Assembly: GCF_900142475.1 (NCBI RefSeq)
Contig: NZ_FRAY01000006.1
Span: 62,001-126,000 of the forward strand
Source of the DNA: Fibrobacter sp. UWH4
GTDB taxonomy: Bacteria; Fibrobacterota; Fibrobacteria; Fibrobacterales; Fibrobacteraceae
DNA: 64,000 bases
Direction of reading: 5' to 3'
Shown here: piece by piece, positions 1 to 64,000 of the stretch
Position numbering within the stretch: the stretch's first letter is position 1
How the letters are laid out: every line of letters starts with the position of its first letter
The notes under the pieces: generated by a model
Database searches by the model: none
The model's input: the letters and a program-made list of their open reading frames with translations, nothing else
What the model was told of the DNA's origin: nothing
Position numbers and translations under genes: made by a program

Positions 1-13
1 AATGGAATAAAAT

Positions 14-577
14 ATGCTATCAGTCATTATCGTCATCGTGATTATTGTATTATCCGTAATACTCGCCGCTATCGGCGCGTATGTGGTTATCCATAGTTCC
101 GACGAAAAGGACGAACCGAAGCGAGTCATCGATGTTTCGGGCCAGTACGCCGTCGTGGTACGCCCCGCCCGCGAATCGCTTTCCGCCGTAAAGCCCTCCG
201 AGGCTTCGCTCAGGTCCTGGCTCGACACGCAGAACCTGCCTCCCGAAAAGAAAGAGGAACTCATCGCCCAATGGAACGCCTCGATGGAAGCCACCATCCG
301 CACCATCGACGAAGGCGACAAGAACGGCACCGCCACCTACCGCATCGAACTCGGCCCCAAGGGCAAGGAATACGTGAAGTTCGTGAGCGACGAAAACTTT
401 ATTACCCGCGAGCAGATTCGCAACCATGCGGAAATTCTGCCGCCCTATGTACTCGGCTGCGACTGCAGACTTCTCCCCAAGCAACCCTGGGAAAACCCGA
501 GCAAGTCCGGCTGGAAAGCAGTCGTCCCTTCGCACGGCAACCACTACGACGTCCCCGACTGGAGGCACCTTGCGTAA
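14..577 (+). CDS. Hypothetical membrane-anchored protein
   Basis: The product is 187 aa. A single hydrophobic helix spans roughly residues 2-27 (start MLSVIIVIVIIVLSVILAA), then comes a charged, apparently soluble domain with no motif I recognise. The helix suggests an N-terminal membrane anchor with the rest outside the cytoplasm. Its stop overlaps the TTG start of the PorV-like gene by 8 bp, so the two are probably translationally coupled and may work together in the envelope. No function is assigned. The gene starts only 14 bases into the window, so its promoter and any upstream operon partner are not visible. Confidence 0.6.
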   Translation: MLSVIIVIVIIVLSVILAAIGAYVVIHSSDEKDEPKRVIDVSGQYAVVVRPARESLSAVKPSEASLRSWLDTQNLPPEKKEELIAQWNASMEATIRTIDEGDKNGTATYRIELGPKGKEYVKFVSDENFITREQIRNHAEILPPYVLGCDCRLLPKQPWENPSKSGWKAVVPSHGNHYDVPDWRHLA

Positions 578-2756
578 ATCGTTACTTACTGCACTCGTTT
601 TAGCGCCCGCGCTGTCCTTTGCGGCAGGCTCTGCCATCATCACGCTCGAAATGCCCGTCGGCGCACGCCAGCTGGGCATGGGCGAAGCAGGTGCCGCCCT
701 CGCCGACGACCCGACAGCCATGTACTACAACCCTGCCGGTCTCGCCTTCGGCCCCCTGGCCGACGAATGGCGCATGAGCTACCCTGTCGAATCCAAGAAC
801 GCCCCCTTCTTCACGAGCATGGCGGCACGTTCCAAGGACGGTTTCTTCAGCAAGAGCGAACTTTGGGCAGGTACCGCCAACGGTATCCAGAAATTTGACG
901 GCGAACAGTGGGTTGACTATCACTCCATCACGCTGCAGGGCAACGCCAAGGTCCGCGACGCAGTCAAGGTCTACGTAGGCACTGAACACGGACTTGACGA
1001 ATATGTTCGCCAGGTAAAGAAATTCAATGATATCAAGACGGCCGACGACGAAAAACACGTAGTCGAAGTCAAGATGCCCTGGAACCTGATCGTGAAGGAC
1101 ACCATCACGGCGGTTCTCTACGAAAGCCGTACAGAGAAGCTCTGGGTTGGTACTCCCAAGTCGCTGTACCGCTTTGACGGCAAGGCCTGGAAAAACTACG
1201 ACAGCGAACTCGGCAAGCACCGCATTACCGCACTCGAAAGCCAGGGTGCCTCGATCTGGATCGGAACCGAAGACGGCCTGTTCGTCTACCGCAACGGCCA
1301 ATTCGAACAGAAAGGTAAAGTGCTCCCCAGCCAAAAGATCCGCGCACTGGTCTGGTCCGAAAACCGCAAGGAACTTTACGTGGCAGTCGAAGGCGCGGGC
1401 ATCGCAAGGCTCATTCCCAAGAAGAGCGTGAACGACAAGGACCGCTGGAGCCTGTTCAACCAGGAAGACGGCATCATGGACCTCTCCCCGACCGCGCTCG
1501 CCATCGACAGCTCGGGACATGTATGGGCGGCCCACAACGGAGGCCTCTCGCACTTTACACTGCGCAAATGGGAACAGGTGCAGTTCGCCGACAACAGGGT
1601 GAACGACATTTCCGTGGACCAGCGCGGCGGTATCTGGATCGCAACCGACAAGGGTGTCTGGCGCCACCTGCCCGACTACGCCACCGCAAGCGGCCGCAAG
1701 GCGGAACTTGAGCGCGGCGCCGCCGAAGAAGAAGGCTCCACCAAGAGCGAAGACGAATGGGTTCATTACCACAGCGGCAACGGCCTTTCGACCAACAAGG
1801 TATGGGCAGTGCTCCCGCAGGGCAACGACGTGTGGTTCAGCACCGCGAACGGCATGGAACAGTTCAAGGACGCCGACTACCAGATTACGGCCTTCTACGA
1901 AAAGCTCCTCCCGATCCTGAACATTCCCGACTTGTACCACCTTTACGCTGGCATGACCATTCCACTGAACGACTGGGGTACGCTAGGTTTCTTCGTGAAC
2001 TTCGTGAGCTTCGGTTCTACGGTCGCCTCGGGTGACGTGGACGCCGACGACCTCGTAGCCTACAACAGCTCCGAAATCGTGGGCGGCTTCAGCTACGGTA
2101 CGCGCTTCCCGAACGACTGGGGTCTCGGTCTTTCTATCAAGTTCTTCTACTCCGACCTGAGCTCCGGCGCCGCCGCCGGGCAAGAAGAAGCGACCACCTT
2201 CGGTTACGCCTTCGACATCGGTATTTTGAAGAAGAACCTTCTTGTAGACAAATTAAACTTCGCCCTCGTCCTCGCGAACATCGGTCCGAGCGTCTACTAC
2301 GTGGACAAGACCATCGAAGACCCGATTCCCCTGACATGGCGTCTAGGCCTCTCTTACGAGCTGCTGAGCCTCGCCGACTACAAGTGGACTATCGTCGCCG
2401 ATTACAACCGCGAAGTCGTGTATGACGACGACAAGGGCAACCCCGAGCCGTTCTACATTTCTTGCTGGAAATCCATCGCCAACCCGGAACGCGGCGGCGA
2501 CGGATTAGAGGCAGCCAAGAATTCCCTGATGCAGGGCGTTTTCAACGTGGGTACAGAATTCGTATACGCGAACACGATCGCCCTCCGCGCCGGTTACCTG
2601 TACGACCAGACCGGAAAGCGCAACGAAGTGGACCTCGGTTTCGGCTTTATGCTTTCCGACGTATTGCAGTTCGACTTCGCCACCATCAAGGACGTAGGCG
2701 ACAACGACGGCGTTCGCGACGGTCAGATGCGCTTTGGCATGCTATTCAAGTTCTAG
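570..2756 (+). CDS. PorV/PorQ-type outer-membrane protein with inserted beta-propeller
   Basis: The start is taken as TTG at 570, preceded by GGAGG at 561-565. This gives a signal peptide (MRKSLLTALVLAPALSFAAG) and 728 aa. After the signal comes the PorV/PorQ/UPF0164-like beginning, GARQLGMGEAGAALADDPTA, followed by MYYNPAGLAF. At about residue 90 the barrel is interrupted by about 350 residues of two-component-regulator-type propeller repeats (LWVGTPKSLYRFDG, IWIGTEDGLFVYRNG, IWIATDKGVWRHL, VWFSTANGMEQF). Barrel sequence resumes and ends in an aromatic residue (GMLFKF). PorV/PorQ proteins are linked to type IX secretion and surface attachment of cargo. The propeller may be an extracellular loop domain that binds cargo or carbohydrate; that part is inference. 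Confidence 0.75.
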   Translation: MRKSLLTALVLAPALSFAAGSAIITLEMPVGARQLGMGEAGAALADDPTAMYYNPAGLAFGPLADEWRMSYPVESKNAPFFTSMAARSKDGFFSKSELWAGTANGIQKFDGEQWVDYHSITLQGNAKVRDAVKVYVGTEHGLDEYVRQVKKFNDIKTADDEKHVVEVKMPWNLIVKDTITAVLYESRTEKLWVGTPKSLYRFDGKAWKNYDSELGKHRITALESQGASIWIGTEDGLFVYRNGQFEQKGKVLPSQKIRALVWSENRKELYVAVEGAGIARLIPKKSVNDKDRWSLFNQEDGIMDLSPTALAIDSSGHVWAAHNGGLSHFTLRKWEQVQFADNRVNDISVDQRGGIWIATDKGVWRHLPDYATASGRKAELERGAAEEEGSTKSEDEWVHYHSGNGLSTNKVWAVLPQGNDVWFSTANGMEQFKDADYQITAFYEKLLPILNIPDLYHLYAGMTIPLNDWGTLGFFVNFVSFGSTVASGDVDADDLVAYNSSEIVGGFSYGTRFPNDWGLGLSIKFFYSDLSSGAAAGQEEATTFGYAFDIGILKKNLLVDKLNFALVLANIGPSVYYVDKTIEDPIPLTWRLGLSYELLSLADYKWTIVADYNREVVYDDDKGNPEPFYISCWKSIANPERGGDGLEAAKNSLMQGVFNVGTEFVYANTIALRAGYLYDQTGKRNEVDLGFGFMLSDVLQFDFATIKDVGDNDGVRDGQMRFGMLFKF

Positions 2757-2776
2757 CAGCTTAGCGGCTACGCCGC

Positions 2777-2840
2777 AATGTGAAATGTGTAGTGTGGAAT
2801 GTGGAATGACTAATTAATTACACATCTCACATTACACATT
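2777..2840. repeat. Dispersed GTGGAATGTGAAATG-type inverted repeat, copy 1
   Basis: The spacer between the PorV-like gene and rsmG consists of near-repeats of AATGTGAAATGTG and GTGTGGAATGTGGAATG, followed by their approximate complement (CACATCTCACATTACACATT). A very similar element lies at 10919-10983. Both sit next to the 3' end of a minus-strand gene, so they may act as terminator hairpins or be mobile repeat units. Confidence 0.6.
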
Positions 2841-2844
2841 AATT

Positions 2845-3678
2845 TTATTCTATGCGTTCAAGAATTATGAGGGCGCGTTCCTGCGTGCTGTTCGGAATCG
2901 TGTAGAAATGCTTCCCTACAAACTTGTAGCCGAAATCTTCCGGATGGAAGGTCTTGAGTTCGTCGGCCACGGCGGGGCCCTTCATAAAGAACACGCGACC
3001 GCCCACCTTGAGTGAATTGGCAATTCGCGGGAGCGTCTTTTCCATGAGTTCGAAGGCGCGGCTGATGACCCCGTCTACCGGAATGGTCATGCTGCGGCTC
3101 GTCACCTTGTGGCCGAACACGTCGATTCCCTTGAGGCCCATCTTCTCGATGACCATGTTGAGGAAGTTGATGCGGTTCGGGCGCGGTTCGCAGAGTGTCA
3201 AGCGGATGGAGTGATTCACAATCTTGAGAGGAATCCCCGGGAAACCGGCACCGCTGCCGACGTCGATCATGCGGGCAGGCCACTTGGGCACATAGGCGTT
3301 AATCAACGTGCAGTCGGCGTAATGGCGTTCCACCATCGTCTCAAAAGCATTCAGGCGCGTCAAGTCCTGGTCGTCGTTGTTGGCGCGCAACAACTGATGA
3401 AATTCCCAAATCTGCTGGAGCGTTTCGGGCTGCAGTTCCACACCGTAGTAATGCAGCAACTTGTCGAGGCCCGCAAGCGAGGGCGTAACGCGCTTGCCGT
3501 TAAAAAGCGGGAAGTCGGTACGGGGCGCCTTGAGGTGCGGCACGAAGTCGCGACCTGCAGCGGACGCATTGCGGGAAGGTTGCCGGGAACCAGCGTTTCG
3601 AGAAGATTGCCGCTGAGACCCGTCGCGAGACTGCGCGGATTCCCTTGAAAACGGTTTCTTGGACCAGTTACTTGCCAT
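2845..3678 (-). CDS. rsmG: 16S rRNA (guanine-N7) methyltransferase RsmG
   Basis: RsmG methylates G527 of 16S rRNA using S-adenosylmethionine. The SAM-binding Rossmann motif IDVGSGAGFPGIPLKI is clear, as are LNAFETMVERHYADC upstream of it and CEPRPNRINFLNMV downstream, both typical of the family. The start is set at MASNWSKKPF (3678), because sequence further upstream does not look like RsmG. The 277-aa product carries a basic, Ser/Arg-rich N-terminal extension of about 70 residues (SRESAQSRDGSQRQSSRNAG) beyond the usual RsmG core of about 210 residues. This tail may bind rRNA. The gene is divergent from the secreted-protein gene at 3761. Confidence 0.88.
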   Translation of the reverse strand: MASNWSKKPFSRESAQSRDGSQRQSSRNAGSRQPSRNASAAGRDFVPHLKAPRTDFPLFNGKRVTPSLAGLDKLLHYYGVELQPETLQQIWEFHQLLRANNDDQDLTRLNAFETMVERHYADCTLINAYVPKWPARMIDVGSGAGFPGIPLKIVNHSIRLTLCEPRPNRINFLNMVIEKMGLKGIDVFGHKVTSRSMTIPVDGVISRAFELMEKTLPRIANSLKVGGRVFFMKGPAVADELKTFHPEDFGYKFVGKHFYTIPNSTQERALIILERIE

Positions 3679-3760
3679 GACAGCAAAGGTAGAAATAAAA
3701 AGGAGCACAAAGGGATAATTTTCGGGAATCGTGCGTGTATAGTATAGAGGAACTCCTGAA

Positions 3761-5320
3761 ATGAGAAATCTATACTGCGCTAAAATTTTATTCGTTGCGC
3801 TTGTCTGGGCAAAAATCGCTGCGGCCATCAACGACAACGCACCTGTCGAAGATTACCCTGCCGAAGCCCCCGTTACGGCAAACGCAACCGACTTGTCACT
3901 TGACGAGGCCCAGGTTTTCGAATGGTGGGACAGCGGAATTATCGATGGCGACGAGGCCCGCGAAATCCTTGATCTCCTTGAAGAAGGCAACACGCCAGAA
4001 GCGTGCATGCTCGCCGAAGTGTACGCCCTGGAAAGTTGCGCAACCGACAACCCGATTGAGAAACAACACCGCAAGGCTTCGGCCAAAAAAAATTTAGGGA
4101 AGGAAACCGCTCGCACCGAGGACACGCACACCTCAAAAGAGAAAGTCACACGCGCTCAAAAAAAGGATGCCCGGCCGAGCGTGATTCCACACGGATATAT
4201 CGAATGGCGAGGCCGGACAGATTCACTTGGGCACCTGGAGAGCGAGCGCACGGAACTACGGCTCCATTTTTACCGTTATTCGTTGCGGCTCGGCACACAG
4301 TCGCTTCTGACTTATAAAAATGCAGGTAGCGAGGCACACCTGGGGCAGATTTCGACCAAGGAACTTCGCAGCAACATTCCGCTCGACACCTTATGGGGCA
4401 CGGCAATGCTTTATCCGATCTGGAAATTCCGGCTGGGGGCGCTCCTGGATACCGCCAAGACAACGCGAGCAAGCCTCGGGTTCGTTCACGGCAACGGAAC
4501 GGAATTGGAACTTGCGTACTGGCGGCATCAGCACACGGGTACGGGCGGCACCTCGGAAACACTCCGTACCGAAAGGCATTCCGTCTCGGCGATGGCCAAG
4601 GGAAACTGGGGAAGCTTTGCCACCTGGTGGATTCCTGAAGATGGGCATGACATTCCCCTATTCAAGATACAGTTACACTACCGGGAAAAAACGGATGTCG
4701 CAATCGTCGCGTGGAAGGCGGACGCCTATCTGCATGGAAATTCGTTACCGAAGGAGGCACACCTGAGTTCAACGATTGCAGATAGCCGCTTCTGGGGAAG
4801 CCAGACATTTGCAGTGACCGCAGCGGAATCGTGGAGGAGCAAGTTCGGCGTAAACGCCCGCACCATTATTCCACTCGAGGGCGATTCCAGCAGGACGAGC
4901 TTGAAGGCATCGGCAGAAACGGGGCCTGGCGCTTTGAGGGGAACGGCAAGCGCAACTTGCCTTTCGGCAGAAGAACGTTGCCGACAAAATGACTTTGATT
5001 TAAGGATTAAGTCTTCATGGAATGTCGACCGCGAACAGCTGGCCTTTTCAGGAAAAATTCGTACAAGGCACACGCTAGATGAAGGCTTTGGCATGCCTCT
5101 TTACGAAGCCGGAGTCGCTTACTCGCAAGACGCTTTCAACAACGCAAGCGTTACCTTCACAATCCCGAAGGGGACTCCTTCGCGAGAAATCCGGCTACGC
5201 AGTAGCACTGACATCGGGAATGATTTTTTGCAGCTGTCGCTCGCAGTCACGTTCCGGCGTACCGCCGAAACCCCGCTCCACCCGCTACATGCGGCATTCT
5301 TCGCCAGATTCAATTTTTAA
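3761..5320 (+). CDS. Secreted, probably outer-membrane protein of unknown function
   Basis: The product is 519 aa, with GAGGA just upstream of the ATG. A signal peptide (MRNLYCAKILFVALVWAKIAAA) is followed by an acidic helical segment (LSLDEAQVFEWWDSGIIDGD, then EAREILDLLEEGN) that loosely resembles the helix-hairpin-helix segments of some Bacteroidetes/Fibrobacter envelope proteins. A basic linker comes next, then about 380 residues of alternating polar and hydrophobic strands ending in ARFNF, a C-terminal aromatic typical of outer-membrane barrels. I recognise no catalytic motif. Its last bases overlap the convergent NUDIX gene by 4 bp. A transport or structural barrel is my best guess. Confidence 0.55.
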   Translation: MRNLYCAKILFVALVWAKIAAAINDNAPVEDYPAEAPVTANATDLSLDEAQVFEWWDSGIIDGDEAREILDLLEEGNTPEACMLAEVYALESCATDNPIEKQHRKASAKKNLGKETARTEDTHTSKEKVTRAQKKDARPSVIPHGYIEWRGRTDSLGHLESERTELRLHFYRYSLRLGTQSLLTYKNAGSEAHLGQISTKELRSNIPLDTLWGTAMLYPIWKFRLGALLDTAKTTRASLGFVHGNGTELELAYWRHQHTGTGGTSETLRTERHSVSAMAKGNWGSFATWWIPEDGHDIPLFKIQLHYREKTDVAIVAWKADAYLHGNSLPKEAHLSSTIADSRFWGSQTFAVTAAESWRSKFGVNARTIIPLEGDSSRTSLKASAETGPGALRGTASATCLSAEERCRQNDFDLRIKSSWNVDREQLAFSGKIRTRHTLDEGFGMPLYEAGVAYSQDAFNNASVTFTIPKGTPSREIRLRSSTDIGNDFLQLSLAVTFRRTAETPLHPLHAAFFARFNF

Positions 5321-5877
5321 GTGCGGCTCCACAAGGCGCAATAAGTCTGCGTGCGGGCCGAAAGGCGTTCATCCTTAAGAATTTCGCGGATCTGCTTCTT
5401 GTCGAACCATTGCGCCTGAATTTCCTCAAGTTCCGAATCGCTCGGGCGAATCTCGCCGCCCGCAACGCCGAGCACTACCACATTACGCTCATTCGAGAAG
5501 CCCACCGCCGAGTAGCTGGGTTTCCACACTTCATCGATGCGCATGAGTGAAAGCCCCGTCTCTTCGCGGAGCTCGCGGGCAGCCGCCTCTTCGTAGGATT
5601 CTCCAGGGTCAATCAGACCCGCCGGAAAATTATAGATGCTCTCGCCCACCGCCATGCGGTATTCCTTGCAAAGCAGAAGCTTTTGACCGGTGCAGTCGTG
5701 CATGATCATCACAACGGCGTGCGGTTTCTTTTCGAGCATGTCCTTAAGTCCCGTAATGTCAGGATTGCGGCTAATCATCTCGTAGGTCTTGGCCTTGCCA
5801 CTGACCGTCCTGTAATGAATGTCGTAACGGGTAATAAACTTGCCCTGATGGACCTTTTCGATCGACTCGAATTCCAT
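5317..5877 (-). CDS. NUDIX hydrolase, ADP-ribose pyrophosphatase-like
   Basis: A complete Nudix box (GX5EX7REUXEEXGU) is present as GLIDPGESYEEAAARELREE followed by TGL, binding the divalent metals that hydrolyse a nucleoside diphosphate linked to another group. The upstream LLLCKEYRMAVGESIYNFPA is typical of ADP-ribose/ADP-sugar pyrophosphatases. ATG at 5877 is preferred over GTG at 5883, because the AGGGG ribosome-binding site is about 8 bases from the ATG. The gene starts just after the nitrilase-fold gene stops, so the two form an operon. The likely role is nucleotide-sugar or ADP-ribose recycling; the true substrate cannot be read from sequence. Confidence 0.82.
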   Translation of the reverse strand: MEFESIEKVHQGKFITRYDIHYRTVSGKAKTYEMISRNPDITGLKDMLEKKPHAVVMIMHDCTGQKLLLCKEYRMAVGESIYNFPAGLIDPGESYEEAAARELREETGLSLMRIDEVWKPSYSAVGFSNERNVVVLGVAGGEIRPSDSELEEIQAQWFDKKQIREILKDERLSARTQTYCALWSRT

Positions 5878-5879
5878 AA

Positions 5880-7289
5880 TCACACCCCTTGAATGGTCTC
5901 GTAATAAATGCAGTCATGCGCACACGCCCCCCTGAACGCACCTTCGCAAATGGGCATCTTGTAGAGCATCTGCGCTTCGTCCTCGTTGCGCGAAATTCGC
6001 TTGCGCACATAGCCGATATCCTGGAAATTAGCCTCTTTCCCCTTGATAAGCGCCGCGCAGGTATTAATCCAAACCACGTTGCAGTCTTCATGGGCGCAAA
6101 GGTCAAACGAACGGCGGAAATCGTAGGAACCTGTCGAAAACGAGGGCACGATAATCAGCGTGAGCTTGAAGCAACGCATCAGCTGCCGCATGTACTCGGT
6201 TTCCAAGAAATCTCGGCAGACCATGATCGCGATGCGGCCAATGCCTTCAAAATGCAGAATGTTCACCACGAGGTTGGAATTGATCTGTTCCAGGTAGCCG
6301 ACCCCATCAAATTCCTTGCGGAACGGGTTCTGCTTGTTCTGTTTGCAGATCACGTGGCCAAACTTGTCCATGACCGTAACGACATTGCGGTTCTTTTCCC
6401 AATACGACGGCAAAATAATCAGAGAAGGAATCTTCTGCGCATCCGCAGGCTGGAGCGACTTTATTTTAGCAGCAACATAACCCGCAGTCTCCGCATTTCC
6501 CAGAAGTTCCGGAAACACGACGATATCGCTTTCGTTTTCGCCAGCGGACCAAATTTTTTTCCAGATGAGTTCGTTATCCGTTTCGAACGAGGGATTTTCG
6601 TAGGCAATGTTGAAATACTGGACCTTGTCCTTGTCACTCAACTTGACCTTAAAATTCCGTTCACGCCTTAAAGGAGTCGCCGCGATTTTCACGGCATTGC
6701 ACCCCCCGAAGCGCGGGAACAAATCCTTCTTCAAAAAGTAATGTTCGTCAATCAGCTCTCCCAACACCGAATTCTCGATGAGCAGGATATTGTACAGGAA
6801 ACTTTCAAGATTGTTGTAACGGTGCACCAGGCGATGCTTGCGTTCCCAAATACACGAGCAGCGCGGCAAAATTCCAACGCCCACCGATTCGCGGTTCGTA
6901 TTCAGGACTATCGAAAAACTTTCCTGTTCAAATTCGCCGATAGCCTTGTTCAATAACAGAGCCATGGACTGATCCAAAATTTGTAAAAGTCCAAGCATCG
7001 CATAGTAGTCCCCATTTTCCGTAAAACGTCCAATGAGCGCCTGCAAATTTGCATAAAAAGAATCGGTTAAATCAGCCGGAACAAGTTCACGGATTGACTC
7101 ATCATCAGGAGTCTCAAGATTCCCCTCCGGCTTCGCCAGGAACAAGGTGCCGACACTCGCCTGCACTTCCTTGTAGATACGCCTCTTTTCTGCAGGAGAA
7201 ACACAACTGTACCTCACAAAGAATTCTTCGGAGCAAGAATTCACGATAGACGCACATAACTCCGCAACAATGTTATAAAGGTTCTGCAT
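5880..7289 (-). CDS. Carbon-nitrogen hydrolase (nitrilase-fold) domain protein
   Basis: The product is 469 aa. The C-terminal half has the nitrilase-superfamily Glu-Lys-Cys arrangement: Glu in IVVFPELLGN, Lys in VICKQNKQNPF and Cys in IAIMVCRDFLE, followed by LIIVPSFSTGS. The N-terminal 200 or so residues are helical, contain no motif I know, and are not part of a standard nitrilase. The enzyme presumably hydrolyses or transfers an amide or nitrile group in the cytoplasm. Coupling to the NUDIX gene suggests nucleotide- or cofactor-related metabolism, but this is inference. Start ATG at 7289 follows a very A/T-rich leader. Confidence 0.65.
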   Translation of the reverse strand: MQNLYNIVAELCASIVNSCSEEFFVRYSCVSPAEKRRIYKEVQASVGTLFLAKPEGNLETPDDESIRELVPADLTDSFYANLQALIGRFTENGDYYAMLGLLQILDQSMALLLNKAIGEFEQESFSIVLNTNRESVGVGILPRCSCIWERKHRLVHRYNNLESFLYNILLIENSVLGELIDEHYFLKKDLFPRFGGCNAVKIAATPLRRERNFKVKLSDKDKVQYFNIAYENPSFETDNELIWKKIWSAGENESDIVVFPELLGNAETAGYVAAKIKSLQPADAQKIPSLIILPSYWEKNRNVVTVMDKFGHVICKQNKQNPFRKEFDGVGYLEQINSNLVVNILHFEGIGRIAIMVCRDFLETEYMRQLMRCFKLTLIIVPSFSTGSYDFRRSFDLCAHEDCNVVWINTCAALIKGKEANFQDIGYVRKRISRNEDEAQMLYKMPICEGAFRGACAHDCIYYETIQGV

Positions 7290-7344
7290 AAGTAGTAACT
7301 AAAAATTAAAAATAAAAAAAAGAAAAAGGGAAAATAGTGTAGTG

Positions 7345-7568
7345 GTGCTCTCGACACAAAATTTGCGGAGCCCGCGTGTGAGCAAAATCACACAGACATT
7401 CGCCGACGAATAAGGCCCTAGCCGATGTATACAAACCTGTTTACTTCGGTAAACGCGATTTTGTTCATGGCCATAGTTTTTCCAAACCTGAAAATCTATT
7501 TTATAGGCACCCAAACACTCCCTGACGGCCCTAGGTTACCTCCTTTACCCGGGGCCGTCCTTTTTTTT
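7345..7568 (+). ncRNA. Candidate structured RNA (small RNA or leader)
   Basis: A non-coding stretch between divergent genes holds three small perfect hairpins in series: GTGTGA/TCACAC (7376-7393), ATTCG/CGAAT (7398-7411) and GTTTAC-TTCG-GTAAAC (7439-7454, a stable UUCG tetraloop). It ends in a strong intrinsic terminator at 7524-7568. No plus-strand gene lies upstream, so the terminator must end either a free-standing small RNA or an attenuated leader of the 130-aa membrane protein gene. I could not match it to 6S, tmRNA, SRP or RNase P landmarks. The 5' end is a guess. Confidence 0.5.
7524..7568 (+). terminator. Intrinsic terminator of the candidate RNA
   Basis: Arms GACGGCCC (7524-7531) and GGGCCGTC (7552-7559) pair perfectly around a 20-nt loop and are followed by C and eight T residues (7561-7568). 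Confidence 0.85.
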
Positions 7569-7596
7569 CGGCGGACTAAATTCTATTTTTTCGCTA

Positions 7597-7989
7597 ATGA
7601 TTTTCGCAACTATCATCGGGGCTATCGCTTTTTTGCCCGCCATCGCCTTGAACATTGCGCTCGCCTTGGGCGCCCCGCTCGGCGCCTACGCCATGAATGC
7701 GCGCTACAAGGTGATTCCGCCCGAGGTCCGCAAGGCTTTCATCGTGCCGACCACGATGCAGTTCGTGGCGCTATTCGTACTACTTTCGGCAGGGCACGTT
7801 TTGCCCGAGATTATCCCGTTCATGGTGACGCGGATTCTCGCATTCTTCTTTGCGCTGTACTTGACGTTCTATACGGCGACGGTTCTCTTTAGCACCGCCC
7901 ACAAGGAACGTACCGTGATGGGAAGCTTCGCCGTCGTGACAAGCATCTGCTTCTGGATTACTGCTTTTGGCACTTTAAGCTGGGAGTAA
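7597..7989 (+). CDS. Small integral membrane protein
   Basis: The product is 130 aa with four predicted membrane helices (for example MIFATIIGAIAFLPAIALNI and MVTRILAFFFALYLTFYTA) and short polar loops. I do not recognise a family. It starts 29 bases after an intrinsic terminator, so its expression may depend on read-through (attenuation). No clear ribosome-binding site precedes the ATG. It is followed after 3 bases by queH, making an operon likely. Confidence 0.6.
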   Translation: MIFATIIGAIAFLPAIALNIALALGAPLGAYAMNARYKVIPPEVRKAFIVPTTMQFVALFVLLSAGHVLPEIIPFMVTRILAFFFALYLTFYTATVLFSTAHKERTVMGSFAVVTSICFWITAFGTLSWE

Positions 7990-7992
7990 TAT

Positions 7993-8703
7993 ATGGCCGA
8001 AAAGGATCAAACGCACATTGTTCAGCGCGAAAAGGAGATGCCCGACCAAGTCGGGCATGACAAAGGCCATCCTAAGCATAATTACCAGCGCGACTTGGAT
8101 TATATTATCCGCAGGCTGGAACGCACCGGCGAAGTGCCAACGCTTTTGTTGCATGCCTGTTGCGCACCCTGCAGCAGCTACACCATCGAATACCTGTCGC
8201 AATACTTCAAGATCACGCTTTTCTACTACAATCCGAATATCGCGCCGGACGAAGAATTCCGTCACCGCGTCGAAGAAATCAAGCGGTTCGTCGCCGAATT
8301 CAAGACGAAGCATCCGGTCACGCTGATTGAAGGCGATTACGACCCGAAAAAATTCTACGACACCGTCCGTGGACTCGAAAATGAGCCCGAAGGGGGCGCA
8401 CGCTGTCGCAAGTGTTTTGAGTTGCGCCTCGCCGAATCAGCTAAGCTCGCCCGCGAACTGAACTGCGAATACTTCACCACCACACTCACGATTAGCCCCA
8501 TGAAGAACGCACAGGTGCTAAACGAGGTGGTGCAAGAGCAGTGCGATATTTACGGAATCAAGCGCCTGCCTAGCGACTTCAAGAAGAAGGGCGGCTATAA
8601 GCGTTCTATCCAACTTTCGGCGGAATACAATCTTTACCGACAGAATTACTGCGGCTGCGCGTACTCCAAGCGGGACGCGGAGAAGCGTGAAGAATCGCGC
8701 TAA
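7993..8703 (+). CDS. queH: Epoxyqueuosine reductase QueH
   Basis: QueH (DUF208) reduces epoxyqueuosine in tRNA to queuosine, replacing QueG in many bacteria. Cysteine motifs expected to bind iron and Fe-S clusters are present: HACCAPCSS near residue 55, ARCRKCFE near 137 and NYCGCAYS near the C-terminus. LFYYNPNIAP and TTTLTISPMKN are also typical. The 236-aa product has about 28 extra N-terminal residues including EMPDQVGHDK, which is the translation of a palindromic repeat (ATGCCCGACCAAGTCGGGCA at 8038-8057). No good start codon lies between the repeat and the conserved core, so the repeat-encoded peptide is probably translated. Confidence 0.9.
   Translation: MAEKDQTHIVQREKEMPDQVGHDKGHPKHNYQRDLDYIIRRLERTGEVPTLLLHACCAPCSSYTIEYLSQYFKITLFYYNPNIAPDEEFRHRVEEIKRFVAEFKTKHPVTLIEGDYDPKKFYDTVRGLENEPEGGARCRKCFELRLAESAKLARELNCEYFTTTLTISPMKNAQVLNEVVQEQCDIYGIKRLPSDFKKKGGYKRSIQLSAEYNLYRQNYCGCAYSKRDAEKREESR
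8038..8061 (+). repeat. Palindromic repeat within the queH 5' coding region
   Basis: TGCCCGAC and GTCGGGCA form an 8-bp inverted repeat around CAA, followed by TGAC. The same architecture (CCCGGC, short loop, GCCGGG, then ATGAC) occurs at 60084-60112. Here it is in frame with queH. Confidence 0.6.
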
Positions 8704-8706
8704 TCA

Positions 8707-9681
8707 TTATTCTCGACTGCGTCCAAGAATGCCGTTGATGCAGGCTTCAAACTCAAGACGATTCGTCTTAATGTAGTTGGAATGTCCCGTTCCTTCGCCC
8801 CATATATAGTCAGCATTATCTTCATTACATAATTCTGGCGGAGTCATTTCTATGTACTTATATTCACCCACACAAGTCACACCTTCAGATGTCAAAGTTA
8901 CGGACACACTATCCATAGAAGAAGCATAATTCACATACAAATTAAATATACGATTCTCGGAGACATACGTAACACTTCGATTAGTTTTGTCAAGAATGCT
9001 TATATCATTTGATTCGCGCCAATACTCCGTGTCATCGTGGTAGAAGATATCACCAAAATCAATTGTACTGTAGGAGTCATTCATAAATCTATACAGTTCG
9101 CCCATAAAAGGAGTTTCTATATAATCAAAACTATCTCGGTCCGCAATGCGATACTCCATCTTACCACCATCAAATTTGATATATGTATCGTAGTTATCAT
9201 TGCCACAATACATTCTTTCTTCTCTATACCGACATTGCGTCCAGAACCAAATTCCATCTAGCTTACCGGGAGTGCCGCCAACCAGGACAAAGGATTCATC
9301 GAACTCTGTCTGGTCCACTTCATAAGTATCCGGTACATAATGATGCGTGAGCAACAACGTATCGCCACGGAAACTATAGGCGTAAGTTCTTGAATAACTA
9401 TAATAATAATTCGGATCATAGAAGAACGAACCATTATCCTTACGGCAATCGCCAATTGTTTCGTAGATGAGCGTCACCGAATCATGAACTTCATCGACAA
9501 TAATGGGGCCAGATTCCATAAAACGGGCTCGTGCATACCGTGACTCCATCTGGTTCACATCGGCGGGAGTGCCTTCAACAATATTCCCGTTCACATCTTC
9601 GGTAAAGCCGCCGCAGCCTGCAAGCAGGGCGAGGCTTCCAAGACAAAAGGCAAAAACATTTCTCATCTCACTTATCTTCAT
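8707..9681 (-). CDS. Hypothetical lipoprotein
   Basis: The start is taken at MKISEMRNVF (9681), six bases after GAGGA. Two more ATG codons, at 9687 and 9660, are possible. The lipobox LLAGC at about residues 19-23 predicts lipid attachment and periplasmic or surface exposure. The mature part is rich in Tyr, Asp and Ser and contains several cysteines (GDCRKD, QCRYREERMYCGN), with no recognised domain. It overlaps the end of the TIGR02147 gene upstream by about 14 bp, so the pair is co-transcribed. Such regulator-plus-envelope-protein pairs suggest the regulator controls a surface feature, which is inference. Confidence 0.65.
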   Translation of the reverse strand: MKISEMRNVFAFCLGSLALLAGCGGFTEDVNGNIVEGTPADVNQMESRYARARFMESGPIIVDEVHDSVTLIYETIGDCRKDNGSFFYDPNYYYSYSRTYAYSFRGDTLLLTHHYVPDTYEVDQTEFDESFVLVGGTPGKLDGIWFWTQCRYREERMYCGNDNYDTYIKFDGGKMEYRIADRDSFDYIETPFMGELYRFMNDSYSTIDFGDIFYHDDTEYWRESNDISILDKTNRSVTYVSENRIFNLYVNYASSMDSVSVTLTSEGVTCVGEYKYIEMTPPELCNEDNADYIWGEGTGHSNYIKTNRLEFEACINGILGRSRE

Positions 9682-10504
9682 TTTCATTCCTCAATTTTTC
9701 ACTTAGGGGAAACAGTTGCAGGTTTAATCGGTACACTCGGCTGCACCCTTCGTCTTCGGAAACAATTTCCTTGACTCGTTTGCGGAATGCGGCGATTTCT
9801 TCCACTAGGCGGCGGTAGGCATTTTCGCTGATGCCCAAGGTAAAGCCCGAAATATCTCGTTCATCGGCGGGAACATTATCCAGCGCATCGGCTGCCAGCT
9901 GCATCACCTGCTTTTGCATCGCCTTCATGGACGCCGACAACAAGGCGGGATCCCCCGTGAGTCCCTTGTTCTTTTGCACGTAAGATCCGTCGGCACACCG
10001 TTCCAGCAAATTCGCACGCACCATCAGTTCCAGCGAGTTGCGGACCTCACCCGCCGTCACCTCAGGAACGCACATCTTCGCAATATCCGAGGGTTTTGCC
10101 CCAGACATCATCGGAGCAAGTTCACGCACGACAGGATTCACCCAGGAGCGGTAATAGTCGAACGCCTCGGCTCCCAGGACTCGCACCCCATTCTCCTCCA
10201 TCAGAGCACGCATCCGGGAGAAAGCCTGTATACGGGAGCGTTCGTCCGGAGCATCGCAGAATTCTACCAGCAGGCAAAAATATTCCCGACGGTATCCAGA
10301 AAGCTCCATGGCTCGCGCCACCTTAAGGGCGCCATCTTGACGGAGACGCGTCTTGCCATCACAAACCAGTTTCAAGTAACCCGACGAAGAAAAGCCTGCC
10401 CGTTTCGCGAACTCCCGCCACGAGAAATACGAGGTACGCTTGCGTTCCTCGTAGTAATCGCGCATATAGCGGCGGTAATCGTTATACTCTGCAATCGGTT
10501 TCAT
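9668..10504 (-). CDS. TIGR02147/DUF4423-type putative regulator
   Basis: The start is MKPIAEYNDYRRYMRDYYEE (10504), followed by RKR and SWREFAKRAGFSSSGYLKLV. This is the hallmark beginning of the TIGR02147 family, with an N-terminal helix-turn-helix-like segment. The family was first noted as highly paralogous in Fibrobacter succinogenes. The product is 278 aa, a normal family length, and ends in a helical region (AFRKRVKEIVSEDEG). The spacer upstream contains several TATGAAAC/GTTTCATA half sites that could be its own operator. Its molecular function is not established; DNA binding is inferred from the HTH-like part. It shares a transcript with the downstream lipoprotein. Confidence 0.8.
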   Translation of the reverse strand: MKPIAEYNDYRRYMRDYYEERKRTSYFSWREFAKRAGFSSSGYLKLVCDGKTRLRQDGALKVARAMELSGYRREYFCLLVEFCDAPDERSRIQAFSRMRALMEENGVRVLGAEAFDYYRSWVNPVVRELAPMMSGAKPSDIAKMCVPEVTAGEVRNSLELMVRANLLERCADGSYVQKNKGLTGDPALLSASMKAMQKQVMQLAADALDNVPADERDISGFTLGISENAYRRLVEEIAAFRKRVKEIVSEDEGCSRVYRLNLQLFPLSEKLRNENEDK

Positions 10505-10539
10505 ATTCTCGCAATTCGTCATGCCCCGTGGTCCAGCCC

Positions 10540-10577
10540 TTCGGCATGGTTCGGCAGGCTCACCAACCGAGCTCAGG
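10540..10577. repeat. Dispersed repeat TTCGGCATGGTTCGGCAGGC-type, copy 1
   Basis: 38 bases, starting TTCGGCATGGTTCGGCAGGC and ending CGAGCTCAGG, match the segment at 61850-61887. Both copies lie just upstream of minus-strand coding starts and can be read as protein if an earlier start codon is assumed. Confidence 0.8.
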
Positions 10578-10631
10578 GACCTTATCACCAACCTTAGCGG
10601 GCATCTCCCGCCAATCCAAGGCTATGGTTTT

Positions 10632-10753
10632 CTTGTTTCAAACAAAAGATAGAGAATTCTATGAAACAAAACAAGTGATTTTTTAGTAAAAATCACTACT
10701 TTTCATAAAATTAAACAGAATAACAAGCATTCTATGAAACGATCTGTTTCATA
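10632..10753. promoter_or_regulatory. Operator-like cluster upstream of the TIGR02147 regulator
   Basis: Half sites TATGAAAC occur at 10660-10667 and 10733-10740, and GTTTCATA at 10746-10753. The last two form an inverted repeat around GATCT. A degenerate TTTCATA lies near 10701. Also present are TTGTTT-C-AAACAA (10632-10644) and a 10-bp hairpin AGTGATTTTT/AAAAATCACT (10674-10697). The rest of the 500-base spacer up to 11004 holds two further repeat elements and no gene. Confidence 0.45.
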
Positions 10754-10763
10754 AAGGCAAATA

Positions 10764-10804
10764 TGACCTGGATCCCGTCGGTCTCTACGAGCCCTCCAGG
10801 ATGA
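10764..10804. repeat. Degenerate CTGGATCCCGTCGG/CCTCCAGGATGAC palindromic repeat
   Basis: The segment reads CCTGGATCCCGTCGG, a short loop, then CCTCCAGGATGACA. It resembles the CACCCTGGAGCGTAGCGACG elements near 60.95 and 61.02 kb and is flanked by AT-rich DNA. Confidence 0.45.
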
Positions 10805-10918
10805 CATTTAAGTAGAGATCATTCGATTCCGAGCCTTGCGGCTCTTCTCCACATAGAGGATAACTCAACTAAGGCAACAAGTTGCCAAGTTTCGTATAGC
10901 TCAGGACGACACAGGCAC

Positions 10919-10983
10919 AATGTGGAATGTGAAATGACTAATGAAAAATGAACAATTCCACATCACACATTTCACATTACACA
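10919..10983. repeat. Dispersed GTGGAATGTGAAATG-type inverted repeat, copy 2
   Basis: AATGTGGAATGTGAAATGAC is followed after about 20 bases by TTCCACATCACACATTTCAC and ATTACACATC, an imperfect inverted repeat matching the element at 2777-2840. It lies next to the 3' end of the aminotransferase gene. Confidence 0.6.
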
Positions 10984-11004
10984 TCCTTAACCACTGTCTA
11001 CTTC

Positions 11005-12171
11005 CTACAATTTCAGTTTCTTTCTCAGACTTTCCAGACGGTTAAGCGCGTCGTAGAGGGTTTCGTCTTTCTTGGCGAAATGGAAGCGGATCAGGTGATT
11101 CACCGGTTCGCGGAAGAAGCTGGAGCCAGGTACTGCGGCGACGCCCACTTTTTGCGCAAGGTCGATACAGAACTGGTCATCGGACTTGTAGCCGAATTCG
11201 CTGATATCCATCATCACGAAGTACGTGCCCTGCGGCTCGGTGAACTTGAAGCCCAGATTGCGCAGGCCGCCGGTGAAAATTTCCTTCATGTGCGTGTAAT
11301 GCGCCTGCAGTTCCGCGTAGTAATCGTCGCCAAAGTTAAGCGCAGTGAGTGCGGTTTCTTGCAGCGGCGAAGCGGCCCCCACCACCGTGAAGTCATGAAT
11401 TTTCTTGATGTTGTTCATGACGGGTTCGGCAGCGAGCACGTAGCCCAAGCGCCAGCCCGTAATGGAATAGCTCTTGGAAAGACTGGAACACTCGATGGTG
11501 CGTTCACGCATACCCGGGAGCGTCGCAATATAAGTATGACGGTGCGGTGCAAAGACGATGTGTTCGTAGACTTCATCGGTGATTACATACAAATCATATT
11601 TGATGGCGAGGTCGGCGATAATCTGCAGTTCTTCGCGGGTAAAGACTTTTCCGCTCGGGTTCGACGGATTGCAAAGCACCAGAGCCTTCACGCCCGGCTG
11701 TTTCATGGCATCTTCGAGAACGTTTGCGTCAAAGGTAAAATCGTGCGGATCGAGCGGCACGTAAATCGGAGTCGCCCCACTCAGAATCGTATCGGCAGTG
11801 TAGTTTTCGTAGAACGGCGAGAAGATGACCACCTTGTCGCCCGGATTGCAGACCGACATCATCGTAATCATCATGGCTTCGGTACTGCCGCAAGTGATGA
11901 CCATTTCGGTTTGCGGGTCGTAACGGAGTCCGCTGAAATGCTCCTGCTTCTTGGAAAGCGCCTCGCGGAAATTCTGAGCGCCAATCGTAATCGCGTACTG
12001 GTGCGGACCCGTGTGGGCGACTTCGGCCAGGCGGTCTTGCAAGGCCTTGGGCGGGTCAAAATCCGGGAAACCCTGCGAAAGGTTGATGGCGCCGCAAGCG
12101 TTCGCGATGCGCGTCATGTGACGAATGACCGATTCCGTGAAATGTTCCGTACGATTGCTTAAAGGTTTCAT
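11005..12171 (-). CDS. PLP-dependent aminotransferase, class I/II
   Basis: The product is 388 aa, full length for fold-type I aminotransferases. The PLP-binding lysine lies in SSLSKSYSITGWRLG. Other landmarks are INLSQGFPDFDPP near the N-terminus, CGSTEAM, VLCNPSNPSGKVF and VITDEVYEHIVF. The pattern is closest to the MetY-transaminase/YbdL/kynurenine-aminotransferase subgroup, which uses methionine or aromatic amino acids. The exact substrate is not determined by sequence alone. The gene stands alone between spacers. It is cytoplasmic and has no signal peptide. Confidence 0.85.
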   Translation of the reverse strand: MKPLSNRTEHFTESVIRHMTRIANACGAINLSQGFPDFDPPKALQDRLAEVAHTGPHQYAITIGAQNFREALSKKQEHFSGLRYDPQTEMVITCGSTEAMMITMMSVCNPGDKVVIFSPFYENYTADTILSGATPIYVPLDPHDFTFDANVLEDAMKQPGVKALVLCNPSNPSGKVFTREELQIIADLAIKYDLYVITDEVYEHIVFAPHRHTYIATLPGMRERTIECSSLSKSYSITGWRLGYVLAAEPVMNNIKKIHDFTVVGAASPLQETALTALNFGDDYYAELQAHYTHMKEIFTGGLRNLGFKFTEPQGTYFVMMDISEFGYKSDDQFCIDLAQKVGVAAVPGSSFFREPVNHLIRFHFAKKDETLYDALNRLESLRKKLKL

Positions 12172-12339
12172 GGAAGAAAATGTAGAAAGAAAGACAATTG
12201 AATTCAGATCTCAGGACTTAGAACTTAGAGCTAAGAACCCTCTCCCATCTATAAGTTTCATTAGTTGCCACCTATCTAAGTTCTACACGCGAAGCGTCTA
12301 AGCTCTACCAACTATGCATTTTTTTCTAAATTGCAGATT

Positions 12340-14622
12340 ATGTACGATCCGCGCTTTTTACCCATCTGCAAAGAAGACCTGGAGGAACTCGGCTGGGACT
12401 ATGTCGATGTGATTATCATCAGCGCGGACGCCTACGTGGACCACCCGTGTTTTGGGCATGCCGTAGTCGGTCGCCTTTTCGAGCACGAAGGTTTGCGCGT
12501 GGCAATACTCCCGCAGCCGAACTGGCGCGATGACTTGCGCGACTTCAAGAAGCTTGGCAAACCGCGTATGTTCTTCGCGATTTCTAGCGGCATGGACAGC
12601 ATGGTGAACCACTACACCGCGGCAAAACGCCTCCGCAGCGACGACGCCTTTACGCCAGGAAACAAGGCGGGTTTCCGCCCGGATTACGCGACTTACACGT
12701 ACGCGAAGATTTTAAAGAAACTCTACCCCGATGTTCCGCTGCTGATTGGCGGGCTTGAATCGAGCCTGCGCCGCGTGACGCATTACGACTACTGGAGCGA
12801 CAGACTCAAGCCGAGCATTCTTTTCGATACGCAGGCAGACATTCTCGTGTACGGCATGGGCGAAAAGCCGCTCAAGGAAATCGTGCGACTCTTGAAGAAG
12901 GGCGTACCGTTTTCGAGCCTGCATTCCGTGCCGCAGACGGCCTACCTGGCGCCCAAGGGGCAAATCCCGACGACCAAGCAATGGGAAGACTTGCGCCTCG
13001 CAAGCTACGAAGATTGCCTTGCCAATAAGCGCAATCAGATTGACAACTGTCGCAAGGTGGACATTGAATGCAACAAATGGTTCCAGCGCCGCATTCTGCA
13101 GGATGTCGCAGAACAGACCGTGGTGATTAACCCCGCGTACCCGCCGCTGGAATACGGCGAACTCGACGAGAGCTTTGAATACCTCTACGCCCGCGAACCG
13201 CACCCGCGTTACAAGAAACGCGGCAACGTGCCTGCGTTCGATATGATTAAGTTCAGCATCAACACGCACCGCGGCTGTTTTGGCGGTTGCAGTTTTTGCG
13301 CCATCAACGCGCACCAGGGCAAATTCATCGCGAGCCGTAGCCGCGAAAGCATTCTGCGCGAAGTCGATTTGATTACGAAGATGGACGGATTCGCCGGCAC
13401 CATCACCGACTTGGGCGGCCCGAGCGCCAATATGTACAACATGCGCGGCAAGGACCCGAGCCGTTGCCAAAAGTGCGCACGCCCCAGTTGCCTCACGCCG
13501 AAAGTCTGCGACAACATGGACACGCATCACCACGAGCTCCTGGAACTTTATCGCGAAGTGCGCAACCACCCGAAGGTGAAGCACCTGTTTATCGGAAGCG
13601 GCGTGCGTTACGACATGCTACTGCAGGAAACCGACGACCAGGAACTGATCCGCGACCACGAAGAATACGCCCGCGAACTGATTGACTATCATGTGAGCGG
13701 GCGCCTGAAGGTGGCCCCGGAACATACCAGCGATGCAGTGCTCAAGCTGATGCGCAAGCCGAGCTTTACCTTGTTCCACAAGTTCAAGGAATTCTTTGAC
13801 GACGAATGCAAGCGCATCGGAAAGCGCCAGCAGATTATTCCTTACTTTATCAGTAGCCACCCCGGATGTACCGAGGCCGACATGGCGGAACTTGCACTCG
13901 AGACAAAGCAGCTCGGATTCCAGCTGGAACAGGTGCAGGACTTTACGCCGACACCGATGACGATTGCGACCGAGATGTTCTACAGCGAAATGACGCCGGA
14001 CGGCAAGCCGCTTTACGTGGCGAAAACACCGGAACAGAAGCGGAGTCAGCGCCAGTTCTTCTTCTGGTACATTCCCGAAAACCGCCCGCAGATTCGCGCC
14101 ACACTCGAGCGCCTGAAACTCGGCAAGATTGGCCGACTGCTCCTAAGCCGCAGCGCAAAGGCTGAAGGCAAGGAATTCTACCCGAGCAAGGAACGCGAAG
14201 AAAACGAAGTCTACCGCGAGCGCGAACAGCAGAAACGCGAGCAGCGTGCCGTCACTATTGTGCCGCAGAAATCCGGCGACAAGGGTCGCTGGGAAAACTC
14301 CGCCCGCAAGGAACGCCGCGCCGCACAATTCGGTAACAGCGGAAACAACGGCGGCGATTCTCGTGAAAACCGCGGAAACAACCGCGAAGGCCGCCGCGAA
14401 GGCCGCCGCGAAGACAACCGCGAACGCCGCGACTTCCGTGACGACAACCGCAACAGTAATTTCGGCAACGGCGAGCAGCGCAAGAGTTTCCATAGCGATC
14501 GCAAATTCTACAACGACCGCGGCGGAAACAAGAATCGCGATTCTCGCAACAACACGCGAAACAACGGCGATAAACGCCAAAACTCCCCGGTGCAATTCAG
14601 TTCCATGCGCCGCGGAAAATAA
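12340..14622 (+). CDS. YgiQ-family radical SAM protein
   Basis: ATG at 12340 (TTG at 12331 is possible) gives 760 aa. The N-terminus matches YgiQ/UPF0313 (GWDYVDVIIISADAYVDHP, RVAILPQPNW, GGLESSLRRVTHYDYWSD). The radical SAM cluster motif CX3CX2C is NTHRGCFGGCSFCAINAHQG, near residue 322. A second cysteine group, CQKCARPSCLTPKVC, is characteristic of the family. The last 110 or so residues form an extreme low-complexity tail of Arg, Asn, Gly and Asp (GNNREGRREGRREDNRERRD), like an RNA-binding RGG tail. The reaction of YgiQ is not established; the tail suggests a nucleic-acid substrate, which is inference. Confidence 0.85.
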   Translation: MYDPRFLPICKEDLEELGWDYVDVIIISADAYVDHPCFGHAVVGRLFEHEGLRVAILPQPNWRDDLRDFKKLGKPRMFFAISSGMDSMVNHYTAAKRLRSDDAFTPGNKAGFRPDYATYTYAKILKKLYPDVPLLIGGLESSLRRVTHYDYWSDRLKPSILFDTQADILVYGMGEKPLKEIVRLLKKGVPFSSLHSVPQTAYLAPKGQIPTTKQWEDLRLASYEDCLANKRNQIDNCRKVDIECNKWFQRRILQDVAEQTVVINPAYPPLEYGELDESFEYLYAREPHPRYKKRGNVPAFDMIKFSINTHRGCFGGCSFCAINAHQGKFIASRSRESILREVDLITKMDGFAGTITDLGGPSANMYNMRGKDPSRCQKCARPSCLTPKVCDNMDTHHHELLELYREVRNHPKVKHLFIGSGVRYDMLLQETDDQELIRDHEEYARELIDYHVSGRLKVAPEHTSDAVLKLMRKPSFTLFHKFKEFFDDECKRIGKRQQIIPYFISSHPGCTEADMAELALETKQLGFQLEQVQDFTPTPMTIATEMFYSEMTPDGKPLYVAKTPEQKRSQRQFFFWYIPENRPQIRATLERLKLGKIGRLLLSRSAKAEGKEFYPSKEREENEVYREREQQKREQRAVTIVPQKSGDKGRWENSARKERRAAQFGNSGNNGGDSRENRGNNREGRREGRREDNRERRDFRDDNRNSNFGNGEQRKSFHSDRKFYNDRGGNKNRDSRNNTRNNGDKRQNSPVQFSSMRRGK

Positions 14623-14726
14623 AAATACACCCCTAAGGGAGTCCCACCACTTGCGTGGCAGAACTCCCCGAGGTGTTTGATGGACTCCTAACCCTCAAAA
14701 CACTTTTTGCGGATAAAGTTACAATA

Positions 14727-14755
14727 AAGGGTACCCCTTGACAAGGGGTACCCTT
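14727..14755. terminator. Bidirectional hairpin between convergent genes
   Basis: AAGGGTACCCCTT (14727-14739) pairs perfectly with AAGGGGTACCCTT (14743-14755) across a GAC loop. T-rich sequence follows on the plus strand. The hairpin separates the radical SAM gene from the convergent metY. The preceding 100 bases contain no gene. Confidence 0.7.
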
Positions 14756-14777
14756 GAATTTATTTTATATAAAAAAC

Positions 14778-16055
14778 TTACACTTTGTCCAAAGCCTGCG
14801 TAAGGTCGGCGATAATGTCTTCGACATTCTCGATACCCACGCTGAAGCGGATCAGGTCAGGCGCGACGCCTGCTTCGATGAGCTGTTCGTCGCTGAGCTG
14901 ACGGTGCGTGTGGCTTGCCGGGTGCAGCACGCAGCTGCGGGCGTCGGCCACGTGGGTCACGATGCAAATCATCTTGAGGTTGTCCATGAACTGGATGCTC
15001 TTTTCACGGCCACCCTTGATACCGAAGGTGAGAACGCCGCACGGGAGGCCACCCTTGAACTGCTTCTTAGCAAGTTCGTGGTACTTGTTGCCCTCGAGGC
15101 CCGCGTAGTCGACCCAGGCCACCTTCGGGTGGTTCTGCAGGAACTTCGCACAGGCGAGAGCGTTTTCGCAGTGGCGCGGCATGCGCAGGTGGAGCGTTTC
15201 AAGGCCAACGTTCAACAGGAACGCATTCTGCGGAGCCTGGATGCTGCCGAGGTCGCGCATGAGCTGTGCCGTAGCCTTCGTGATGAAGGCGCCCTTGCCG
15301 AAAGCCTTCGTGTAGGCAAGGCCGTGGTAGCTCGGATCCGGTTCGGTGAGGCCCTTGAACTTGTCGTGATGGGCTTCCCAGTCGAAGTTTCCGCTATCCA
15401 CAATGCAGCCACCCACGGCCATGGCGTGACCGTCCATGTACTTGGTGGTGGAATGGGTCACGATGTCAACGCCGAATTCGATCGGGCGGCAGAGAATCGG
15501 AGTCGGGAACGTGTTGTCCACAATCATCGGCACGCCGTGCTTGTGGGCAAGCTTCGCGAAGCGCTCCAGGTCCAGAATCTTGCCGGCCGGGTTTGCAACC
15601 GTCTCGCCGAAGAAGCACTTGGTGTTCGGGCGGAAGGCCTTCTCGATTTCCTCGTCGCTAGCATCCTGGTCCACGAATGTGCATTCGATGCCCAGCTTCT
15701 TCATGGTGACGCTAAAGAGGTTGCTGGTACCGCCGTAAATGGCGCTGGTGCTGATGAAGTGGTCGCCCGCCTCGCAGATGTTGAACACGGCGAAGAAGTT
15801 CGCTGCCTGACCGGAACTCGTGAGCATCGCAGCGACACCGCCTTCCATGGCCGCAATCTTGGATGCCACGGCATCGTTAGTCGGGTTCTGCAGGCGCGTG
15901 TAGAAGTAGCCGCTAGCCTTCAGGTCAAACAGGTCGGCCATGGCGTTGCTGGACTCGTACTTGAAAGTGGTGCTCTGGTAGATGGGGAGGACGCGGGGGT
16001 CGCCGTTTTTCGGCTGCCAGCCGCCCTGGACGCACAAAGTTTCGATCTTGGACAT
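14778..16055 (-). CDS. metY: O-acetylhomoserine sulfhydrylase (MetY type)
   Basis: This PLP enzyme of the Cys/Met metabolism family makes homocysteine directly from O-acetylhomoserine and sulfide. The start MSKIETLCVQGGWQP (16055) has AAGGA upstream. PLP-lysine motif HSTTKYMDGH, plus YTRLQNPTND, AMLTSSGQAANFFA, IVDNTFPTP and the C-terminal THVADARSCVLHPASHTHRQ, with RFSVGIEN, are typical of O-acetylhomoserine aminocarboxypropyltransferases. The product is 425 aa, full length. An ATAG-N7-CTAT sequence lies 40 bases upstream. A related activity (cystathionine gamma-synthase) is less likely given the motif pattern. Confidence 0.87.
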   Translation of the reverse strand: MSKIETLCVQGGWQPKNGDPRVLPIYQSTTFKYESSNAMADLFDLKASGYFYTRLQNPTNDAVASKIAAMEGGVAAMLTSSGQAANFFAVFNICEAGDHFISTSAIYGGTSNLFSVTMKKLGIECTFVDQDASDEEIEKAFRPNTKCFFGETVANPAGKILDLERFAKLAHKHGVPMIVDNTFPTPILCRPIEFGVDIVTHSTTKYMDGHAMAVGGCIVDSGNFDWEAHHDKFKGLTEPDPSYHGLAYTKAFGKGAFITKATAQLMRDLGSIQAPQNAFLLNVGLETLHLRMPRHCENALACAKFLQNHPKVAWVDYAGLEGNKYHELAKKQFKGGLPCGVLTFGIKGGREKSIQFMDNLKMICIVTHVADARSCVLHPASHTHRQLSDEQLIEAGVAPDLIRFSVGIENVEDIIADLTQALDKV

Positions 16056-16094
16056 TTCCTTATCCTTTTTCCTAAAATTTTTATGAAATTCAAT

Positions 16095-16109
16095 ATAGAT
16101 AGATCCTAT
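16095..16109. promoter_or_regulatory. ATAG-N7-CTAT LysR-type operator-like site upstream of metY
   Basis: ATAG (16095-16098), seven bases, then CTAT (16106-16109). The same spacing occurs upstream of the LysR gene and cytX in this window, but here the accompanying TACTTTTGTA element is absent. Confidence is therefore low. Confidence 0.3.
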
Positions 16110-16295
16110 AACCAAGTCTATAAAAAAGTGATAACCAAAGAAAAAAAATGTAAAAAAACACCCCGTTATTAGGTCAAACTTATAGGTAGCCATAACAAAA
16201 AGCTATAACACGAACTAAAAAGCCCACTTTTTTGCGCGAAATATCCCCGATCAGAAAAGTCCAACTTCTCCAAGCGGTTTCTATATTTGCGCTCG

Positions 16296-17210
16296 ATGCT
16301 CCCCCTTAGCAAAAACTACACCCCGAGACTTCTCCATGGTACGGCGCCGTGGCACTTGCTCGCCATCGTCACCATCACGTTCTGGGGCACAAGTTTCGTG
16401 AGCACCAAGGTTCTTTTGAACCACGGTTTTTCGGCGGTACAGATTTTCGCGCTACGTTTCGCCGTCACCTACCTGATACTCCTTGCGGCAAGGCACCGCC
16501 AGTTCCGTTGCGAAAGCTGGAAGCACGAACTCCTCCTGTTTATTTGCGGCATTACCGGATGCACGCTCTATTTCTGGACCGAGAACACGGCCCTTACGCT
16601 TTCGCCCACAAGCAACGTCTCGCTCATCGTCTGTTCCAGCGCACTCCTGACCATGATTTTCGGCGGAATCTTCTACAAGAGCGAACGCCTCGGCAAGCGA
16701 CAAATTCTAGGATGTCTCCTAACCTTCACCGGCATGGTACTCGTCGTGCTGAACGGAAAATTCGTCCTCAAGCTTTCTCCCGTCGGAGACTTCATCGCGT
16801 TCGGAGGCGCAATCATGTGGGCCGTCTATTCTCTTGTGGTGCGGCAGCTGAACGATAAGTACTCCGCACTGTTCATCACGCGAAAGATGTTCTTTTACGG
16901 AAGCATCACCTCGCTTTTCATCATGCTTATCGAGGGGCGCGAGATTCCATGGCAGAATTTCGCGGAGCCCGTCGTTGCGCTCAATTTCCTCTGCCTCACG
17001 GTATTTTCTTCGCTGTTCGGCTACCTTATTTGGAATAAAGTATTAAAACAAATCGGAACCGTACTCGCCTCCAATTATGCCTACGCCATCCCGCTGATTA
17101 CGACCGTTACCGCGGCCATCACACTCGGCGAGCATATCACGGCCGTCGCCATCGCAGGTGCACTCGCCATTGTCGCAGGGATAGTCCTCGCGCAATTCAA
17201 ACGGAAATAA
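16296..17210 (+). CDS. EamA/DMT-family transporter
   Basis: ATG at 16296 gives 304 aa with about ten membrane helices in two EamA halves. The first half begins HLLAIVTITFWGTSFVSTKV, a typical EamA start; the second contains GDFIAFGGAIMWAVYSLVVR and ends PLITTVTAAITLGEHITAVA. Drug/metabolite transporters of this type export amino acids, nucleosides or other metabolites across the inner membrane. The substrate cannot be inferred. The gene is divergent from metY and convergent with purF, with a hairpin between it and purF. Confidence 0.82.
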   Translation: MLPLSKNYTPRLLHGTAPWHLLAIVTITFWGTSFVSTKVLLNHGFSAVQIFALRFAVTYLILLAARHRQFRCESWKHELLLFICGITGCTLYFWTENTALTLSPTSNVSLIVCSSALLTMIFGGIFYKSERLGKRQILGCLLTFTGMVLVVLNGKFVLKLSPVGDFIAFGGAIMWAVYSLVVRQLNDKYSALFITRKMFFYGSITSLFIMLIEGREIPWQNFAEPVVALNFLCLTVFSSLFGYLIWNKVLKQIGTVLASNYAYAIPLITTVTAAITLGEHITAVAIAGALAIVAGIVLAQFKRK

Positions 17211-17235
17211 TCAAGCGGAAATAAAAAAAGGAAAT

Positions 17236-17254
17236 GCCCGGCTTTGAACCGGGC
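17236..17254 (-). terminator. Intrinsic terminator of purF
   Basis: GCCCGG (17236-17241) and CCGGGC (17249-17254) form a stem. Read on the minus strand it is followed by ATTTCC and seven T residues. It may also serve the convergent EamA gene. Confidence 0.75.
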
Positions 17255-17285
17255 AAAACCTTATAAAAACGGGAAAGAGGACTGG

Positions 17286-18764
17286 CTATTCCTTGTCCTT
17301 CTTGTCCGAATTTTCGCCGCAGTGGCAGGGACAATGGTAGCAGTCCCCCGTCTCGGCGAAGTCCTTGCCGCTCCAGCAGTAGGTGCAGAGCTGGTCTTCG
17401 GGGAGACCGATGGCCGCGATAACATCGTCGATGCGCTGGAAGGCGAGCGTCGTCAGGTTGAGTTTCTGACGGATGTATTCGACCATTCCCTTGTATTCTT
17501 CGCCATCCGGGTTCGTGTACTTTTCGATGTCGGCATTTTCGCCTTCCTTGTCGCGGATGTAGCGACGCGTAATCAAGTCGTACTCGTTCTTGGAACGGGA
17601 GAAGTTGATGAACTTGCAGGGGTAAACCAGCGGCGGACAGGCGATACGCATGTGCGTTTCCTTACAGCCGAGAGAATAGAGCTTCAGGGCCTGCTTTCCG
17701 AGCTGCGTGCCACGCACGATGGAGTCGTCGCAGAACACAAGACGACGGTCCTTGATGAGCCCCGGAATCGGGATAAGCTTCATCGAGGCGACGCGTTCGC
17801 GCTGCTTCTGGTCCTGCGGCATAAAGGAGCGGGCCCAGGTCGGCGTATACTTGACAAAGGGGCGTGCAAACTTGATGCCGGCCTCGTGCGCATAACCTAA
17901 TGCGTGAGAGGTGCCGGAATCAGGAATACCGCAGGCGGCATCGGCTTCGGTCGGCGTTCTCTTGGCGAGAGCGGAACCGCAGCGGTAGCGCGTCATTTCG
18001 ACATTGCGGCCTTCGTAGCTGGAAGCGGGATAACCGTAGTAGACCCAGAGGAAGGAGCAGATGGCCATCTTCTTGCCAGGAGCGACGAGTGTCTTGTCGC
18101 CATCCGGAGTGAGTTCGACAATTTCACCGGGGCCCATGTCGCGGACATAGTCGTAACCGAGGTTGTGGAGTGCGCAGCTTTCCTGCACGGCAATCATCGA
18201 GCCGTCCTTCTTGCCGAGAACGATCGGCGTGCGGCCCCACTTGTCGCGGCTTGCGTAGAACTTTCCTTCGCTGTCCATCAGGAGCACCGAGCAGCTGCCC
18301 TTTACCTTTTCGTGGACATACTTGAGGCCATCCACAATCGAATCGCGCGTGGCAATCAGCGCCGACACCACTTCGGTCGGGCCAACCATTCCGCTGGTCG
18401 TCGAATACTGGAGCTGCATGCAGTTGTTCTTGAAGAGTTCGTTCTTCAGGTCCTCGATATTCGAGATGAGACCGACGGTAACAAAGGCAAACGTGCCCAG
18501 CTTGGAGGTCATCACGAGCGGCTGCGGATCCGTATCGGAAATGACACCGATACCCACCTTGCCCGAAAACGCGGCGAGGTCGTGTTCAAACTTGCTGCGG
18601 AACGGGGTGTTCTGGATATTGTGAATCGAACGATGGAATTTACCGCTCGGATTCAAGACTGCCATACCGCCACGGTGGGTTCCAAGATGTGAATGGTAGT
18701 CGGTTCCAAAAAAGAGATCACTTACACAGTCTTCTTTAGAAACAACACCGCAAAAGCCGCCCAT
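17286..18764 (-). CDS. purF: Amidophosphoribosyltransferase
   Basis: PurF catalyses the first committed step of purine synthesis: PRPP plus glutamine to phosphoribosylamine. The protein begins MGGFCGVVSKED. Cys5 is expected to be the N-terminal nucleophile of the glutaminase domain after removal of a four-residue propeptide. The PRPP-binding loop is RRLVFCDDSIVRGTQLGK near residue 350. YASRDKWGRTPIVLG and GIPDSGTSHALGYAHEAGIK are further hallmarks. The product is 492 aa, with a cysteine-rich end (CTYCWSGK, CYHCPCHCGE) unlike the E. coli enzyme. AAGGAG lies six bases before the ATG. The cysteine tail may bind a metal or Fe-S cluster, which is inference. Confidence 0.88.
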   Translation of the reverse strand: MGGFCGVVSKEDCVSDLFFGTDYHSHLGTHRGGMAVLNPSGKFHRSIHNIQNTPFRSKFEHDLAAFSGKVGIGVISDTDPQPLVMTSKLGTFAFVTVGLISNIEDLKNELFKNNCMQLQYSTTSGMVGPTEVVSALIATRDSIVDGLKYVHEKVKGSCSVLLMDSEGKFYASRDKWGRTPIVLGKKDGSMIAVQESCALHNLGYDYVRDMGPGEIVELTPDGDKTLVAPGKKMAICSFLWVYYGYPASSYEGRNVEMTRYRCGSALAKRTPTEADAACGIPDSGTSHALGYAHEAGIKFARPFVKYTPTWARSFMPQDQKQRERVASMKLIPIPGLIKDRRLVFCDDSIVRGTQLGKQALKLYSLGCKETHMRIACPPLVYPCKFINFSRSKNEYDLITRRYIRDKEGENADIEKYTNPDGEEYKGMVEYIRQKLNLTTLAFQRIDDVIAAIGLPEDQLCTYCWSGKDFAETGDCYHCPCHCGENSDKKDKE

Positions 18765-18839
18765 AAAGACTCCTTGTCGAAAAGGGATTCTGTTTCGCTA
18801 AAAGTTAGAAATTTTAGGCGTCCTGCAATACACTTTTTT

Positions 18840-19079
18840 TCATATTTCGGTGAAGCGGTCCATGGTCGAGCCGTCGGGCAGCAGGACTTTACTTTCAAAA
18901 TCGTTACGGTCGCGCACCCAAAGCGTTCCCTTCGGGTGGTCGGGGGTTTCGTACTCGCTACGGTAAACGACCAGCGGCTTCACCGACTCGCAGTCAAGCG
19001 CATCGGCGGACACCACGGTATAGAGCATCGTCTCTTTCTTGTAGTGGCGGTAACGGTGCCCGGCAATCGCCTTCGACAT
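18840..19079 (-). CDS. DUF1653 domain protein
   Basis: The product is 79 aa and matches the DUF1653 pattern: GHRYRHYKKETMLYTVVS, LVVYRSEYETPDHPKGTLWV and DRFTEI at the C-terminus. The family is small, soluble and of unknown function; it often occurs as a stand-alone gene or fused to NUDIX-like enzymes. The start codon overlaps the stop of the upstream NUDIX gene (TGATG), so translation is coupled and the two proteins probably act together. Confidence 0.78.
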   Translation of the reverse strand: MSKAIAGHRYRHYKKETMLYTVVSADALDCESVKPLVVYRSEYETPDHPKGTLWVRDRNDFESKVLLPDGSTMDRFTEI

Positions 19080-19612
19080 CAGGCATTCTCCTCAAGCCAG
19101 CAGTAATCCTTCGGATGTTCCACGAATTTTTCGGGATGCAGCTTGTGCTTCGCGAAGAATTCCTCGCGGGTCATCCACACGAAGCCGTCCACTTCGCCCG
19201 GTTGCGGCACGAGTGACTTTATCTCGTCGTCGGAAAGCGTAATACGGTAGACGTCGTAGTACTCGTTGTCGAGGTAGGAGCCGCCGTTAAGCACGCTTTC
19301 GTGCTTGGCCTCGAATAGATATTCGAGGTCGCGCGAACTCTTGTGCACGCCCAGTTCTTCCCGGAGTTCGCGCACGGCGGCGTTCACGCTGGAATCCCCT
19401 GCCGAAATGTGCCCGGCACAGCTCGTATCGAGAAGCCCCGGATTATTTTCCTTGACGCGGCTCCGCAGCTGGAACAGGATACGCCTGTTCGAATCGAACG
19501 CCCAGATATGCACCGTCCGGTGCCAAAGGCCCTCGGCATGCACCTTGCCGCGTCCGCAAGAGAAACCCGCCGGAGTCCCGTCTGCATTCAATACGTCGAT
19601 CTGTTCTTCCAT
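19079..19612 (-). CDS. NUDIX hydrolase, IPP-isomerase/YfcD-like
   Basis: The 177-aa protein has the Nudix signature GHISAGDSSVNAAVRELREE followed by LGV, and the flanking LWHRTVHIWAFDSNRRILFQ and FVWMTREEFFAKHKLHPEKF segments typical of the Idi/YfcD-like NUDIX subfamily. That subfamily hydrolyses nucleotide derivatives or isomerises isopentenyl diphosphate. The full Idi active-site cysteine arrangement is not obvious, so a hydrolase is favoured. The start codon overlaps the stop of the kinase-like gene upstream (TGATG), placing it in the same operon as the sensor proteins. A link between the sensory locus and nucleotide metabolism is possible. Confidence 0.75.
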   Translation of the reverse strand: MEEQIDVLNADGTPAGFSCGRGKVHAEGLWHRTVHIWAFDSNRRILFQLRSRVKENNPGLLDTSCAGHISAGDSSVNAAVRELREELGVHKSSRDLEYLFEAKHESVLNGGSYLDNEYYDVYRITLSDDEIKSLVPQPGEVDGFVWMTREEFFAKHKLHPEKFVEHPKDYCWLEENA

Positions 19613-22134
19613 CAGAAAAGCTCCTTGAAGATTTGCATCAGCTGGCGATATTTCTGCATCAGCTCGCCATGACGATTACGGACAAAATCATAGTCGCCTT
19701 CGTTGCAAGCGAATTCCAGCGTCTTGCTGATACTCGATATTTCCACCGCACCGATATACAGTGCCTTGCTCTTCAGCGAACGCACCAGCAAGCGGTAATT
19801 CTCGAAATCTTCTGCCTTGAAGTAAGAATTCAAGATAACATCCGCGTGGTACGACGAAAAATCCATCAGTCTCTTACGGTAAATCGCCTCGTTCATCTGG
19901 CAACATTCCAATCCAATGAGCACATCGACCAAACCTGTCGTCATCAGGTTTTCCAGGTCGTCCGGAAGCATCGGCGTTTCCGGTGTCGCCGTCGCCAAAA
20001 CTTCCGGCCGCTTACGCGGAGGAGCGACAGGAGTATCCTCCTGCAGTTCTTCATCCCTGACTTCTTCTTCGGGGACAACATCGAACCACTGCACCATATC
20101 CTTCGGCAGGAATTTCAGGAGCATCGCAAACAACGATTCCTCACGGACAGGCTCCGTCAAGAAATCGGCGTACCCGATCTTCTTGCACACCTCCCTTGCA
20201 ATCGTCTCGCTGTTCGCCGTCAGCATCACGATGGGAGTATCCTTGTTCGGGTGGTCCGCGAGGCCGCTCATCATCGTGAAAAGATCCATTCCGTCGATCA
20301 CGGGCATCGCGTGGTCCAGGAACACGATATCGTAATGCTTCCGCTTGAACTTTTCGAGCGCTTCCATCCCGTTATCCACTGCATCCATGTGGATTTCCGT
20401 TTCCTTGAGCATACCTCCCATCACGCGCAGATTCATGAGCATGGAATCGACCGCGAGGACAGACGCCGTCGGTGCACAGAAATACCGTGTGCTGTTCCGC
20501 GACGACAATTGCAACTCGTCGTAACGCCGCTTGAAATCCCCTACAGGCTCGTTTCTCACAACCTGTTGTGGCAAGACAATCATAAAGGCGGGCTTGTCGT
20601 CCAGCAAGGCGTTCAGCTTCAATTCCCCCTGCATCAAGAGAACTAACCGCCTCACCAGAGTCAATCCAATTCCCGTCCAGCCGCTACCCGAATCAGGGAC
20701 CTTGATAATCAAGTTGATATTGCGGCCGTCCCATTCGCCGTCCTCGGTAACGCGTTCGTAATCGACGAAGATATCCGCCACCGCCCCCGACGAGAACTTT
20801 TCGGCATTGAAGAAGATATTGCCCAGAATCTGCCGGACACGGATTTCGTCTCCAAACAACCGCGACGGTATTCGGCTATTGACCTTCAGCTCAAAATTTT
20901 TCGTCTTGTTCACGCTATCCGCCGCCGTCAAGCAACCGCTAAGTACCGCGAACAGGTCGTATTCCGTCGACGTAATTTCCAACGAATTCAAGTCAACCTT
21001 CGCGATATCTTCCAGGTCATCCGCAAGAGAAAGCAGCCACTGCCCGGCACCAGAAATATTTCGGGTATAATCCTTCAAGGCGGGGTCATGATTTTCCTTG
21101 GCAATCACCGAATTCATCGCGAGGATACTCGACAAGGGGGCTCGCATCTCGGTTCCCGCATTGCGCAAAAGCGAAAGCCGTTCCTGATACGGGTCATCAA
21201 CAGGATCGGCTTCCTTGCGTTGCCGGTGCCGTTCCCTCCGTTTACGATCTATAAAAAAGCAGGCGAATATCCCCAACACGAAAAGAACAACCAGCATTCC
21301 GACGACACAGAATACCAGGAACGGAATCCGGTTAAGCCCGGCGCCAACCTTGGATTTCGGCTCCATCCCCACGAGAGAGAATCCACGGTAGCCGAGTTTC
21401 GCACGGTAGAAATAGTAGAGTTCACCGCCCACATTTTCACTGACAACCATGGCTCCCGTCCAGCGGTCGCGCAGATTCAGCCGTTCATAAATCCTCGTGT
21501 AATCCAACTCACGCCAGCCGGAATCGTTTTTCCAGTTGCCTCTCTTGGACTCAATGACAGGATGGTCGCTACTATCCAGCACCACCATGTAGCATCTTTC
21601 GGAGATGCAGTTGTCATCAAAGAAATCATCCACCCCCTTTTCACGATACAGCTTGTAAAGGATATTGCGGATATTTCGATTATGGTAGACAGGGACCGCA
21701 AAAAGCAGGCCCTTTCCCTGACGGTAGCAGAAAGTCTTCGCGCCGTGCAACGCTTCGGCCAGGCAACCAAATTCATCCATGGTCACCCCAGTCAACGTGT
21801 CTCCCTCGAAATAACCGTCACCGAGCGACAGCAGGCCGTAATTGTAGTTCTTGATATCGAGATCCAGGCTGACAACGCCTCCTCCCAGGTCGGAATGCCT
21901 CTCGATATGCCGCGCCATGCCTTCCAGCGCATTTAGACGGACACGGAAATTCTCGTTCGCGAGTTCAGCGACAAGAGTCGACTTCTGCAAGACCTGCCGG
22001 GCTTCATACTGGTCCAAAAAACTTTCCAGTTTCACCCTCAACAAAATGCAAACAATGCAGAGGGCGAAAACGACGATGGCCATCCAGACCACCAGCTCTA
22101 TATTGACCTTAGTACTTCTGGGATTTAATTCCAT
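19612..22134 (-). CDS. Degenerate hybrid histidine kinase-like sensor protein
   Basis: Start MELNPRSTKV (22134), with GGGAG six bases upstream, gives 840 aa. Order: TM helix, about 220-residue extracytoplasmic domain, second TM (FLVFCVVGMLVVLFVLGIFA), HisKA-like segment, HATPase-like segment, receiver, HPt-like helix bundle. Almost every catalytic residue is altered. The H-box is GTEMRAPLSSIL, with Thr where His is expected. G1 (DSGSG) runs straight into G2 (GIGL), so the ATP lid is missing. The receiver acidic pair is VDS, and its conserved Lys is Glu (TEPVREE), though the phospho-Asp is present (FLDHAMP). The HPt His is Arg (VRSLKSKALYIGA). It is probably a catalytically dead scaffold or sensor partner. 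Confidence 0.8.
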   Translation of the reverse strand: MELNPRSTKVNIELVVWMAIVVFALCIVCILLRVKLESFLDQYEARQVLQKSTLVAELANENFRVRLNALEGMARHIERHSDLGGGVVSLDLDIKNYNYGLLSLGDGYFEGDTLTGVTMDEFGCLAEALHGAKTFCYRQGKGLLFAVPVYHNRNIRNILYKLYREKGVDDFFDDNCISERCYMVVLDSSDHPVIESKRGNWKNDSGWRELDYTRIYERLNLRDRWTGAMVVSENVGGELYYFYRAKLGYRGFSLVGMEPKSKVGAGLNRIPFLVFCVVGMLVVLFVLGIFACFFIDRKRRERHRQRKEADPVDDPYQERLSLLRNAGTEMRAPLSSILAMNSVIAKENHDPALKDYTRNISGAGQWLLSLADDLEDIAKVDLNSLEITSTEYDLFAVLSGCLTAADSVNKTKNFELKVNSRIPSRLFGDEIRVRQILGNIFFNAEKFSSGAVADIFVDYERVTEDGEWDGRNINLIIKVPDSGSGWTGIGLTLVRRLVLLMQGELKLNALLDDKPAFMIVLPQQVVRNEPVGDFKRRYDELQLSSRNSTRYFCAPTASVLAVDSMLMNLRVMGGMLKETEIHMDAVDNGMEALEKFKRKHYDIVFLDHAMPVIDGMDLFTMMSGLADHPNKDTPIVMLTANSETIAREVCKKIGYADFLTEPVREESLFAMLLKFLPKDMVQWFDVVPEEEVRDEELQEDTPVAPPRKRPEVLATATPETPMLPDDLENLMTTGLVDVLIGLECCQMNEAIYRKRLMDFSSYHADVILNSYFKAEDFENYRLLVRSLKSKALYIGAVEISSISKTLEFACNEGDYDFVRNRHGELMQKYRQLMQIFKELF

Positions 22135-23218
22135 CGTAAACTCCCTTGACATACCAGTCAAAATGTTCAAGCAAATCTTCGTCGGAAATGCATTCGCCCT
22201 TTTCTACGCGAACGTTTCCGTGACTGTCGACAATCGGTCCCCAGAACACATCGTAGCGATTCTTAGCAAGCATTTCCCTTTCATGGGCCACTTTCTTAGA
22301 AATTTCTTCGTCAACATGGGCCGACAGCGGAGCAAGATCCACCACGCCACTTTCCATCCCGAGCCAGGACCTTCCCGAAACAAAGTTGCCGGACAAGATG
22401 TCGCGAATCCGCGACTCGTAAAAATTTTCCCAGTGCCATACAGGAGCGGTCAAGAAATGATTCGGGAAATACGAGGAATTGTCCATATTGTAACCCACAA
22501 TCCAGATTCCCTTCTCGTCGGCGATTTCATACGGGGAAAGGGCATCCAGATGCACCGTCAGCACGTCTATATTGTGCGCCCTCAGCAAGCTATGCGTCGC
22601 TTCTGCCGACATCGATTCATCTGACCAGGAATGCGTCCAGTTCACAAATACCTTCGCCTGCGGATTCACCTTCTGGACCCCGAGCGCAAACGCATCCAGC
22701 CCGCGGACCACCTCGGAAATTTTGAAGGAAGCCAAATAACCGATTTCGTTCGTCTTGGTCTTAAGTCCAGCCACGATTCCCGAAAGATAGCGTATCTGGT
22801 AGATGCGTCCATAATAAGTCAACAGGTTCGCCCCCGACCGCACCCCCGCCGCATGCAGGAACTTGACCTTCGGATGTTTCTTGGCAACCGACATCGCAGC
22901 CGCACCGAAATCAAACGAGTTCGCAATCACGATTTCGGCGCCATCGGCAATCGCCTTTTCCATATTGTTGTACGCCGTGGAATCGGGTGGAGTATTTTCG
23001 TAATACGCCACTTTCAGGTTTAGGCGTTGAGCCACTTTCTCTATGGCCTTACAATGCGACTCGTTCCAGCTGTGATCATTACAGACGCCCCTCATGATCA
23101 TGGCAACACACACATTTTTCCGCGAATCCTTGCCATCGGAATCATAATCGTACACGACTATAACCGCCACAATGATCGCAGACACCACGATCGACAATGT
23201 GATTAGCCACCTAATCAT
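22109..23218 (-). CDS. BMP-family periplasmic binding protein, membrane-anchored
   Basis: The 369-aa protein begins with an uncleaved-looking hydrophobic helix (MIRWLITLSIVVSAIIVAVI), then a periplasmic binding protein type I domain of the BMP/Med family: ADGAEIVIANSFDFG, VKFLHAAG, GRIYQIRYLSGIVAG and IGYLASF, then VFVNWTHSWSDESMS. BMP proteins bind purine nucleosides or related ligands, usually for an ABC transporter, but no permease is nearby. Here the gene overlaps both kinase-like genes (4 bp with the first, about 25 bp with the second). It therefore likely delivers the ligand signal to them. The fold is clear; the ligand is unknown. Confidence 0.82.
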   Translation of the reverse strand: MIRWLITLSIVVSAIIVAVIVVYDYDSDGKDSRKNVCVAMIMRGVCNDHSWNESHCKAIEKVAQRLNLKVAYYENTPPDSTAYNNMEKAIADGAEIVIANSFDFGAAAMSVAKKHPKVKFLHAAGVRSGANLLTYYGRIYQIRYLSGIVAGLKTKTNEIGYLASFKISEVVRGLDAFALGVQKVNPQAKVFVNWTHSWSDESMSAEATHSLLRAHNIDVLTVHLDALSPYEIADEKGIWIVGYNMDNSSYFPNHFLTAPVWHWENFYESRIRDILSGNFVSGRSWLGMESGVVDLAPLSAHVDEEISKKVAHEREMLAKNRYDVFWGPIVDSHGNVRVEKGECISDEDLLEHFDWYVKGVYDGIKSQKY

Positions 23219-25812
23219 CCTTCCAACCCCTTCTGGATATTGCGAACCAGTTCTGCATGCAAGGCCATCACCAGGTCGTGATTTTCACGGACTATGTTCA
23301 TACGGGATTCCCGACAGGCGTTTTCAAGATTCTGGAATTTCTCCGCCATGCTGACGGCACCGATTGCCGACGAGGAATCACAGAGGACGTGCATATAGAA
23401 AATGTAGTTTTCCCAGTCCTCGTTCCTGAAACAGGTTTCCACATTGCGGTGAAGCGGAGATGCGATGAATTCCTGCAACATTTCGATATAGATATCGCTG
23501 TCATCGGCACAGTATTCCAGGCCGGCCTTGATATCCAGGCAATCCTTGAAGGGCGCGAGCTTTTCGTAGGGATTCACCGTCACCTGCAGAAGTTCAATTT
23601 CGTCATTATAGGTCGGTGCGGGCATGGGGAGCTGTATCGTGTCGACAGAAGTTTGGGCACCGGCGACCTCCTGGATGTCTTCGCCCGAAAGGACAAGCTG
23701 CTTCGGCAAATACCACTTGAGCGCCCGCTGCAAGTCACGCTCCTTGATCGGCTTGGGCAGATAATCGGCAAAACCCATCACCAGGAAAGATTCGCTGACT
23801 TCGTTGGAACCTTCCGAAGTGAGCGCGATGACCGGCGTATCCTTGTTGATGAAGTTGTCCAGGGATTTCAACCTGCGATACGTTTCCACGCCATCCATCA
23901 CCGGCATCATGTGATCCAGGAAAATCAAGTCGTAATGTTTGGACTGCGCAAGCTTCAGGCACTGCGCGCCGCTCACCGCCACGTCCACCTGAACCTTGAA
24001 TCGCCGCAAGAACCCACGGAGCACCTTGAGATTCTGCTCGACATCGTCCACGATCAGGATGCGCGCCTCGGGGGCAAGGAAAATCCCCGAAAAGTCGCCC
24101 CTCTTGCGGCCAAGGCCATTGTACCTCAGGGCAAAATCGCCCATCGGTTCGATATTCAGCACGAGCTGCGGAATCCTGACCGTAAAGGAGGAGCCCTCTC
24201 CCAGGCGGCTGTTCACCGTAATTTGGCCCCCGCACTTTTCTACGAGTTCCTTGGTCAAGCACAGGCCGAGACCAATTCCTTCGGAGGGATCATCCATATT
24301 CTGCGAAGCAAATTTATTGAAAATCAAGCCCAGCTCGTCTTTCTTGATGCCGGTTCCCGTATCCTTGACCGTAAACGAAAGCATCACGTACTCGTCGGAT
24401 TTCAGCGTTCCCACTGGAGGAAGGTTCTCGTAATTCACCAGCAAGGTGACCTCGCCCACTTCGGTAAACTTGATCGCATTCGAAAGCAGGTTGTTGATAA
24501 TCTGGCGTATACGGTTCTCGTCGCCCCACAGGCTCGACGGGATATCCGGATTGCAGTCCACCGTAAAGCGCAACTTCTTTGCCGACGCTTTCAGTTCGTT
24601 AGCGCTGTAACAGTCCGCCAGCACCGAAAAGATGTCGTACTCCATTGAGACGATGCTCATCTTACCCGATTCAATCCTGCAGACATCCAGGACGTCATTC
24701 ACAAGCGACAATATACCCTGTCCCGTATTCTGGATATTCTTCAGGTATTCCTTGAGCCCGTCATCCCGGACTTCCTTCATCACGATAGAATTCATGCCGA
24801 GCAGCCCCGTTATCGAAGTGCGGATTTCACGACTCATATTAGTCAAGAATCCGCTTTTCGCCTGGCTTACACGAATCGCCCTGAATCGGTTCATCAAGCT
24901 GAGCGACATCAACAGAATCATCAGTACATACAGCAACACGACAACGGCTATTCCCTTGAAAACGTTCCAGTACATTTCGTTCCACAGCACTTTATTTTCA
25001 ACCATCCGGACCATGAACCAACCGCCTTTGATCGGTGTAGAAAAAACCTGGTAGTCGACACCATCGTAATTGAGCAGGAACTGTTTTTCGCCCGGGGCTT
25101 CATTCGAGGATGAGGTGACCCGGTCGGCAAGATTTCTTTCGTCATTATTCCAGAATTCGGAGGATGAATAATTGAGCCCCTGGTTTGCCACATTGCTATG
25201 CGCAATGATGAGTCCCTGCTCATCCATGATCATCCAGATGCTGGGCAATGTCCAAGGATTGACAAAGTTTCGCAGTGCGCTCAGTTTCACATTCAGCGCA
25301 AGAACGCTTTTCATATCGGAAAGTCGCTTGCTCAAGACGACCATCGATTCCTTGCCCTTGTGAATCGGAATCCGTGCAATATCACCATGGGCGAGCAAGG
25401 CCCCCTGGAACCACGGTTCACCAGCAGGGTTGACGGAATCCGCCAGAGGATATTTGCCATACGGCTTTCCGTTGACAAAACCATACAGGTCGCCAAAGCG
25501 GGGATTTTCTTCCCTGGTCCGGGTCTTCAGCGACTCGATCTGCCCCGAAACTCCATGATTCTCCACCAGCAGATTGGCCACGCGGCTAGCCATCTTCAAA
25601 ACGGACTCTTCGCGATTCAAGAAGTTCTCTACCGCGAAAGCATCCTTCTTGTTCAAGAAGGCACACGACTGCAAGATATTCGCCTTGGCCGGGACGGTAT
25701 AGGCACGAACAAGGTACGACACCGTCGACACGACAATGATCGACACTATCAAAAGGACAATGCCGTAACGCAGCCAAAGCGTTTTATCTTTTTCAATCTT
25801 TTGGAAAAGCAT
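23215..25812 (-). CDS. Hybrid histidine kinase-like protein with Arg in the H-box
   Basis: 865 aa: TM helix (residues 15-36), a Cache-like extracytoplasmic domain to about 280 (SVLALNVKLSALRNFVN, WMIMDEQGLIIAHSN), TM (288-306), HisKA, HATPase_c, receiver, HPt. The H-box reads NMSREIRTSITGLLGMN, with Arg328 where NMSHEIRTPI is expected; the codon at 24829-24831 is CGT, one transition from CAT. The rest looks intact: N-box RIRQIINNLLSNAIKF, G1 DTGTG, G2 GIGLGL, receiver VDD, phospho-Asp in FLDHMMP and Lys in PKPIKE, and HPt His808 (YMHVLCDSSSAIGA). It could bind ATP and relay phosphate from another kinase without autophosphorylating. It is first in the five-gene overlapping operon. Confidence 0.82.
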   Translation of the reverse strand: MLFQKIEKDKTLWLRYGIVLLIVSIIVVSTVSYLVRAYTVPAKANILQSCAFLNKKDAFAVENFLNREESVLKMASRVANLLVENHGVSGQIESLKTRTREENPRFGDLYGFVNGKPYGKYPLADSVNPAGEPWFQGALLAHGDIARIPIHKGKESMVVLSKRLSDMKSVLALNVKLSALRNFVNPWTLPSIWMIMDEQGLIIAHSNVANQGLNYSSSEFWNNDERNLADRVTSSSNEAPGEKQFLLNYDGVDYQVFSTPIKGGWFMVRMVENKVLWNEMYWNVFKGIAVVVLLYVLMILLMSLSLMNRFRAIRVSQAKSGFLTNMSREIRTSITGLLGMNSIVMKEVRDDGLKEYLKNIQNTGQGILSLVNDVLDVCRIESGKMSIVSMEYDIFSVLADCYSANELKASAKKLRFTVDCNPDIPSSLWGDENRIRQIINNLLSNAIKFTEVGEVTLLVNYENLPPVGTLKSDEYVMLSFTVKDTGTGIKKDELGLIFNKFASQNMDDPSEGIGLGLCLTKELVEKCGGQITVNSRLGEGSSFTVRIPQLVLNIEPMGDFALRYNGLGRKRGDFSGIFLAPEARILIVDDVEQNLKVLRGFLRRFKVQVDVAVSGAQCLKLAQSKHYDLIFLDHMMPVMDGVETYRRLKSLDNFINKDTPVIALTSEGSNEVSESFLVMGFADYLPKPIKERDLQRALKWYLPKQLVLSGEDIQEVAGAQTSVDTIQLPMPAPTYNDEIELLQVTVNPYEKLAPFKDCLDIKAGLEYCADDSDIYIEMLQEFIASPLHRNVETCFRNEDWENYIFYMHVLCDSSSAIGAVSMAEKFQNLENACRESRMNIVRENHDLVMALHAELVRNIQKGLEG

Positions 25813-25923
25813 ACCTTCAAAATATAAGATTTAAAAACGAAATGCAAACGACCGCAACCGAATAAGATGGATTTAGCCCCCCAATACGCGACATTTTAAG
25901 GAAAGGTTTTATATTTTAAGGGT

Positions 25924-27069
25924 ATGAAGTTCAATAGGGAAAAATTGGAAGGCCTGCTCAAGGTAGCAGAAACCGAAGGCATTTTCAACAAGGCGGTCGC
26001 CGGGTTCATTTTACCTGACGGAAACCGCGAGGTTCTGACACTCAACACGCCCGAAAAAACGGTATTCGACATCGCAAGCCTTACCAAGGTGTGCCCAACG
26101 TCTACACTTGCGCTGAGCTATATCCTGGAAGGGTCGCTGTCAGTGGACGCGAAGGTCATCGACTACATCCCCGAATTACAGACAAACTACCGCGAAGATA
26201 TCCGCGTATTCCATCTGCTGACCCATAGCCTCGACTACCGCGTGCCCATGAAGACCCTGCGCACGCTCCCTGCCGAAGGAATCCTCGACGCACTTTATAC
26301 GTACCAGTTCGAAAAGGCTCCCGGCGCAGACTTCAACTACGGCAACCCCGCCAGCGTGCTGCTCGGAATCATCCTGCAGCGGCTCAAGGGCAAGGACTTG
26401 CAGCAGCAGGGTCGCGAGCGGTTCTTTATTCCGCTCGGCATGACGCGCTCCGGCTGGGATCCGCTCACACGTGACTGGAATCCGATTCCCAAAAGCGAAA
26501 TTTCGCCGACGGAAATCTGCAGTTTCAGGGGCCGCGAAATCTGCGGAGAAATCCACGACGAAAGCGCCTGGGTGCTGCGGAAACTTTTCCCTGTGGGTAG
26601 CGCCGGCATGTTCAGCTGCGTGCCCGACCTTCTGAATTTCGTACAGATGATTTTGAACGACGGCGTCACGAATGTGCCGGGCTGCCCAGCTAACGCAACC
26701 GACAGCGCAAAAAAAAGCGCGCAAGGTGCAACGGGCCGCATCACGGAATGCGCGCGGGTCGCCCCTGCAGGCATCTTGAAGATGGTGAGCGAAAACGCCT
26801 TTGCACTCGATTCGGCAAGCAAGTACTCCACCGCAAAAAACGCCTGCACCGCCCTCGGCTGGGAACTGAACAGCGAAAAGTTCATGGGGACGCACGTGTC
26901 GCCACGCACCTTCGGAAAGACCGGATTCACCGGAGCAAGCATCGTCGCCGACCCCGACCAGGGCGCCGCCGTTGTGCTTCTCAGCAACTTCACCTACCCG
27001 CACCGCGAAGCGAACGCCGACCGCATCCACGCCTTCCGCGCAAAACTCAGCGACGCATTCTTTGAGTAG
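25924..27069 (+). CDS. Serine hydrolase, class C beta-lactamase/CubicO family
   Basis: The 381-aa protein has the three serine beta-lactamase-like motifs: SxxK as IASLTKVCPT near residue 51, YxN as FNYGNPASVLLG near 139 and KTG as FGKTGFTGAS near 330. No signal peptide is seen, so it appears cytoplasmic or exported by a non-classical route. Family members hydrolyse peptides, esters or beta-lactams; most are esterases or peptidases rather than resistance enzymes. A Ser/Ala-rich insertion (CPANATDSAKKSAQGATG) separates the two halves. The gene is divergent from the kinase operon. Confidence 0.82.
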   Translation: MKFNREKLEGLLKVAETEGIFNKAVAGFILPDGNREVLTLNTPEKTVFDIASLTKVCPTSTLALSYILEGSLSVDAKVIDYIPELQTNYREDIRVFHLLTHSLDYRVPMKTLRTLPAEGILDALYTYQFEKAPGADFNYGNPASVLLGIILQRLKGKDLQQQGRERFFIPLGMTRSGWDPLTRDWNPIPKSEISPTEICSFRGREICGEIHDESAWVLRKLFPVGSAGMFSCVPDLLNFVQMILNDGVTNVPGCPANATDSAKKSAQGATGRITECARVAPAGILKMVSENAFALDSASKYSTAKNACTALGWELNSEKFMGTHVSPRTFGKTGFTGASIVADPDQGAAVVLLSNFTYPHREANADRIHAFRAKLSDAFFE

Positions 27070-27085
27070 CATAAACTTTACAAGG

Positions 27086-27150
27086 CCCCAGCCTGCACCG
27101 AGCCTTGTCGAAGTGAGTTTGCCGAAGGGCCGAAAAGCCTTCCGCCGAAA
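27086..27150. repeat. Dispersed GAGCCTTGTCGAAG-type repeat
   Basis: CACCGAGCCTTGTCGAAGTG is followed by AGTTTGCCGAAGGGCCGAAA. It is related to the CTTCGGCAAGCTCAGGG unit that is repeated inside the expansin-like gene near 59.6-59.9 kb. It fills the spacer between the serine hydrolase and the TauE/SafE gene. Confidence 0.5.
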
Positions 27151-27176
27151 TCCATTTTTCTACATTTACAGCTGCA

Positions 27177-27950
27177 ATGGAACTTGATGCCGCACATATC
27201 GCCCTTTACGCCGCCTATTTCGTGCTAGGCGCTGTCGTGAGCCTTATCAACAGCATCGCGGGCGGCGGTTCAACACTGAGCCTTCCGCTGATGATTTTTC
27301 TCGGGCTTCCCGCTACCGTGGCTAACGGCACGAACCGCATCGGGCTCATCATCGGAAACTTCAGCAGCGCCTTCAACCTGGCGCGTCACGGCTACCTGAA
27401 CAAGCGTCTCTTTTTGCAGCTGGTCACCCCTACGCTGATCGGCGCCCTTGTCGGAGCCTGTTTCCTGGTGCACATCGGCGACAAGCTTTTCCAGGCGATT
27501 CTCGCCGTGGTCATCTGCCTTGTGGTAGTCATGAGTAACCTGCGAAAAGATGTTCTGGGCAAGCCCCCTGCAGCGCCCCCCGAAAAGCTCACGCTCAAGG
27601 GAGCCCTCGGTTTTTTCGCCATCGCCGTCTACGGTTGTATTGTGCAAGTCGGCGTGGGTTTCGTACAAATTTTCGGTCTCACGCGCTACACGGGACTTTC
27701 GCCGATAGAGATCAACGCGCTCAAGAATTCACTCACCAACGTGTTCCTGCTGGTGAGCACCATCGCGCTTGGACTTAACGGGAAAATCGACTGGGCGATT
27801 GCCGCCCTGATGGCCGGCGGCGCCTGGGTCGGCGGCTATTTCGGCAGCTTTTTGCAGCGCAAGAAGGGCAACAAGTTCATCCAGCGCTTCATCAGCATTT
27901 GCAGCATCGCCATGGCCATCGCGCTCGTGGTGGACTTGATTGTGAAATAA
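27177..27950 (+). CDS. TauE/SafE (TSUP) family membrane permease
   Basis: The 257-aa protein has about eight membrane helices. The first half-repeat contains VSLINSIAGGGSTLSLPLMI and GLPATVANGTNRIGLIIGNF, the signature of TauE/SafE sulfite exporters. The second half contains GVGFVQIFGLTRYTGLSPIE and MAGGAWVGGYFGSFLQRK. These transporters move sulfur-containing anions such as sulfite, sulfoacetate or taurine-related compounds across the inner membrane. No sulfur gene lies immediately next to it, so the substrate is not determined. Confidence 0.82.
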   Translation: MELDAAHIALYAAYFVLGAVVSLINSIAGGGSTLSLPLMIFLGLPATVANGTNRIGLIIGNFSSAFNLARHGYLNKRLFLQLVTPTLIGALVGACFLVHIGDKLFQAILAVVICLVVVMSNLRKDVLGKPPAAPPEKLTLKGALGFFAIAVYGCIVQVGVGFVQIFGLTRYTGLSPIEINALKNSLTNVFLLVSTIALGLNGKIDWAIAALMAGGAWVGGYFGSFLQRKKGNKFIQRFISICSIAMAIALVVDLIVK

Positions 27951-27991
27951 GTCGATCACTTTGACAATTCACTCATCAAACCATATTTTCT

Positions 27992-28336
27992 TTATTTAGT
28001 TCCTGATTTGATTCGTTTTTCGCGGCGTTTGCGGGCGCGGCATTCTTCAAGGGTTTCGCCGAGACCTGCGAGCAATTCCGCAACCAAAGTTTCGTCGCCA
28101 GCGGCGAGCAGCTCTTTTTGCGGGCGAGGCAGTTTCTTGATGCGCGCTTCCAGGCGGAGAGCCTCTTCGTGACTATTCAATTCAAATTTTCGCAGAATGC
28201 ACTCCGGCGGGAACGCCTTGGTGAACTTTGCACCCCGGCCGGATTTATGTTGTTCAAAACGAGCTTCGACATCGACAGCATACCCCGTATAAATGCGGTC
28301 TCCCGCACAACGGAGCATATAGACGAAATGAGACAT
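27992..28336 (-). CDS. GIY-YIG nuclease-domain protein (UPF0213 type)
   Basis: The 114-aa protein is a single GIY-YIG domain: FVYMLRCAGDRIYTGYAVDV, then EARFEQHKSGRGAKFTKAFP, with the conserved Arg and the Glu in HEEALRLEARIKKLPRPQK. Similar stand-alone proteins (YhbQ/UPF0213) bind DNA and may take part in repair, but their role is uncertain. The C-terminus is basic (ECRARKRREKRIKSGTK). The gene is followed on the plus strand only by spacer and lies downstream of nhaA on the same strand, so it may be in the nhaA transcript if the hairpin at 28364-28395 is read through. Confidence 0.82.
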   Translation of the reverse strand: MSHFVYMLRCAGDRIYTGYAVDVEARFEQHKSGRGAKFTKAFPPECILRKFELNSHEEALRLEARIKKLPRPQKELLAAGDETLVAELLAGLGETLEECRARKRREKRIKSGTK

Positions 28337-28363
28337 TCTAAAGGATTATCTAGCAACATTACT

Positions 28364-28395
28364 AATTCAGAATTCCGAAATCCGAATTCTGAATT
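28364..28395. repeat. Perfect inverted repeat AATTCAGAATTC/GAATTCTGAATT
   Basis: Twelve-base arms (28364-28375 and 28384-28395) pair perfectly around CGAAATCC. The element overlaps the nhaA stop codon and could terminate its transcript. The same AATTCTGAATTCTGAATT motif occurs at 61061-61080, where it forms the first codons of a TPR gene. Confidence 0.7.
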
Positions 28396-29737
28396 ATTCT
28401 TCGTGATGCGCCTTCGACACGATGCTCATGTAGATGGTGCCGAGGATCGCTGCACAGAAGCTACCCAGCAAGATACCGAGCTTCGCGGAATCCTGGCGGT
28501 CGCCTACATCGAAGGCGAGGTTTGCCACAAAGAGCGCCATCGTAAATCCGATACCCGCGAGCATGCCGCCGCCCCACAGCACCTTCCAGCTGTAGCTCGG
28601 TTTTACCGACACGCCAATCTTCACCGCCAAGAGGCTGAACAGGAAAATGCCGATCGGCTTGCCGAAGATTAATGCCAGCGCCACCGCACCCATCACGGGC
28701 ACTTCCACGCCGCCGAGTTTGATTTCAACGCCGGCGTTACTGAGCGCAAACAGCGGCATAATGAAGAAGTTCACCCACGGCACGAGCGGCTTGAACAGGC
28801 GCTCCTGCATCGAGATACTTTCACGGGCGCCGCGCTTCAGCAGAGTAAACACTTCGTACTGTTCGTTGCGGTCATTCGTTTCGCCCGAGAGCTTTCCGCC
28901 GATACTTCCTGCAAAGTTGGCCAATTTGCCCTTCGCGAGCACGGGCTTTGCCGGCACCGAGAGTCCGAGCAGCACGCCCGCAATGGTCGGGTGCACGCCG
29001 CTCTTCACGAAGAACGCCCACACGGCAATGCCGATCACGCCGTGCAACAGCATGTTGCGGACACCGATGCGGAACAGCACGTTGATCAGCGCAAGCAGCG
29101 CAAATCCGGCGCCCAGCGCAAGGAAGTTGATTCCATCGCCGCTCGGGTAGCCGATCGCAATCACCAGGATCGCGCCGATGTCGTCGGCAATCGCGAGTGT
29201 CAAGATCATCACGCGGAGCGCATGCGGCACCTTCTTTCCAAGAATCGCCATGCAGCCTACCACGAACGCGATATCCGTCGCTGTCGGGATTCCCCAGCCG
29301 TGCGCGGCACTGTTTGCCCCGTGCGGGCACAGGGTCAAGTAGATTAGTGCGGGGAAAAGCATACCGCCCGCCGCGGCAATAATTGGGAGGCTCGCCGCCT
29401 TCGGGTTCCTGAGCTCGCCGTAGGTCATCTCGCCCTTGACTTCGAGACCGATATTGAAGAAGAAAATCGTCATCATCGCGTCGTTGATGAACCAGTGCAG
29501 GTCCGCAGACCCCACCCAGCTACCGATCGTCATCGCGATGGACAAATGCCAAAAGTGATGGTAACTTTCAGGAGAAAGGTTCGCCCACAAAAGAGCCGCA
29601 ATCGTCATGATGATCAGAACGATACCGCCAGTCGTTTCCACCTTCATCAGGCGTTCCACCGGTGTGATAATCTTGCGGATGGATGTTTCCGGGAACAAAT
29701 CTTCTATCTTGTCGCTGCTCGTAACTTTTGCGGACAT
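28394..29737 (-). CDS. nhaA: Na+/H+ antiporter NhaA
   Basis: NhaA exports sodium in exchange for protons at the inner membrane, giving salt and alkaline pH tolerance. The 447-aa protein has the adjacent aspartates of the ion site in LTLAIADDIGAILVIAIGY, plus MMTIFFFNIGLEVKGEM, GWGIPTATDIAFVVGCMAIL and WVNFFIMPLFALSNAGV. These are all diagnostic of the family. Eleven to twelve membrane helices are expected. The cytoplasmic N-terminus (SSDKIEDLFPETSIRKII) is longer than in E. coli. Its upstream region is a long non-coding spacer, so regulation could be complex; no operator is obvious. Confidence 0.92.
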   Translation of the reverse strand: MSAKVTSSDKIEDLFPETSIRKIITPVERLMKVETTGGIVLIIMTIAALLWANLSPESYHHFWHLSIAMTIGSWVGSADLHWFINDAMMTIFFFNIGLEVKGEMTYGELRNPKAASLPIIAAAGGMLFPALIYLTLCPHGANSAAHGWGIPTATDIAFVVGCMAILGKKVPHALRVMILTLAIADDIGAILVIAIGYPSGDGINFLALGAGFALLALINVLFRIGVRNMLLHGVIGIAVWAFFVKSGVHPTIAGVLLGLSVPAKPVLAKGKLANFAGSIGGKLSGETNDRNEQYEVFTLLKRGARESISMQERLFKPLVPWVNFFIMPLFALSNAGVEIKLGGVEVPVMGAVALALIFGKPIGIFLFSLLAVKIGVSVKPSYSWKVLWGGGMLAGIGFTMALFVANLAFDVGDRQDSAKLGILLGSFCAAILGTIYMSIVSKAHHEE

Positions 29738-29909
29738 AGCTACCTGTTAGTTGGTTGAGTGATTCAGCCTTGCACCTAACAAAATAATCATTTTTTCGAG
29801 GTGCGAGAGCATAAATCGATGCAAAACTACGATTTTGGCGATAAAAAGAAAAAAATCGGGGGTGAATATTCCCCATGACCTACAATCCCCCCCCTCTTCC
29901 GCTCTCTGC

Positions 29910-30158
29910 TACATACTAAATGACTCGAAAGCGGCTTTTAGTATGTAATTCCATGCAATTTGCAAAAGTGCTTACATACTGAATCCACTTTTTCTGACGC
30001 CAAGTATGTAATTTTCGAACAAATTAATCACATTTTGTCCTCTAAAAAGACCGTTCTGCGATTCAAAATCTGGTTTGAACGGGCTAAAACCTCAATTTTT
30101 CCCTGTCTTCACTCAAATTTTACATACTGAGCCGGCTTTTTTTCAATTCAGTATGTAA
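29910..30158. repeat. Three TTACATACT inverted repeats with different loops
   Basis: Three hairpins share TTACATACT/AGTATGTAA arms. Copy 1 arms are TACATACTAAA (29910-29920) and TTTAGTATGTA (29937-29947). Copy 2 arms are TTACATACT (29972-29980) and AGTATGTAA (30003-30011). Copy 3 arms are TTACATACTGA (30120-30130) and TCAGTATGTAA (30148-30158). Loops are 16-22 bases and unrelated, and the spacing is uneven (24 and 108 bases). Arms are conserved while loops diverge, as expected for protein-binding sites or structured RNA elements. The remaining spacer between nhaA and the nuclease-like gene shows nothing else except a promoter. Confidence 0.8.
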
Positions 30159-30287
30159 GCATCGCCCGCAAAGCCACGTTTTTCGCCCCTATATACTTCT
30201 ATTAACATCCAGCAGCCCGCGGCACCTAGCCGGAGCCAAAAACTCACGAATGCGTCAGGCCATCATTTGACCGGCAAAACACGCCAT

Positions 30288-30316
30288 TTGACAAAATTTG
30301 CATTATTTTGTACATT
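30288..30316 (+). promoter_or_regulatory. Sigma-70-like promoter for the nuclease-like gene
   Basis: TTGACA (30288-30293), 17-bp spacer, TACATT (30311-30316), 66 bases before the ATG at 30383. Confidence 0.65.
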
Positions 30317-30382
30317 AGCAGCATTCCCAAGCGTTTGGTATGTCATAACAACATATCAGCGCTTTTTTTAACAAGGAAAAAA

Positions 30383-31204
30383 ATGGGAATACAATATACA
30401 CCTCCACAAAACGACTCGCTGGTTCTTGCGGCGATTAGGCAACGCTCGTTACTTCGTGAGCAGCTCGCTAAAATTCCTCCAAAGCCAAGACATGTTCCAA
30501 TAGGAAACCTTCGCGTTGTAACAAACCACAATCGTCCGCAATATTACATTGTCAACTCAAGCGATGCGCCCAACGGCACCTACCTTCCGCGCAAGGAGAT
30601 TCGCAAGGCGCAGGCGATTGCCCAGCGCGATTACAACAGGGACGCGGCGGACGCCCTCAAAAAGCAGATCTCGACCATCGACCGGTTTCTTGCAGATTAC
30701 CGACCAGGAGCGCTTGACGCAACCTACACCGAACTGCATCCGGGCCGCCGCGTCCTTGTTGCGCCCGTGCACGAACCTGACGAAGACTTTATCGCCGCAT
30801 GGCTGCATCATCCCTATACGGGCAAGCCCTTCGAAATCAACGCTCCCGAATTCTACACGGGCACGGGCGTGCGCGTCCGCTCCAAGTCCGAAGTCATCAT
30901 CGCGGACGCGCTCAGTCGCGCAGGAGTCCCCTTCCGCTACGAATACCCCACGAGCGTCAAGGGCTGGGGCACGCTCTACCCCGACTTTACCTGCCTCGAC
31001 AAGCGTTCCCGCGAAGAAATCATCTGGGAGCACTTCGGACTCATGAGTGCCCCAGACTACGCCGAGAAAACCGTCCAGAAGATTGCCCACTATGCGGCGA
31101 GCGGCTACATTCTCGGCAAAAATTTCATCGCCACCTTCGAGACTGCCGCTAAAGCGCTCTCCGTGAAGCAGGTCGAACATTACATCAGGGCGTTGCTTAT
31201 ATGA
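30383..31204 (+). CDS. Putative PD-(D/E)XK-fold nuclease-domain protein
   Basis: Start MGIQYTPPQN with AAGGA upstream gives 273 aa. The N-terminal half is helical (YLPRKEIRKAQAIAQRDYNR) and resembles proteins that carry YYI and DYN motifs ahead of a nuclease domain. The C-terminal half contains GVRVRSKSEVIIADALSRAG, FRYEYP, YPDFTCLDKRSREEIIWEHF and GLM, the pattern of a restriction-endonuclease-like fold with acidic residues in SKSE, YPDF and WEH. The role may be DNA cleavage in defence or repair, but no partner gene is adjacent. The three hairpins upstream and a good promoter suggest individual regulation. Confidence 0.6.
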   Translation: MGIQYTPPQNDSLVLAAIRQRSLLREQLAKIPPKPRHVPIGNLRVVTNHNRPQYYIVNSSDAPNGTYLPRKEIRKAQAIAQRDYNRDAADALKKQISTIDRFLADYRPGALDATYTELHPGRRVLVAPVHEPDEDFIAAWLHHPYTGKPFEINAPEFYTGTGVRVRSKSEVIIADALSRAGVPFRYEYPTSVKGWGTLYPDFTCLDKRSREEIIWEHFGLMSAPDYAEKTVQKIAHYAASGYILGKNFIATFETAAKALSVKQVEHYIRALLI

Positions 31205-31385
31205 AGGCAAGGAATACCCCATCGGCATTTTCTAATGTTCCCGCCGTACAAACATAAGCGGATTACTCCCCGCCCCCATACTTTTGTATATTCTTATTGA
31301 AAATAGGAGAAGCCCGGCTAATCTTGCACAGTCACCATTAAGTCGTCAGACGATAGGGGCCTGGACAGCAGGGCACGACACGAAA

Positions 31386-32276
31386 ATGCTAGATAAAGAA
31401 GTTTTGAAGACCGTGAGCCGCATCGAACTTTCCGTTCGCGGCACGCTCGACACCGTGATGACCGGCGCCTACCACAGTTCGTTCAAGGGGAACGGCATGG
31501 AGTTCAGCGAGGTCCGCGAATACATGCCGGGCGACGACGTGCGTACCATCGACTGGAACGTGACCGCACGAACGGGCACGCCATACGTAAAGAAGTTTAT
31601 CGAAGAACGCGAAATGACCATGCTCCTCATGGTCGACGCGTCCAGCAGCTCGGAATTCGGTTCCGGCAAGCAGATGAAGGGAGAGGTCATGGCGACCTTG
31701 ACCGCGCTCCTCGCCTTTGCCGCCATCAAGAACAACGACAAGGTCGGCCTGCTGATTTACACCGACCAGGTGGAACTCTTTATTCCGCCGGAGAAGGGCC
31801 GCAAGCACGTGCTGCGGCTCATCCGCGAAATCCTTTACTTTAAGCCGCAGCACCACGGCACGAACACGCAGGTGGCGCTCGAGTACGCCGGCAAAATTCT
31901 GAATCGTCGTGCCGTCGTCGTGGTGATGAGCGACTTTTTGGACGAAGGTTTCGAGAACGCCTTCAAGATTCTCCGTAAGCGCCACGACGTGCTTGCCGTC
32001 TCGGTGGTGGACCCGCGTGAAATGGAACTCCCGCCCGCAGGCCTTGTGGAACTTGAAGATCCCGAAACCGGCGAAACGCTCCTGATCGATACCGGCGACG
32101 CCGCCTTCCGCGAAGCATTCGCCCGCGAGGCAAAGCGCCAGGGCAAGGCGACCAAGGAACTCTTCCAGCGCATGTCCATCGACTTCGTGCGCATCGAGAC
32201 CCACGACGACTTCAAGGAAACGGTCGCCCCGCTCATCGAGCACTTCCGCCGCCGCGCCAAGAAGAACCGTTCGTAA
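31386..32276 (+). CDS. DUF58 domain protein
   Basis: Start MLDKEVLKTVSRIELSVRGT gives 296 aa. The DUF58 core is present: GNGMEFSEVREYMPGDDVRT, then IDWNVTARTGTPYVKKFIEE, with a von Willebrand A-like fold (MLLMVDASSSSEFGSG, with a partial MIDAS DASSS, and VVVVMSDFLDEGF). DUF58 proteins usually sit beside MoxR AAA ATPases and BatA/BatB proteins in membrane-associated complexes. Here no MoxR gene is adjacent, and the TPR proteins at 60.3-61.8 kb are far away. No signal peptide is seen. A perfect terminator follows. Confidence 0.82.
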   Translation: MLDKEVLKTVSRIELSVRGTLDTVMTGAYHSSFKGNGMEFSEVREYMPGDDVRTIDWNVTARTGTPYVKKFIEEREMTMLLMVDASSSSEFGSGKQMKGEVMATLTALLAFAAIKNNDKVGLLIYTDQVELFIPPEKGRKHVLRLIREILYFKPQHHGTNTQVALEYAGKILNRRAVVVVMSDFLDEGFENAFKILRKRHDVLAVSVVDPREMELPPAGLVELEDPETGETLLIDTGDAAFREAFAREAKRQGKATKELFQRMSIDFVRIETHDDFKETVAPLIEHFRRRAKKNRS

Positions 32277-32303
32277 TCACTAGCCATAACAACGAAATTA
32301 TAA

Positions 32304-32329
32304 AAGCCCTCAATTATTATTGAGGGCTT
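32304..32329 (+). terminator. Intrinsic terminator after the DUF58 gene
   Basis: AAGCCCTCAAT (32304-32314) and ATTGAGGGCTT (32319-32329) pair perfectly around TATT, followed by ATTTTG. Confidence 0.8.
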
Positions 32330-32453
32330 ATTTTGTTCGCCGTCAAACAGCAAGAAACCGTGCAGGCTTTCGCCCACACGGTCCCTTACCACAACACACC
32401 GGCATGACGCACGGTATTTTTTTTAGAGAGGAAGTGTTTTAAACGCGCCGCGT

Positions 32454-34892
32454 TTAGAAACCCATGGTGCGGCCGGCGTGCGCATCCTTCGCCTGCAGCT
32501 CCTTGCGGAGTTCCGCCTCGATGCGGCTTGCGGTGCGCACACTTTCGGGCAGGAAACGCAGACGGCCATTCACCGCGTTGAAGTCGCCCGGCGTAAGCAT
32601 CGGGAGACTTGCAACGGTATCCGGGCAGGAGAGCGTCGGGAAGAACACGTCCCACATGTGACGGACACCTTCGGGCTTCAGGTAGCCGAACCCGAGTTTC
32701 AGCGCGAAGCGACGGCGGCTCGCCGCATCCAGCGAACTGTCGAAGTTCGTCGCCGCGATGAAGATTCCCTTGAAGCTTTCCATACGGGTGAGGATTTCGT
32801 TCACCTTCGAGACTTCGTGTCCCTGCATGGCTCCGCTGCGGTCGCGCAGGAAACTGTCGGCCTCGTCGAAGAACAGGATCGACTTGGTGCGTTCGGCCTC
32901 TTCAAAGGCGGCGGCAATCTGCGCTTCCGTCTGACCCACGAACATTCCCAGAAGGTCGCTCGCCTTGCGCACCACGAGGTTGCGGCCCAAGGTGCGCGCA
33001 ATATGGCGCACGAATTCCGTCTTGCCGGTACCCGGAGGACCGTAGAGCAGGATGTTCAGCGAGTTCGGCGCCGAATTTTCGTCAAGGCCCTTCCACACCG
33101 CATCGTAAGCCTGCACGACCTCCATAATTTCGTCGACGGAGCCCTCGATATTGAGGCCGCCCAGCGAATACGACGGAGCGTGACATTCCACGTCGCGAAG
33201 CGTCCCGTTCTTGATTCCGAGAAGTTGCGTATGCGCCTTCAGGATACGCGCCATGGTCGGGTACGCCTGGGTCGCGGCACCGCAGGCAAGCAGGTCACGC
33301 GTGCGCTGCGTCGCGAGCGTAAACCCGCCGGCCATCGCAGGGTATTCCACCACGAGCTTCAGCTTTTCTTCGGGCGAAAGCATCGTTTCGGCAGACTGCG
33401 CCTTGAGTACGGAATCGAGCATACTCAGGCGTTCGTCCTTGGAAAGCCCCTTGAACGCAATCGAGAAATCGAAGCGGCGACGGGTACTCCCTTCCGTAAA
33501 GTGCAGGGAATTGGTAATCCAGATGACGGGCGTATGCAGCGTTTCGAAGAAGTGATTCAGGCTCCCCTTCTCGAATCCGTTCAGCACCAGGTCCGCCTCG
33601 TCGATCATGATGATGCCTGGCTCCTGTTCGCACTGCCAGTTGGCAAGCATCGCCGCACGGACGCGGTAATACATCAGGCTCTGCGTGCGCGATTCCATAC
33701 GGCGTCCCGGTTCCGCATTGTCGGCATCGATACTCACTTCCCACAGCGGGAGTCCGGCTTCCTTCGCAATCGCCTTCGCAAGTTCGGTCTTTCCGGAACC
33801 TTCCACACCGTAGAACAAAATGTTCAGCGGATGCTTGTAGTCATGGTTCTTGACCATGTCGAGCGCAAGCTGCGCATCGGGATTTCCGCCCTGCAGCTGC
33901 GCAAACGGGATTGTCCCCGGTTCGGCAAGACGGAACGCCTTGAGTCCCGTGCTGTCGCCGTAGCCGTTCAGGTAGGCCTGCACCTCCGGGGGAATGTCCA
34001 GATCGTCGTCGCACAGGTTGAGCATGCGGAGCGTACCGTTCTTGCCCAAAAGACTCGAAACGTAATCCTGGTCGAGGCCGGTCGCACGGGCAAGCTCACG
34101 GAGCAGGCTCTGCGTGATGTTCGGCGGTCCAAAATGACGGCGGCGGCGACCAAAGAATTCCCCGTCCGAATCGATCTGCAGATCTTCCCGATTGTGCAGC
34201 CACATGTACACGAGCATCTCGGTCTCGTCGTCATTCAGACGGTAGGTCTCCTTGACCTTCTGCACGCGCTTGTAGACACGGTCGTTTTCCGAGACCCCCC
34301 GCGAGAGCATCTTGAGCGCATACTTCTCGAAGTTCTCGCAGATGACATTCTGCACGCGCTTGTACAGGAACGGCGCCATCGAAGAAGGCTCGACATCGGC
34401 TATCGTCTTGAGCAGATTCCCAGTCACCTGTTCGCGGGCGCCCAGCTTGATTTCCTTACGATAGCGGCAAATCTGCCTCAAGAAACGGCTGTCGCAATAT
34501 TCTGTATCCATCACGACATCGCCATCATCGAATGCCTCTTCTTCATCGAGGAGGTCGTCAAAGAGTTCGTCTTCGATTCCATCGCAATCCCGTTCATTGC
34601 TGAACTCGACCGGTTGCTTCTTCTTTTTCGCCACCGTGCGTTTCGGCTTGATGTAGCCGCCGAGAGTCTCGATAAACCCTTCCACGATGGCGCTGCGGTA
34701 AGGCTCGTTCACCAGGCGGATGGCAATTTCCTTGTTCAAGCTTTCGGGGCTGTCACGGACAATGCGCACCCAGTACTCCAGGATCTTGAGGTCCGCAAAA
34801 TCCAGCCTGTTCGATCTTGCGCCGGAGCGCTTGTCCGTCTTCTTAAGGTTCTGATAAACCTTCTTAAAATACTGATCGTCTTTCTTCATCAT
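32454..34892 (-). CDS. Double-AAA ATPase of unknown role
   Basis: The 812-aa protein has two AAA+ domains. The first has Walker A FYGVEGSGKTE near residue 360 and Walker B GIIMIDEADLVL near 430. The second has Walker A LLYGPPGTGKTE near 617 and Walker B SILFFDEADSFL near 675, with ATNFDSSLDAASRRRFAL as sensor/arginine finger region. The first 340 residues are helical, basic then acidic (KKKKQPVEFSNE, FDDLLDEEEAFDDGD), with no recognised fold. It belongs with ATPases that remodel protein complexes. The gene follows the sigma-like gene after 28 bases, so the two are an operon. ATG at 34889 is an equally good start. Confidence 0.75.
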   Translation of the reverse strand: MMKKDDQYFKKVYQNLKKTDKRSGARSNRLDFADLKILEYWVRIVRDSPESLNKEIAIRLVNEPYRSAIVEGFIETLGGYIKPKRTVAKKKKQPVEFSNERDCDGIEDELFDDLLDEEEAFDDGDVVMDTEYCDSRFLRQICRYRKEIKLGAREQVTGNLLKTIADVEPSSMAPFLYKRVQNVICENFEKYALKMLSRGVSENDRVYKRVQKVKETYRLNDDETEMLVYMWLHNREDLQIDSDGEFFGRRRRHFGPPNITQSLLRELARATGLDQDYVSSLLGKNGTLRMLNLCDDDLDIPPEVQAYLNGYGDSTGLKAFRLAEPGTIPFAQLQGGNPDAQLALDMVKNHDYKHPLNILFYGVEGSGKTELAKAIAKEAGLPLWEVSIDADNAEPGRRMESRTQSLMYYRVRAAMLANWQCEQEPGIIMIDEADLVLNGFEKGSLNHFFETLHTPVIWITNSLHFTEGSTRRRFDFSIAFKGLSKDERLSMLDSVLKAQSAETMLSPEEKLKLVVEYPAMAGGFTLATQRTRDLLACGAATQAYPTMARILKAHTQLLGIKNGTLRDVECHAPSYSLGGLNIEGSVDEIMEVVQAYDAVWKGLDENSAPNSLNILLYGPPGTGKTEFVRHIARTLGRNLVVRKASDLLGMFVGQTEAQIAAAFEEAERTKSILFFDEADSFLRDRSGAMQGHEVSKVNEILTRMESFKGIFIAATNFDSSLDAASRRRFALKLGFGYLKPEGVRHMWDVFFPTLSCPDTVASLPMLTPGDFNAVNGRLRFLPESVRTASRIEAELRKELQAKDAHAGRTMGF

Positions 34893-34920
34893 ATCCCTCT
34901 TTATTATACAGTCTGTGAAA

Positions 34921-35628
34921 TTAAGCCGCCAGGAAGTAGCGGAAGTCCTTGTCGACGCCCTTCTCTACAAGGAGCTTGCGGATGGCCTTCAGGCGGTTAT
35001 AGACCGTGGCACGGGTACAGTCCAGAGCCTTCGCCGTTTCGGATTCTTCGTAGCGGTCGCAACGCTCGAGAGTCGCAAGGTGCGTCTCGCAGAAGTCCAG
35101 CAGTTCCTTGGCACCGCCCAGTGCATCCAACATCGTCGACATCAATTCCTTCAATTCGATTCTATACTCTATATCGTCATTAAGGTCGGCATTTGTCAAA
35201 TCCCCATTTTCGACGGAACCGTAGGCACACATCGAGAGGATTTCGTCCTCGCTCATGTCCTCTTCGAACGACATCTTGTCGCAGGACACTTCGCGGTCGG
35301 CGCGTTCCGAATTGGTGCACTTTTCGTCGTGGAACCTCCAGTAGACCTTGTTGTAGAGGTAAGTGACGAAAGAGGCTTTGTGCGACGGATCATAAAGCAT
35401 GACCGCGTCGTCGAAGGTCTCGTAGACTTCGCCCATGAGGAAGTCGCGGCGGGCGGCATCGTTCATGCCACGCATGGCGAAATCCGGTTCCATGGTACGG
35501 GAAAGACGGACCGCATACTTCATCAGGGACTTTTCGTGGATGTTCCAAAGGCGGCGTACCACCTGGGAACGGTCGGCAGGATTGAGCTGGGCGATTTTGA
35601 TGAGGGACAGGGCTTCCTGACTGTACAT
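34921..35628 (-). CDS. Sigma-factor-like DNA-binding protein
   Basis: Start MYSQEALSLIKIAQ (35628), with AGGAG upstream, gives 235 aa. YDPSHKASFVTYLYNKVYWR, followed by FHDE, resembles sigma region 2. ERCDRYEESETAKALDCTRA, followed by TVYNRLKAIRKLL, resembles a region 4 helix-turn-helix. The segment in between is acidic (SFEEDMSEDEILSM). It may be a divergent ECF-like sigma factor or a phage-like regulator. It is co-transcribed with the double-AAA ATPase, so it may control or be controlled by that protein. No anti-sigma gene is visible. Confidence 0.55.
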   Translation of the reverse strand: MYSQEALSLIKIAQLNPADRSQVVRRLWNIHEKSLMKYAVRLSRTMEPDFAMRGMNDAARRDFLMGEVYETFDDAVMLYDPSHKASFVTYLYNKVYWRFHDEKCTNSERADREVSCDKMSFEEDMSEDEILSMCAYGSVENGDLTNADLNDDIEYRIELKELMSTMLDALGGAKELLDFCETHLATLERCDRYEESETAKALDCTRATVYNRLKAIRKLLVEKGVDKDFRYFLAA

Positions 35629-35833
35629 AGTGCTCCTTTTTTTGAAAGACGACAATTCAAAACCCCTTTGGAACTCCCAAAGGATAAACGGTTTATACCA
35701 AACAGGCGAAAAGCCCGCTTTAAAAACTATTTTATTTGATACTGGCGGCTACTTTTAAATATAGCCAATTTCCAATGACACTTTCTGACAATTTTCTCGA
35801 AACAGAAATAAAACTAAACGTCATAATTAATTA

Positions 35834-35862
35834 ATGATAGAAAATTCTCCAAGTTCTGGCAA
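35834..35862 (-). promoter_or_regulatory. Candidate promoter for the sigma-like/AAA operon
   Basis: On the minus strand, TTGCCA (35857-35862) and TATCAT (35834-35839) are separated by 17 bases. A small hairpin CCTTTGG/CCAAAGG (35665-35683) lies in the leader. The remaining AT-rich spacer up to 36037 shows nothing else I recognise. Confidence 0.4.
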
Positions 35863-36037
35863 GTCGTACTTTTGTAAATTTTTCTTTCAATTCTTGACGG
35901 GAGAAAGCGGAAATTACAAAAAGACGCACCACACTTACTTTATCGTCTTTTATTTTCTAATTATCAAAAGAAAAAACAAAAAAAATTGAGGGTACGCTAA
36001 CGCGAGCCCATTATGCAAGAAAAACGATGCAGGGCAA

Positions 36038-38002
36038 TCACGCGGGCCTGTACCCGAGCAGCTTCATGCTATAGAGGGCAGTCCCCTTGCTGATGCTCCG
36101 GACTCCGGTGGCATAGCCGAAGATATTGCGCAGCGGGACATCGGCCTTCAAGAAATGCGTCCTGCCGTCGCCCCCGATTTCCTTCACCTTGCCGTCGCGG
36201 GACTGGATATCGCCCGTCACGAGCCCCGCAAAATTCACGGGGCATTCCAGCGAAAGTTCCATGATGGGTTCGTAGAGCTGCACATCGGCAGGTTTGATGA
36301 GCTTGACGACCGCATCGGCGCAGGCCTTCTTGATCATGGGCGGCAGCGCCCCCTCGGTCCAGGAGAATTCGTGGACCTCGAAGCGGACGCCGACCAGGGC
36401 CCCCTTGCCGAGCACGCCCACTTCGGTCGATTCCAGGAGCGCAGAGCGCACACCCGCCAAAATTTCGCGGGGAGCCGCCTCGAGGAATTCCGCGGAAAGG
36501 CGGATGTCGTGGGCGCCGCCCTCGAGCGGTGTCGCCGAAAGCTTGATAGAAATCTTATGGGGGCCGAGCTGGAAGGTATTCTCTACCGGCCCCACCGCAT
36601 GACAGAGGCGTTCCTGCCAACGCACCTCGGGAGCCCCCGCTCGCACCTCGCAGCCGAACTCGCGCTTGAGGCGGGCCAGCAGCACGTCCAGCTGCACCTC
36701 GCCCACCGTATGCAAATACCAGAATCCGCCATCGTCTTTCTGCACGCGGAAACTCGGATCCATGCGGCTAAGCGTATTCAGGCTCTTTTCCACGTGGAGG
36801 TAATCCTCGGAACCCAGGCACTCGATACGCGTCTGCAGCAGGGGCTGGTACCTGTCGCGGATAGAGGAATGAGCGCGCTCCCCTTGGTCGCTTTGAGGTA
36901 TGGGGTCGCTCCGCCCTTCGGGCGTCACTTTGAGGATTTGTCCCAATTCGGTTTCGAACGGGGTTCGCATGGCATAGATATCGCCCGAACGGATCTCGTC
37001 GACCGGCTGCAGCAAGTTCGCCTTGAGCCGCGAAAACTCGAAACCCGCGGGCCACTCCTTGCGCTCCATGTCGGCATGGCTACGGAAAAGCGAAATTTCG
37101 CCCACGCCCTTGAAATGCCGCAAGCGGATCACCTGCCCGAGCTCGCCTTCGGCAAACTCGGGCGCATCCGGCAAGAAGAACGAAAGAGCCGTCACCAGGC
37201 TACGAACGCCGAAGCCATCCATCGCCGAACCCGCGTAGCAGAGCGCATAATCGTCGCTCTTCGCCAGTTCCTTGAGGGCGCGCAGGAGCATCTTCGGAGG
37301 AACCGCCTTCCCCTCGAGCGCAAGCCCCAGCACCTCGTCGTCAAAGTTGCTCGCGAATTCCACCGCCTCGGCGTAATGCTTGTCGAGCTTCGCGGTCGAT
37401 CCGCTCACCTCGCCCGCCTGCGGCCAGGAATCGTCCACGACCTCCTCGCCGGACGCTGAATGCACCAGGCGGCTCCTGCTCAGCACATCGAGCACGCCCG
37501 TCATCTTGCCGCCGCTGTATTCGGGGAGCGTCATCAGCACCGGGCGCACGCCCAGCACCTCCTCGATATTGATCAGCGTCTCGTCCAGCGAATAGCCGGG
37601 ATTGTCAAGCTTGTTTACAAACAAAATAGTACGTACGCCCGCCTCGCGCAACTTGCGGAACGCGGCCACCGTCTGCGTTTCCACACCGCTCGCGGCACTC
37701 ACCACGAGCACGGCCCCTTCGACCGCCGTAAGCGCGGTATCCACCTCGGCACCGAAATCCACATGCCCCGGCGTATCGATAAAGTTGAACCAGGTATTTT
37801 TCCACTCGAAATGAGCGACACCGCTTTCGATAGTGATACCGCGGTCCTTTTCTTCGGGCAGGTAGTCCATCGTCGCGAGCCCTTCCTCGACCTTGCCTGG
37901 CCTGCGCACCTCGCCGGCCGCAAAAAGAATCCGCTCGGAAAGCGTCGTCTTTCCGGCATCCACATGGGCAAGAATCGCGATATTTCGAATGGGCTGCAAC
38001 AT
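36038..38002 (-). CDS. EF-G/TetM-like translational GTPase
   Basis: The 654-aa protein has GTPase motifs G1 AHVDAGKTT, G2 RGITIE, G3 DTPGHVDF and G4 NKLD, then domains II-V of the EF-G family. AHVDAGKTTLSERILFAAG and the C-terminal FGYATGVRSISKGTALYSMK resemble the TetM/TetO ribosome-protection branch, and the length fits TetM (about 640 aa). The product may be a second EF-G or a ribosome rescue/protection factor; a resistance role cannot be claimed from sequence. A stretch TPEGRSDPIPQSDQGERAHS in the domain II/III linker has no counterpart in TetM and is repeat-derived. The ribosome-binding site is weak. Confidence 0.78.
   Translation of the reverse strand: MLQPIRNIAILAHVDAGKTTLSERILFAAGEVRRPGKVEEGLATMDYLPEEKDRGITIESGVAHFEWKNTWFNFIDTPGHVDFGAEVDTALTAVEGAVLVVSAASGVETQTVAAFRKLREAGVRTILFVNKLDNPGYSLDETLINIEEVLGVRPVLMTLPEYSGGKMTGVLDVLSRSRLVHSASGEEVVDDSWPQAGEVSGSTAKLDKHYAEAVEFASNFDDEVLGLALEGKAVPPKMLLRALKELAKSDDYALCYAGSAMDGFGVRSLVTALSFFLPDAPEFAEGELGQVIRLRHFKGVGEISLFRSHADMERKEWPAGFEFSRLKANLLQPVDEIRSGDIYAMRTPFETELGQILKVTPEGRSDPIPQSDQGERAHSSIRDRYQPLLQTRIECLGSEDYLHVEKSLNTLSRMDPSFRVQKDDGGFWYLHTVGEVQLDVLLARLKREFGCEVRAGAPEVRWQERLCHAVGPVENTFQLGPHKISIKLSATPLEGGAHDIRLSAEFLEAAPREILAGVRSALLESTEVGVLGKGALVGVRFEVHEFSWTEGALPPMIKKACADAVVKLIKPADVQLYEPIMELSLECPVNFAGLVTGDIQSRDGKVKEIGGDGRTHFLKADVPLRNIFGYATGVRSISKGTALYSMKLLGYRPA
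36885..36937. repeat. Repeat-like insertion inside the EF-G-like gene
   Basis: The segment contains GGTCGCTTTGAGG and GTCACTTTGAGG as direct near-repeats around GGTCGCTCCGCCCTTCGGGC. It is in frame and encodes the TPEGRSDPIPQSDQ stretch. Confidence 0.5.
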
Positions 38003-38064
38003 CTACATTTCAATGTAGAAAATGTTCGGCCCCTTCGCCTCAAGGGGCGCCACCGAAGCCGCGC

Positions 38065-39006
38065 CTACCTTTGCTTGTGCGATTCTGTATAGCTCTGGAG
38101 ATACTCTTCCATTTCACGAATGTAGATACGGCAGATGGTCGAGAGCATAAAGTTCTTCTTGACCACGTAGCCGATTTCCATGGTACGGTCATCTTCGCCC
38201 TTCGCGTCCTTGAAGGGGACCGCCACATAGTCCGAACCGTTGATTTCTTCGCTGATGATACCCGAGCAGAGCGTATAGCCGTTCAGGCCCACCATCAGGT
38301 TCAGTATAGTCGCACGGTCGTTCGCCTTGATGGTACGGTGATATTCGTTTGTACTCAAAATCTCTTCGGCAAAGTAGTAGCTACCGCTTTCGCTCTGTTC
38401 AAAAGAAAGGCAGGGGTACTGCGAAAGGTCCATCAGGTTCACCGACTTGCGCGTTGCGAGTGGATGATTTTTCCACATGTAGGCATAAGCCTTACAATCG
38501 ATCAGGTGGTGGAATTCCAGGTCGCGTTCCTTGAACAGGTAGTTGATGTACTTGCGGTTGAAATTGCTCAGGTACAAAATTCCGATTTCGCTCTTGAGGC
38601 CTGCCACGTCGTCGATGACGTCCTTGGTCTTTGTCTCGCGGAGGGCGAATTCGTATTCGTCGATATTGAACTTTTTCACCATCTCCACGAAGGACTTGAC
38701 CGCGAAGGAATAATGCTGCGTCGAAACGGCGAACTTCTTCTTCTGCTGCACGGCCTTGTCGTAACGGCCACGGAGAGTCTCGTAATGGTGATACAGCTGG
38801 TTCGCCTGGGCCACGAATTCCTCGCCGTCCGGCGTAAGCGACACACCGCGGCTCGTGCGGTTGAAAATCACGATGCCGATCTCTTCTTCGAGGTCGCGGA
38901 TAGCGGCCGTCAGCGACGGTTGCGAAATAAACAGGTTTTCGGCAGCCTTGTTAAAGGAGCCCACCTTGGCGATACCGATTACATAGCGGAGTTGTTGCAG
39001 AGTCAT
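38065..39006 (-). CDS. LysR-family transcriptional regulator
   Basis: The 313-aa protein starts MTLQQLRYVIGIAKVGSFNK with the classical LysR helix-turn-helix (AAENLFISQPSLTAAIRDLE, EEIGIVIFNRTSRGVSLT). The effector domain includes LNLMVGLNGYTLCSGIISEE. It carries an ATAG-N7-CTAT plus TACTTTTGTA sequence at its own promoter. The same pair occurs upstream of cytX, so it probably autoregulates and controls the transporter-kinase operon. The effector is unknown; a vitamin B6- or thiamine-related ligand would fit the neighbours. Confidence 0.85.
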   Translation of the reverse strand: MTLQQLRYVIGIAKVGSFNKAAENLFISQPSLTAAIRDLEEEIGIVIFNRTSRGVSLTPDGEEFVAQANQLYHHYETLRGRYDKAVQQKKKFAVSTQHYSFAVKSFVEMVKKFNIDEYEFALRETKTKDVIDDVAGLKSEIGILYLSNFNRKYINYLFKERDLEFHHLIDCKAYAYMWKNHPLATRKSVNLMDLSQYPCLSFEQSESGSYYFAEEILSTNEYHRTIKANDRATILNLMVGLNGYTLCSGIISEEINGSDYVAVPFKDAKGEDDRTMEIGYVVKKNFMLSTICRIYIREMEEYLQSYTESHKQR

Positions 39007-39046
39007 GGGTCGTAGCCACCTTTGATTTAAATTTTTAGTTTCCTAT

Positions 39047-39081
39047 TACTTTTGTAGGGATAAAATATAGACAAAACCTAT
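39047..39081. promoter_or_regulatory. LysR-type operator at the regulator's own promoter
   Basis: TACTTTTGTA (39047-39056) lies about 40-50 bases from the start codon, and ATAG-N7-CTAT (39067-39081) is further upstream. This is the activation-site/recognition-site layout common to LysR regulators. The same two elements occur upstream of cytX. Confidence 0.55.
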
Positions 39082-39111
39082 TAATCAGTCAAGTAAAATA
39101 AACAAAATTTA

Positions 39112-39771
39112 TTACGATTCGAACGGGCGAACGCGCAGGGTCACGCCCAGGTCATTACACAACTTGCGGCAAAGTTCGATTTTTTCTTCGGACATCACCT
39201 TCTCGACCACCGTCATGACCACGTTCGGCACATGGCGTTTCGCGAGGACAGCAAACTCCTGGAGTGCCTCGAAGGACCCGATCCCAAACTTGGAACGCGT
39301 GAGCGCGAGGAATTCCTCGGCATCCGGCGCATTCAGCGAAATGGACACCGTGTCGAAACGGCCCGCAAGCTCCGGCGTAATATCGCGACCGTGAACAAGG
39401 TTCGCAAGGCCGTTCGTATTGACGCGCACTTTCAGGTCCGGGTATTTTGACTTGAGGCGGTCAATCACCTCGCAGACATCGGCGACCCTTTCGAGCGGTT
39501 CGCCGTAGCCGCAAAAAATCAGTTCATTGATGACGGAAAGGTCGTACGGAGCAAAAAGATCCATCACCCGGTCGACACTCGGTTCGCCCTCCTTGAGCCA
39601 GAGCGAATTGCCTTCCATCATCTTCTTGGTCTGACGTAGGCAAAAGACACAGTTGCAGGGGCAACGGTTCGTCATGTTCACATAGATGTTCTTGCCAGTG
39701 AGATCGCCGCTATTCGCGATATCCAGATAGCCGGCCTCTCCCACATGCCCAGTCACTGTATACAAAACCAT
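39112..39771 (-). CDS. Radical SAM protein, TatD-linked (TIGR04038-like)
   Basis: Start MVLYTVTGHVGEAGYLDIAN gives 219 aa. The cluster motif is NRCPCNCVFCLRQ, a CX3CX2C motif with the CPCNC variant seen in the TatD-family-associated radical SAM group. ELIFCGYGEPLERVADVCEV and RVNTNGLANLVHGRDI are typical radical SAM core motifs. The reaction is unknown. It starts 3 bases after pdxK ends and belongs to the cytX-pdxK operon. No tatD gene is next to it in this window. Confidence 0.8.
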   Translation of the reverse strand: MVLYTVTGHVGEAGYLDIANSGDLTGKNIYVNMTNRCPCNCVFCLRQTKKMMEGNSLWLKEGEPSVDRVMDLFAPYDLSVINELIFCGYGEPLERVADVCEVIDRLKSKYPDLKVRVNTNGLANLVHGRDITPELAGRFDTVSISLNAPDAEEFLALTRSKFGIGSFEALQEFAVLAKRHVPNVVMTVVEKVMSEEKIELCRKLCNDLGVTLRVRPFES

Positions 39772-39773
39772 CG

Positions 39774-40610
39774 TCAGTCCTCCATGAGGTCGCGAAGGAA
39801 CATCTCGACACTGAGTCCCCAATGCGTAGGGACGTGCTGTTCTTCGCAATAGGCGACACACTTGGACGCAAATTCGGCCGAACGCTTGACCGAGTCGTAA
39901 AAGTCGTGCCCGTTCAAGTACATTCCGGCAATGACCGCACTGATTACATCGCCCGTGCCGCTACGGTCGCCACCGATACGGTCTACCATGACCGTTTTCG
40001 GCTTTTCGCCCTTGCTGTAGACAAAGTTCATAATCTGCCTATCTTCGCAATGGATTCCGGTCACCACGATATGTTCGGGCCCCTGGGCGCTCAACTGCTG
40101 GCAAAGGTTTTCCAGTTCGGTGTTGTTGAAATTGCCGTCGCGATATTCCGTGCCGGTCAACGCACAGAGTTCCGTCAAGTTCGGGGTCAGGATATCGGCA
40201 TAACGAACCAGGCCCTTCATCTTTTCGGAAAGCGCGGGCGTATAGGTCTTGTAGAGGAGTCCGTCGTCGCCCATCACCGGGTCGACAAGGGTGAACACGC
40301 CGGGTTTCTTGAATGTCCTGATAAAATCAATAACGATATCCACCTGTTCTTCGGAACCCAAAAAACCGGTCGCAATCGCGTCGAACGACATGTCCAGATT
40401 CTTGTAGGTCTGGATATAGTCGCGCATTTTCGGAGTGTAGTCGTCAAAATAGTATTCGGGGAACTGCGTATGCGTCGAAAGGATCGCCGTCGGCACCGCA
40501 ACCGCCTGAATCTTCATCGCCGAAACGACAGGCGCCATGACGGCAATCGAGCAGCGTCCGAAACCCGTGATATCATTGATGAGCGCTATCTTTTTCTGTG
40601 GCATGACCAT
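39774..40610 (-). CDS. Pyridoxal/pyridoxamine kinase
   Basis: PdxK/PdxY enzymes phosphorylate vitamin B6 vitamers. KIALINDITGFGRCSIAVMA at the N-terminus, VDPVMGDDGLLY, LTPNLTELCALTG and the ribokinase-fold catalytic motif GDRSGTGDVISAVIAGMY are all present, giving 278 aa (two adjacent ATG starts, 40610 or 40604). A hydroxymethylpyrimidine kinase activity (ThiD-like) cannot be excluded. The gene overlaps the 3' end of cytX by about 38 bp, indicating tight coupling of uptake and phosphorylation. Confidence 0.82.
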   Translation of the reverse strand: MVMPQKKIALINDITGFGRCSIAVMAPVVSAMKIQAVAVPTAILSTHTQFPEYYFDDYTPKMRDYIQTYKNLDMSFDAIATGFLGSEEQVDIVIDFIRTFKKPGVFTLVDPVMGDDGLLYKTYTPALSEKMKGLVRYADILTPNLTELCALTGTEYRDGNFNNTELENLCQQLSAQGPEHIVVTGIHCEDRQIMNFVYSKGEKPKTVMVDRIGGDRSGTGDVISAVIAGMYLNGHDFYDSVKRSAEFASKCVAYCEEQHVPTHWGLSVEMFLRDLMED

Positions 40611-41778
40611 TCAAAAATAGAAATTTGAGAACGCGGGCATAGGCTAGCGCTGCCGAAACAATAACCGCAATCAGTGTCGGACCAAGGAATACGGAATCCA
40701 GGCGTTCCGCCACCTGGTAAACCGCAAACCCCGCAAGCCACGCAAAAAAGTTCCAGAGCCAGGCGCCGAGACTTTCGCTACGCCCCTTCGCAAAGAAGAA
40801 CGAAACCAGCAACACGGCAGCCATGGGCGCAAACACAGACGCAATCAGGTAAAGGAAACTGATGTAATGATCCATGATTCCCGAAATCGCAAGGACGGCA
40901 CTCAGCACGCTCACGACAACACCTGCTACTTTCGGATTCAGCTTGCCATAAATTGCCTTTGCCGATTCACCGGCCGAGTTCGCCGCCAAGAAGTTGGTCG
41001 TCACCGTCGAAAGCACCACAATCACGATTCCCGGGATACCGAGGCCCGCCAAGAGAATCGCCTGCGCGATGTTGTTGCTCGCCCCAATTCCCGCAATCTC
41101 GATTCCGATAAAATACATCCAGAGGCTCGCCAGCGAATACGCCACCGCAGAAACCGCCGTTGCCCCGACCGGTTTTTCGGCATCCTTGGTATAGTCGGAA
41201 ATCACCGGCAACCACGAAATGGGCATGGCAATCGAAATCTCGAAAACATTCCAAAAACCAAGTACTGCAGCAGCCTTGGCACCAGACGCCGGGGCGATAC
41301 CGAACAACTTAACAGAAAGCACGGCAAGCAAAACCGCAAGGGCCGCCATCACGACCGTCGCCACATTCGCCGAACGCTTGAGGCCCACATAGACCCACGC
41401 CGCAATCAGCACCGCAAGAATCACGCAAGTCAGCGGGAAAGAAATCGGCAGATTGAGCCCCGAAAGCGCCGACGCACCCTGCGCATTCAACACGGCCACC
41501 CACGCAAGCAGCTGGAACACATTCAACGCCGCAAAAAACTTGGAACCGTACTTGCCGAAAGTCGAAGCCGTCGTCTCCATGGCGTTCAGACGCACACGCG
41601 CACCGATGAGACCGACAAAGAACAGCATCACGCCACCTAGAAGGTGACCAAGAACCAGGGGAAGCCACAGGGAATCCTTCGCCGCCGCGGAGCCGATCTC
41701 GATACCAGCCTCAATCTCGGAAACGGAAATCGCGACACCGAACCAAATAATTCCATTTGAAAAAACACTAGTACGCAT
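40573..41778 (-). CDS. cytX: NCS1-family transporter, CytX-like
   Basis: ATG at 41778 gives 401 aa with about twelve membrane helices. VFSNGIIWFGVAISVSEIEA, LLGGVMLFFVGLIGARVRLN, AMPISWLPVISDYTKDA and FLAANSAGESAKAIYGKLN are typical of cytosine/HMP permeases (CytX), usually tied to thiamine-precursor uptake. Here it is followed by a pyridoxamine kinase gene instead, so vitamin B6 or pyrimidine salvage is possible. No TPP riboswitch is seen. The upstream spacer carries the LysR operator pair at 41835-41868. Confidence 0.8.
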   Translation of the reverse strand: MRTSVFSNGIIWFGVAISVSEIEAGIEIGSAAAKDSLWLPLVLGHLLGGVMLFFVGLIGARVRLNAMETTASTFGKYGSKFFAALNVFQLLAWVAVLNAQGASALSGLNLPISFPLTCVILAVLIAAWVYVGLKRSANVATVVMAALAVLLAVLSVKLFGIAPASGAKAAAVLGFWNVFEISIAMPISWLPVISDYTKDAEKPVGATAVSAVAYSLASLWMYFIGIEIAGIGASNNIAQAILLAGLGIPGIVIVVLSTVTTNFLAANSAGESAKAIYGKLNPKVAGVVVSVLSAVLAISGIMDHYISFLYLIASVFAPMAAVLLVSFFFAKGRSESLGAWLWNFFAWLAGFAVYQVAERLDSVFLGPTLIAVIVSAALAYARVLKFLFLNGHATEKDSAHQ

Positions 41779-41834
41779 AAACGGTGCCAAAAATAAAAAA
41801 GCGGCCCCACCGTCACAAGGGCTACGACTTATAC

Positions 41835-41868
41835 TACTTTTGTATCTACAATTATAGCTTTAAACTAT
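41835..41868. promoter_or_regulatory. LysR-type operator upstream of cytX
   Basis: TACTTTTGTA (41835-41844) and ATAG-CTTTAAA-CTAT (41854-41868), the same elements and order as at the LysR gene promoter. The ATAG-CTAT element is itself part of a longer TTATAG/CTATAA palindrome. Confidence 0.55.
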
Positions 41869-41888
41869 AACCCAAAGAAACAGCAAAT

Positions 41889-42110
41889 CTAGGCGCCGAA
41901 TTCCTGATCGTCTAGCGTCAATTCGTTCGCCACGGCATCCTGCTTCCGTTCGGCCGTCGCGTCAAGCGCCTCGGCATGCCCGCGCAACGCCGCAAATGGG
42001 TGGAAAATCTTTGCGCGGTCTTCCACTTTCATGCGCGGATGCTTCATCATGAAATTCCAGTCGTTCCGCGGATACGGCAAATCAATGATGTCTTTGTAAT
42101 TATCAATCAT
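41889..42110 (-). CDS. YolD-like protein
   Basis: The 73-aa product begins MIDNYKDIIDLPYPRNDWNF and contains MKHPRMKVEDRAKIFHPFAA followed by LRG. This fits the YolD-like family (DIIxLPH, then MxxxDRAAQFxPFAALxG). In Bacillus, YolD-like genes are paired with Y-family polymerase genes (yqjX/yqjW). Here it lies 36 bases downstream of the UmuC-like gene, so the pairing is conserved. It may regulate or assist the polymerase, but its exact role is not established. Confidence 0.72.
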   Translation of the reverse strand: MIDNYKDIIDLPYPRNDWNFMMKHPRMKVEDRAKIFHPFAALRGHAEALDATAERKQDAVANELTLDDQEFGA

Positions 42111-42146
42111 AAAAAGCGACCCTGCAAGGGGAGCGACCTCACACCC

Positions 42147-43529
42147 CTAAGCCCTGTGTCCTCCGATTTGTCCGTTGCGTTCAATGGTGGTGGCGCCTTC
42201 TTGCAAATCCATTCCCTTCACAATCGCATTCTTGCCGAAGCGTTTCTTGATCAGGAGTTCCGCCTTCAGGCGCTTCTTTTCTTTTTCCTGCTTCTGCACA
42301 TCGGTGAACAAGTCGTACTGTTCGTGACTTGCATCCACGATGTCGGCGGCCACCAGGTTCAGGCGGCGCACCGTCAGCTTCGGGTCCACGATGCGGTCGA
42401 AAAGTTTCATGACCGCATCGGCAATTACCGACTGAGAGCTGGTATAATAACCGATGCTTGCCGTGCCATGAGCAGGTTTCGGAATCGTGCGCCCGTAAAA
42501 ATCCGTGACCGTGACGCCGTGGTAAATTCCCTTGTCCACATTTTCGCGGTCGTAACCCACCGTGAGTACCATCGCATTTGTCACCAGGTCGTGCGCAATC
42601 AAAGTCATCGAAACCGTATCGACCATTTCACGCACCACGAGACGCGCCTTGTCGAACGGATACGGATCCTGCAGCACCTGGCCTTCGCCCGTACTCCTGT
42701 TCCGCGGCTTTGACTTCTTGATGTCCGCAATCGTGCAAGGCTCGTAACCCCAAGCGTGGTCGATCAGAATCTCCGCATTCACGCCAAACAGATTGTACAG
42801 CGCTTCAGGATTTTTCACACTCACGCGGGCAATATCGCCCATCGTGTAAATGCCGCGCCCCGCATTCAGCCTGCAATTTTCCAGGCGCTCCGCAATGCCG
42901 CGCCCCACCTGCCAAAAACTCGTGAGCGGCCTGTGCGACCAAAGCTGCCTGCGGTAACTCATCTCGTCCAGTTCCGCGATGCGCACGCCGTCGGCATCCG
43001 CATGCTTCGCCATCACGTCCATCGCGATCTTGCAAAGGTACAAGTTCGTCCCGATTCCGCCCGTGGCCGTTATTCCCGTAGTCGCGAAAACATCCTGGAT
43101 AATCGTCTTCACTAATTCGCGTGCCGTCTTTTTATAAAGCTTCAAGTAGCGCGTCAAATCCAAAAAGCATTCGTCAATGGAATACGCATGAATGTCTTCG
43201 GCACTCACGTACTTCAGGTAGACATTGTACACCTTCGTGGAATACTCCACATACTTCGCCATCTGCGGTTTCGCAATCGTGAACTCGACCTTTTCGCCCG
43301 TACGGCGCAGCACCTCGCGCACCTTCTGGTTCACCTCGAAAAGTCGCGCACGCCCCGGAATCCCGTAAGCCTTGAGCGCAGGCGTCACCGCAAGGCAAAT
43401 CGTCTTCTCGGTGCGGCTCTCGTCGGCCACCACGAGCTTCGCCTTAAGCGGGTCAAGCCCCCGGAGGATACATTCCACCGAGGCAAAGAACGACTTTAAG
43501 TCTATGGCCGCATAAGTGCGTGAAGGCAT
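42147..43529 (-). CDS. Y-family (UmuC/UvrX-like) DNA polymerase
   Basis: Start MPSRTYAAIDLKSFFASVEC gives 460 aa. Catalytic acids are visible in AAIDLKSFFASVE and IHAYSIDECFLDLT, as for error-prone lesion-bypass polymerases. TGITATGGIGTNLYLCKIAM and GRGIAERLENCRLN are the palm and fingers/little-finger regions. No beta-clamp peptide is certain. With the YolD-like gene it resembles the Bacillus uvrX/yqjW system for translesion synthesis. The upstream region has no clear SOS box. A weak ribosome-binding site precedes the start. Confidence 0.85.
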   Translation of the reverse strand: MPSRTYAAIDLKSFFASVECILRGLDPLKAKLVVADESRTEKTICLAVTPALKAYGIPGRARLFEVNQKVREVLRRTGEKVEFTIAKPQMAKYVEYSTKVYNVYLKYVSAEDIHAYSIDECFLDLTRYLKLYKKTARELVKTIIQDVFATTGITATGGIGTNLYLCKIAMDVMAKHADADGVRIAELDEMSYRRQLWSHRPLTSFWQVGRGIAERLENCRLNAGRGIYTMGDIARVSVKNPEALYNLFGVNAEILIDHAWGYEPCTIADIKKSKPRNRSTGEGQVLQDPYPFDKARLVVREMVDTVSMTLIAHDLVTNAMVLTVGYDRENVDKGIYHGVTVTDFYGRTIPKPAHGTASIGYYTSSQSVIADAVMKLFDRIVDPKLTVRRLNLVAADIVDASHEQYDLFTDVQKQEKEKKRLKAELLIKKRFGKNAIVKGMDLQEGATTIERNGQIGGHRA

Positions 43530-43530
43530 A

Positions 43531-43620
43531 ATGGGAAATATAACTAAACAAATCAAGACCGACGAAGAATTCCAGAAGAAGCTCGACGATCTTTTTATTG
43601 CCGAGATTGCAGTTCTTTAA
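43531..43620 (+). CDS. Short peptide-coding ORF or gene remnant
   Basis: An uninterrupted 29-codon frame reads MGNITKQIKTDEEFQKKLDD and then LFIAEIAVL. The codons are reasonable and it starts just upstream of the polymerase gene on the opposite strand. I do not recognise it. It may be a truncated N-terminus or C-terminus of an accessory protein, or chance. Confidence 0.25.
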   Translation: MGNITKQIKTDEEFQKKLDDLFIAEIAVL

Positions 43621-43630
43621 GCCAAAGAAA

Positions 43631-43659
43631 GAAACCTAGCCTTATGAAAGCTAGGTTTC
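43631..43659. terminator. Hairpin terminator next to the Rpn-type gene
   Basis: GAAACCTAGC (43631-43640) and GCTAGGTTTC (43650-43659) pair perfectly; read on the minus strand it follows the Rpn-type stop codon and is trailed by TTTCTTT. On the plus strand it has an A-rich tail. Confidence 0.6.
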
Positions 43660-43678
43660 AAAAAAAATTTGAGTGATA

Positions 43679-44629
43679 TTACTTATTCAAAGCAGCAAGT
43701 CGTTTTTTTACTTCAGCGACTTGCTCATGCGAAATGCCCACCTCGCGCATAATGTCGATAGCATCTGCGTGCCCCTTGTTCACGTAATGCTCCGCAAAGG
43801 TTTCGTATCCACGCTTCGCTACAATTTCCGGCCTGTCCATCTTGATATCCTTGTGCTTGTTGGGCCACCTCCACAAAAAGTAGGAGAGCGACTGCTTGAT
43901 AAAGTCCCTGCCTTCGGGCGAGCGGTCCAGCTTGAGCAGGTGTGCCGCAGCCTCGCGGAAAGAAACAGTGAACTTTTCTTCATTAAAAATATACTTCAAA
44001 GAAGTGAGCGCGACAAGGGTCATGGGCGAAAAGCACTTCAATTCAGCGTCATCGATATCGTGGCCGATGTCAAGGAATTCTACCTTGAAGGGGTAGCCGA
44101 TATCGTGGTAGTATTCGGGATAGTCCGCAAAATGCGGCTTTGAGAGCGGATCCCAGCCGTCCGCGCCGTTATAGACAATAAAGGCGACCACGGGGACATC
44201 CTTCTTCTTCTCGGCAAATAAATGATGGTGATACTCAGAAATCTGTCTCATCACGTTATCATCGATATCGGACTTGTGCTCCGCGATAATGCCCACGAAT
44301 AGCCCCGCCTTGCCGCCCGTTTTCAGATCCGCCTCGAAAACGAGGTCAGCCGAACCGGCATGTTTGTCGCTCGAAAAATTTTCGGGGACGCCACGCAGCG
44401 TTGAGATGTTGATGGTGTCAAGAAATTCCCTCAGCGATGGCTTTCGCCTTGCATAGAGTTCAAGCAATTCTGCCATGCGCTTCGGATTCGCGAAGGCGAA
44501 ACGCAGGTAACGGTCATGGGTAAAGCTGCTTTCGTCTGCAACAGAATCAAGAATAATGTTGAATTCCTTTGCAATATTGATATCGTCTTCAGGATGGGTA
44601 TTGTTTTCTGCAATGATAACATTATTCAT
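43679..44629 (-). CDS. Rpn-family PD-(D/E)XK nuclease (recombination-promoting type)
   Basis: ATG at 44629 gives 316 aa. The fold is indicated by FSSDKHAGSADLVFEADLKT and GKAGLFVGIIAEHKSDIDDN, with the catalytic Asp and the Glu-X-Lys (EHK). The C-terminal half (AAHLLKLDRSPEGRDFIKQS) fits the Rpn/DUF4351 putative transposase-nuclease family. E. coli Rpn proteins increase RecA-independent recombination. The gene has a hairpin-containing upstream region (44683-44726, arms CAGGAC/GTCCTG and TTAGG/CCTAA). It is accessory and possibly mobile. Confidence 0.8.
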   Translation of the reverse strand: MNNVIIAENNTHPEDDINIAKEFNIILDSVADESSFTHDRYLRFAFANPKRMAELLELYARRKPSLREFLDTINISTLRGVPENFSSDKHAGSADLVFEADLKTGGKAGLFVGIIAEHKSDIDDNVMRQISEYHHHLFAEKKKDVPVVAFIVYNGADGWDPLSKPHFADYPEYYHDIGYPFKVEFLDIGHDIDDAELKCFSPMTLVALTSLKYIFNEEKFTVSFREAAAHLLKLDRSPEGRDFIKQSLSYFLWRWPNKHKDIKMDRPEIVAKRGYETFAEHYVNKGHADAIDIMREVGISHEQVAEVKKRLAALNK

Positions 44630-44775
44630 TAGCAACGGTCCTTTTTTGCATATTCTAGAGACGACCCGCGAAAGGAGTTCCGCAGGACAGGATCTTTTTA
44701 GGAAAAAGCCTAATTTTGAGGTCCTGTACTATACACGTTTTTTTCAGATGGTCTAAACTGTTTTTTCGGAAAATT

Positions 44776-44862
44776 TTACAATGATTTACAAAAGGAGACT
44801 GGTGAAAGGATTTCTTTTTCTCCGTCAATCTTACCCGACGACAACAAACCGCTATTCTTCAT
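44776..44862 (-). pseudogene. Truncated RhuM N-terminus after the DUF1016 copy A
   Basis: A 28-codon frame begins MKNSGLLSSGKIDGEKEILS, matching the RhuM start MKNVGLLPSGEGDDEKNEI at 46228, then diverges and stops. It is the end of the 741-bp duplication and shows that a second RhuM gene was lost or replaced. Confidence 0.7.
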
Positions 44863-45573
44863 CTTTCCTCCCTCCACCTACACGCACAAAAAGGCGGGGC
44901 TACTTTCCAGCCCAAGAAATTCCAGGACCATCGGATCCTTGATGACCTCTTGCGGAGCTTCAAGGATGCGTTCAAGCTCGCGGCCATTCCAAGAATTGTT
45001 CACAGCCTCAAGTTCGTAATATTCACGCTTGTCGGGGTCAGAAATAGCAATGAGCATCTTATATTGAGACCAGTTCAATTGCGTCCGCACTGCGGACGCA
45101 ATTGGATACAATAGGAAAAATTGACGTATGCGTTCAATTTGTCGAATACCAAATCCGCTGCCATACTCCGCTTCCAGCTTTTCAGCAAGCGATTTCACGA
45201 TATACGCCCCGTAATCGGCACGCTTCTTGCCATGCTGTTCTTCTTCGAAAATACGCTTGCCAAGTTTCCAGTACATCTGGACACGACAGAAATCAACGCT
45301 CCTAACCGCATTTTTCCGCGCAGTCTCGATGATTTGCTTGGCATCTTGGACTAGCCTCGTAGAGATAACTTCTTTAGCCATATTAGCCTCCATTTAGCCG
45401 CAAAAAACGGCTTGTTAACGTTTGGGGCGTTCTTGCAAAAACGGTAAGCCGATTTAACGCAAAAACGCACCTCGCCTTAAAACAGCGAGATGCGTTCAGC
45501 GGTAATGTACCAAAATCTCAAAGAACTGGCAAGGGGTATAACGAAATTTTACATAACGAGACGGGTTATTCGT
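44833..45573. repeat. 741-bp direct repeat, copy A
   Basis: This segment is nearly identical to 46199-46939, offset by exactly 1366 bases. It holds the start of a RhuM gene, a complete truncated DUF1016 gene and 190 bases of upstream spacer (GCGTTTTTGCGTTAAATCGG on the minus strand). The segment between the copies (45574-46198) holds the RhuM body and a perfect 12-base palindrome AACCTGTCGGAA/TTCCGACAGGTT at 45621-45645. Confidence 0.85.
44878..45381 (-). CDS. Truncated DUF1016 (YhcG-like) N-terminal protein, copy A
   Basis: Start MAKEVISTRLVQDAKQIIET follows GGAGG by five bases, giving 167 aa. The DUF1016 N-terminal domain is clear (KLGKRIFEEEQHGKKRADYG, LNWSQYKMLIAISDPDKREY). It stops at DPMVLEFLGLESSPAFLCV, where full-length YhcG-type proteins would continue into a PD-(D/E)XK nuclease domain. 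It therefore lacks the predicted nuclease. DUF1016 proteins occur in restriction-associated and mobile regions. Copy B is about 90 percent alike, so truncation preceded the duplication. Confidence 0.75.
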   Translation of the reverse strand: MAKEVISTRLVQDAKQIIETARKNAVRSVDFCRVQMYWKLGKRIFEEEQHGKKRADYGAYIVKSLAEKLEAEYGSGFGIRQIERIRQFFLLYPIASAVRTQLNWSQYKMLIAISDPDKREYYELEAVNNSWNGRELERILEAPQEVIKDPMVLEFLGLESSPAFLCV

Positions 45574-45682
45574 ATTTCAATACTATGATCAACAAAGACC
45601 TTGTGGAAGCTCTTGATTTGAACCTGTCGGAATTTCCGACAGGTTTGCCCAAATTTGTAATTTGCAAAAAATGCAAAATGGT

Positions 45683-46228
45683 TTACTGAAGAGAAACAAA
45701 ATCAGACAAGTTTGATTCCGCGTCGTTCGCCTTCACGAAGAAATCCACCTGCTTTTCGAGATAAATGACCCGAGAATCAATGTTTTCCAGCCTGTTTTCA
45801 TGTGCAACAAGGCGCTGGTTTACGCTGAAGCCCTTCAACATGTGCTCTTTGAGGACACGGTTTGCCCACTGACGGAAGCGAGTGCCGCTAATGGAATTGA
45901 CCCTGTAACCCACAGAAATAATCATATCCAAATTGTAATACGGGACAACTCGTTTAATGGACCGTCCACCCTCCAAACGAACCTGTGCAATTTTTGCACA
46001 AGTTGAATTTTCATACAATTCCTGCGTCTGAAAAATGTTGCGAATATGCCGATTTATTGAAGTTCTGTCCGTATTGAACAATTCCGCCATCTGTGCCTGC
46101 GTCAGCCAAACAGTATCCTGGTCCACGCGAACTTCAATGTGAAATTCGCCCCCTTCCGGCTGATACACGATGATTTCGTTCTTTTCGTCGTCACCCTCAC
46201 CCGACGGCAACAAACCGACATTCTTCAT
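45683..46228 (-). CDS. RhuM-family protein
   Basis: GGAGGAAAG sits just before ATG at 46228. The 181-aa protein has the RhuM hallmark: IVYQPEGGEFHIEVRVDQDT, then VWLTQAQMAELFNTDRTSIN and RHIRNIF, and VPYYNLDMIISVGYRVNSIS, then GTRFRQWANRVLKEHMLKGF. RhuM was first noted in Salmonella pathogenicity island 3, and many relatives lie in mobile islands. DNA binding is possible. The product is shorter than the 300 or more residues of many relatives, so the C-terminus may be missing. It lies between two truncated DUF1016 genes on the same strand. Confidence 0.78.
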   Translation of the reverse strand: MKNVGLLPSGEGDDEKNEIIVYQPEGGEFHIEVRVDQDTVWLTQAQMAELFNTDRTSINRHIRNIFQTQELYENSTCAKIAQVRLEGGRSIKRVVPYYNLDMIISVGYRVNSISGTRFRQWANRVLKEHMLKGFSVNQRLVAHENRLENIDSRVIYLEKQVDFFVKANDAESNLSDFVSLQ

Positions 46229-46939
46229 CTTTCCTCCATCCGCCTACATGCATAAAAAGGCGGGGCTACTTTCCAGCCCAAGGAATTCCAAAATCATCGG
46301 ATCCTTGATGACCTCTTGCGGAGCTTCAAGGATGCGTTCAAGCTCGCGGCCATTCCAAGAATTGTTCACTGCCTCAAGCTCGTAATATTCGCGCTTGTCG
46401 AGGTCAGGAATCTGAATCAACATACGATATTGCGACCAGTTCAATTGCGAACACACTGTATTCGCAATTGGATAGGTAATGAAAAATTGGCGGCAAAATT
46501 CTAATTGACGCTTAGAAAATCCGCTCCCATACTCTGCTTCCAGCTTTTCTGCAAGCGATTTCACGATATACGCCCCGTAATCGGCACGCTTCCTGCCATG
46601 CTGTTCTTCTTCGAAAATACGCTTGCCAAGTTTCCAGTACATCTGGACACGACAGAAATCAACGCTCCTGACCGCATTTTCCCGCGCAGTCTCGATGATT
46701 TGCTTGGCATCTTGGACCAGCTTCGTAGAGATAACTTCTTTAGCCATATTAGCCTCCATTTTGCCGCAGAAAACGGCTTGTTAACGTTTGAGGCGTTCTT
46801 GCAAAACCGATAAACCGATTTAACGCAAAAACGCACCTCGCCTTAAAACAGCGAGATGCGTTCAGCGGTAATGTATCAAAATCTCAAAGAACTGGCAAGG
46901 GGTATAACGAAATTTTACATAACCACTGGGGTTATTCGT
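46199..46939. repeat. 741-bp direct repeat, copy B
   Basis: Matches 44833-45573. The following bases to 47075 hold only AT-rich sequence that forms the trailer side of the CRISPR array. I see no gene between 46748 and 47075. Confidence 0.85.
46244..46747 (-). CDS. Truncated DUF1016 (YhcG-like) N-terminal protein, copy B
   Basis: Start MAKEVISTKLVQDAKQIIET (46747) gives 167 aa. It differs from copy A mostly in the middle: GSGFSKRQLEFCRQFFITYP here versus GSGFGIRQIERIRQFFLLYP in copy A. Both end at ESSPAFLC plus one residue. The divergence is concentrated in one segment (residues about 83-105) that also contains short direct-repeat differences, as if gene conversion or selection had acted there. 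RhuM follows 15 bases after its stop, so the pair is an operon. Confidence 0.75.
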   Translation of the reverse strand: MAKEVISTKLVQDAKQIIETARENAVRSVDFCRVQMYWKLGKRIFEEEQHGRKRADYGAYIVKSLAEKLEAEYGSGFSKRQLEFCRQFFITYPIANTVCSQLNWSQYRMLIQIPDLDKREYYELEAVNNSWNGRELERILEAPQEVIKDPMILEFLGLESSPAFLCM

Positions 46940-47075
46940 TCTTAGTGCACTTCTACTTTAAAAAAACCTTTTTGAATGCCGCATAAAATACGAAAGGTAT
47001 CAGCTATCATTACAAGCAGAGCGAAGTAATCTCTTGACGCAACTAATAAGTTTATCCAGTTCCTTATTTAATCGT

Positions 47076-48689
47076 AAAACACCTCCGCTTGCGCGGAGAA
47101 AACCCACTACCCGGAAATGCTACCTTACCATCGGCGGAAACACCTCCGCTTGCGCGGAGAAAACACGCCGACGGCAACAAGGCGGAAAAGAACTTTAGAA
47201 ACACCTCCGCTTGCGCGGAGAAAACTCCGTTGCTATGCCGAAAGGTTCCGCATCGTCAGAAACACCTCCGCTTGCGCGGAGAAAACGCATGGCTGACTTG
47301 ACGGAAAAGATTCATTCAAGAAACACCTCCGCTTGCGCGGAGAAAACCTTTTGTCCTCTATCCCTTTAGTCGGTATTTTGGAAACACCTCCGCTTGCGCG
47401 GAGAAAACCAACCAAAAGGAGGTCGATCATGGCTTGCGGAAGAAACACCTCCGCTTGCGCGGAGAAAACAAAGGTAGGCCGCTTGCTGCCATAGGTCGCC
47501 CAGAAACACCTCCGCTTGCGCGGAGAAAACCTCTTGCCCTGCAAGAAGTGTACCCAAGCACCGGAAACACCTCCGCTTGCGCGGAGAAAACCGCACACGC
47601 AGCCCGTCAAGCCCGCATCCATTAGAAACATCTCCGCTTGCGCGGAGAAAACTGCCGCAAATTATTGAATCAAGGCATGATTATAGAAACACCTCCGCTT
47701 GCGCGGAGAAAACGCGGAACTGTCACCTTCCAATCGGGATAAGGGAGAAACACCTCCGCTTGCGCGGAGAAAACATCAAGGACGTATAACATTTTTTAAC
47801 GGGGTCAGAAACACCTCCGCTTGCGCGGAGAAAACTTGCCGAGGACGAGATTTGCGTAATCTTCGTAAGAAACACCTCCGCTTGCGCGGAGAAAACAACT
47901 TGGCTACATACCTGAAATCGCCTTTAGTGGAAACACCTCCGCTTGCGCGGAGAAAACGTTTTCCAGGAGAGCGTCCGCGAGCTTGCCGTAGAAACACCTC
48001 CGCTTGCGCGGAGAAAACTATCCTTGCCCGCTCCGCAGCGCATCGACCCCGGAAACACCTCCGCTTGCGCGGAGAAAACATCTTTTTGAGTCAATCATGG
48101 AAAATCCTTTATCAAACACCTCCGCTTGCGCGGAGAAAACATGCTTACGCCAACCAGCCACAATGTAACCGTAGAAACACCTCCGCTTGCGCGGAGAAAA
48201 CCCAACCAAACGCGAACGGTGTCCAAAGTAGGAAGAAACACCTCCGCTTGCGCGGAGAAAACACCGGGAAAATTTTGCCCACCCAAATGGCGCAGGAAAC
48301 ACCTCCGCTTGCGCGGAGAAAACTCGGTTCTTCCTTGGCCGGGATTCGTTCGGCAAGAAACACCTCCGCTTGCGCGGAGAAAACGCATCAAACGCTTGCA
48401 CGAAAGCAAAACGCAGGGAAACACCTCCGCTTGCGCGGAGAAAACTCGTCCCTCGACGACTTCATGGCTGCTGCTAGGGAAACACCTCCGCTTGCGCGGA
48501 GAAAACGGAGAACTGGTACAGAGGGTCATCGGCGTACTGGAAACACCTCCGCTTGCGCGGAGAAAACCAAACATAGATATGACACACGTCCACAGCGAGG
48601 GAAACACCTCCGCTTGCGCGGAGAAAACGAGTGTTCGACGCTGCCGCGAGCCTGCTCGGTAGAAACACCTCCGCTTGCGCGGAGAAAAC
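47076..48689 (-). CRISPR. CRISPR array, type I-E, 27 repeats and 26 spacers
   Basis: The repeat is 28 bases (plus strand begins GAAACACCTCCGCTTGCGCG, then GAGAAAAC), with a CTCCGCGCAAGCGGAG hairpin on the minus strand. Starts lie at 47076 + 61n for n = 0-26, so every spacer is exactly 33 bases. Three repeats carry variants: the first (A for G at base 1, 47076), the one at 47625 (T at base 7) and the one at 48113 (C at base 1). By analogy with E. coli the transcribed strand is minus, with the leader on the cas2 side; the degenerate 47076 repeat at the far end is consistent. Open frames that read RNTSACAEKT are artefacts. Confidence 0.97.
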
Positions 48690-48737
48690 ACCAAGATTTT
48701 GTGATTACACACTTGGCAATACACAAAATATAGTACT
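48690..48737 (-). promoter_or_regulatory. CRISPR leader (short, AT-rich)
   Basis: Only 48 bases separate the cas2 stop from the first repeat. On the minus strand they include TACTATATTTTG and a CTTGG/CCAAG inverted repeat. A promoter -35 element would have to lie inside the cas2 3' end. Confidence 0.6.
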
Positions 48738-49025
48738 TCACTGATTTAAGAGTTTTTCGACAATCAGCTGATAACCCGATATTTCATCTATCTTCTTATT
48801 CGGATCACCCTGTCCCCAAATCTTAAATCCGGGAGCCTTATTTATTCGCTGAAAAATTAAAAGCCCTGATTGAGCAGGGCAAGACTTTAACAAATATTGG
48901 ACGACATCATTTGCAACAGAGTCCTTAATTCCTGACACAAATATGTTCGCTCTTGGTTCTACGAACCATAACTTCATTCTTCCCCGAACAGCCGGGGGCA
49001 AATCATTTGCGATAACAACAACCAT
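48738..49025 (-). CDS. cas2e: CRISPR-associated endoribonuclease Cas2 (type I-E)
   Basis: The 95-aa protein matches the short Cas2e/CasG family: VVVIANDLPPAVRGRMKLWF, VEPRANIFVSGIKDSVANDV and LLIFQRINKAPGFKIWGQGD. With Cas1 it forms the complex that integrates new spacers. Its start touches the end of cas1, and it is the last gene of the cas operon, next to the array. Confidence 0.92.
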   Translation of the reverse strand: MVVVIANDLPPAVRGRMKLWFVEPRANIFVSGIKDSVANDVVQYLLKSCPAQSGLLIFQRINKAPGFKIWGQGDPNKKIDEISGYQLIVEKLLNQ

Positions 49026-49895
49026 TTACTTACCTAGCATTTCCTCAATATCTGGACCTATACGTTCTAACAATTTATAATCAAGAACCCGCTTCCGGAA
49101 TTCAGCTGATACCCGATGTTTGTTGTACTCTCCCGCCAAATCCAATGTCATCTTAAAAGCCAAATCTATGCACAATTCTTCCTTGTACAAATCAGCCATA
49201 TCATAGACAAAAGGTAACGGTGATCCCGAGTGAATAAAACCTATATGTGGAGAATAGCCCATTGAATAGATGCAAGAGCATAAAATTCCATATAATGCGG
49301 CATTGGATGCAGTCAGCACTTGGTTTGTGACATCGCTCAATTCCATCTTTCCAGGTGTAAAAGAGCGTCCTCGCCAACCAACACCATATTCATTCGCTTT
49401 TTTCTCATATAACGCACGAACACGATATCCTTCCATGCCCATCATTTCTTTTAAAGGCTTGCCTTTTAAATTTTCATCAGGGAAACGCCGTTCATACATC
49501 CGTCTTGCAACCGCAAGAGATTTTTCAGGATCACACGAAATCTGCATCTGACGCCGCAAATTCCGAGTATTTGCGGTAGGAGAATTGCCAACAGCATAAA
49601 ACAACAAAGAATCCTCACCAACCCAGCACACGCTACAATTTGCGGCAGCGAGGACCTTAATCGCTTCATGAGTTACACTTGTTCCAGGCCCCAAAAGCAA
49701 AGTCGTTATTGTAGCAATAGGAAGGCGAACAACTTCGCCTTCACTATCAATCCACTTAACACTGCTATCGTCAATTTCTAAACGACCTCGTTCAAGATAG
49801 AGAAATGGGTACCGATCTTTTATTTGTGGTAACGTGTCGTGCGTTACCTTGATAATCAATCGGCTACTTTTTTCTTTTATCTGATTAGCAGCCAT
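49026..49895 (-). CDS. cas1: CRISPR-associated integrase Cas1 (type I-E)
   Basis: The 289-aa protein has the metal-binding triad of Cas1: Glu in MGMEGYRVRALYEKKA, His in IGFIHSGSPLPF and Asp in FVYDMADLYKEELCIDLAF. It catalyses protospacer integration with Cas2. LLLGPGTSVTHEAIKVLAAA and GRSFTPGKMELSDVTNQVL also fit the I-E branch. It directly follows cas5 with no gap. Confidence 0.93.
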   Translation of the reverse strand: MAANQIKEKSSRLIIKVTHDTLPQIKDRYPFLYLERGRLEIDDSSVKWIDSEGEVVRLPIATITTLLLGPGTSVTHEAIKVLAAANCSVCWVGEDSLLFYAVGNSPTANTRNLRRQMQISCDPEKSLAVARRMYERRFPDENLKGKPLKEMMGMEGYRVRALYEKKANEYGVGWRGRSFTPGKMELSDVTNQVLTASNAALYGILCSCIYSMGYSPHIGFIHSGSPLPFVYDMADLYKEELCIDLAFKMTLDLAGEYNKHRVSAEFRKRVLDYKLLERIGPDIEEMLGK

Positions 49896-50636
49896 TTAAG
49901 ACAATCCTTCTGAAATCTTGGTGACACGACGATCACGATACATCTTTTGAGTACCAAACTGTATAGGCACATCATTCAATGTAAAGACATCGCCCTTTTC
50001 AGGGAAATCACCATCTATCACTTTAAAATTCAAAGACAACAATTTTTTAGCATAATCAGGAAGATTTTCATTACGCAATTCTGATTTCTTAGCAGCATAA
50101 TTCTTTGCAGCCTGCTCAGCCTCATTTTCAGAAGCGAATTCTCCATGATATACAAAATCAGTCGGAACACAGCAGCGTCGTCCCAGATATATTGGATATA
50201 CTGGATTTTGCAAAGCATTCGCAATCTTTTCCGTCAAATCCGCAGGAACCTCAAGCAACACCGCAAAAACTGCATTTTGCAAATAATATCGATGAGTCAA
50301 TTTTGTTCCTCCACCCACAGCTGATTTACCTGCTCCTGTTTTAGGAATCAACATAGACTGCCAAGGATCATTGGAATCATATCCTGAACCAATCATTTGG
50401 AAATCATGTAACAAAGACTCCCTATCGTATCGGAACGACAAAACGGTCTGTTTCAAATTCGAGAAACGAGCCAACAATTCTTTCTGTTCGCCAGAAGCCC
50501 CCATTGCACAAAGAACAAGACCTAGAACTCCCGATTTCGTTGGGAATTCTAGCGTATCTCTGCGAGAAAACTTGGAATCAGCACCCCAAGATTGCAATGG
50601 AGCTTCAAACCAAAGAAGCATCCAACGAGTATCCAT
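49896..50636 (-). CDS. cas5e: Cascade subunit Cas5e (CasD)
   Basis: The 246-aa protein starts with the Cas5 pattern LWFEAPLQSWGADSKFSRRD, then TLEFPTKSGVLGLVLCAMGA. It contains GGGTKLTHRYYLQNAVFAVL and YPIYLGRRCCVPT. In Cascade, Cas5e holds the 5' handle of the crRNA. It is placed after cas7 and before cas1. Confidence 0.92.
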   Translation of the reverse strand: MDTRWMLLWFEAPLQSWGADSKFSRRDTLEFPTKSGVLGLVLCAMGASGEQKELLARFSNLKQTVLSFRYDRESLLHDFQMIGSGYDSNDPWQSMLIPKTGAGKSAVGGGTKLTHRYYLQNAVFAVLLEVPADLTEKIANALQNPVYPIYLGRRCCVPTDFVYHGEFASENEAEQAAKNYAAKKSELRNENLPDYAKKLLSLNFKVIDGDFPEKGDVFTLNDVPIQFGTQKMYRDRRVTKISEGLS

Positions 50637-50638
50637 TG

Positions 50639-51760
50639 TTACTCCTTAATTGCAGATACAACACCTTCAATAAGATTGTCAATAGAGAAGTTTTCATCTT
50701 CACCAAATTCAAACTTCTTGACCAAACCAAACAGCGATCCAGAAAGCTTTTCCTTTTTAGCAAGAGTACTTTTCACGTAATCTATGCTATTGGACAAAAA
50801 ACCTCCGTTATTGTCTTTTTTAATAGGCGTTTCAAACGAAAGCTGCATTCCCTGTCCTTTGCGAACATATACTTCTGCAAAGTCCCAAGAACATGCTCCG
50901 GCCTGCGTTGTTTGTCTTGCAGACGGAACCGCAACATAAAGAGCCTTAATAAAAGAGGAAACCGCTTGCGGCAAGAACTGATCTCCGCCCAAAGATTCAT
51001 AAAGTTGGCCCAAATCAAGGGAAACATAACGATAATATGTAGCAGAATTGAATTCAAGAGATCCCATATGAGCAGACCCCTGATTATCCTTGGGATAGTC
51101 TGCAACAGCCGTAAAGAATTCAACTTCATTTGTTACACGATGTGTCGAAATAGCATGAGCAAAAGATGCTGCCGCTTCAACATTCATTGTCGGAGCCTGA
51201 GCGACCATTCGACCAAACAAGGCAATATCAAGGCCGTCCAAAGTTTCAGACTGAGCGAACTTAGACTTATCGATAATCTTTGCCAAATCCTTTTCGGGAT
51301 GCTTTGCATCTTTAATTACTTCTTCAGGCTTAAATTCACATTCCTTAAACTTTTCGGCAATCAAAGAGATTTCCGCAGGAGCCAAAAACATTAAGGTATC
51401 GGCTTTAGAATCTCCTTCCTCATCACCTTTCTTCTTAGAGTCTGACTTTATAAAGATTTGTTCAATTTTATCGCCACATGCTTTTGCCTGTTCCGGTGTA
51501 GCTTCAATTTCTTTACAAGCAAATGCAACAAGATCCGAAAGCAATTTTGTACGGGTGCCAAGTTCAACGCCACTAACCTCATGCATTGCCAAACGAACAG
51601 CACGTTTCCAGCATTGGCTAGAAACTCGAGCACGACTCACGCCGCCAATCATAGCCGTTTTCGGTGCACCCACATCATCTCGGTTCAAGCACGTAACCGG
51701 GAAAGACTGCAAGATATGGAATTCAATTTTCTTGTTGGTGTAAGGGTTCTGATTAACCAT
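50639..51760 (-). CDS. cas7e: Cascade backbone subunit Cas7e (CasC)
   Basis: The 373-aa protein begins IEFHILQSFPVTCLNRDDVG and APKTAMIGGVSRARVSSQCW, both diagnostic of Cas7e. NVEAAASFAHAISTHRVTNE and SATYYRYVSLDLGQLYESLG are also typical. Six copies form the Cascade backbone along the crRNA spacer. A lysine-rich acidic insert (FIKSDSKKKGDEEGDSKADT) is longer than usual. GGAGATAAAAA precedes the ATG. Confidence 0.93.
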   Translation of the reverse strand: MVNQNPYTNKKIEFHILQSFPVTCLNRDDVGAPKTAMIGGVSRARVSSQCWKRAVRLAMHEVSGVELGTRTKLLSDLVAFACKEIEATPEQAKACGDKIEQIFIKSDSKKKGDEEGDSKADTLMFLAPAEISLIAEKFKECEFKPEEVIKDAKHPEKDLAKIIDKSKFAQSETLDGLDIALFGRMVAQAPTMNVEAAASFAHAISTHRVTNEVEFFTAVADYPKDNQGSAHMGSLEFNSATYYRYVSLDLGQLYESLGGDQFLPQAVSSFIKALYVAVPSARQTTQAGACSWDFAEVYVRKGQGMQLSFETPIKKDNNGGFLSNSIDYVKSTLAKKEKLSGSLFGLVKKFEFGEDENFSIDNLIEGVVSAIKE

Positions 51761-51786
51761 TTTTTATCTCCTATTATTAAAACTTT

Positions 51787-52407
51787 TTAGACAATTGCAT
51801 TTGTTAGTGGAACAATTTGGAAGAGTCCAAAGCCATACGCTTTTCCCTTTCCAAGACCTTTTTCAAACGCATTAATAAACTTTTCTCGGTCAGTGACCTT
51901 AAGGCGACCTTTGAAGGAGGCTTTTCCAAGAACAACTTTCTGTTTGTCCTTATGGAATTGTAAAACCGAGGTATTCCCAATAGACAATGAATCAGGAACA
52001 ACCTCAAATCCATTTGCTTCAGCCTTTTCTAAAAACCACAGTTTCAAGGAGTCCTTATCATTCCCCCTGATGGGAATTTTCTTTTTTGTTTTAGAATCAC
52101 AACGGACAGGATTCATCAAGACTTCAAAACCGTAATACTCCTGTTGCAAAAATTGCGACGGGACTTCTTGTGTTTCAACTTTTCCGATTTCAGGTTCTTT
52201 CGGCACATTCTTTGAAAGGATCAAAATTTTCTTTTCATTGAAATCACCACCACGATCTGCATACAGAAAACTTCTAGTATTCTCATTTTCCCTTGGAAAC
52301 AACGAATAAACAGTTTTATGCAAAGTGTATGCATCAAAGACACCTTGATTACACACAGCAATCTGCTGGATATCGCTTCGAGACAATCGTAAAACGGATA
52401 TGAACAT
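51787..52407 (-). CDS. cas6e: crRNA endoribonuclease Cas6e (CasE)
   Basis: The 206-aa protein matches Cas6e: VFDAYTLHKTVYSLFPREN near the N-terminus with the expected active-site His and Tyr, and the C-terminal glycine-rich loop FEKGLGKGKAYGFGLFQIV. It cuts the pre-crRNA below the repeat hairpin. In most I-E operons cas6e is the fifth Cascade gene, after cas5. Here it lies between cse2 and cas7 and overlaps the cse2 stop (TAATG). Confidence 0.9.
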   Translation of the reverse strand: MFISVLRLSRSDIQQIAVCNQGVFDAYTLHKTVYSLFPRENENTRSFLYADRGGDFNEKKILILSKNVPKEPEIGKVETQEVPSQFLQQEYYGFEVLMNPVRCDSKTKKKIPIRGNDKDSLKLWFLEKAEANGFEVVPDSLSIGNTSVLQFHKDKQKVVLGKASFKGRLKVTDREKFINAFEKGLGKGKAYGFGLFQIVPLTNAIV

Positions 52408-52922
52408 TACGACTCCTCATTTTCTTTAGATATTGAACCAAAGAAATCTTGCGCCCATCGAGCAAGTGTTTTATCAGGATTAAAGAATATCAAATCTTTC
52501 AAGAGCTTTTCAAACGAAATGCCAACCCCTCTACTACAAATCAATTGCAAAATAGGACGTAGCACTTGACACACTTCAATGACATTATCGCAAGCTAGAA
52601 TTCTCCGCAACTTGACTTTTGCCGCATCACTATCTCTACCACCATCATCTTGATAAGCATTCGCCAAAGCAGCTCCTAAGCCAAGATTTCCGTCTTTTTC
52701 TCTGGAAGACCTTGCTATTGCAGCAAAAACTAAAGCATAAGGCAACCTCTTTGAGTCCACGTCTAAAGGAACCTTAAAAGCAGCCAAAATTTCCCATGCC
52801 TGATAAGCGGTATCAGGATTATCAGCCCTTTTTAACGTTGCAGCAAAGCCCCTGTCATTTTTGCAACGGGCAAAAACATTCGCCACCAATGAAGGTTCTT
52901 TCTGTTTATTTTCATCAGCCAT
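52407..52922 (-). CDS. casB: Cascade small subunit Cse2/CasB (Cas11)
   Basis: ATG at 52922 gives 171 aa. The helical pattern (ARCKNDRGFAATLKRADNPD, FAAIARSSREKDGNLGLGAA, LRRILACDNVIEVCQVLRPI) fits the Cse2 family, which binds the non-target strand/crRNA groove in Cascade as a dimer. It starts just inside the cse1 stop region, so translation is coupled. Confidence 0.88.
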   Translation of the reverse strand: MADENKQKEPSLVANVFARCKNDRGFAATLKRADNPDTAYQAWEILAAFKVPLDVDSKRLPYALVFAAIARSSREKDGNLGLGAALANAYQDDGGRDSDAAKVKLRRILACDNVIEVCQVLRPILQLICSRGVGISFEKLLKDLIFFNPDKTLARWAQDFFGSISKENEES

Positions 52923-52927
52923 TATCA

Positions 52928-54487
52928 CTACCTCTTCTTTTCAAACTTTTTAGGGAAATTTTTCGCCCAAGCTTCCAATTGACGGGCCGATTGGTTCGGA
53001 CAGTATTGATTATAAATCTGTTTTACAAATTGCCAAATTTGATCGTTGATTTTATCCATTTCATGATTGTATTGGTCTGTAGTATCAATAGAACAGGTAT
53101 CAACTATTCGTTGGAAAATACTTTCGCATTGTTGCCAATAATCCGATTCTACGCTTGGAATATTTTGCGATCCGATTTGTCTTGCATTTTTTGAGGAACT
53201 TCCTCCTCTAATCTCCGCATTATACCCAACCACAAATTTTTGCAAATCAAAACAGAATTCATTAAGTTTTCTCATTTCTTCAAAAAGCTTATTGCAAAAA
53301 GAATCTCCAAAAGCACTTGAGTGCAATTGAGTTTCAGACTCAACATAATCATCATTATTCTTTATTTTCTTTCCAAACGAATCTCCGGAAACATCAATAC
53401 CTCCAGACCATATAGAAAATACTTTATCACATTCTGAAATACGATTTATGAATAAAGACAAGCCCAAATTGCAATACTTCCTTTCCGTATCCGATAAAGA
53501 CAACATTGATGTCAGCATTCTCCAAGGTTTCTTAGAAATATCAGCATTTAACGCTTTTATTTCATCCTTTTCAAGATACCACGACATACTAGCTTCAATC
53601 CAATTTTCTACACTTTGCCCCTTTTTCTTTTCTGATTTGGCTAAATGATAAATAACACCTTCAGTAAAGTACAAGCCTTTATCTACCATTAACACATATC
53701 TTGACAATGGTACTAAATGACCTAATAATGTTTTTTTCGAAGTTTCTGTTACACAATCATTTTCAGTTGTTGGCATCATTTCCCAAAATGGTCTACCCAC
53801 TCCTTCAGACAACCAAGTATAAGATTTTACATTTTGCTCTGAAAGCAAGTTATAATAAACAGATGTAACAACATTTTCAACAAGTCCGAATGAATGTAGA
53901 TAATTGGAAAATCCTAAACTAGCACCAGGCTTTGCTATTACATTCTTTTTAAGATTTTTCTCTAAAGAAAGTTCTTGATTTGGTTGTTTCCCATAAAATG
54001 CAAAATTAATGACAGCCAATAAAAATAATGCTTTATCAGAATCGTTTTGAGAAACATCCCTAAAATCATATTGCGTTACGCAAGTATTATTTTCAGCCAT
54101 TAAATCAGCAAAAGTACCATTCCCTATTTTATAAGGTTCTCTTTTTTCCTTTTTGGACAATGTTTCTGCTTTTTTCTTCAATTCAGGCATTTGCAAAAAT
54201 GGTTTCTCACCATAAAGCCAAAAACTATCATGCCATTTGTCTAAATAATCGGAGACCCGTTCTTGCAACCCTTTAACCCCCAAAGACTTCCATTCATCTT
54301 CATCCTTCGGAGTTATTGCACTTTGAGCTATAGCCAAAAGTAACTTGAATACGGCAATTTTTTCAACAGGATTTCCGCCAAGTGCAGAAATAGATTCGTC
54401 AGCAAAAATTTGCCTTAAACCAACTTTTCCTTTCCCTACCACAGGAATCCAAGGTTCATCAATCAAATTAAATTTATTCTCTTTCAT
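52928..54487 (-). CDS. casA: Cascade large subunit Cse1/CasA (Cas8e)
   Basis: The 519-aa protein begins FNLIDEPWIPVVGKGKVGLR, the classical Cse1 start, followed by ISALGGNPVEKIAVFKLLLA. WLSEGVGRPFWEMMPTT is also typical. Cse1 recognises the PAM and recruits Cas3. It is shorter and more AT-rich than neighbouring genes outside the locus, consistent with horizontal acquisition of the whole cas block. Confidence 0.9.
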   Translation of the reverse strand: MKENKFNLIDEPWIPVVGKGKVGLRQIFADESISALGGNPVEKIAVFKLLLAIAQSAITPKDEDEWKSLGVKGLQERVSDYLDKWHDSFWLYGEKPFLQMPELKKKAETLSKKEKREPYKIGNGTFADLMAENNTCVTQYDFRDVSQNDSDKALFLLAVINFAFYGKQPNQELSLEKNLKKNVIAKPGASLGFSNYLHSFGLVENVVTSVYYNLLSEQNVKSYTWLSEGVGRPFWEMMPTTENDCVTETSKKTLLGHLVPLSRYVLMVDKGLYFTEGVIYHLAKSEKKKGQSVENWIEASMSWYLEKDEIKALNADISKKPWRMLTSMLSLSDTERKYCNLGLSLFINRISECDKVFSIWSGGIDVSGDSFGKKIKNNDDYVESETQLHSSAFGDSFCNKLFEEMRKLNEFCFDLQKFVVGYNAEIRGGSSSKNARQIGSQNIPSVESDYWQQCESIFQRIVDTCSIDTTDQYNHEMDKINDQIWQFVKQIYNQYCPNQSARQLEAWAKNFPKKFEKKR

Positions 54488-54495
54488 TTTCTGCC

Positions 54496-57102
54496 TTACT
54501 TTTCAATTTTATAACCAACACTCTTTGTATATAACATTTTTTTTGCGTTTTCGTCACCAAAAATTTCTAGTCTATTCCGGTTTAAGTCTCTAAACGAGCT
54601 GTCTTTGTCCACAATAACCGCTCTGAACATACATTTTTCATCGTCTTCTTGGTCTCCAAGATAAACATAAGCTCCAAAAACATCTATATGCCGATCTATC
54701 GGAGGAGCATCCTGTTCTGCAATAACAACACAATGTTCCACAATTTTTTTCGACAATTCTCTTTTTTGTCTTTCACTTGACGGATATTTAGGCAAAACAA
54801 CCGTCTCCGATTCATTCCAAAAATTTATTTCAACTCCGTATTCTCCAACTTCGAAAGATTCCAACAACAACACGGAAACCGTATCAACATCGGAATATCG
54901 TGTCTGTACAGCAGATTCTGGCAATGTTGAAATAGCTGAAGATAAGCCGACCCTAGCGAGTCCTTGCAAATGGGACTGTTTTCCCAACAAATCAGTTTTC
55001 ATTTTTGCTAGGATTCCATCTTCCTGCCGCTCTTGGTAAACGCTTTCCAACAGCCCACGAATATCATTCGGCAAATTAACGACATCTATATGTTTCAACA
55101 CATCAAGTGTTCGGCTCAGAACATAGGGGCTATACACCACCCCCGTTACTCCAAATACTTTATCGCTTTTTATAACATCTTCAACAACAGGCGAAAGGAC
55201 AAGTGTTTCACATTTTGCCGTTGACGGGCGAATCTTATCATTTTCGCGATGTCGCCATAAGCGCCCGATTCTTTGCAAAAGCATATCCATCGGGCAAATC
55301 CTGGTTATCAAATAATCCGCATCAATATCAATAGATTGTTCTAGGACTTGCGTTCCCACTAAAATTCGACCACAAGCATTTCGCTTAGAATAGCCATTTT
55401 TCCCGTACAGCGTGACCCATTTATTTTCTATTTCAGATCGTTGCTTTTTTATAAATCTGGAATGAATCAATCCACATTCTAAGCCCATTTCGGCAGATTT
55501 AGCAGCCAGTTTTTTGTAAACATTCTGAGCATCAGCAACAGTATTTTCTATCCAAAGAACTTGTTCCCCATTTTCAGCTTTTTCCAAAGCAATGTCAAAA
55601 GCCATTTTATCATCTTTACTTATTTTAATAGAGACATTCCGGTTAGATTCTCCCAAACTTGAAATTTCAGAAAAAGCCTTGTCCGTTTGGCTAGAAATTA
55701 AGGGATAACTATCGTTTAAGACCTGTTCAAACGGTAAATCCAAAATTTTCTTTTTCTGGGATGACGTCAATGTTGCACTTAAAATAATTACTGTGCATCC
55801 AATGTGCTTTAATTCATCAACAAGGGCATTCATTATCGTTCCAGTATAGGAATCGTAGCTATGCACCTCATCAAGAATTACGACTTTCCCTGCCAAACCA
55901 AATGCTCGCACCATGCTATGCTTGACATTCATAGCCGCCATAAGTGCTTGGTCAATAGTACCAACGGCAAACGGAGCCAGAATTCCTCGTTTTTTGGAAT
56001 CAAACCAAGACTTACCAACTTTGGCATCTTCACCCAAAGAATCCTCTTCAAGCCAAGCAGAACTATGCAGCAACTTTAAGCAATACGAGGATTCTTCGCC
56101 CACGATTTTACTAAGGAACGATTCCACTCGTTCATAAATTTTATTAGATGTCAATTGTGTCGGAAGGCCAAAGTAAATTCCAGAAGCAAGCCCTTTTTCC
56201 AGCATTTTATAGGCAGCATAAAGAGCCGCTTCTGTTTTTCCCAAACCCATCGGGGCTTCCAAAACATAAACACCAGGAAAAGAAACAGATTCGAACAGAT
56301 CCGACTGAATTTTTCTAGGAGTAAAGCCAAAAATATCTTTGAACTGAAGCCCTTGCTTTATAGAAAGCGGAATAAAACCAGCATTATGAACAGCCTTATG
56401 AGCAATCTTTTTCAAATCATCTTTACTATAAGAATGATTTTGCTGAATATTGCCAAAATAACCACCAGAAGCAATCCAGTCTGCAACAGTTATGAAACCA
56501 CCTATAACACAAGCCTGATTCCATTCACTTAAATTATTTGAATCAGAATAGGGGAAACTCCGTTCCAAGTTTTCAATAAGCTTATGCCGCAACGCGGTCC
56601 AGTTTTCGCCACCATAAATATCACGATTCTCCGCAATTGGACTAAAATTCGGCTTAAAGCCGTGATGCATTCCTTCAATGGTTGCAAGCATTTTTTGTTC
56701 TGGAAAGCTACTTTCAATAGATACTTGAGAAACTTTTCCGTGAAAACTCACATCTTTTCGTTTTGCCCTATTTTCGTTGGCATTCTGCAACTGAGGAAAA
56801 TCTTTAACACTCCCAAGCCACGATGTGTATATCATACGCTGGAAATCAGGACTTAACTTCCCTACATCGTGTATGGACGCAAAAAACGGAGCTGATTTCG
56901 TAAGAATTTGCTTCACATTATCTATTAAGGACTTGCACAATTCCTCTGCAACAAAACCAGTTATTATACAATGCTCAGCAACCGAAATACCAGGCTTTGT
57001 GTCGCCCGTTTTTTCGTCAACAACAAGTTTAGCCAGACATTTTTCCGGCGACAACGCCTCAATTTGACGTTCTTGAGTATTCTTTAAGCATTTTCCCAAC
57101 AT
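54496..57102 (-). CDS. cas3: CRISPR-associated helicase-nuclease Cas3
   Basis: The 868-aa protein has an HD nuclease part (SVAEHCIITGFVAEELC, FFASIHDVGKLSPDFQRMIY, with the HD pair) followed by a superfamily 2 helicase: Walker A VLEAPMGLGKTEAALYAA and DEVH box VVILDEVHSYDSYTG, plus LVGTQVLEQSIDIDADYLIT and MDMLLQRIGRLWRHREN. The HD domain cuts and the helicase unwinds DNA after Cascade recruitment. It is the first gene of the operon, with promoter-like AT-rich sequence between it and the divergent hip operon. Confidence 0.93.
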   Translation of the reverse strand: MLGKCLKNTQERQIEALSPEKCLAKLVVDEKTGDTKPGISVAEHCIITGFVAEELCKSLIDNVKQILTKSAPFFASIHDVGKLSPDFQRMIYTSWLGSVKDFPQLQNANENRAKRKDVSFHGKVSQVSIESSFPEQKMLATIEGMHHGFKPNFSPIAENRDIYGGENWTALRHKLIENLERSFPYSDSNNLSEWNQACVIGGFITVADWIASGGYFGNIQQNHSYSKDDLKKIAHKAVHNAGFIPLSIKQGLQFKDIFGFTPRKIQSDLFESVSFPGVYVLEAPMGLGKTEAALYAAYKMLEKGLASGIYFGLPTQLTSNKIYERVESFLSKIVGEESSYCLKLLHSSAWLEEDSLGEDAKVGKSWFDSKKRGILAPFAVGTIDQALMAAMNVKHSMVRAFGLAGKVVILDEVHSYDSYTGTIMNALVDELKHIGCTVIILSATLTSSQKKKILDLPFEQVLNDSYPLISSQTDKAFSEISSLGESNRNVSIKISKDDKMAFDIALEKAENGEQVLWIENTVADAQNVYKKLAAKSAEMGLECGLIHSRFIKKQRSEIENKWVTLYGKNGYSKRNACGRILVGTQVLEQSIDIDADYLITRICPMDMLLQRIGRLWRHRENDKIRPSTAKCETLVLSPVVEDVIKSDKVFGVTGVVYSPYVLSRTLDVLKHIDVVNLPNDIRGLLESVYQERQEDGILAKMKTDLLGKQSHLQGLARVGLSSAISTLPESAVQTRYSDVDTVSVLLLESFEVGEYGVEINFWNESETVVLPKYPSSERQKRELSKKIVEHCVVIAEQDAPPIDRHIDVFGAYVYLGDQEDDEKCMFRAVIVDKDSSFRDLNRNRLEIFGDENAKKMLYTKSVGYKIEK

Positions 57103-57179
57103 CTACGGTATAATATAGCTCCATTTCACTGACAAAAGATGACAAAAACCATTTTCCTCCCAAAAAAGCTCCAATACAC

Positions 57180-57191
57180 GCAATATATTGC
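57180..57191. promoter_or_regulatory. HipB-type operator, distal palindrome
   Basis: GCAATATATTGC is a perfect 12-base palindrome. It lies 62 bases (about six helical turns) centre to centre from a second copy at 57242-57253. Confidence 0.65.
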
Positions 57192-57199
57192 ATAAATAG

Positions 57200-57228
57200 T
57201 TGACATTTTCCCAAAAATTATGTATTTT
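57200..57228 (+). promoter_or_regulatory. Promoter of the hipBST operon
   Basis: TTGACA (57200-57205), 17 bases, TATTTT (57223-57228), framed by the two operators, so HipB binding on both sides would shut it off. Confidence 0.65.
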
Positions 57229-57241
57229 ACAATCAAAACAC

Positions 57242-57253
57242 GCAACATATTGC
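57242..57253. promoter_or_regulatory. HipB-type operator, proximal palindrome
   Basis: GCAACATATTGC, one mismatch from the distal palindrome, 31 bases before the hipB start codon. Confidence 0.65.
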
Positions 57254-57283
57254 ACATTTTAAACACAAAACAGCGATAAATAG

Positions 57284-57490
57284 ATGCAGAATCTTGGCGA
57301 ACAGATAGCGCAACGGCGCAAATACTTCAACATTTCGCAGGCAGACCTTGCGGAAATGGCGGGCGTCAGCCTGCGCACCGTGAGCGGGATCGAAAACGGG
57401 AGCGCCAATCCTAGTCTCGACGTGCTTTCCAAAATTCTAGAGGTTCTAGGACTCACGATTACCCTGCAGGAGCGCGTCATCCATGAATAA
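57284..57490 (+). CDS. hipB: HipB-type HTH antitoxin/repressor
   Basis: The 68-aa protein is an XRE-type helix-turn-helix: LGEQIAQRRKYFNISQADLA, EMAGVSLRTVSGIENGSANP, SLDVLSKILEVLGLTITLQE. It is the DNA-binding member of the three-gene hip operon and probably binds the two palindromes upstream. It overlaps hipS by 8 bp. It is shorter than E. coli HipB (88 aa). Confidence 0.85.
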   Translation: MQNLGEQIAQRRKYFNISQADLAEMAGVSLRTVSGIENGSANPSLDVLSKILEVLGLTITLQERVIHE

Positions 57491-57824
57491 AACGGCTCAC
57501 TACAGATTACGCAAGGCATGCGTTCTAAAAAACGGGAAAACTGCAGGATATCTGCTAGCGAACAAAAGGCGCTTTGTGTTTATCTACGACAGTGACTACC
57601 TCGCAACCGGAGGTTCCTCCATCGCTACCGGATTCCCCAAAGCCCAACGGATTTTTTCTTCACGATATCTATTCCCATTCTTCAGTGGACTCTTGCCCGA
57701 AGGCGAAAACCTAGCTTACATCTGCAGGAGCCTAAAGCTCAACCCCAAAGATAAATTCGGCCTACTTCTGGAACTCGCCCAGAACGAAACCATCGGCGCC
57801 ATCACCGTGAGAGGAATCGAATAA
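57483..57824 (+). CDS. hipS: HipS-type protein (HipA N-terminal subdomain)
   Basis: The 113-aa protein corresponds to the HipA N-subdomain 1 alone: GKTAGYLLANKRRFVFIYDS, then ASGGSSIATGF-like LATGGSSIATGFPKAQRIFS, and LFPFFSGLLPEGENLAYICR. In the E. coli O127 HipBST system, HipS is the antitoxin that neutralises HipT. Here the same split is seen: HipS ends with a TAATG overlap on hipT. HipA itself would carry this region fused to the kinase. Confidence 0.85.
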   Translation: MNKTAHYRLRKACVLKNGKTAGYLLANKRRFVFIYDSDYLATGGSSIATGFPKAQRIFSSRYLFPFFSGLLPEGENLAYICRSLKLNPKDKFGLLLELAQNETIGAITVRGIE

Positions 57825-58801
57825 TGCGTTGCCATTGCTGCCTCAAAGAAACCGAAAACGATTTCTGCCGTTCCTGTTCGCAAAGACTTTTCAGCAAAGC
57901 CAATTTCAGCGCAATGCTGAAGTTTACACTTCCAAGCATCGCTCAAGGCACCAACCAAAACACCCGAAGAATTTCCATATCCGGGGCACAGGCAAAATAT
58001 TCCTTGCGCATCGTATCTAAAGAGCTTGAACCGACCGACAACAATGGCACCTACATTCTGAAGCCTGCTACAAATATGCAGTTTAGGCTATTCGCCGATA
58101 TGCCCGCAAACGAGCACATCACCATGCAAATGGCAAAACAGATTTTCAAATTGAATGTAGCCGAATCGGCTTTGCTACAGTTTACAACCGGAGAATACAC
58201 CTATCTCACCAAACGATTCGACATTCGCAACGATGGTTCAAAAATTCTTCAGGAAGATTTAGCACAAACCGCAGGTCTATCAAGCGACGCAAATGGTTCT
58301 AATTTCAAGTACGAAAGCCTAAGTTACGAAGAAATCGCTTACATCCTGAAGCAACATGTAAGCGCTAGTCCCATTGCGATTGAGCAATTTTTCAAGGTTC
58401 TGCTGTTCAATTATCTTGTATGCAACGGCGACGCGCACATCAAGAATTTTTCGATATATTGCCCTCATCAAGACGGCGTTTACGAACTCACGCCCGCCTA
58501 CGACCTGATAAACACTTCGCTGCACGCCGATGACTTTAGAACCGCGCTTGATCTTTTCAAGGACGAAGAAAACTATAACGGGAAATTCTTTAAGGACAAC
58601 GGTTTTTACGGAGCTAGCGACTTTCTGGAATTTGCAAGACGCATCGGCATTGTAGAAAAACGCGCCCAAAAATTCATTCGTGACATCACGGCACACATTC
58701 CAGAAATGGACGAAATGTTGGACAAGTCGTTCTTAAGCGACGAAGCCAAAGTCCAATACAAAGAAAACATTCGCGACCGTGCCAAAGCACTCAGCTTGTA
58801 G
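57824..58801 (+). CDS. hipT: HipT-type serine/threonine kinase toxin
   Basis: The 325-aa protein is a HipA-like kinase lacking the N-terminal subdomain. An N-terminal cysteine cluster (MRCHCCLKETENDFCRSCSQ) looks like a zinc ribbon. The Gly-rich loop is RRISISGAQAKYSLRI, with the SIS motif reported for HipT. Catalytic residues lie in VCNGDAHIKNFSIYCPH and the metal-binding DLI-type motif is LTPAYDLINTSL. HipT of E. coli phosphorylates tryptophanyl-tRNA synthetase and blocks growth; a similar translation target is expected. It abuts the convergent expansin-like gene. Confidence 0.85.
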   Translation: MRCHCCLKETENDFCRSCSQRLFSKANFSAMLKFTLPSIAQGTNQNTRRISISGAQAKYSLRIVSKELEPTDNNGTYILKPATNMQFRLFADMPANEHITMQMAKQIFKLNVAESALLQFTTGEYTYLTKRFDIRNDGSKILQEDLAQTAGLSSDANGSNFKYESLSYEEIAYILKQHVSASPIAIEQFFKVLLFNYLVCNGDAHIKNFSIYCPHQDGVYELTPAYDLINTSLHADDFRTALDLFKDEENYNGKFFKDNGFYGASDFLEFARRIGIVEKRAQKFIRDITAHIPEMDEMLDKSFLSDEAKVQYKENIRDRAKALSL

Positions 58802-60046
58802 CTATTCCCTATGTTCGTATAGGTACAGGTTCGCCTCGGGTACTGCGAGGTCGGAACCCTTGATTTTCCATTCGTCGTCGGTGCCGGTGCGGTACTTCAC
58901 CACCACGCGGTAGCGGTTGTCGGTCTTTAAGACGGCCTCAGGAACGGTCCAGAAGTTTTCGGTGCCCACGACCATTTCTAGTTCGTAGAAGTCACTAGTG
59001 TCGACACCGTAGATGGCGATGGATTTTACCATGTCCTTCGGGTTACGCACCTGGATTATGCTCCAGAATTCGCTGGCACCTTCCTTGACCCAGATGGACG
59101 TTGAATCGCCCCACACGCCGTCTACGCCCTCGCAGCTCACGAATTCCCATTCGCCGTAGTAGCGGCCCACCTGATTTCCCATGATGTCAGCGGCAGGGGC
59201 GCCGCCCAAGTCCACGCCGCAATCAGCATCGGGACAGCGGTCGGTAATGCGCACGGTCACATGCTTCCAGCCGTAGAGTGTTTTCGCCTTCACGCGCACG
59301 CAGCCGCCACAGGCCGCGCCGCCATTCCACGGGCCCTTTTCATCGCCAGGGGACACATTCACATGGATCGCCGCGTAGTATTGTATGTTAGTTTGTCCGT
59401 AGTTGCAGGCGCCACCGAGGCTCGTTTCTTTTGCCGTGATACTCCCGTAGGTGGTCACGGAACCCTTGCCGCCGTTTTCGGTGAGTTCGGGGTCTGCCGC
59501 GGTGTAGCTATCGCAGGCGGTGCACTTGCCGTCGTCGCCATCGTTATCGTCGCTGCTGGATTCTGGTGCTGCGCTCGACGAAGATAGCGCCACATTCACT
59601 GAGGAACTTGTCCCTTCGGCAAGCTCAGGGACCTTGGTTATTTCGGAGGAGCTTGAACCTTCGGCAAGCTCAGGGGCCTTGGTTGTTTCAGAGGAGCTTG
59701 AACCTTCGGCAGGCTCAGGGGCCTTGGTTATTTCGGAGGAGCTTGAACCTTCGGCAAGCTCAGGGGCCTTGGTTGTTTCAGAGGAGCTTGAACCTTCGGC
59801 AGGCTCAGGGGCCTTGGTTATTTCGGAGGAGCTTGAACCTTCGGCAAGCTCAGGGGCCTTGGTTGTTTCAGAGGAGCTTGAACCTTCGGCAGGCTCAGGG
59901 GCCTTGGTTATTTCGGAGGAACTTGACAGAAGCGAACTTTCGCTTGAAAGTGTATCGGTGGCACTCGCCGACGAATCATCACCGCAAGCAACAAAGCCTG
60001 CACCCAGCAGGGCGCTGAAACAAAAAGCAAGGGCATGAAGTCTCAT
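58802..60046 (-). CDS. Expansin-like lipoprotein with repetitive serine-rich linker
   Basis: Start MRLHALAFCFSALLGAGFVA gives 414 aa with lipobox GFVAC. After it comes a Ser/Glu-rich linker with seven 15-residue units (TKAPEPAEGSSSSET type). The C-terminal 240 residues resemble expansins/EXLX: TYGSITAKETSLGGACNYGQ, NGGAACGGCVRVKAKTLYGW, VTVRITDRCPDADCGVDLGG and APAADIMG, then a second sheet domain. Expansins loosen plant cell walls and are common in cellulose-degrading bacteria. The cysteine pairs and the DRCPDADCGVDL motif support the double-psi barrel. Surface anchoring is expected. Confidence 0.8.
   Translation of the reverse strand: MRLHALAFCFSALLGAGFVACGDDSSASATDTLSSESSLLSSSSEITKAPEPAEGSSSSETTKAPELAEGSSSSEITKAPEPAEGSSSSETTKAPELAEGSSSSEITKAPEPAEGSSSSETTKAPELAEGSSSSEITKVPELAEGTSSSVNVALSSSSAAPESSSDDNDGDDGKCTACDSYTAADPELTENGGKGSVTTYGSITAKETSLGGACNYGQTNIQYYAAIHVNVSPGDEKGPWNGGAACGGCVRVKAKTLYGWKHVTVRITDRCPDADCGVDLGGAPAADIMGNQVGRYYGEWEFVSCEGVDGVWGDSTSIWVKEGASEFWSIIQVRNPKDMVKSIAIYGVDTSDFYELEMVVGTENFWTVPEAVLKTDNRYRVVVKYRTGTDDEWKIKGSDLAVPEANLYLYEHRE
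59603..59920 (-). repeat. Seven 45-bp tandem units inside the expansin-like gene
   Basis: Each unit contains CTTCGGCAAGCTCAGGG or CTTCGGCAGGCTCAGGG (plus strand) followed by GCCTTGGTT and a serine-coding segment. Odd and even units alternate (ITKAPEP versus TTKAPEL), giving a 90-bp higher-order repeat. The 17-base core is the dispersed genomic element seen near 27.1, 10.6 and 61.9 kb. Confidence 0.85.
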
Positions 60047-60083
60047 ACCCTTGAATATAATATATTCTTTTAATGAAAAAGGG

Positions 60084-60290
60084 TGATCCCGGCACAAGGC
60101 CGGGATGACATGTGAGTGGTTGGCCGGGATGACAAATGAGCGCCTTACCAGTCGTTGCGCTCGTTGAGCGCAAGACCTTGCGGGTATCAAAAGCCAGCCT
60201 TACCAGTCATTGCGCTTCGCGCAAGACTCGACGGCTCGGCCATAGAAAAATGCAAGCATTTTTCTGCGGCGCTCGCCTTACCAGTCTTTG
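60084..60290. repeat. Cluster of palindromic and GCCTTACCAGTC repeats
   Basis: GATCCCGGCACAAGGCCGGG, then ATGAC (60084-60112), is followed by a second GGCCGGGATGACAAATGAG. The motif GCCTTACCAGTC occurs three times (60142, 60197, 60275); the last copy is the stop region of the TPR gene. A perfect hairpin GAAAAATGC/GCATTTTTC (60245-60264) could terminate that gene. No coding sequence is supported here between 60047 and 60277. Confidence 0.65.
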
Positions 60291-61084
60291 GCTGGTCTTG
60301 CCTGGCCGCGGATGGGTTTCCAGGGTTTGCGTTCGCCGTTCTGTTCGTCGAAGTCTTTCAGGAGCTGCGCCGCTTCTTCGGGGCTCATCTCGCCCATCTG
60401 CACAGGCTGTTCCTGGGGTTCCTCGCCGCCGTTACTGTCGCTGGAATTTTCCTGAGGCTGTTCGGGTTGCTGTTCTGGTTGCGCACCGCCTTCGCTGTCG
60501 GAGCTCCCTGCATCCGAGCTGCTGGACTGTCCGCCACCATTCTGGTTCTGGTCATCGGAAGCACTCGAAGAACTCTCGGAACCGCTGGAATTGCCTTCGC
60601 CATTCTGATCCTGGTTCTGCTGGTCCTGATTCTGGTCCTGCTGATCCTTGTTTTGATCCTGGTTCTGGTCCTGATTATTATCCTGATTCTTGTCGTTCTT
60701 CTTGTTCTCGTTCTTCTGCTCGTCCTTGGCCTCGTGGATACGGTCAAGGAGCATTTGCAGTTTCTGGTCGTTCGGATAATATTGCAGGCCTTCGTTACAA
60801 GTAATTTCGGCAGAAGGCAGGCGGTTTTCGATGTACTGGAAGGCGGCGTCGCTGTAATAGGCACTTGCTGACTTCGGGGCGGCAAAGGCCGACACTGCAG
60901 CCAAAAGAATTACAAACGCAAATGCAAGAATATGAGGCCTGGACCCTATCGCTACGCTCCAGGGTGACAGGTGACTGGTTTCCGCAAACTTGCTTCCGCT
61001 TGAATCGGGACTAGACCCCGTCGCTACGCTCCAGGGTGACAAGCAACAAACCTGAGCTCCGAATTCTGAATTCTGAATTTTCAT
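60278..61084 (-). CDS. Secreted TPR-like protein with QNQD-rich segment and repeat-derived N-terminus
   Basis: ATG at 61084 overlaps the previous stop (TGATG). The first 50 residues (MKIQNSEFGAQVCCLSPWSV and LSPWSVAIGSRPH) are translated from dispersed repeats; the signal peptide-like helix RPHILAFAFVILLAAVSAFA lies behind them. No other start codon lies in frame ahead of the helix. A TPR-like pair (ASAYYSDAAFQYIENRLPSA) follows, then a long Gln/Asn/Asp segment (NQDQNQDQNKDQQDQNQDQQ) and a Ser-rich region. Proteins of this sort resemble BatC-type partners. It ends RPAKDW. Confidence 0.6.
   Translation of the reverse strand: MKIQNSEFGAQVCCLSPWSVATGSSPDSSGSKFAETSHLSPWSVAIGSRPHILAFAFVILLAAVSAFAAPKSASAYYSDAAFQYIENRLPSAEITCNEGLQYYPNDQKLQMLLDRIHEAKDEQKNENKKNDKNQDNNQDQNQDQNKDQQDQNQDQQNQDQNGEGNSSGSESSSSASDDQNQNGGGQSSSSDAGSSDSEGGAQPEQQPEQPQENSSDSNGGEEPQEQPVQMGEMSPEEAAQLLKDFDEQNGERKPWKPIRGQARPAKDW
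60949..61040. repeat. Two CTGGAGCGTAGCGACGGGGT-type elements in the TPR gene 5' end
   Basis: On the minus strand CACCCTGGAGCGTAGCGACG, then GGGTC, occurs twice (60953 and 61020 region), encoding LSPWSVAIGS and LSPWSVATGS. A degenerate relative lies at 10764-10804. Confidence 0.75.
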
Positions 61085-61827
61085 CAGATTACCTCCAGGT
61101 CGTTGTCGGTGTTGCTTGCGTCAATTTTCGCCTTGGGCTTCCTGCCCGCCTTGATTTCGATGACGTCGTCGATGCGCTGCACGTGTCCGCTCAGCTGGCC
61201 CGCGGTCTCGTCTTCGGCAATCAGGTTCTCGAGCATTTCCTTCGCTTCGGCATACTTGCCATCCTTGCAAAGCTGGAGTGCACGTGCCAGAACTTCCTTA
61301 GCCTTGTCGCTCAGGGGCGGCTGTTTCTGGTCGTTGTTCTGGTCCTGGTTTTGATCCTGATTCTGCTTTTGCTTGTCGAGTTCTTCTTTCAGCTTGCGCT
61401 GCACGATTTCCACGTTCTTCTTGGCGTTCTCGAAATTGTTGTCGAGGTCAATCGCCTTTTTCAGGTACGCCACCGATTCGCGCCACGCGGCAATGCGTTC
61501 GCTACCTTCGGCCGCCTTTTCGCCCATGCGGAAATGCGTATTCGCCAAATTGTAGGCAGCCTTCGCCGCCATATTCTTGTCGGGCATGCGCACGGCGCTT
61601 TCAAGCTCTTTCTTGGCCTCTTCGTAGTTGCCGAGCCTGTACTGGCAAGTTCCGATATTGTAGAACAGGAGCGGGTTCGCAGGTTCGGCCTCGCGGGCCT
61701 TCATGTACTTTTCGAGCGCTCCGGCATAGTCGCCGTTCTTGAACAGTTTATTGCCGTCGTTAATGGGGCGCGCCCACAGGCCTACCGACAGCAGGCATAC
61801 ACAAATCAACAAAAAACGCATCTTCAT
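61084..61827 (-). CDS. Secreted TPR protein (BatC-like)
   Basis: Start MKMRFLLICVCLLSVGLWAR (61827, or 61821) encodes a signal peptide. TPR repeats follow: NKLFKNGDYAGALEKYMKAR, LLFYNIGTCQYRLGNYEEAK and KAAYNLANTHFRMGEKAAEG, then YLKKAIDLDNNFENAKKNVE. A Gln/Asn/Asp stretch (KQNQDQNQDQNNDQKQPP) precedes a last helical domain. Bat-operon proteins of this sort support envelope integrity with DUF58 and VWA proteins, but none of those is adjacent here. The start is preceded by GGAAG. 247 aa. Confidence 0.7.
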   Translation of the reverse strand: MKMRFLLICVCLLSVGLWARPINDGNKLFKNGDYAGALEKYMKAREAEPANPLLFYNIGTCQYRLGNYEEAKKELESAVRMPDKNMAAKAAYNLANTHFRMGEKAAEGSERIAAWRESVAYLKKAIDLDNNFENAKKNVEIVQRKLKEELDKQKQNQDQNQDQNNDQKQPPLSDKAKEVLARALQLCKDGKYAEAKEMLENLIAEDETAGQLSGHVQRIDDVIEIKAGRKPKAKIDASNTDNDLEVI

Positions 61828-61849
61828 TCTTCCATGGATAGCTCGGCCA

Positions 61850-61887
61850 TTCGGCATGGTTCGGCAGGCTCACCAACCGAGCTCAGG
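61850..61887. repeat. Dispersed repeat TTCGGCATGGTTCGGCAGGC-type, copy 2
   Basis: Same 38 bases as 10540-10577, lying between the glycosyltransferase-like gene and the TPR gene. Confidence 0.8.
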
Positions 61888-61921
61888 AACCTAGAGTTCG
61901 CCGTCCCGAACTAACTTGTTT

Positions 61922-63676
61922 CTACATAGCAAGAATATACAAAATCACCGTGCTCAAGGCAAATGTCGCCACCAGCGCGTAACCGAGCACTTTCCACTTG
62001 ACCGAAGAGCCTTCCAGGGTAATTCCCGTCGCCATGAAGGGTATCATGCTCAACACGACCGGTGCAATGTACCTGAAGTCGTTGCTGCAAGAGAACGGCA
62101 CCTTGATACGCAAGACCATCAGCGCGCCAAAGAACGCCGCCGCCTGCAACAACAGAATCCAGTGCATCGCTTGCAGTTTCGTCTTCCAGAATCCGCGGGC
62201 CGCATACACCATGAGTCCGAGGAAAGACACGCTCATCAAGGTCGCGAGCGTCCTACCGGTCTCGTTGCGCACCAGTTCAAATTCACCGAACATCGACGAC
62301 TTGAACGCATAATTCCAGAAGAACTCGCGTCCCCATTCCTCGTTCCAAGCACTCGTGTAAGGATGCGTCACGAAGGATTTCAAGTCAAAGAAAATGTAGT
62401 TGAACGCCTCGTTGCCAACCCTCAACCGTCCGTTCAGGCCGCTCGAATTGCCCACCAGGTCCGCATCGCCGAGCAATTTCTGCAAAGCGAGCCCCGCAAG
62501 GAGCAACGCAAAAAACACCCACGCCACCACCTCGGACTTTGTCGGGTGCAAAAGCCTCGCGCTCCGAACGTAACCGCCAACGGCAAACAGGAAAACCATC
62601 CCGATGGTCACCACGCCCGTCGTCTTGGTCCACACCGCAAGTGCCGCTGCAAGGACCGCCACAATCAGGAACTTGCCACGACCTTCGTTGAAATACTTTA
62701 CACCGCCCCACAAGCAAAGCACATGCATCAGGCAGAACATCTGGTCGTTACCGATGCGGGGCGACATCAAAATCAGCACAGGCCACATCGTCCACAGCAG
62801 CGATGCAATTCCAAGCGCACCGCCCGACATGAAATTCTTCAGGAACAGGATTCCAAGGAAAAGCGTGAGCACCGACAGCAGCAAGCTGAACGCCTGCAAC
62901 CCCGTCGTTCCCGTAACTCCCATCCAGTTCCCCAGAACGAACGCAGGAGCTGCCGTTACGTAATAAACCGGCGGATGGTAACAAGTCCAGCAGTCATCGA
63001 CTCCAGGAATGGCATGGTTGTCGAGGACGTACTGTACGTAGGCAACATGCCCGTCAACATCGTTCGAGTAAGTCGTGTACGGCACGTTCGCAAAAAACAC
63101 CGTCCTGAGGAGCACTCCTAACAAAAAGAGGAAAAGGATTCCACCGCGCAACTTGAACCGCCGCGCCACAAACATGCAGAGCAACGCAAAAAAGACCACC
63201 GCGCCGACATTCGCCACACGTGTCAAGAACGACGTCTGGTAGATAAATACATTCAGTCCTGCATTTCCGCCGTTGTTCTTCAGGTAGAACGTATAGTGAG
63301 TCCTGTCGCCCACCCGATGCGGCGCAGTCACGCTGTCGTCCAGCAGGAAACCTTTCGTAAAATTACAGCGCCCCGGCTCCGACCTGATTTCCAGATTTTG
63401 TCCATTGATTACAATTCCCTCGGCGCAATCGTCGGGAACCACGCGCAGGTCGTACGGAGTACGGTAGACATTCTTGATATCCAGTTCAACCTGGAACACT
63501 TCCCCATCCCGCATTTTCTTGGTAACGGGAAGGCTTACTTTCTCCATAGAAGCGCCCTGCCTCAGCACGACGTTTTCGACTGAAACCCTCAACGCAAAAC
63601 CGACGACGAGGCTTGCCGCCAACAGCAATGCACAATAGAGTTCAGGGAGCCTGAAAATTCCGAGCAATTTTTTCAT
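61922..63676 (-). CDS. GT-C-type membrane glycosyltransferase, family 39-like
   Basis: ATG at 63676 gives 584 aa. A first helix (LPELYCALLLAASLVVGFAL) is followed by a beta-rich periplasmic domain (about residues 35-135), then ten or so membrane helices. YTTYSNDVDGHVAYVQYVLD with DDCWTCYHPPVYYVTAAPAF fits the acidic-His-Pro loop of dolichyl/undecaprenyl-phosphate mannosyltransferase (PMT)-like GT-C enzymes. Such enzymes transfer sugars from lipid carriers at the membrane outer face. The neighbouring FAD-dependent gene suggests a polysaccharide or glycoprotein pathway. Acceptor and sugar are unknown. Confidence 0.7.
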   Translation of the reverse strand: MKKLLGIFRLPELYCALLLAASLVVGFALRVSVENVVLRQGASMEKVSLPVTKKMRDGEVFQVELDIKNVYRTPYDLRVVPDDCAEGIVINGQNLEIRSEPGRCNFTKGFLLDDSVTAPHRVGDRTHYTFYLKNNGGNAGLNVFIYQTSFLTRVANVGAVVFFALLCMFVARRFKLRGGILFLFLLGVLLRTVFFANVPYTTYSNDVDGHVAYVQYVLDNHAIPGVDDCWTCYHPPVYYVTAAPAFVLGNWMGVTGTTGLQAFSLLLSVLTLFLGILFLKNFMSGGALGIASLLWTMWPVLILMSPRIGNDQMFCLMHVLCLWGGVKYFNEGRGKFLIVAVLAAALAVWTKTTGVVTIGMVFLFAVGGYVRSARLLHPTKSEVVAWVFFALLLAGLALQKLLGDADLVGNSSGLNGRLRVGNEAFNYIFFDLKSFVTHPYTSAWNEEWGREFFWNYAFKSSMFGEFELVRNETGRTLATLMSVSFLGLMVYAARGFWKTKLQAMHWILLLQAAAFFGALMVLRIKVPFSCSNDFRYIAPVVLSMIPFMATGITLEGSSVKWKVLGYALVATFALSTVILYILAM

Positions 63677-63687
63677 CAGAGGCACCG

Positions 63688-64000
63688 CTACGCTTTCTTG
63701 CCTTCGTGGTATTCTTCTTCGCTATTCACGTTCCAGAGGGCAGTCTTGTCGGTAGAATTTTCGCGGATGCATTTCGCGACTTCCATGGCTGCGAGCATGC
63801 TGTGGTCCATGTTGTTGTACTTGTGCATGCCGTTGCGGCCCATCAGGAAAAGGTTCTCGATGGGGTCCACATAGGCGCGCACCTTGTCGAATTCGCCATA
63901 GGTGCCGAAGTAGGCGGGGTACGCCTTCTTGATATGGAACACCACAGAATCGCGGACGGACGCGGGCTTTGCCACGTGAATCTTGTCGAGTTCCGCAATC
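63688..64000 (-). CDS. Partial FAD-dependent oxidoreductase (C-terminal end)
   Basis: The gene runs off the window; the visible 103 residues are its C-terminus, ending YHEGKKA. Motifs AYPAYFGTYGEFDKVRAYVD, NLFLMGRNGMHKYNNMDHSM and LAAMEVAKCI match the end of UDP-galactopyranose-mutase-like or protoporphyrinogen-oxidase-like FAD enzymes (GRNGMHKYNNMDH is characteristic). The frame is open through 64000 (IAELDKIHVAKPASV), so an internal start codon must not be taken as the true one. It is followed after 3 bases by the glycosyltransferase gene. Confidence 0.7.
   Translation of the reverse strand, partial: IAELDKIHVAKPASVRDSVVFHIKKAYPAYFGTYGEFDKVRAYVDPIENLFLMGRNGMHKYNNMDHSMLAAMEVAKCIRENSTDKTALWNVNSEEEYHEGKKA

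Follow-up and report, generated by a model that had tools for sequence, protein, structure and literature searches.

A Dispersed Hairpin Element as the Probable Seed of a Tandem Repeat in the Ser-Rich Linker of a Fibrobacter Expansin-like Protein

Introduction

The GTAG and CGTC REPs are short dispersed palindromes that lie mostly between genes, with some in-frame copies inside them (Di Nocera et al. 2013, PMC3733652); REP clusters inside ORFs encoding 43-82 aa are reported from Thauera and R. conorii (PMC3733652). The Rickettsia palindromic elements (RPE), which are selfish palindromes of ~150 bp, are found in frame in many unrelated genes (PMC10969869). The element described here was found in a 64,000-nucleotide stretch of the genome of Fibrobacter sp. 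UWH4, which as a whole is called the window. Like the GTAG/CGTC REPs, it is a short dispersed palindrome with some copies in frame within genes. It differs from them in showing no GTAG or CGTC tag, in its long fixed loop and short variable stem, and in that in the window one unit together with its host flank has been regularly amplified, in an order given by the orthologs. With RPE it shares in-frame insertion in unrelated genes, but it is only ~24 bp long, has another sequence and resides in another host.

The array formed by this element in the window resembles coding minisatellites and VNTRs in its in-frame tandem units, its higher-order 90-bp period and its identical copies. Unlike these, it has a seed that can still be recognised as one of the dispersed hairpin elements, and a relative preserves the one-unit state. 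The intrastrand triplex repeats (PMC4666352) were also considered and rejected, because the E. coli consensus given there, CCCTCNCCC..., is a different sequence.

Results and Discussion

Host Gene and Tandem Array

The features of the locus, numbered from the first nucleotide of the window, are the following.

58802-60046, minus strand: host gene of 414 aa, from its translation; lipoprotein status predicted from the sequence
59600-59914, minus strand: tandem array of seven 45-bp units forming the repeated part of the linker, in the order A-B-A-B-A-B-C on the gene strand (Tandem Repeats Finder and codon listing)
59600-59644, minus strand: founder-like unit C, EITKVPELAEGTSSS, the sole unit that keeps the hairpin stem; its counterpart is the one clear unit of ortholog G013 (L063), which it also matches in GTCCC...GGGAC
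59610-59632, strand unspecified: hairpin element within unit C, GTCCC-(13-nt loop)-GGGAC (alignment and fold)
59645-59914, minus strand: three 90-bp A-B dimers, with the stem lost in all six units (Tandem Repeats Finder and codon listing)
59645-59689, 59735-59779 and 59825-59869, minus strand: B units
59690-59734, 59780-59824 and 59870-59914, minus strand: A units

The translated protein has a signal peptide ending in ...GAGFVAC, a Ser-rich linker and an expansin-like C-terminal domain, and it is probably a surface lipoprotein. The C-terminal domain matches solved expansins and EXLX1 (phmmer E 5.1e-8, 7e-7 and 8.3e-7). In contrast to bacterial expansins of the EXLX1 family, the protein is probably lipid-anchored, carries a long Ser-rich linker and stays below the curated Pfam cut-offs (EXPB1_D1, 20.7 vs 27; DPBB_1, 20.3 vs 28.8; Barwin, 19.9 vs 21).

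Several other features surround the gene. A HipA-like gene (57483-58801; HipA_C, E 4.7e-45), itself preceded by a small open frame, adjoins it tail to tail. Directly upstream of the start of the expansin-like gene lies the palindrome GGTGATCCCGGCACAAGGCCGGGATGACA (60082-60110), which resembles CGTC-type REPs and differs from the 13-nt-loop element. A repeat, ATCGCTACGCTCCAGGGTGACA / GTCGCTACGCTCCAGGGTGACA, is present twice (60945-60970 and 61013-61041) where the next open frame begins, and similar strings flank dispersed hairpin copies elsewhere. Farther away are a CRISPR-like array with the repeat GAAACACCTCCGCTTGCGCGGAGAAAAC (47137-48689) and a large helicase-nuclease-like open frame (54496-57102), by its appearance a candidate Cas3.

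The original prediction described a 17-mer occurring seven times in frame in the expansin-like gene, with alternating units in a 90-bp higher order, and both descriptions hold. At ≤1 mismatch, the 17-mer matches seven sites in the minus-strand frame 58802-60046 (59614, 59659, 59704, 59749, 59794, 59839 and 59884), four of them exact and three with A→G. Tandem Repeats Finder places the repeat at 59601-59926, with period 45 (7.2 copies) and period 90 (3.6 copies, 97% match), corresponding to three A-B pairs followed by C. What requires correction is the unit itself: rather than the 17-mer alone, it is a 45-bp segment composed of the ~24-bp hairpin element and ~20 bp of host Ser-codon sequence. 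The units are arranged head to tail, in frame and at a constant 45 bp (n = 7), as in a coding minisatellite.

Read in frame on the minus strand, the array gives (EITKAPEPAEGSSSS, ETTKAPELAEGSSSS) three times, then EITKVPELAEGTSSS. In the codon-by-codon listing the A units are identical to one another (n = 3), as are the B units (n = 3), which suggests that the 90-bp dimer was amplified or homogenised recently. At the arms, the A and B units read GCCCC...GGTTC, so that the stem is lost, while unit C reads GTCCC/GGGAC and holds the full element, with paired outer arms and the AAGG lead seen in dispersed copies. This founder is flanked by 10-bp direct repeats, CAAGTTCCTC, which derive from the Ser codons at either side and are exactly 45 bp apart.

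Orthologs and History of the Linker

Expansin-like orthologs are present across the genus and have both the domain and the Ser-rich linker in common, most of them without the element. The linker in the window, at 154 aa, is the longest among the 25 orthologs measured, the others having 69-139 aa. The closest ortholog, G013, contains one clear unit, EITKVPEPAEGTSSS, with flanks as in the window on both sides, and G035 also has one unit. In G020 a unit of the G013 type is interrupted by 24 bp, and the junction contains CACTGAGCAGGGTCGAAGTG, which is an element-like hairpin in its own right. Both G013 and G020 have a second, degenerate unit further on in the linker. Among the orthologs there are linkers with no unit, with one unit and with seven.

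Since the Ser-rich linker is older, as shown by the majority of orthologs, which have it without the element, and since G013 has one unit and only unit C retains the stem, the data point to insertion first and tandem amplification afterward. The original prediction that a mobile or amplified repeat was recruited to build the linker is borne out in part. In-frame entry followed by amplification, its main point, agrees with the single unit of G013 and with the element-free orthologs, but the linker was there beforehand. The orthologs indicate that the element lengthened an existing Ser-rich linker and did not build it.

The gene tree, from which proof of one insertion event was sought, did not provide it: G000 pairs with G013 and G035 with G020, and the element label needs two changes. 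A single origin of the element in this linker is allowed by the tree, though not shown by it, and may be correct. The A/B junction differs from the C junction at three positions and is closer to the additional degenerate unit that G013 and G020 carry than to C. Recombination involving two ancestral units is therefore also possible, and the array may have arisen in this way rather than from C alone.

Taken as a whole, it is very probable that a REP-like hairpin inserted in frame in an existing Ser-rich linker, that 45 bp were duplicated and that the A-B dimer was amplified, giving a longer tether. In a transposition-like insertion, the ~24-bp hairpin would have entered the linker in frame, to be read as K-V-P-E-L/P-A-E-G. 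In the lineage of the window, 45 bp comprising the element and the adjoining Ser codons would then have been duplicated, the duplicates would have diverged to A and B, and the 90-bp dimer would recently have been amplified to three copies, yielding seven units and the 154-aa linker. The likely route of expansion is slippage or unequal recombination between the CAAGTTCCTC repeats flanking the founder; because their spacing equals the unit length, either process would give the first duplication in frame. The result of the expansion is probably simply a longer flexible spacer between the lipid anchor and the expansin domain.

An adaptive expansion, driven by selection on APELAEGSSSSE units that bind some partner or substrate or undergo modification, is rather unlikely. 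It would fit an array that is in frame, intact, located in a surface protein and unique to the species among those searched, but the peptide is scattered in unrelated proteins and the orthologs manage without it. In G019 (L078) the expansin-like linker carries, in frame, another dispersed hairpin, CGTCATTCCGGGCTAGACCCGGAATCT, which is read as SRHSGLDPESS, has five copies (≤3 mismatches) in the G019 genome and fits CGTC-type REPs by description. A different hairpin repeat at this place suggests that the linker is generally tolerant of such insertions, which also argues against specific selection of the units.

The comparison of one clear unit (G013) with seven (window) is made between species, with one genome per species. 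An assembly artefact, with the identical 90-bp dimers over- or under-counted in a draft genome of 22 contigs, is improbable as an explanation of the unit number. Because the A, B and C units are all distinct, the true array cannot hold less than one A-B dimer and C, and the 315-bp array lies within one contig with its reading frame kept.

The Dispersed Hairpin Element

The element from which the array would have grown consists of an invariant 13-nt loop, TTCGRCARGCTCA, and a short covarying stem (3-5 bp), ~24 bp in total, and the 17-mer forms part of it. In the 3.70-Mb draft genome (22 contigs), the 13-nt core has 69 exact matches vs 0 for the reversed control, and the degenerate 17-mer (≤1 mismatch) has 49 vs 0. 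The objection foreseen with the original prediction, that the 17-mer might be no more frequent in the genome than by chance, therefore does not apply. The lone 17-mers reported near 10.57, 27.1 and 61.88 kb were not recovered as such: within the window the exact form is confined to the array, and these places hold related nested or degenerate forms.

10537-10584, strand unspecified: composite copy, a TGG/CCA-armed element lying within the loop of one with CCC/GGG arms; exact 13-nt core at 10550
27085-27131, strand unspecified: degenerate compound copy directly after a stop codon; one-mismatch core at 27114-27126, minus strand
61846-61893, strand unspecified: second composite copy, like the nested form and slightly degenerate; exact 13-nt core at 61860, TGG/CCA arms

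The nested composite form is seen in three places (10537-10584, 61846-61893 and near 1501 in L055), an arrangement that looks like insertion of elements into the loops of their own kind.

Across the aligned copies, the arms are paired as CCC/GGG, CAC/GTG, TGG/CCA, TGC/GCA and CGC/GCG, and in the 62 copies inspected they are usually followed by a conserved right end, ACCTT or ACCG. For 57 distinct copies, the covariation score of the stem is 0.498 vs 0.167 in shuffles and is reached by 0/500 of these; the shuffles leave the kinship between copies in place, and the score is not a probability. In the same copies, changes on both sides of stem pairs occupy 60 cells vs 25 in shuffles. Shifted pairings all score ≤0.11. 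The signal sits in the three inner pairs, the fourth being mostly unpaired. The variety of pair types is a stronger argument for the stem than the covariation figure. As a single-stranded DNA fold, the hairpin of unit C is weak (-4.6 kcal/mol, z -0.62), strong folding being limited to the CAC/GTG type (z -3.26); because of this weak fold energy of the founder, the structural claim rests on covariation.

Collectively, the alignment identifies the element as REP-like: a hairpin with a constant loop on a stem that is free to change while pairing holds. It corresponds to REPs in the broad sense, being a short (20-40 bp) palindrome of high copy number with a covarying stem, largely intergenic and in part in frame within genes. 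No unpaired GTAG or CGTC end tag was present in the 62 copies inspected, which places the element outside the GTAG/CGTC REP superfamilies. Rfam gave no family match in the window. A literature search with the core 13-mers and 11-mers returned no recognisable description of the repeat in open-access text without figures, so that an earlier description is possible.

These properties bear on the reading of the array as an ordinary linker minisatellite that grew by slippage and resembles the dispersed 17-mer by coincidence. The Ser-rich linkers of the genus do vary freely in length, and in G026 (L062) a linker segment is duplicated without the element. Nevertheless, this reading is very improbable: only 0.01 matches of the 17-mer are expected in the window from shuffles, against the seven seen, unit C contains the full element with its paired outer arms and AAGG lead, and the K-V-x-E-P-A-E peptide recurs in unrelated genes.

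In-Frame Copies in Other Genes

Of the 62 dispersed copies, at least 21 are intragenic and in frame, as judged in ~3-kb stretches from a codon-usage score on both flanks rather than from annotation, and ~9 more are within long open frames. Three frames are in use: K-V-x-E-L/P-A/V-E-G on one strand, and the A-L-R-Q-A-Q-G-P or G-S-T-S-S-P-T type on the other. The peptide K-V-x-E-P-A-E is found in unrelated genes of the same genome. Three other Ser-rich linkers of this genome contain a single copy each, SSSSDKVTEPAEVTSSSSSS (L032), SGKVTDKVGEPAEGSSSS (L039) and SSSSAKVPEPAEGPVSSSAK (L049).

In an epimerase the element corresponds to an insert of eight residues, and in MetH to an insert in a variable loop; both inserts are missing from orthologs in relatives. 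The MetH loop holds the element both in G006 (L270), where it is read as PSAGSGT, and in the window genome (L102), where it is read as KVPELAEG, which suggests two independent insertions at one tolerant site. That the element is, or has been, mobile is argued by its presence or absence within genes, its nesting and its patchy copy number.

Distribution and Possible Mobiliser

Within the phylum, direct pairs of a 12-nt core at 26-54 bp spacing occur in 12/168 genomes, and the seven-unit array is unmatched among the arrays listed from these 168. The copy number of the core is patchy within the genus, ranging from 0 to 207 per species among ~80 species (e.g., G020 and G156). That the coding repeat is older and gave rise to the dispersed copies is extremely improbable, for although the array and many dispersed copies coexist in the window genome, many array-less genomes of the phylum carry the dispersed element, as do other phyla, and the CAC/GTG and TGG/CCA stem types of dispersed copies are missing from the array.

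Direct pairs of a 14-nt core in public genomes come, among the matches listed, from Actinomycetota, Bacteroidota, Proteobacteria, Chloroflexi, Cyanobacteria, Parcubacteria and others, with some of these phylum labels stemming from metagenome bins that may be wrong. The isolates among these matches include Plantibacter, Microbacterium, Novosphingobium and Prevotella, and isolates alone span three phyla. In multi-phylum loci among the matches listed (L147-L226), all three arm bases are paired in 42/53 copies, counting only copies in which the scan pattern left the arms free, vs 7.8 expected from shuffles, and the paired arms comprise ~10 different triplet combinations. This excess indicates that the architecture of a loop with a covarying stem recurs outside the phylum. 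Phages and plasmids were rejected as carriers, giving only short, weak matches (plasmids of Sphingobium, Moraxella, Microbacterium and others; four Erwinia phages).

A Y1/RAYT transposase (PF01797) was sought in the window genome and none was found. PF01797 is also missing from most high-copy relatives and present in several low-copy ones, and across 17 genomes it bears no relation to core copy number; RAYT/Y1 was accordingly rejected as the mobiliser. That loops stay identical in many phyla while their stems compensate suggests strong recognition of the loop by a mobiliser. It is conceivable, though we advance it tentatively, that the element is one member of a mobile hairpin family, near pan-bacterial and so far without a name, which has the fixed loop TTCGRCARGCTCA, freely changing paired stems and a non-RAYT mobiliser, whose in-frame landing is tolerated and which can seed tandem repeats in proteins.

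Conclusions

In-frame REPs are already known; what is less usual here is the seeding of a coding minisatellite in an order given by orthologs, together with the occurrence of one loop with covarying stems across many phyla, without a RAYT in the window genome. The case shows how a dispersed element can seed a coding minisatellite. With all three states found in relatives, the way from a selfish dispersed DNA element to a repetitive segment of a protein can be traced.

Follow-up and report, generated by a model that had tools for sequence, protein, structure and literature searches.

A gene for a putative exported protein in Fibrobacter sp. UWH4, located in the window (i.e., the whole 64,000-nucleotide stretch of contig NZ_FRAY01000006.1 that was analysed), carries its signal peptide behind a long run of repeat-encoded residues. 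Our explanation, to which we assign a probability of roughly 0.8, is that this gene is the downstream member of a coupled pair, and that repeats inserted in frame at a hotspot specific to it are tolerated and translated. At the level of sequence, comparison of Fibrobacter genomes demonstrated that the start and its Shine-Dalgarno sequence are conserved, that the inserts are open in frame and recurrent, that they originate from dispersed repeats, and that they are specific to this gene relative to its neighbours.

In the mechanism we propose, a BatC-like TPR gene and this ORF would form a translationally coupled pair, in which ribosomes that terminate at the TPR stop re-initiate, by means of a GGAGGT within the TPR gene, at the ATG that overlaps this stop and then read straight through the repeats. 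Short dispersed elements (heptamer arrays and units of about 30 nt) would have been inserted repeatedly after the start codon across the genus Fibrobacter, persisting only where the frame was kept and a hydrophobic core with AxA was left. The outcome would be an ordinary Sec signal whose n-region has anywhere between a few and about 95 residues, and which is predicted to support export and cleavage after the extension. Most probably, the extension itself is tolerated and cleaved off as part of the signal peptide, has no conserved function of its own and is presumably neutral.

Layout of the gene and its start

The features of the locus are collected in Table 1. The upstream gene resembled the BatC-type TPR gene of the Bat operon, its match to NF047507 (TPR_BatC_Lepto) having an E-value of 3.3e-19 and a score of 69 bits, under the curated cut-off of 175. 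The ORF itself had no Pfam match and no family match of weight. Its ATG at 61084 was the earliest start after the preceding stop, and the A of this codon doubled as the last base of the TGA of the TPR gene. From there, 48 residues encoded by the heptamer array and by a unit of about 34 bp that is present twice preceded the hydrophobic core and AxA motif, and the sequence downstream of the unit copies read RPHILAFAFVILLAAVSAFA|APKS. This order bore out the original prediction that the signal peptide is displaced behind about 50 repeat-encoded residues. The same prediction was right to place the repeats between the ATG at 61084 and the helix. It erred in regarding this as the only in-frame start, since it overlooked a TTG at residue 15, and in treating the two unit copies as one type: they were 88% alike over 34 nt and their ends differed (GCGTAGCGAC vs. 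GCGTAGCGAT). Its observation that no ATG, GTG or TTG stood in frame just before the helix was upheld, as none was present between residue 16 and the helix, and the next in-frame candidates (TTG at residue 61 and GTG at residue 64) were both within the helix. The spacer that separates the unit copies had no other match in the UWH4 genome at E ≤ 1e-3.

Table 1. Features of the repeat-extended gene and its upstream neighbour (positions are those of the window)
Feature	Position	Strand	Remarks
ORF, 268 aa	60278..61084	-	Repeat-derived N-terminus, signal peptide core and Q/N-rich mature protein; C-terminus PAKDW
GGAGGT, Shine-Dalgarno-like	61091..61096	-	Within the 3' part of the upstream TPR gene
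TGATG	61082..61086	-	TPR stop and ORF ATG, one-base overlap
Heptamer array AATTCAG AATTCAG AATTC(GG) (AATTCAG/AATTCGG)	61061..61079	-	Codes for QNSEF
Dispersed repeat unit, copy 1, CLSPWSVATGS	61008..61041	-	
Spacer separating the unit copies	60970..61007	-	
Dispersed repeat unit, copy 2, HLSPWSVAIGS	60936..60969	-	
Hydrophobic core and cleavage-type site ILAFAFVILLAAVSAFA, then APKS	60881..60931	-	Cleavage predicted
Upstream TPR gene, BatC-like, with a plain signal peptide of its own	61084..61857	-	NF047507 match, under cut-off

Conservation of the start and turnover of the inserts

The gene was present in 77 of the 80 Fibrobacter genomes searched, and in 40 of 40 with at least 90% completeness and at most 5% contamination, and the close matches among the named records listed were from Fibrobacter. 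All 77 versions began with an ATG that overlapped the stop of the TPR gene (TGATG or TAATG), had GGAGG just upstream of it, and kept a hydrophobic core and AxA|AP site ahead of the mature part, i.e., the hydrophobic core and AxA after the start that typify a cleaved Sec signal and from which export is predicted. The distance from the ATG to PKS varied between 21 and 117 residues (72 in UWH4), with at most 24 residues, a plain short signal, in 21 genomes and at least 25 residues in the other 56. These longer versions mostly contained recognisable dispersed repeats, although part of them (26–29 residues, e.g., G057) had none that could be recognised, and the longest, in G007, placed about 95 residues ahead of the core.

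The existence of short homologues has a bearing on a comparison suggested by the original prediction, in which a homologue lacking the repeats might initiate next to the helix. Short signals were indeed found, in the 21 genomes above, yet they used the same stop-overlapping ATG and gave no case of initiation next to the helix. Therefore, the repeats are best seen as insertions after a conserved start, and not as evidence for a helix-side start.

The 56 longer versions fell into 36 sequence groups at 75% identity. The frame of the coupled ATG was open in 36 of the 36, compared with 3 for the +1 frame and 13 for the +2 frame, a statistic that overstates the case because sub-blocks were shared and some groups had spread between lineages, so that these are not 36 independent trials. 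As a free frame would give at most one third in frame by chance, it is very probable that the coupled ATG is used, and we infer that initiation takes place there. That inserts might be artefacts of assembly is spoken against by their recurrence in independent genomes and by near-complete assemblies, as several genomes of 9–20 contigs and 99–100% completeness carried them (e.g., G069, G070, G072 and G073), in a set whose assemblies are partly metagenomic.

Turnover of the inserts has been considerable. A tree built from the TPR gene and the start of the mature part, which represents one locus and in which 27 of the 74 inner branches were weakly supported, required at least 42 switches from one insert group to another and at least 16 between insert and no insert. 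Independently of the tree, unrelated n-regions were found despite close TPR genes, e.g., in G019 and G056 (TPR genes 98.5% identical) and in G043 and G002 (97.2%). Conversely, identity along the locus often peaked at the insert, with n-regions more alike than the TPR genes in G072 and G014 (98.9% vs. 92.3%), G016 and G002 (98.9% vs. 92.0%) and G004 and G085 (96.6% vs. 86.7%). Such a peak would fit either local recombination or slower change. A bolder proposal is that the stretch from start to cleavage site is an actively diversified cassette: dispersed repeats would continually remake the n-region and in many cases the core, local recombination would pass cassettes from one species to another, and the process would be aimed at the site, beyond chance tolerance. 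We regard this as speculative and on balance unlikely; if true, there would be dozens of signal-peptide alleles for one exported protein within the genus.

Dispersed repeats and the specificity of the hotspot

Elsewhere in the UWH4 genome, the 153-nt insert had 20 further matches at E ≤ 1e-3, of which eight covered only the heptamer part, 11 the unit, and one ran from the heptamer part to the unit edge. The copies of the second unit are not due to chance, because an 18-mer taken from it occurred at 11 sites when one mismatch was allowed, as against none for a reversed control. Of nine other sites that were read, seven were intergenic. Among 41 genomes of the wider genus, 20 had the GTCATTGCGAG...GAAGCAATC unit and 26 had the AGACGAA array, with reversed controls giving none in either case. 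Both kinds of element also entered proteins: repeat units were in frame inside other UWH4 proteins (NUDIX-like and others), and in relatives the AGACGAA array was read in frame as part of UvrA-like, UvrB-like and helicase-like proteins (L345, L348, L364 and L358), all names being assigned by eye.

Exact counting of 16-mer repeats was too strict a method, since it returned only a CRISPR repeat and a lipoprotein linker. The latter belongs to a neighbouring lipoprotein-like ORF (58802–60190, reverse strand), whose linker at 59600–59940 consists of 45-bp units containing the dispersed TTCGGCAAGCTCAGG (EPAEGSSSSEITKAPELAEG), and is therefore a dispersed repeat expanded in tandem inside a protein. 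A CRISPR array occupies 47077–48685 with a spacing of 61 bp, and adjoining ORFs were judged by eye to be Cas1-like (49026–49895) and Cas3-like (54496–57102). At the other end of the extended gene, at 60136–60300, its last bases (CTTACCAGTC, forward strand) appear two more times a short way downstream, where they adjoin TTGCGC...GCGCAAGAC repeat units, and similar units were also present 3' of the gene in G010 and G011.

The adjacent TPR gene offered the closest comparison. At least one peptide from a short list of repeat-family peptides was found in 33 of 77 n-regions of the extended gene vs. one of 76 signal peptides of the TPR gene, and the N-termini of 19 of 19 TPR genes read by eye were plain. 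It might be expected that every coupled signal-peptide gene collects repeats, because a start overlapping a stop leaves no intergenic space. Three other UWH4 genes that encode a signal peptide and whose start overlaps a stop had no repeats in the loci that were read (30, 13 and 12, respectively), and therefore overlap by itself does not account for the hotspot. When 464 kb of the UWH4 genome were scanned crudely for displaced signals, 117 signal-like ORFs were obtained, of which, by eye, only the extended gene and a PorV-like gene (G000:C1:382520) had repeats ahead of the core. The PorV-like gene (L112, G000:C1:382520-383671; NF033709, E 1.9e-8, under the cut-off) has MMMLRRKTKDERRESVILS... 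ahead of its core and a matching layout, in which a start overlapping a stop is followed by an AGACGAA array with other units and then the signal core, and which varies across the genus. Of 30 loci for this gene, 22 were readable, and among these the N-terminus was, by eye, clearly repeat-derived in L112, L134, L137 and L141 and possibly so in L117, L118, L123 and L139. As the PorV-like gene and other proteins also contain them, in-frame repeats are a general feature of the genus, within which the start of the extended gene is an extreme, gene-specific hotspot. The original prediction overlooked that this hotspot is recurrent and spans the genus, and so amounts to more than one odd gene.

Several kinds of 7-bp tandem array are scattered through cyanobacterial genomes as heptanucleotide STRR repeats, but the Fibrobacter heptamers differ in sitting in a coding start region, joined to other units. 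The multi-copy, short, dispersed nature of the units is also like that of the REP elements associated with RAYT, yet the palindromic fold of REP was not seen in the UWH4 insert, where no inverted repeats were found. RAYT was discarded as the mover, as its Y1_Tnp domain (PF01797) was absent from the UWH4 genome, and was present in six of 21 genus genomes. In principle, the situation resembles that of the palindromic elements of Rickettsia (RPE), which are described in PMC10969869 as dispersed short repeats lying in frame within unrelated protein genes and translated, and the Fibrobacter repeats are likewise dispersed and in frame inside unrelated proteins. However, they are not RPE: they are units of about 30 nt or 7-nt arrays vs. 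palindromes of about 150 bp, the 34-nt units of UWH4 have no inverted repeats or stable fold, and insertion is concentrated in a single gene, after its start codon and ahead of its signal core, where dozens of alleles exist. A literature search, mostly outside subscription journals, found no description of a repeat-extended signal in Fibrobacter.

Competing explanations and what the series offers

The original prediction had raised an unusual start codon, such as ATT, next to the helix, which would leave the repeats as an untranslated leader. The gap in standard start codons before the UWH4 helix and the many homologues with ordinary-length signal peptides are in keeping with such an internal start. 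It would, however, leave the frame of the leader free, whereas all insert groups were open from the coupled ATG and few in the other frames. An internal ATG, GTG or TTG with an SD-like sequence, 16–34 residues before the anchor, was found in just two of the 36 groups, and short homologues share the coupled ATG. With the same ATG, TPR-stop overlap and GGAGG in 77 of 77, there is no need for a helix-side start, and this part of the prediction is not supported and is highly improbable. Heptamer arrays beside a start are also reminiscent of phase-variable genes, in which slippage of the array after the start would toggle expression. Period-7 runs of at least 18 nt followed the start in 15 of 77 genomes, and each added unit of 7 nt would shift the frame. 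Nevertheless, no allele among the 77 assemblies was out of frame (OFF), the arrays were short (about 3–4.5 units), most inserts were dispersed units rather than arrays, and 21 genomes had no insert, all of which makes contingency control the least probable of the explanations considered.

If the extension is translated, it could have a purpose, e.g., to delay export or to adjust the amount of product relative to the TPR protein, and here the positive net charge just before the core in 29 of the 36 groups, and inserts that are more alike than the flanking TPR gene (e.g., 98.1% vs. 91.4% in G012 and G083), were considered. Local similarity can also be explained by recombination. In addition, no conserved extended n-region motif was common to the 36 different groups, the extension was absent from 21 of 77, and the RNA of the insert folded no better than shuffles (z-scores of -0.26 to 0.48). 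Because of these three findings no function of the extension is indicated, and we consider one rather improbable. The extension might instead block export, leaving the protein in the cytoplasm of genomes with long inserts, and the original prediction that the protein could stay inside is compatible with the sequence; in G007, up to about 95 residues stand before the core. Retention is very unlikely, because all 77 versions retained the hydrophobic core and AxA|AP, which would degenerate without use. Natural signals of great length also exist: autotransporters, as described in PMC2805444, have a long stretch before the hydrophobic core of a Sec signal. This is a precedent for length and not for sequence, as the long autotransporter signals are described there as sharing a common domain organisation, whereas the Fibrobacter groups each differ and are repeat-derived.

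Read as tolerated insertions after a coupled start, these alleles would provide, for a single conserved protein, dozens of naturally occurring signal peptides whose n-regions span about 5–95 residues, and thus the tolerance of Sec for sequence before the hydrophobic core becomes directly testable. The hotspot at the coupled start would also reveal which start codon is used, and the occurrence of in-frame "selfish" protein repeats would be extended from Rickettsia to Fibrobacter.
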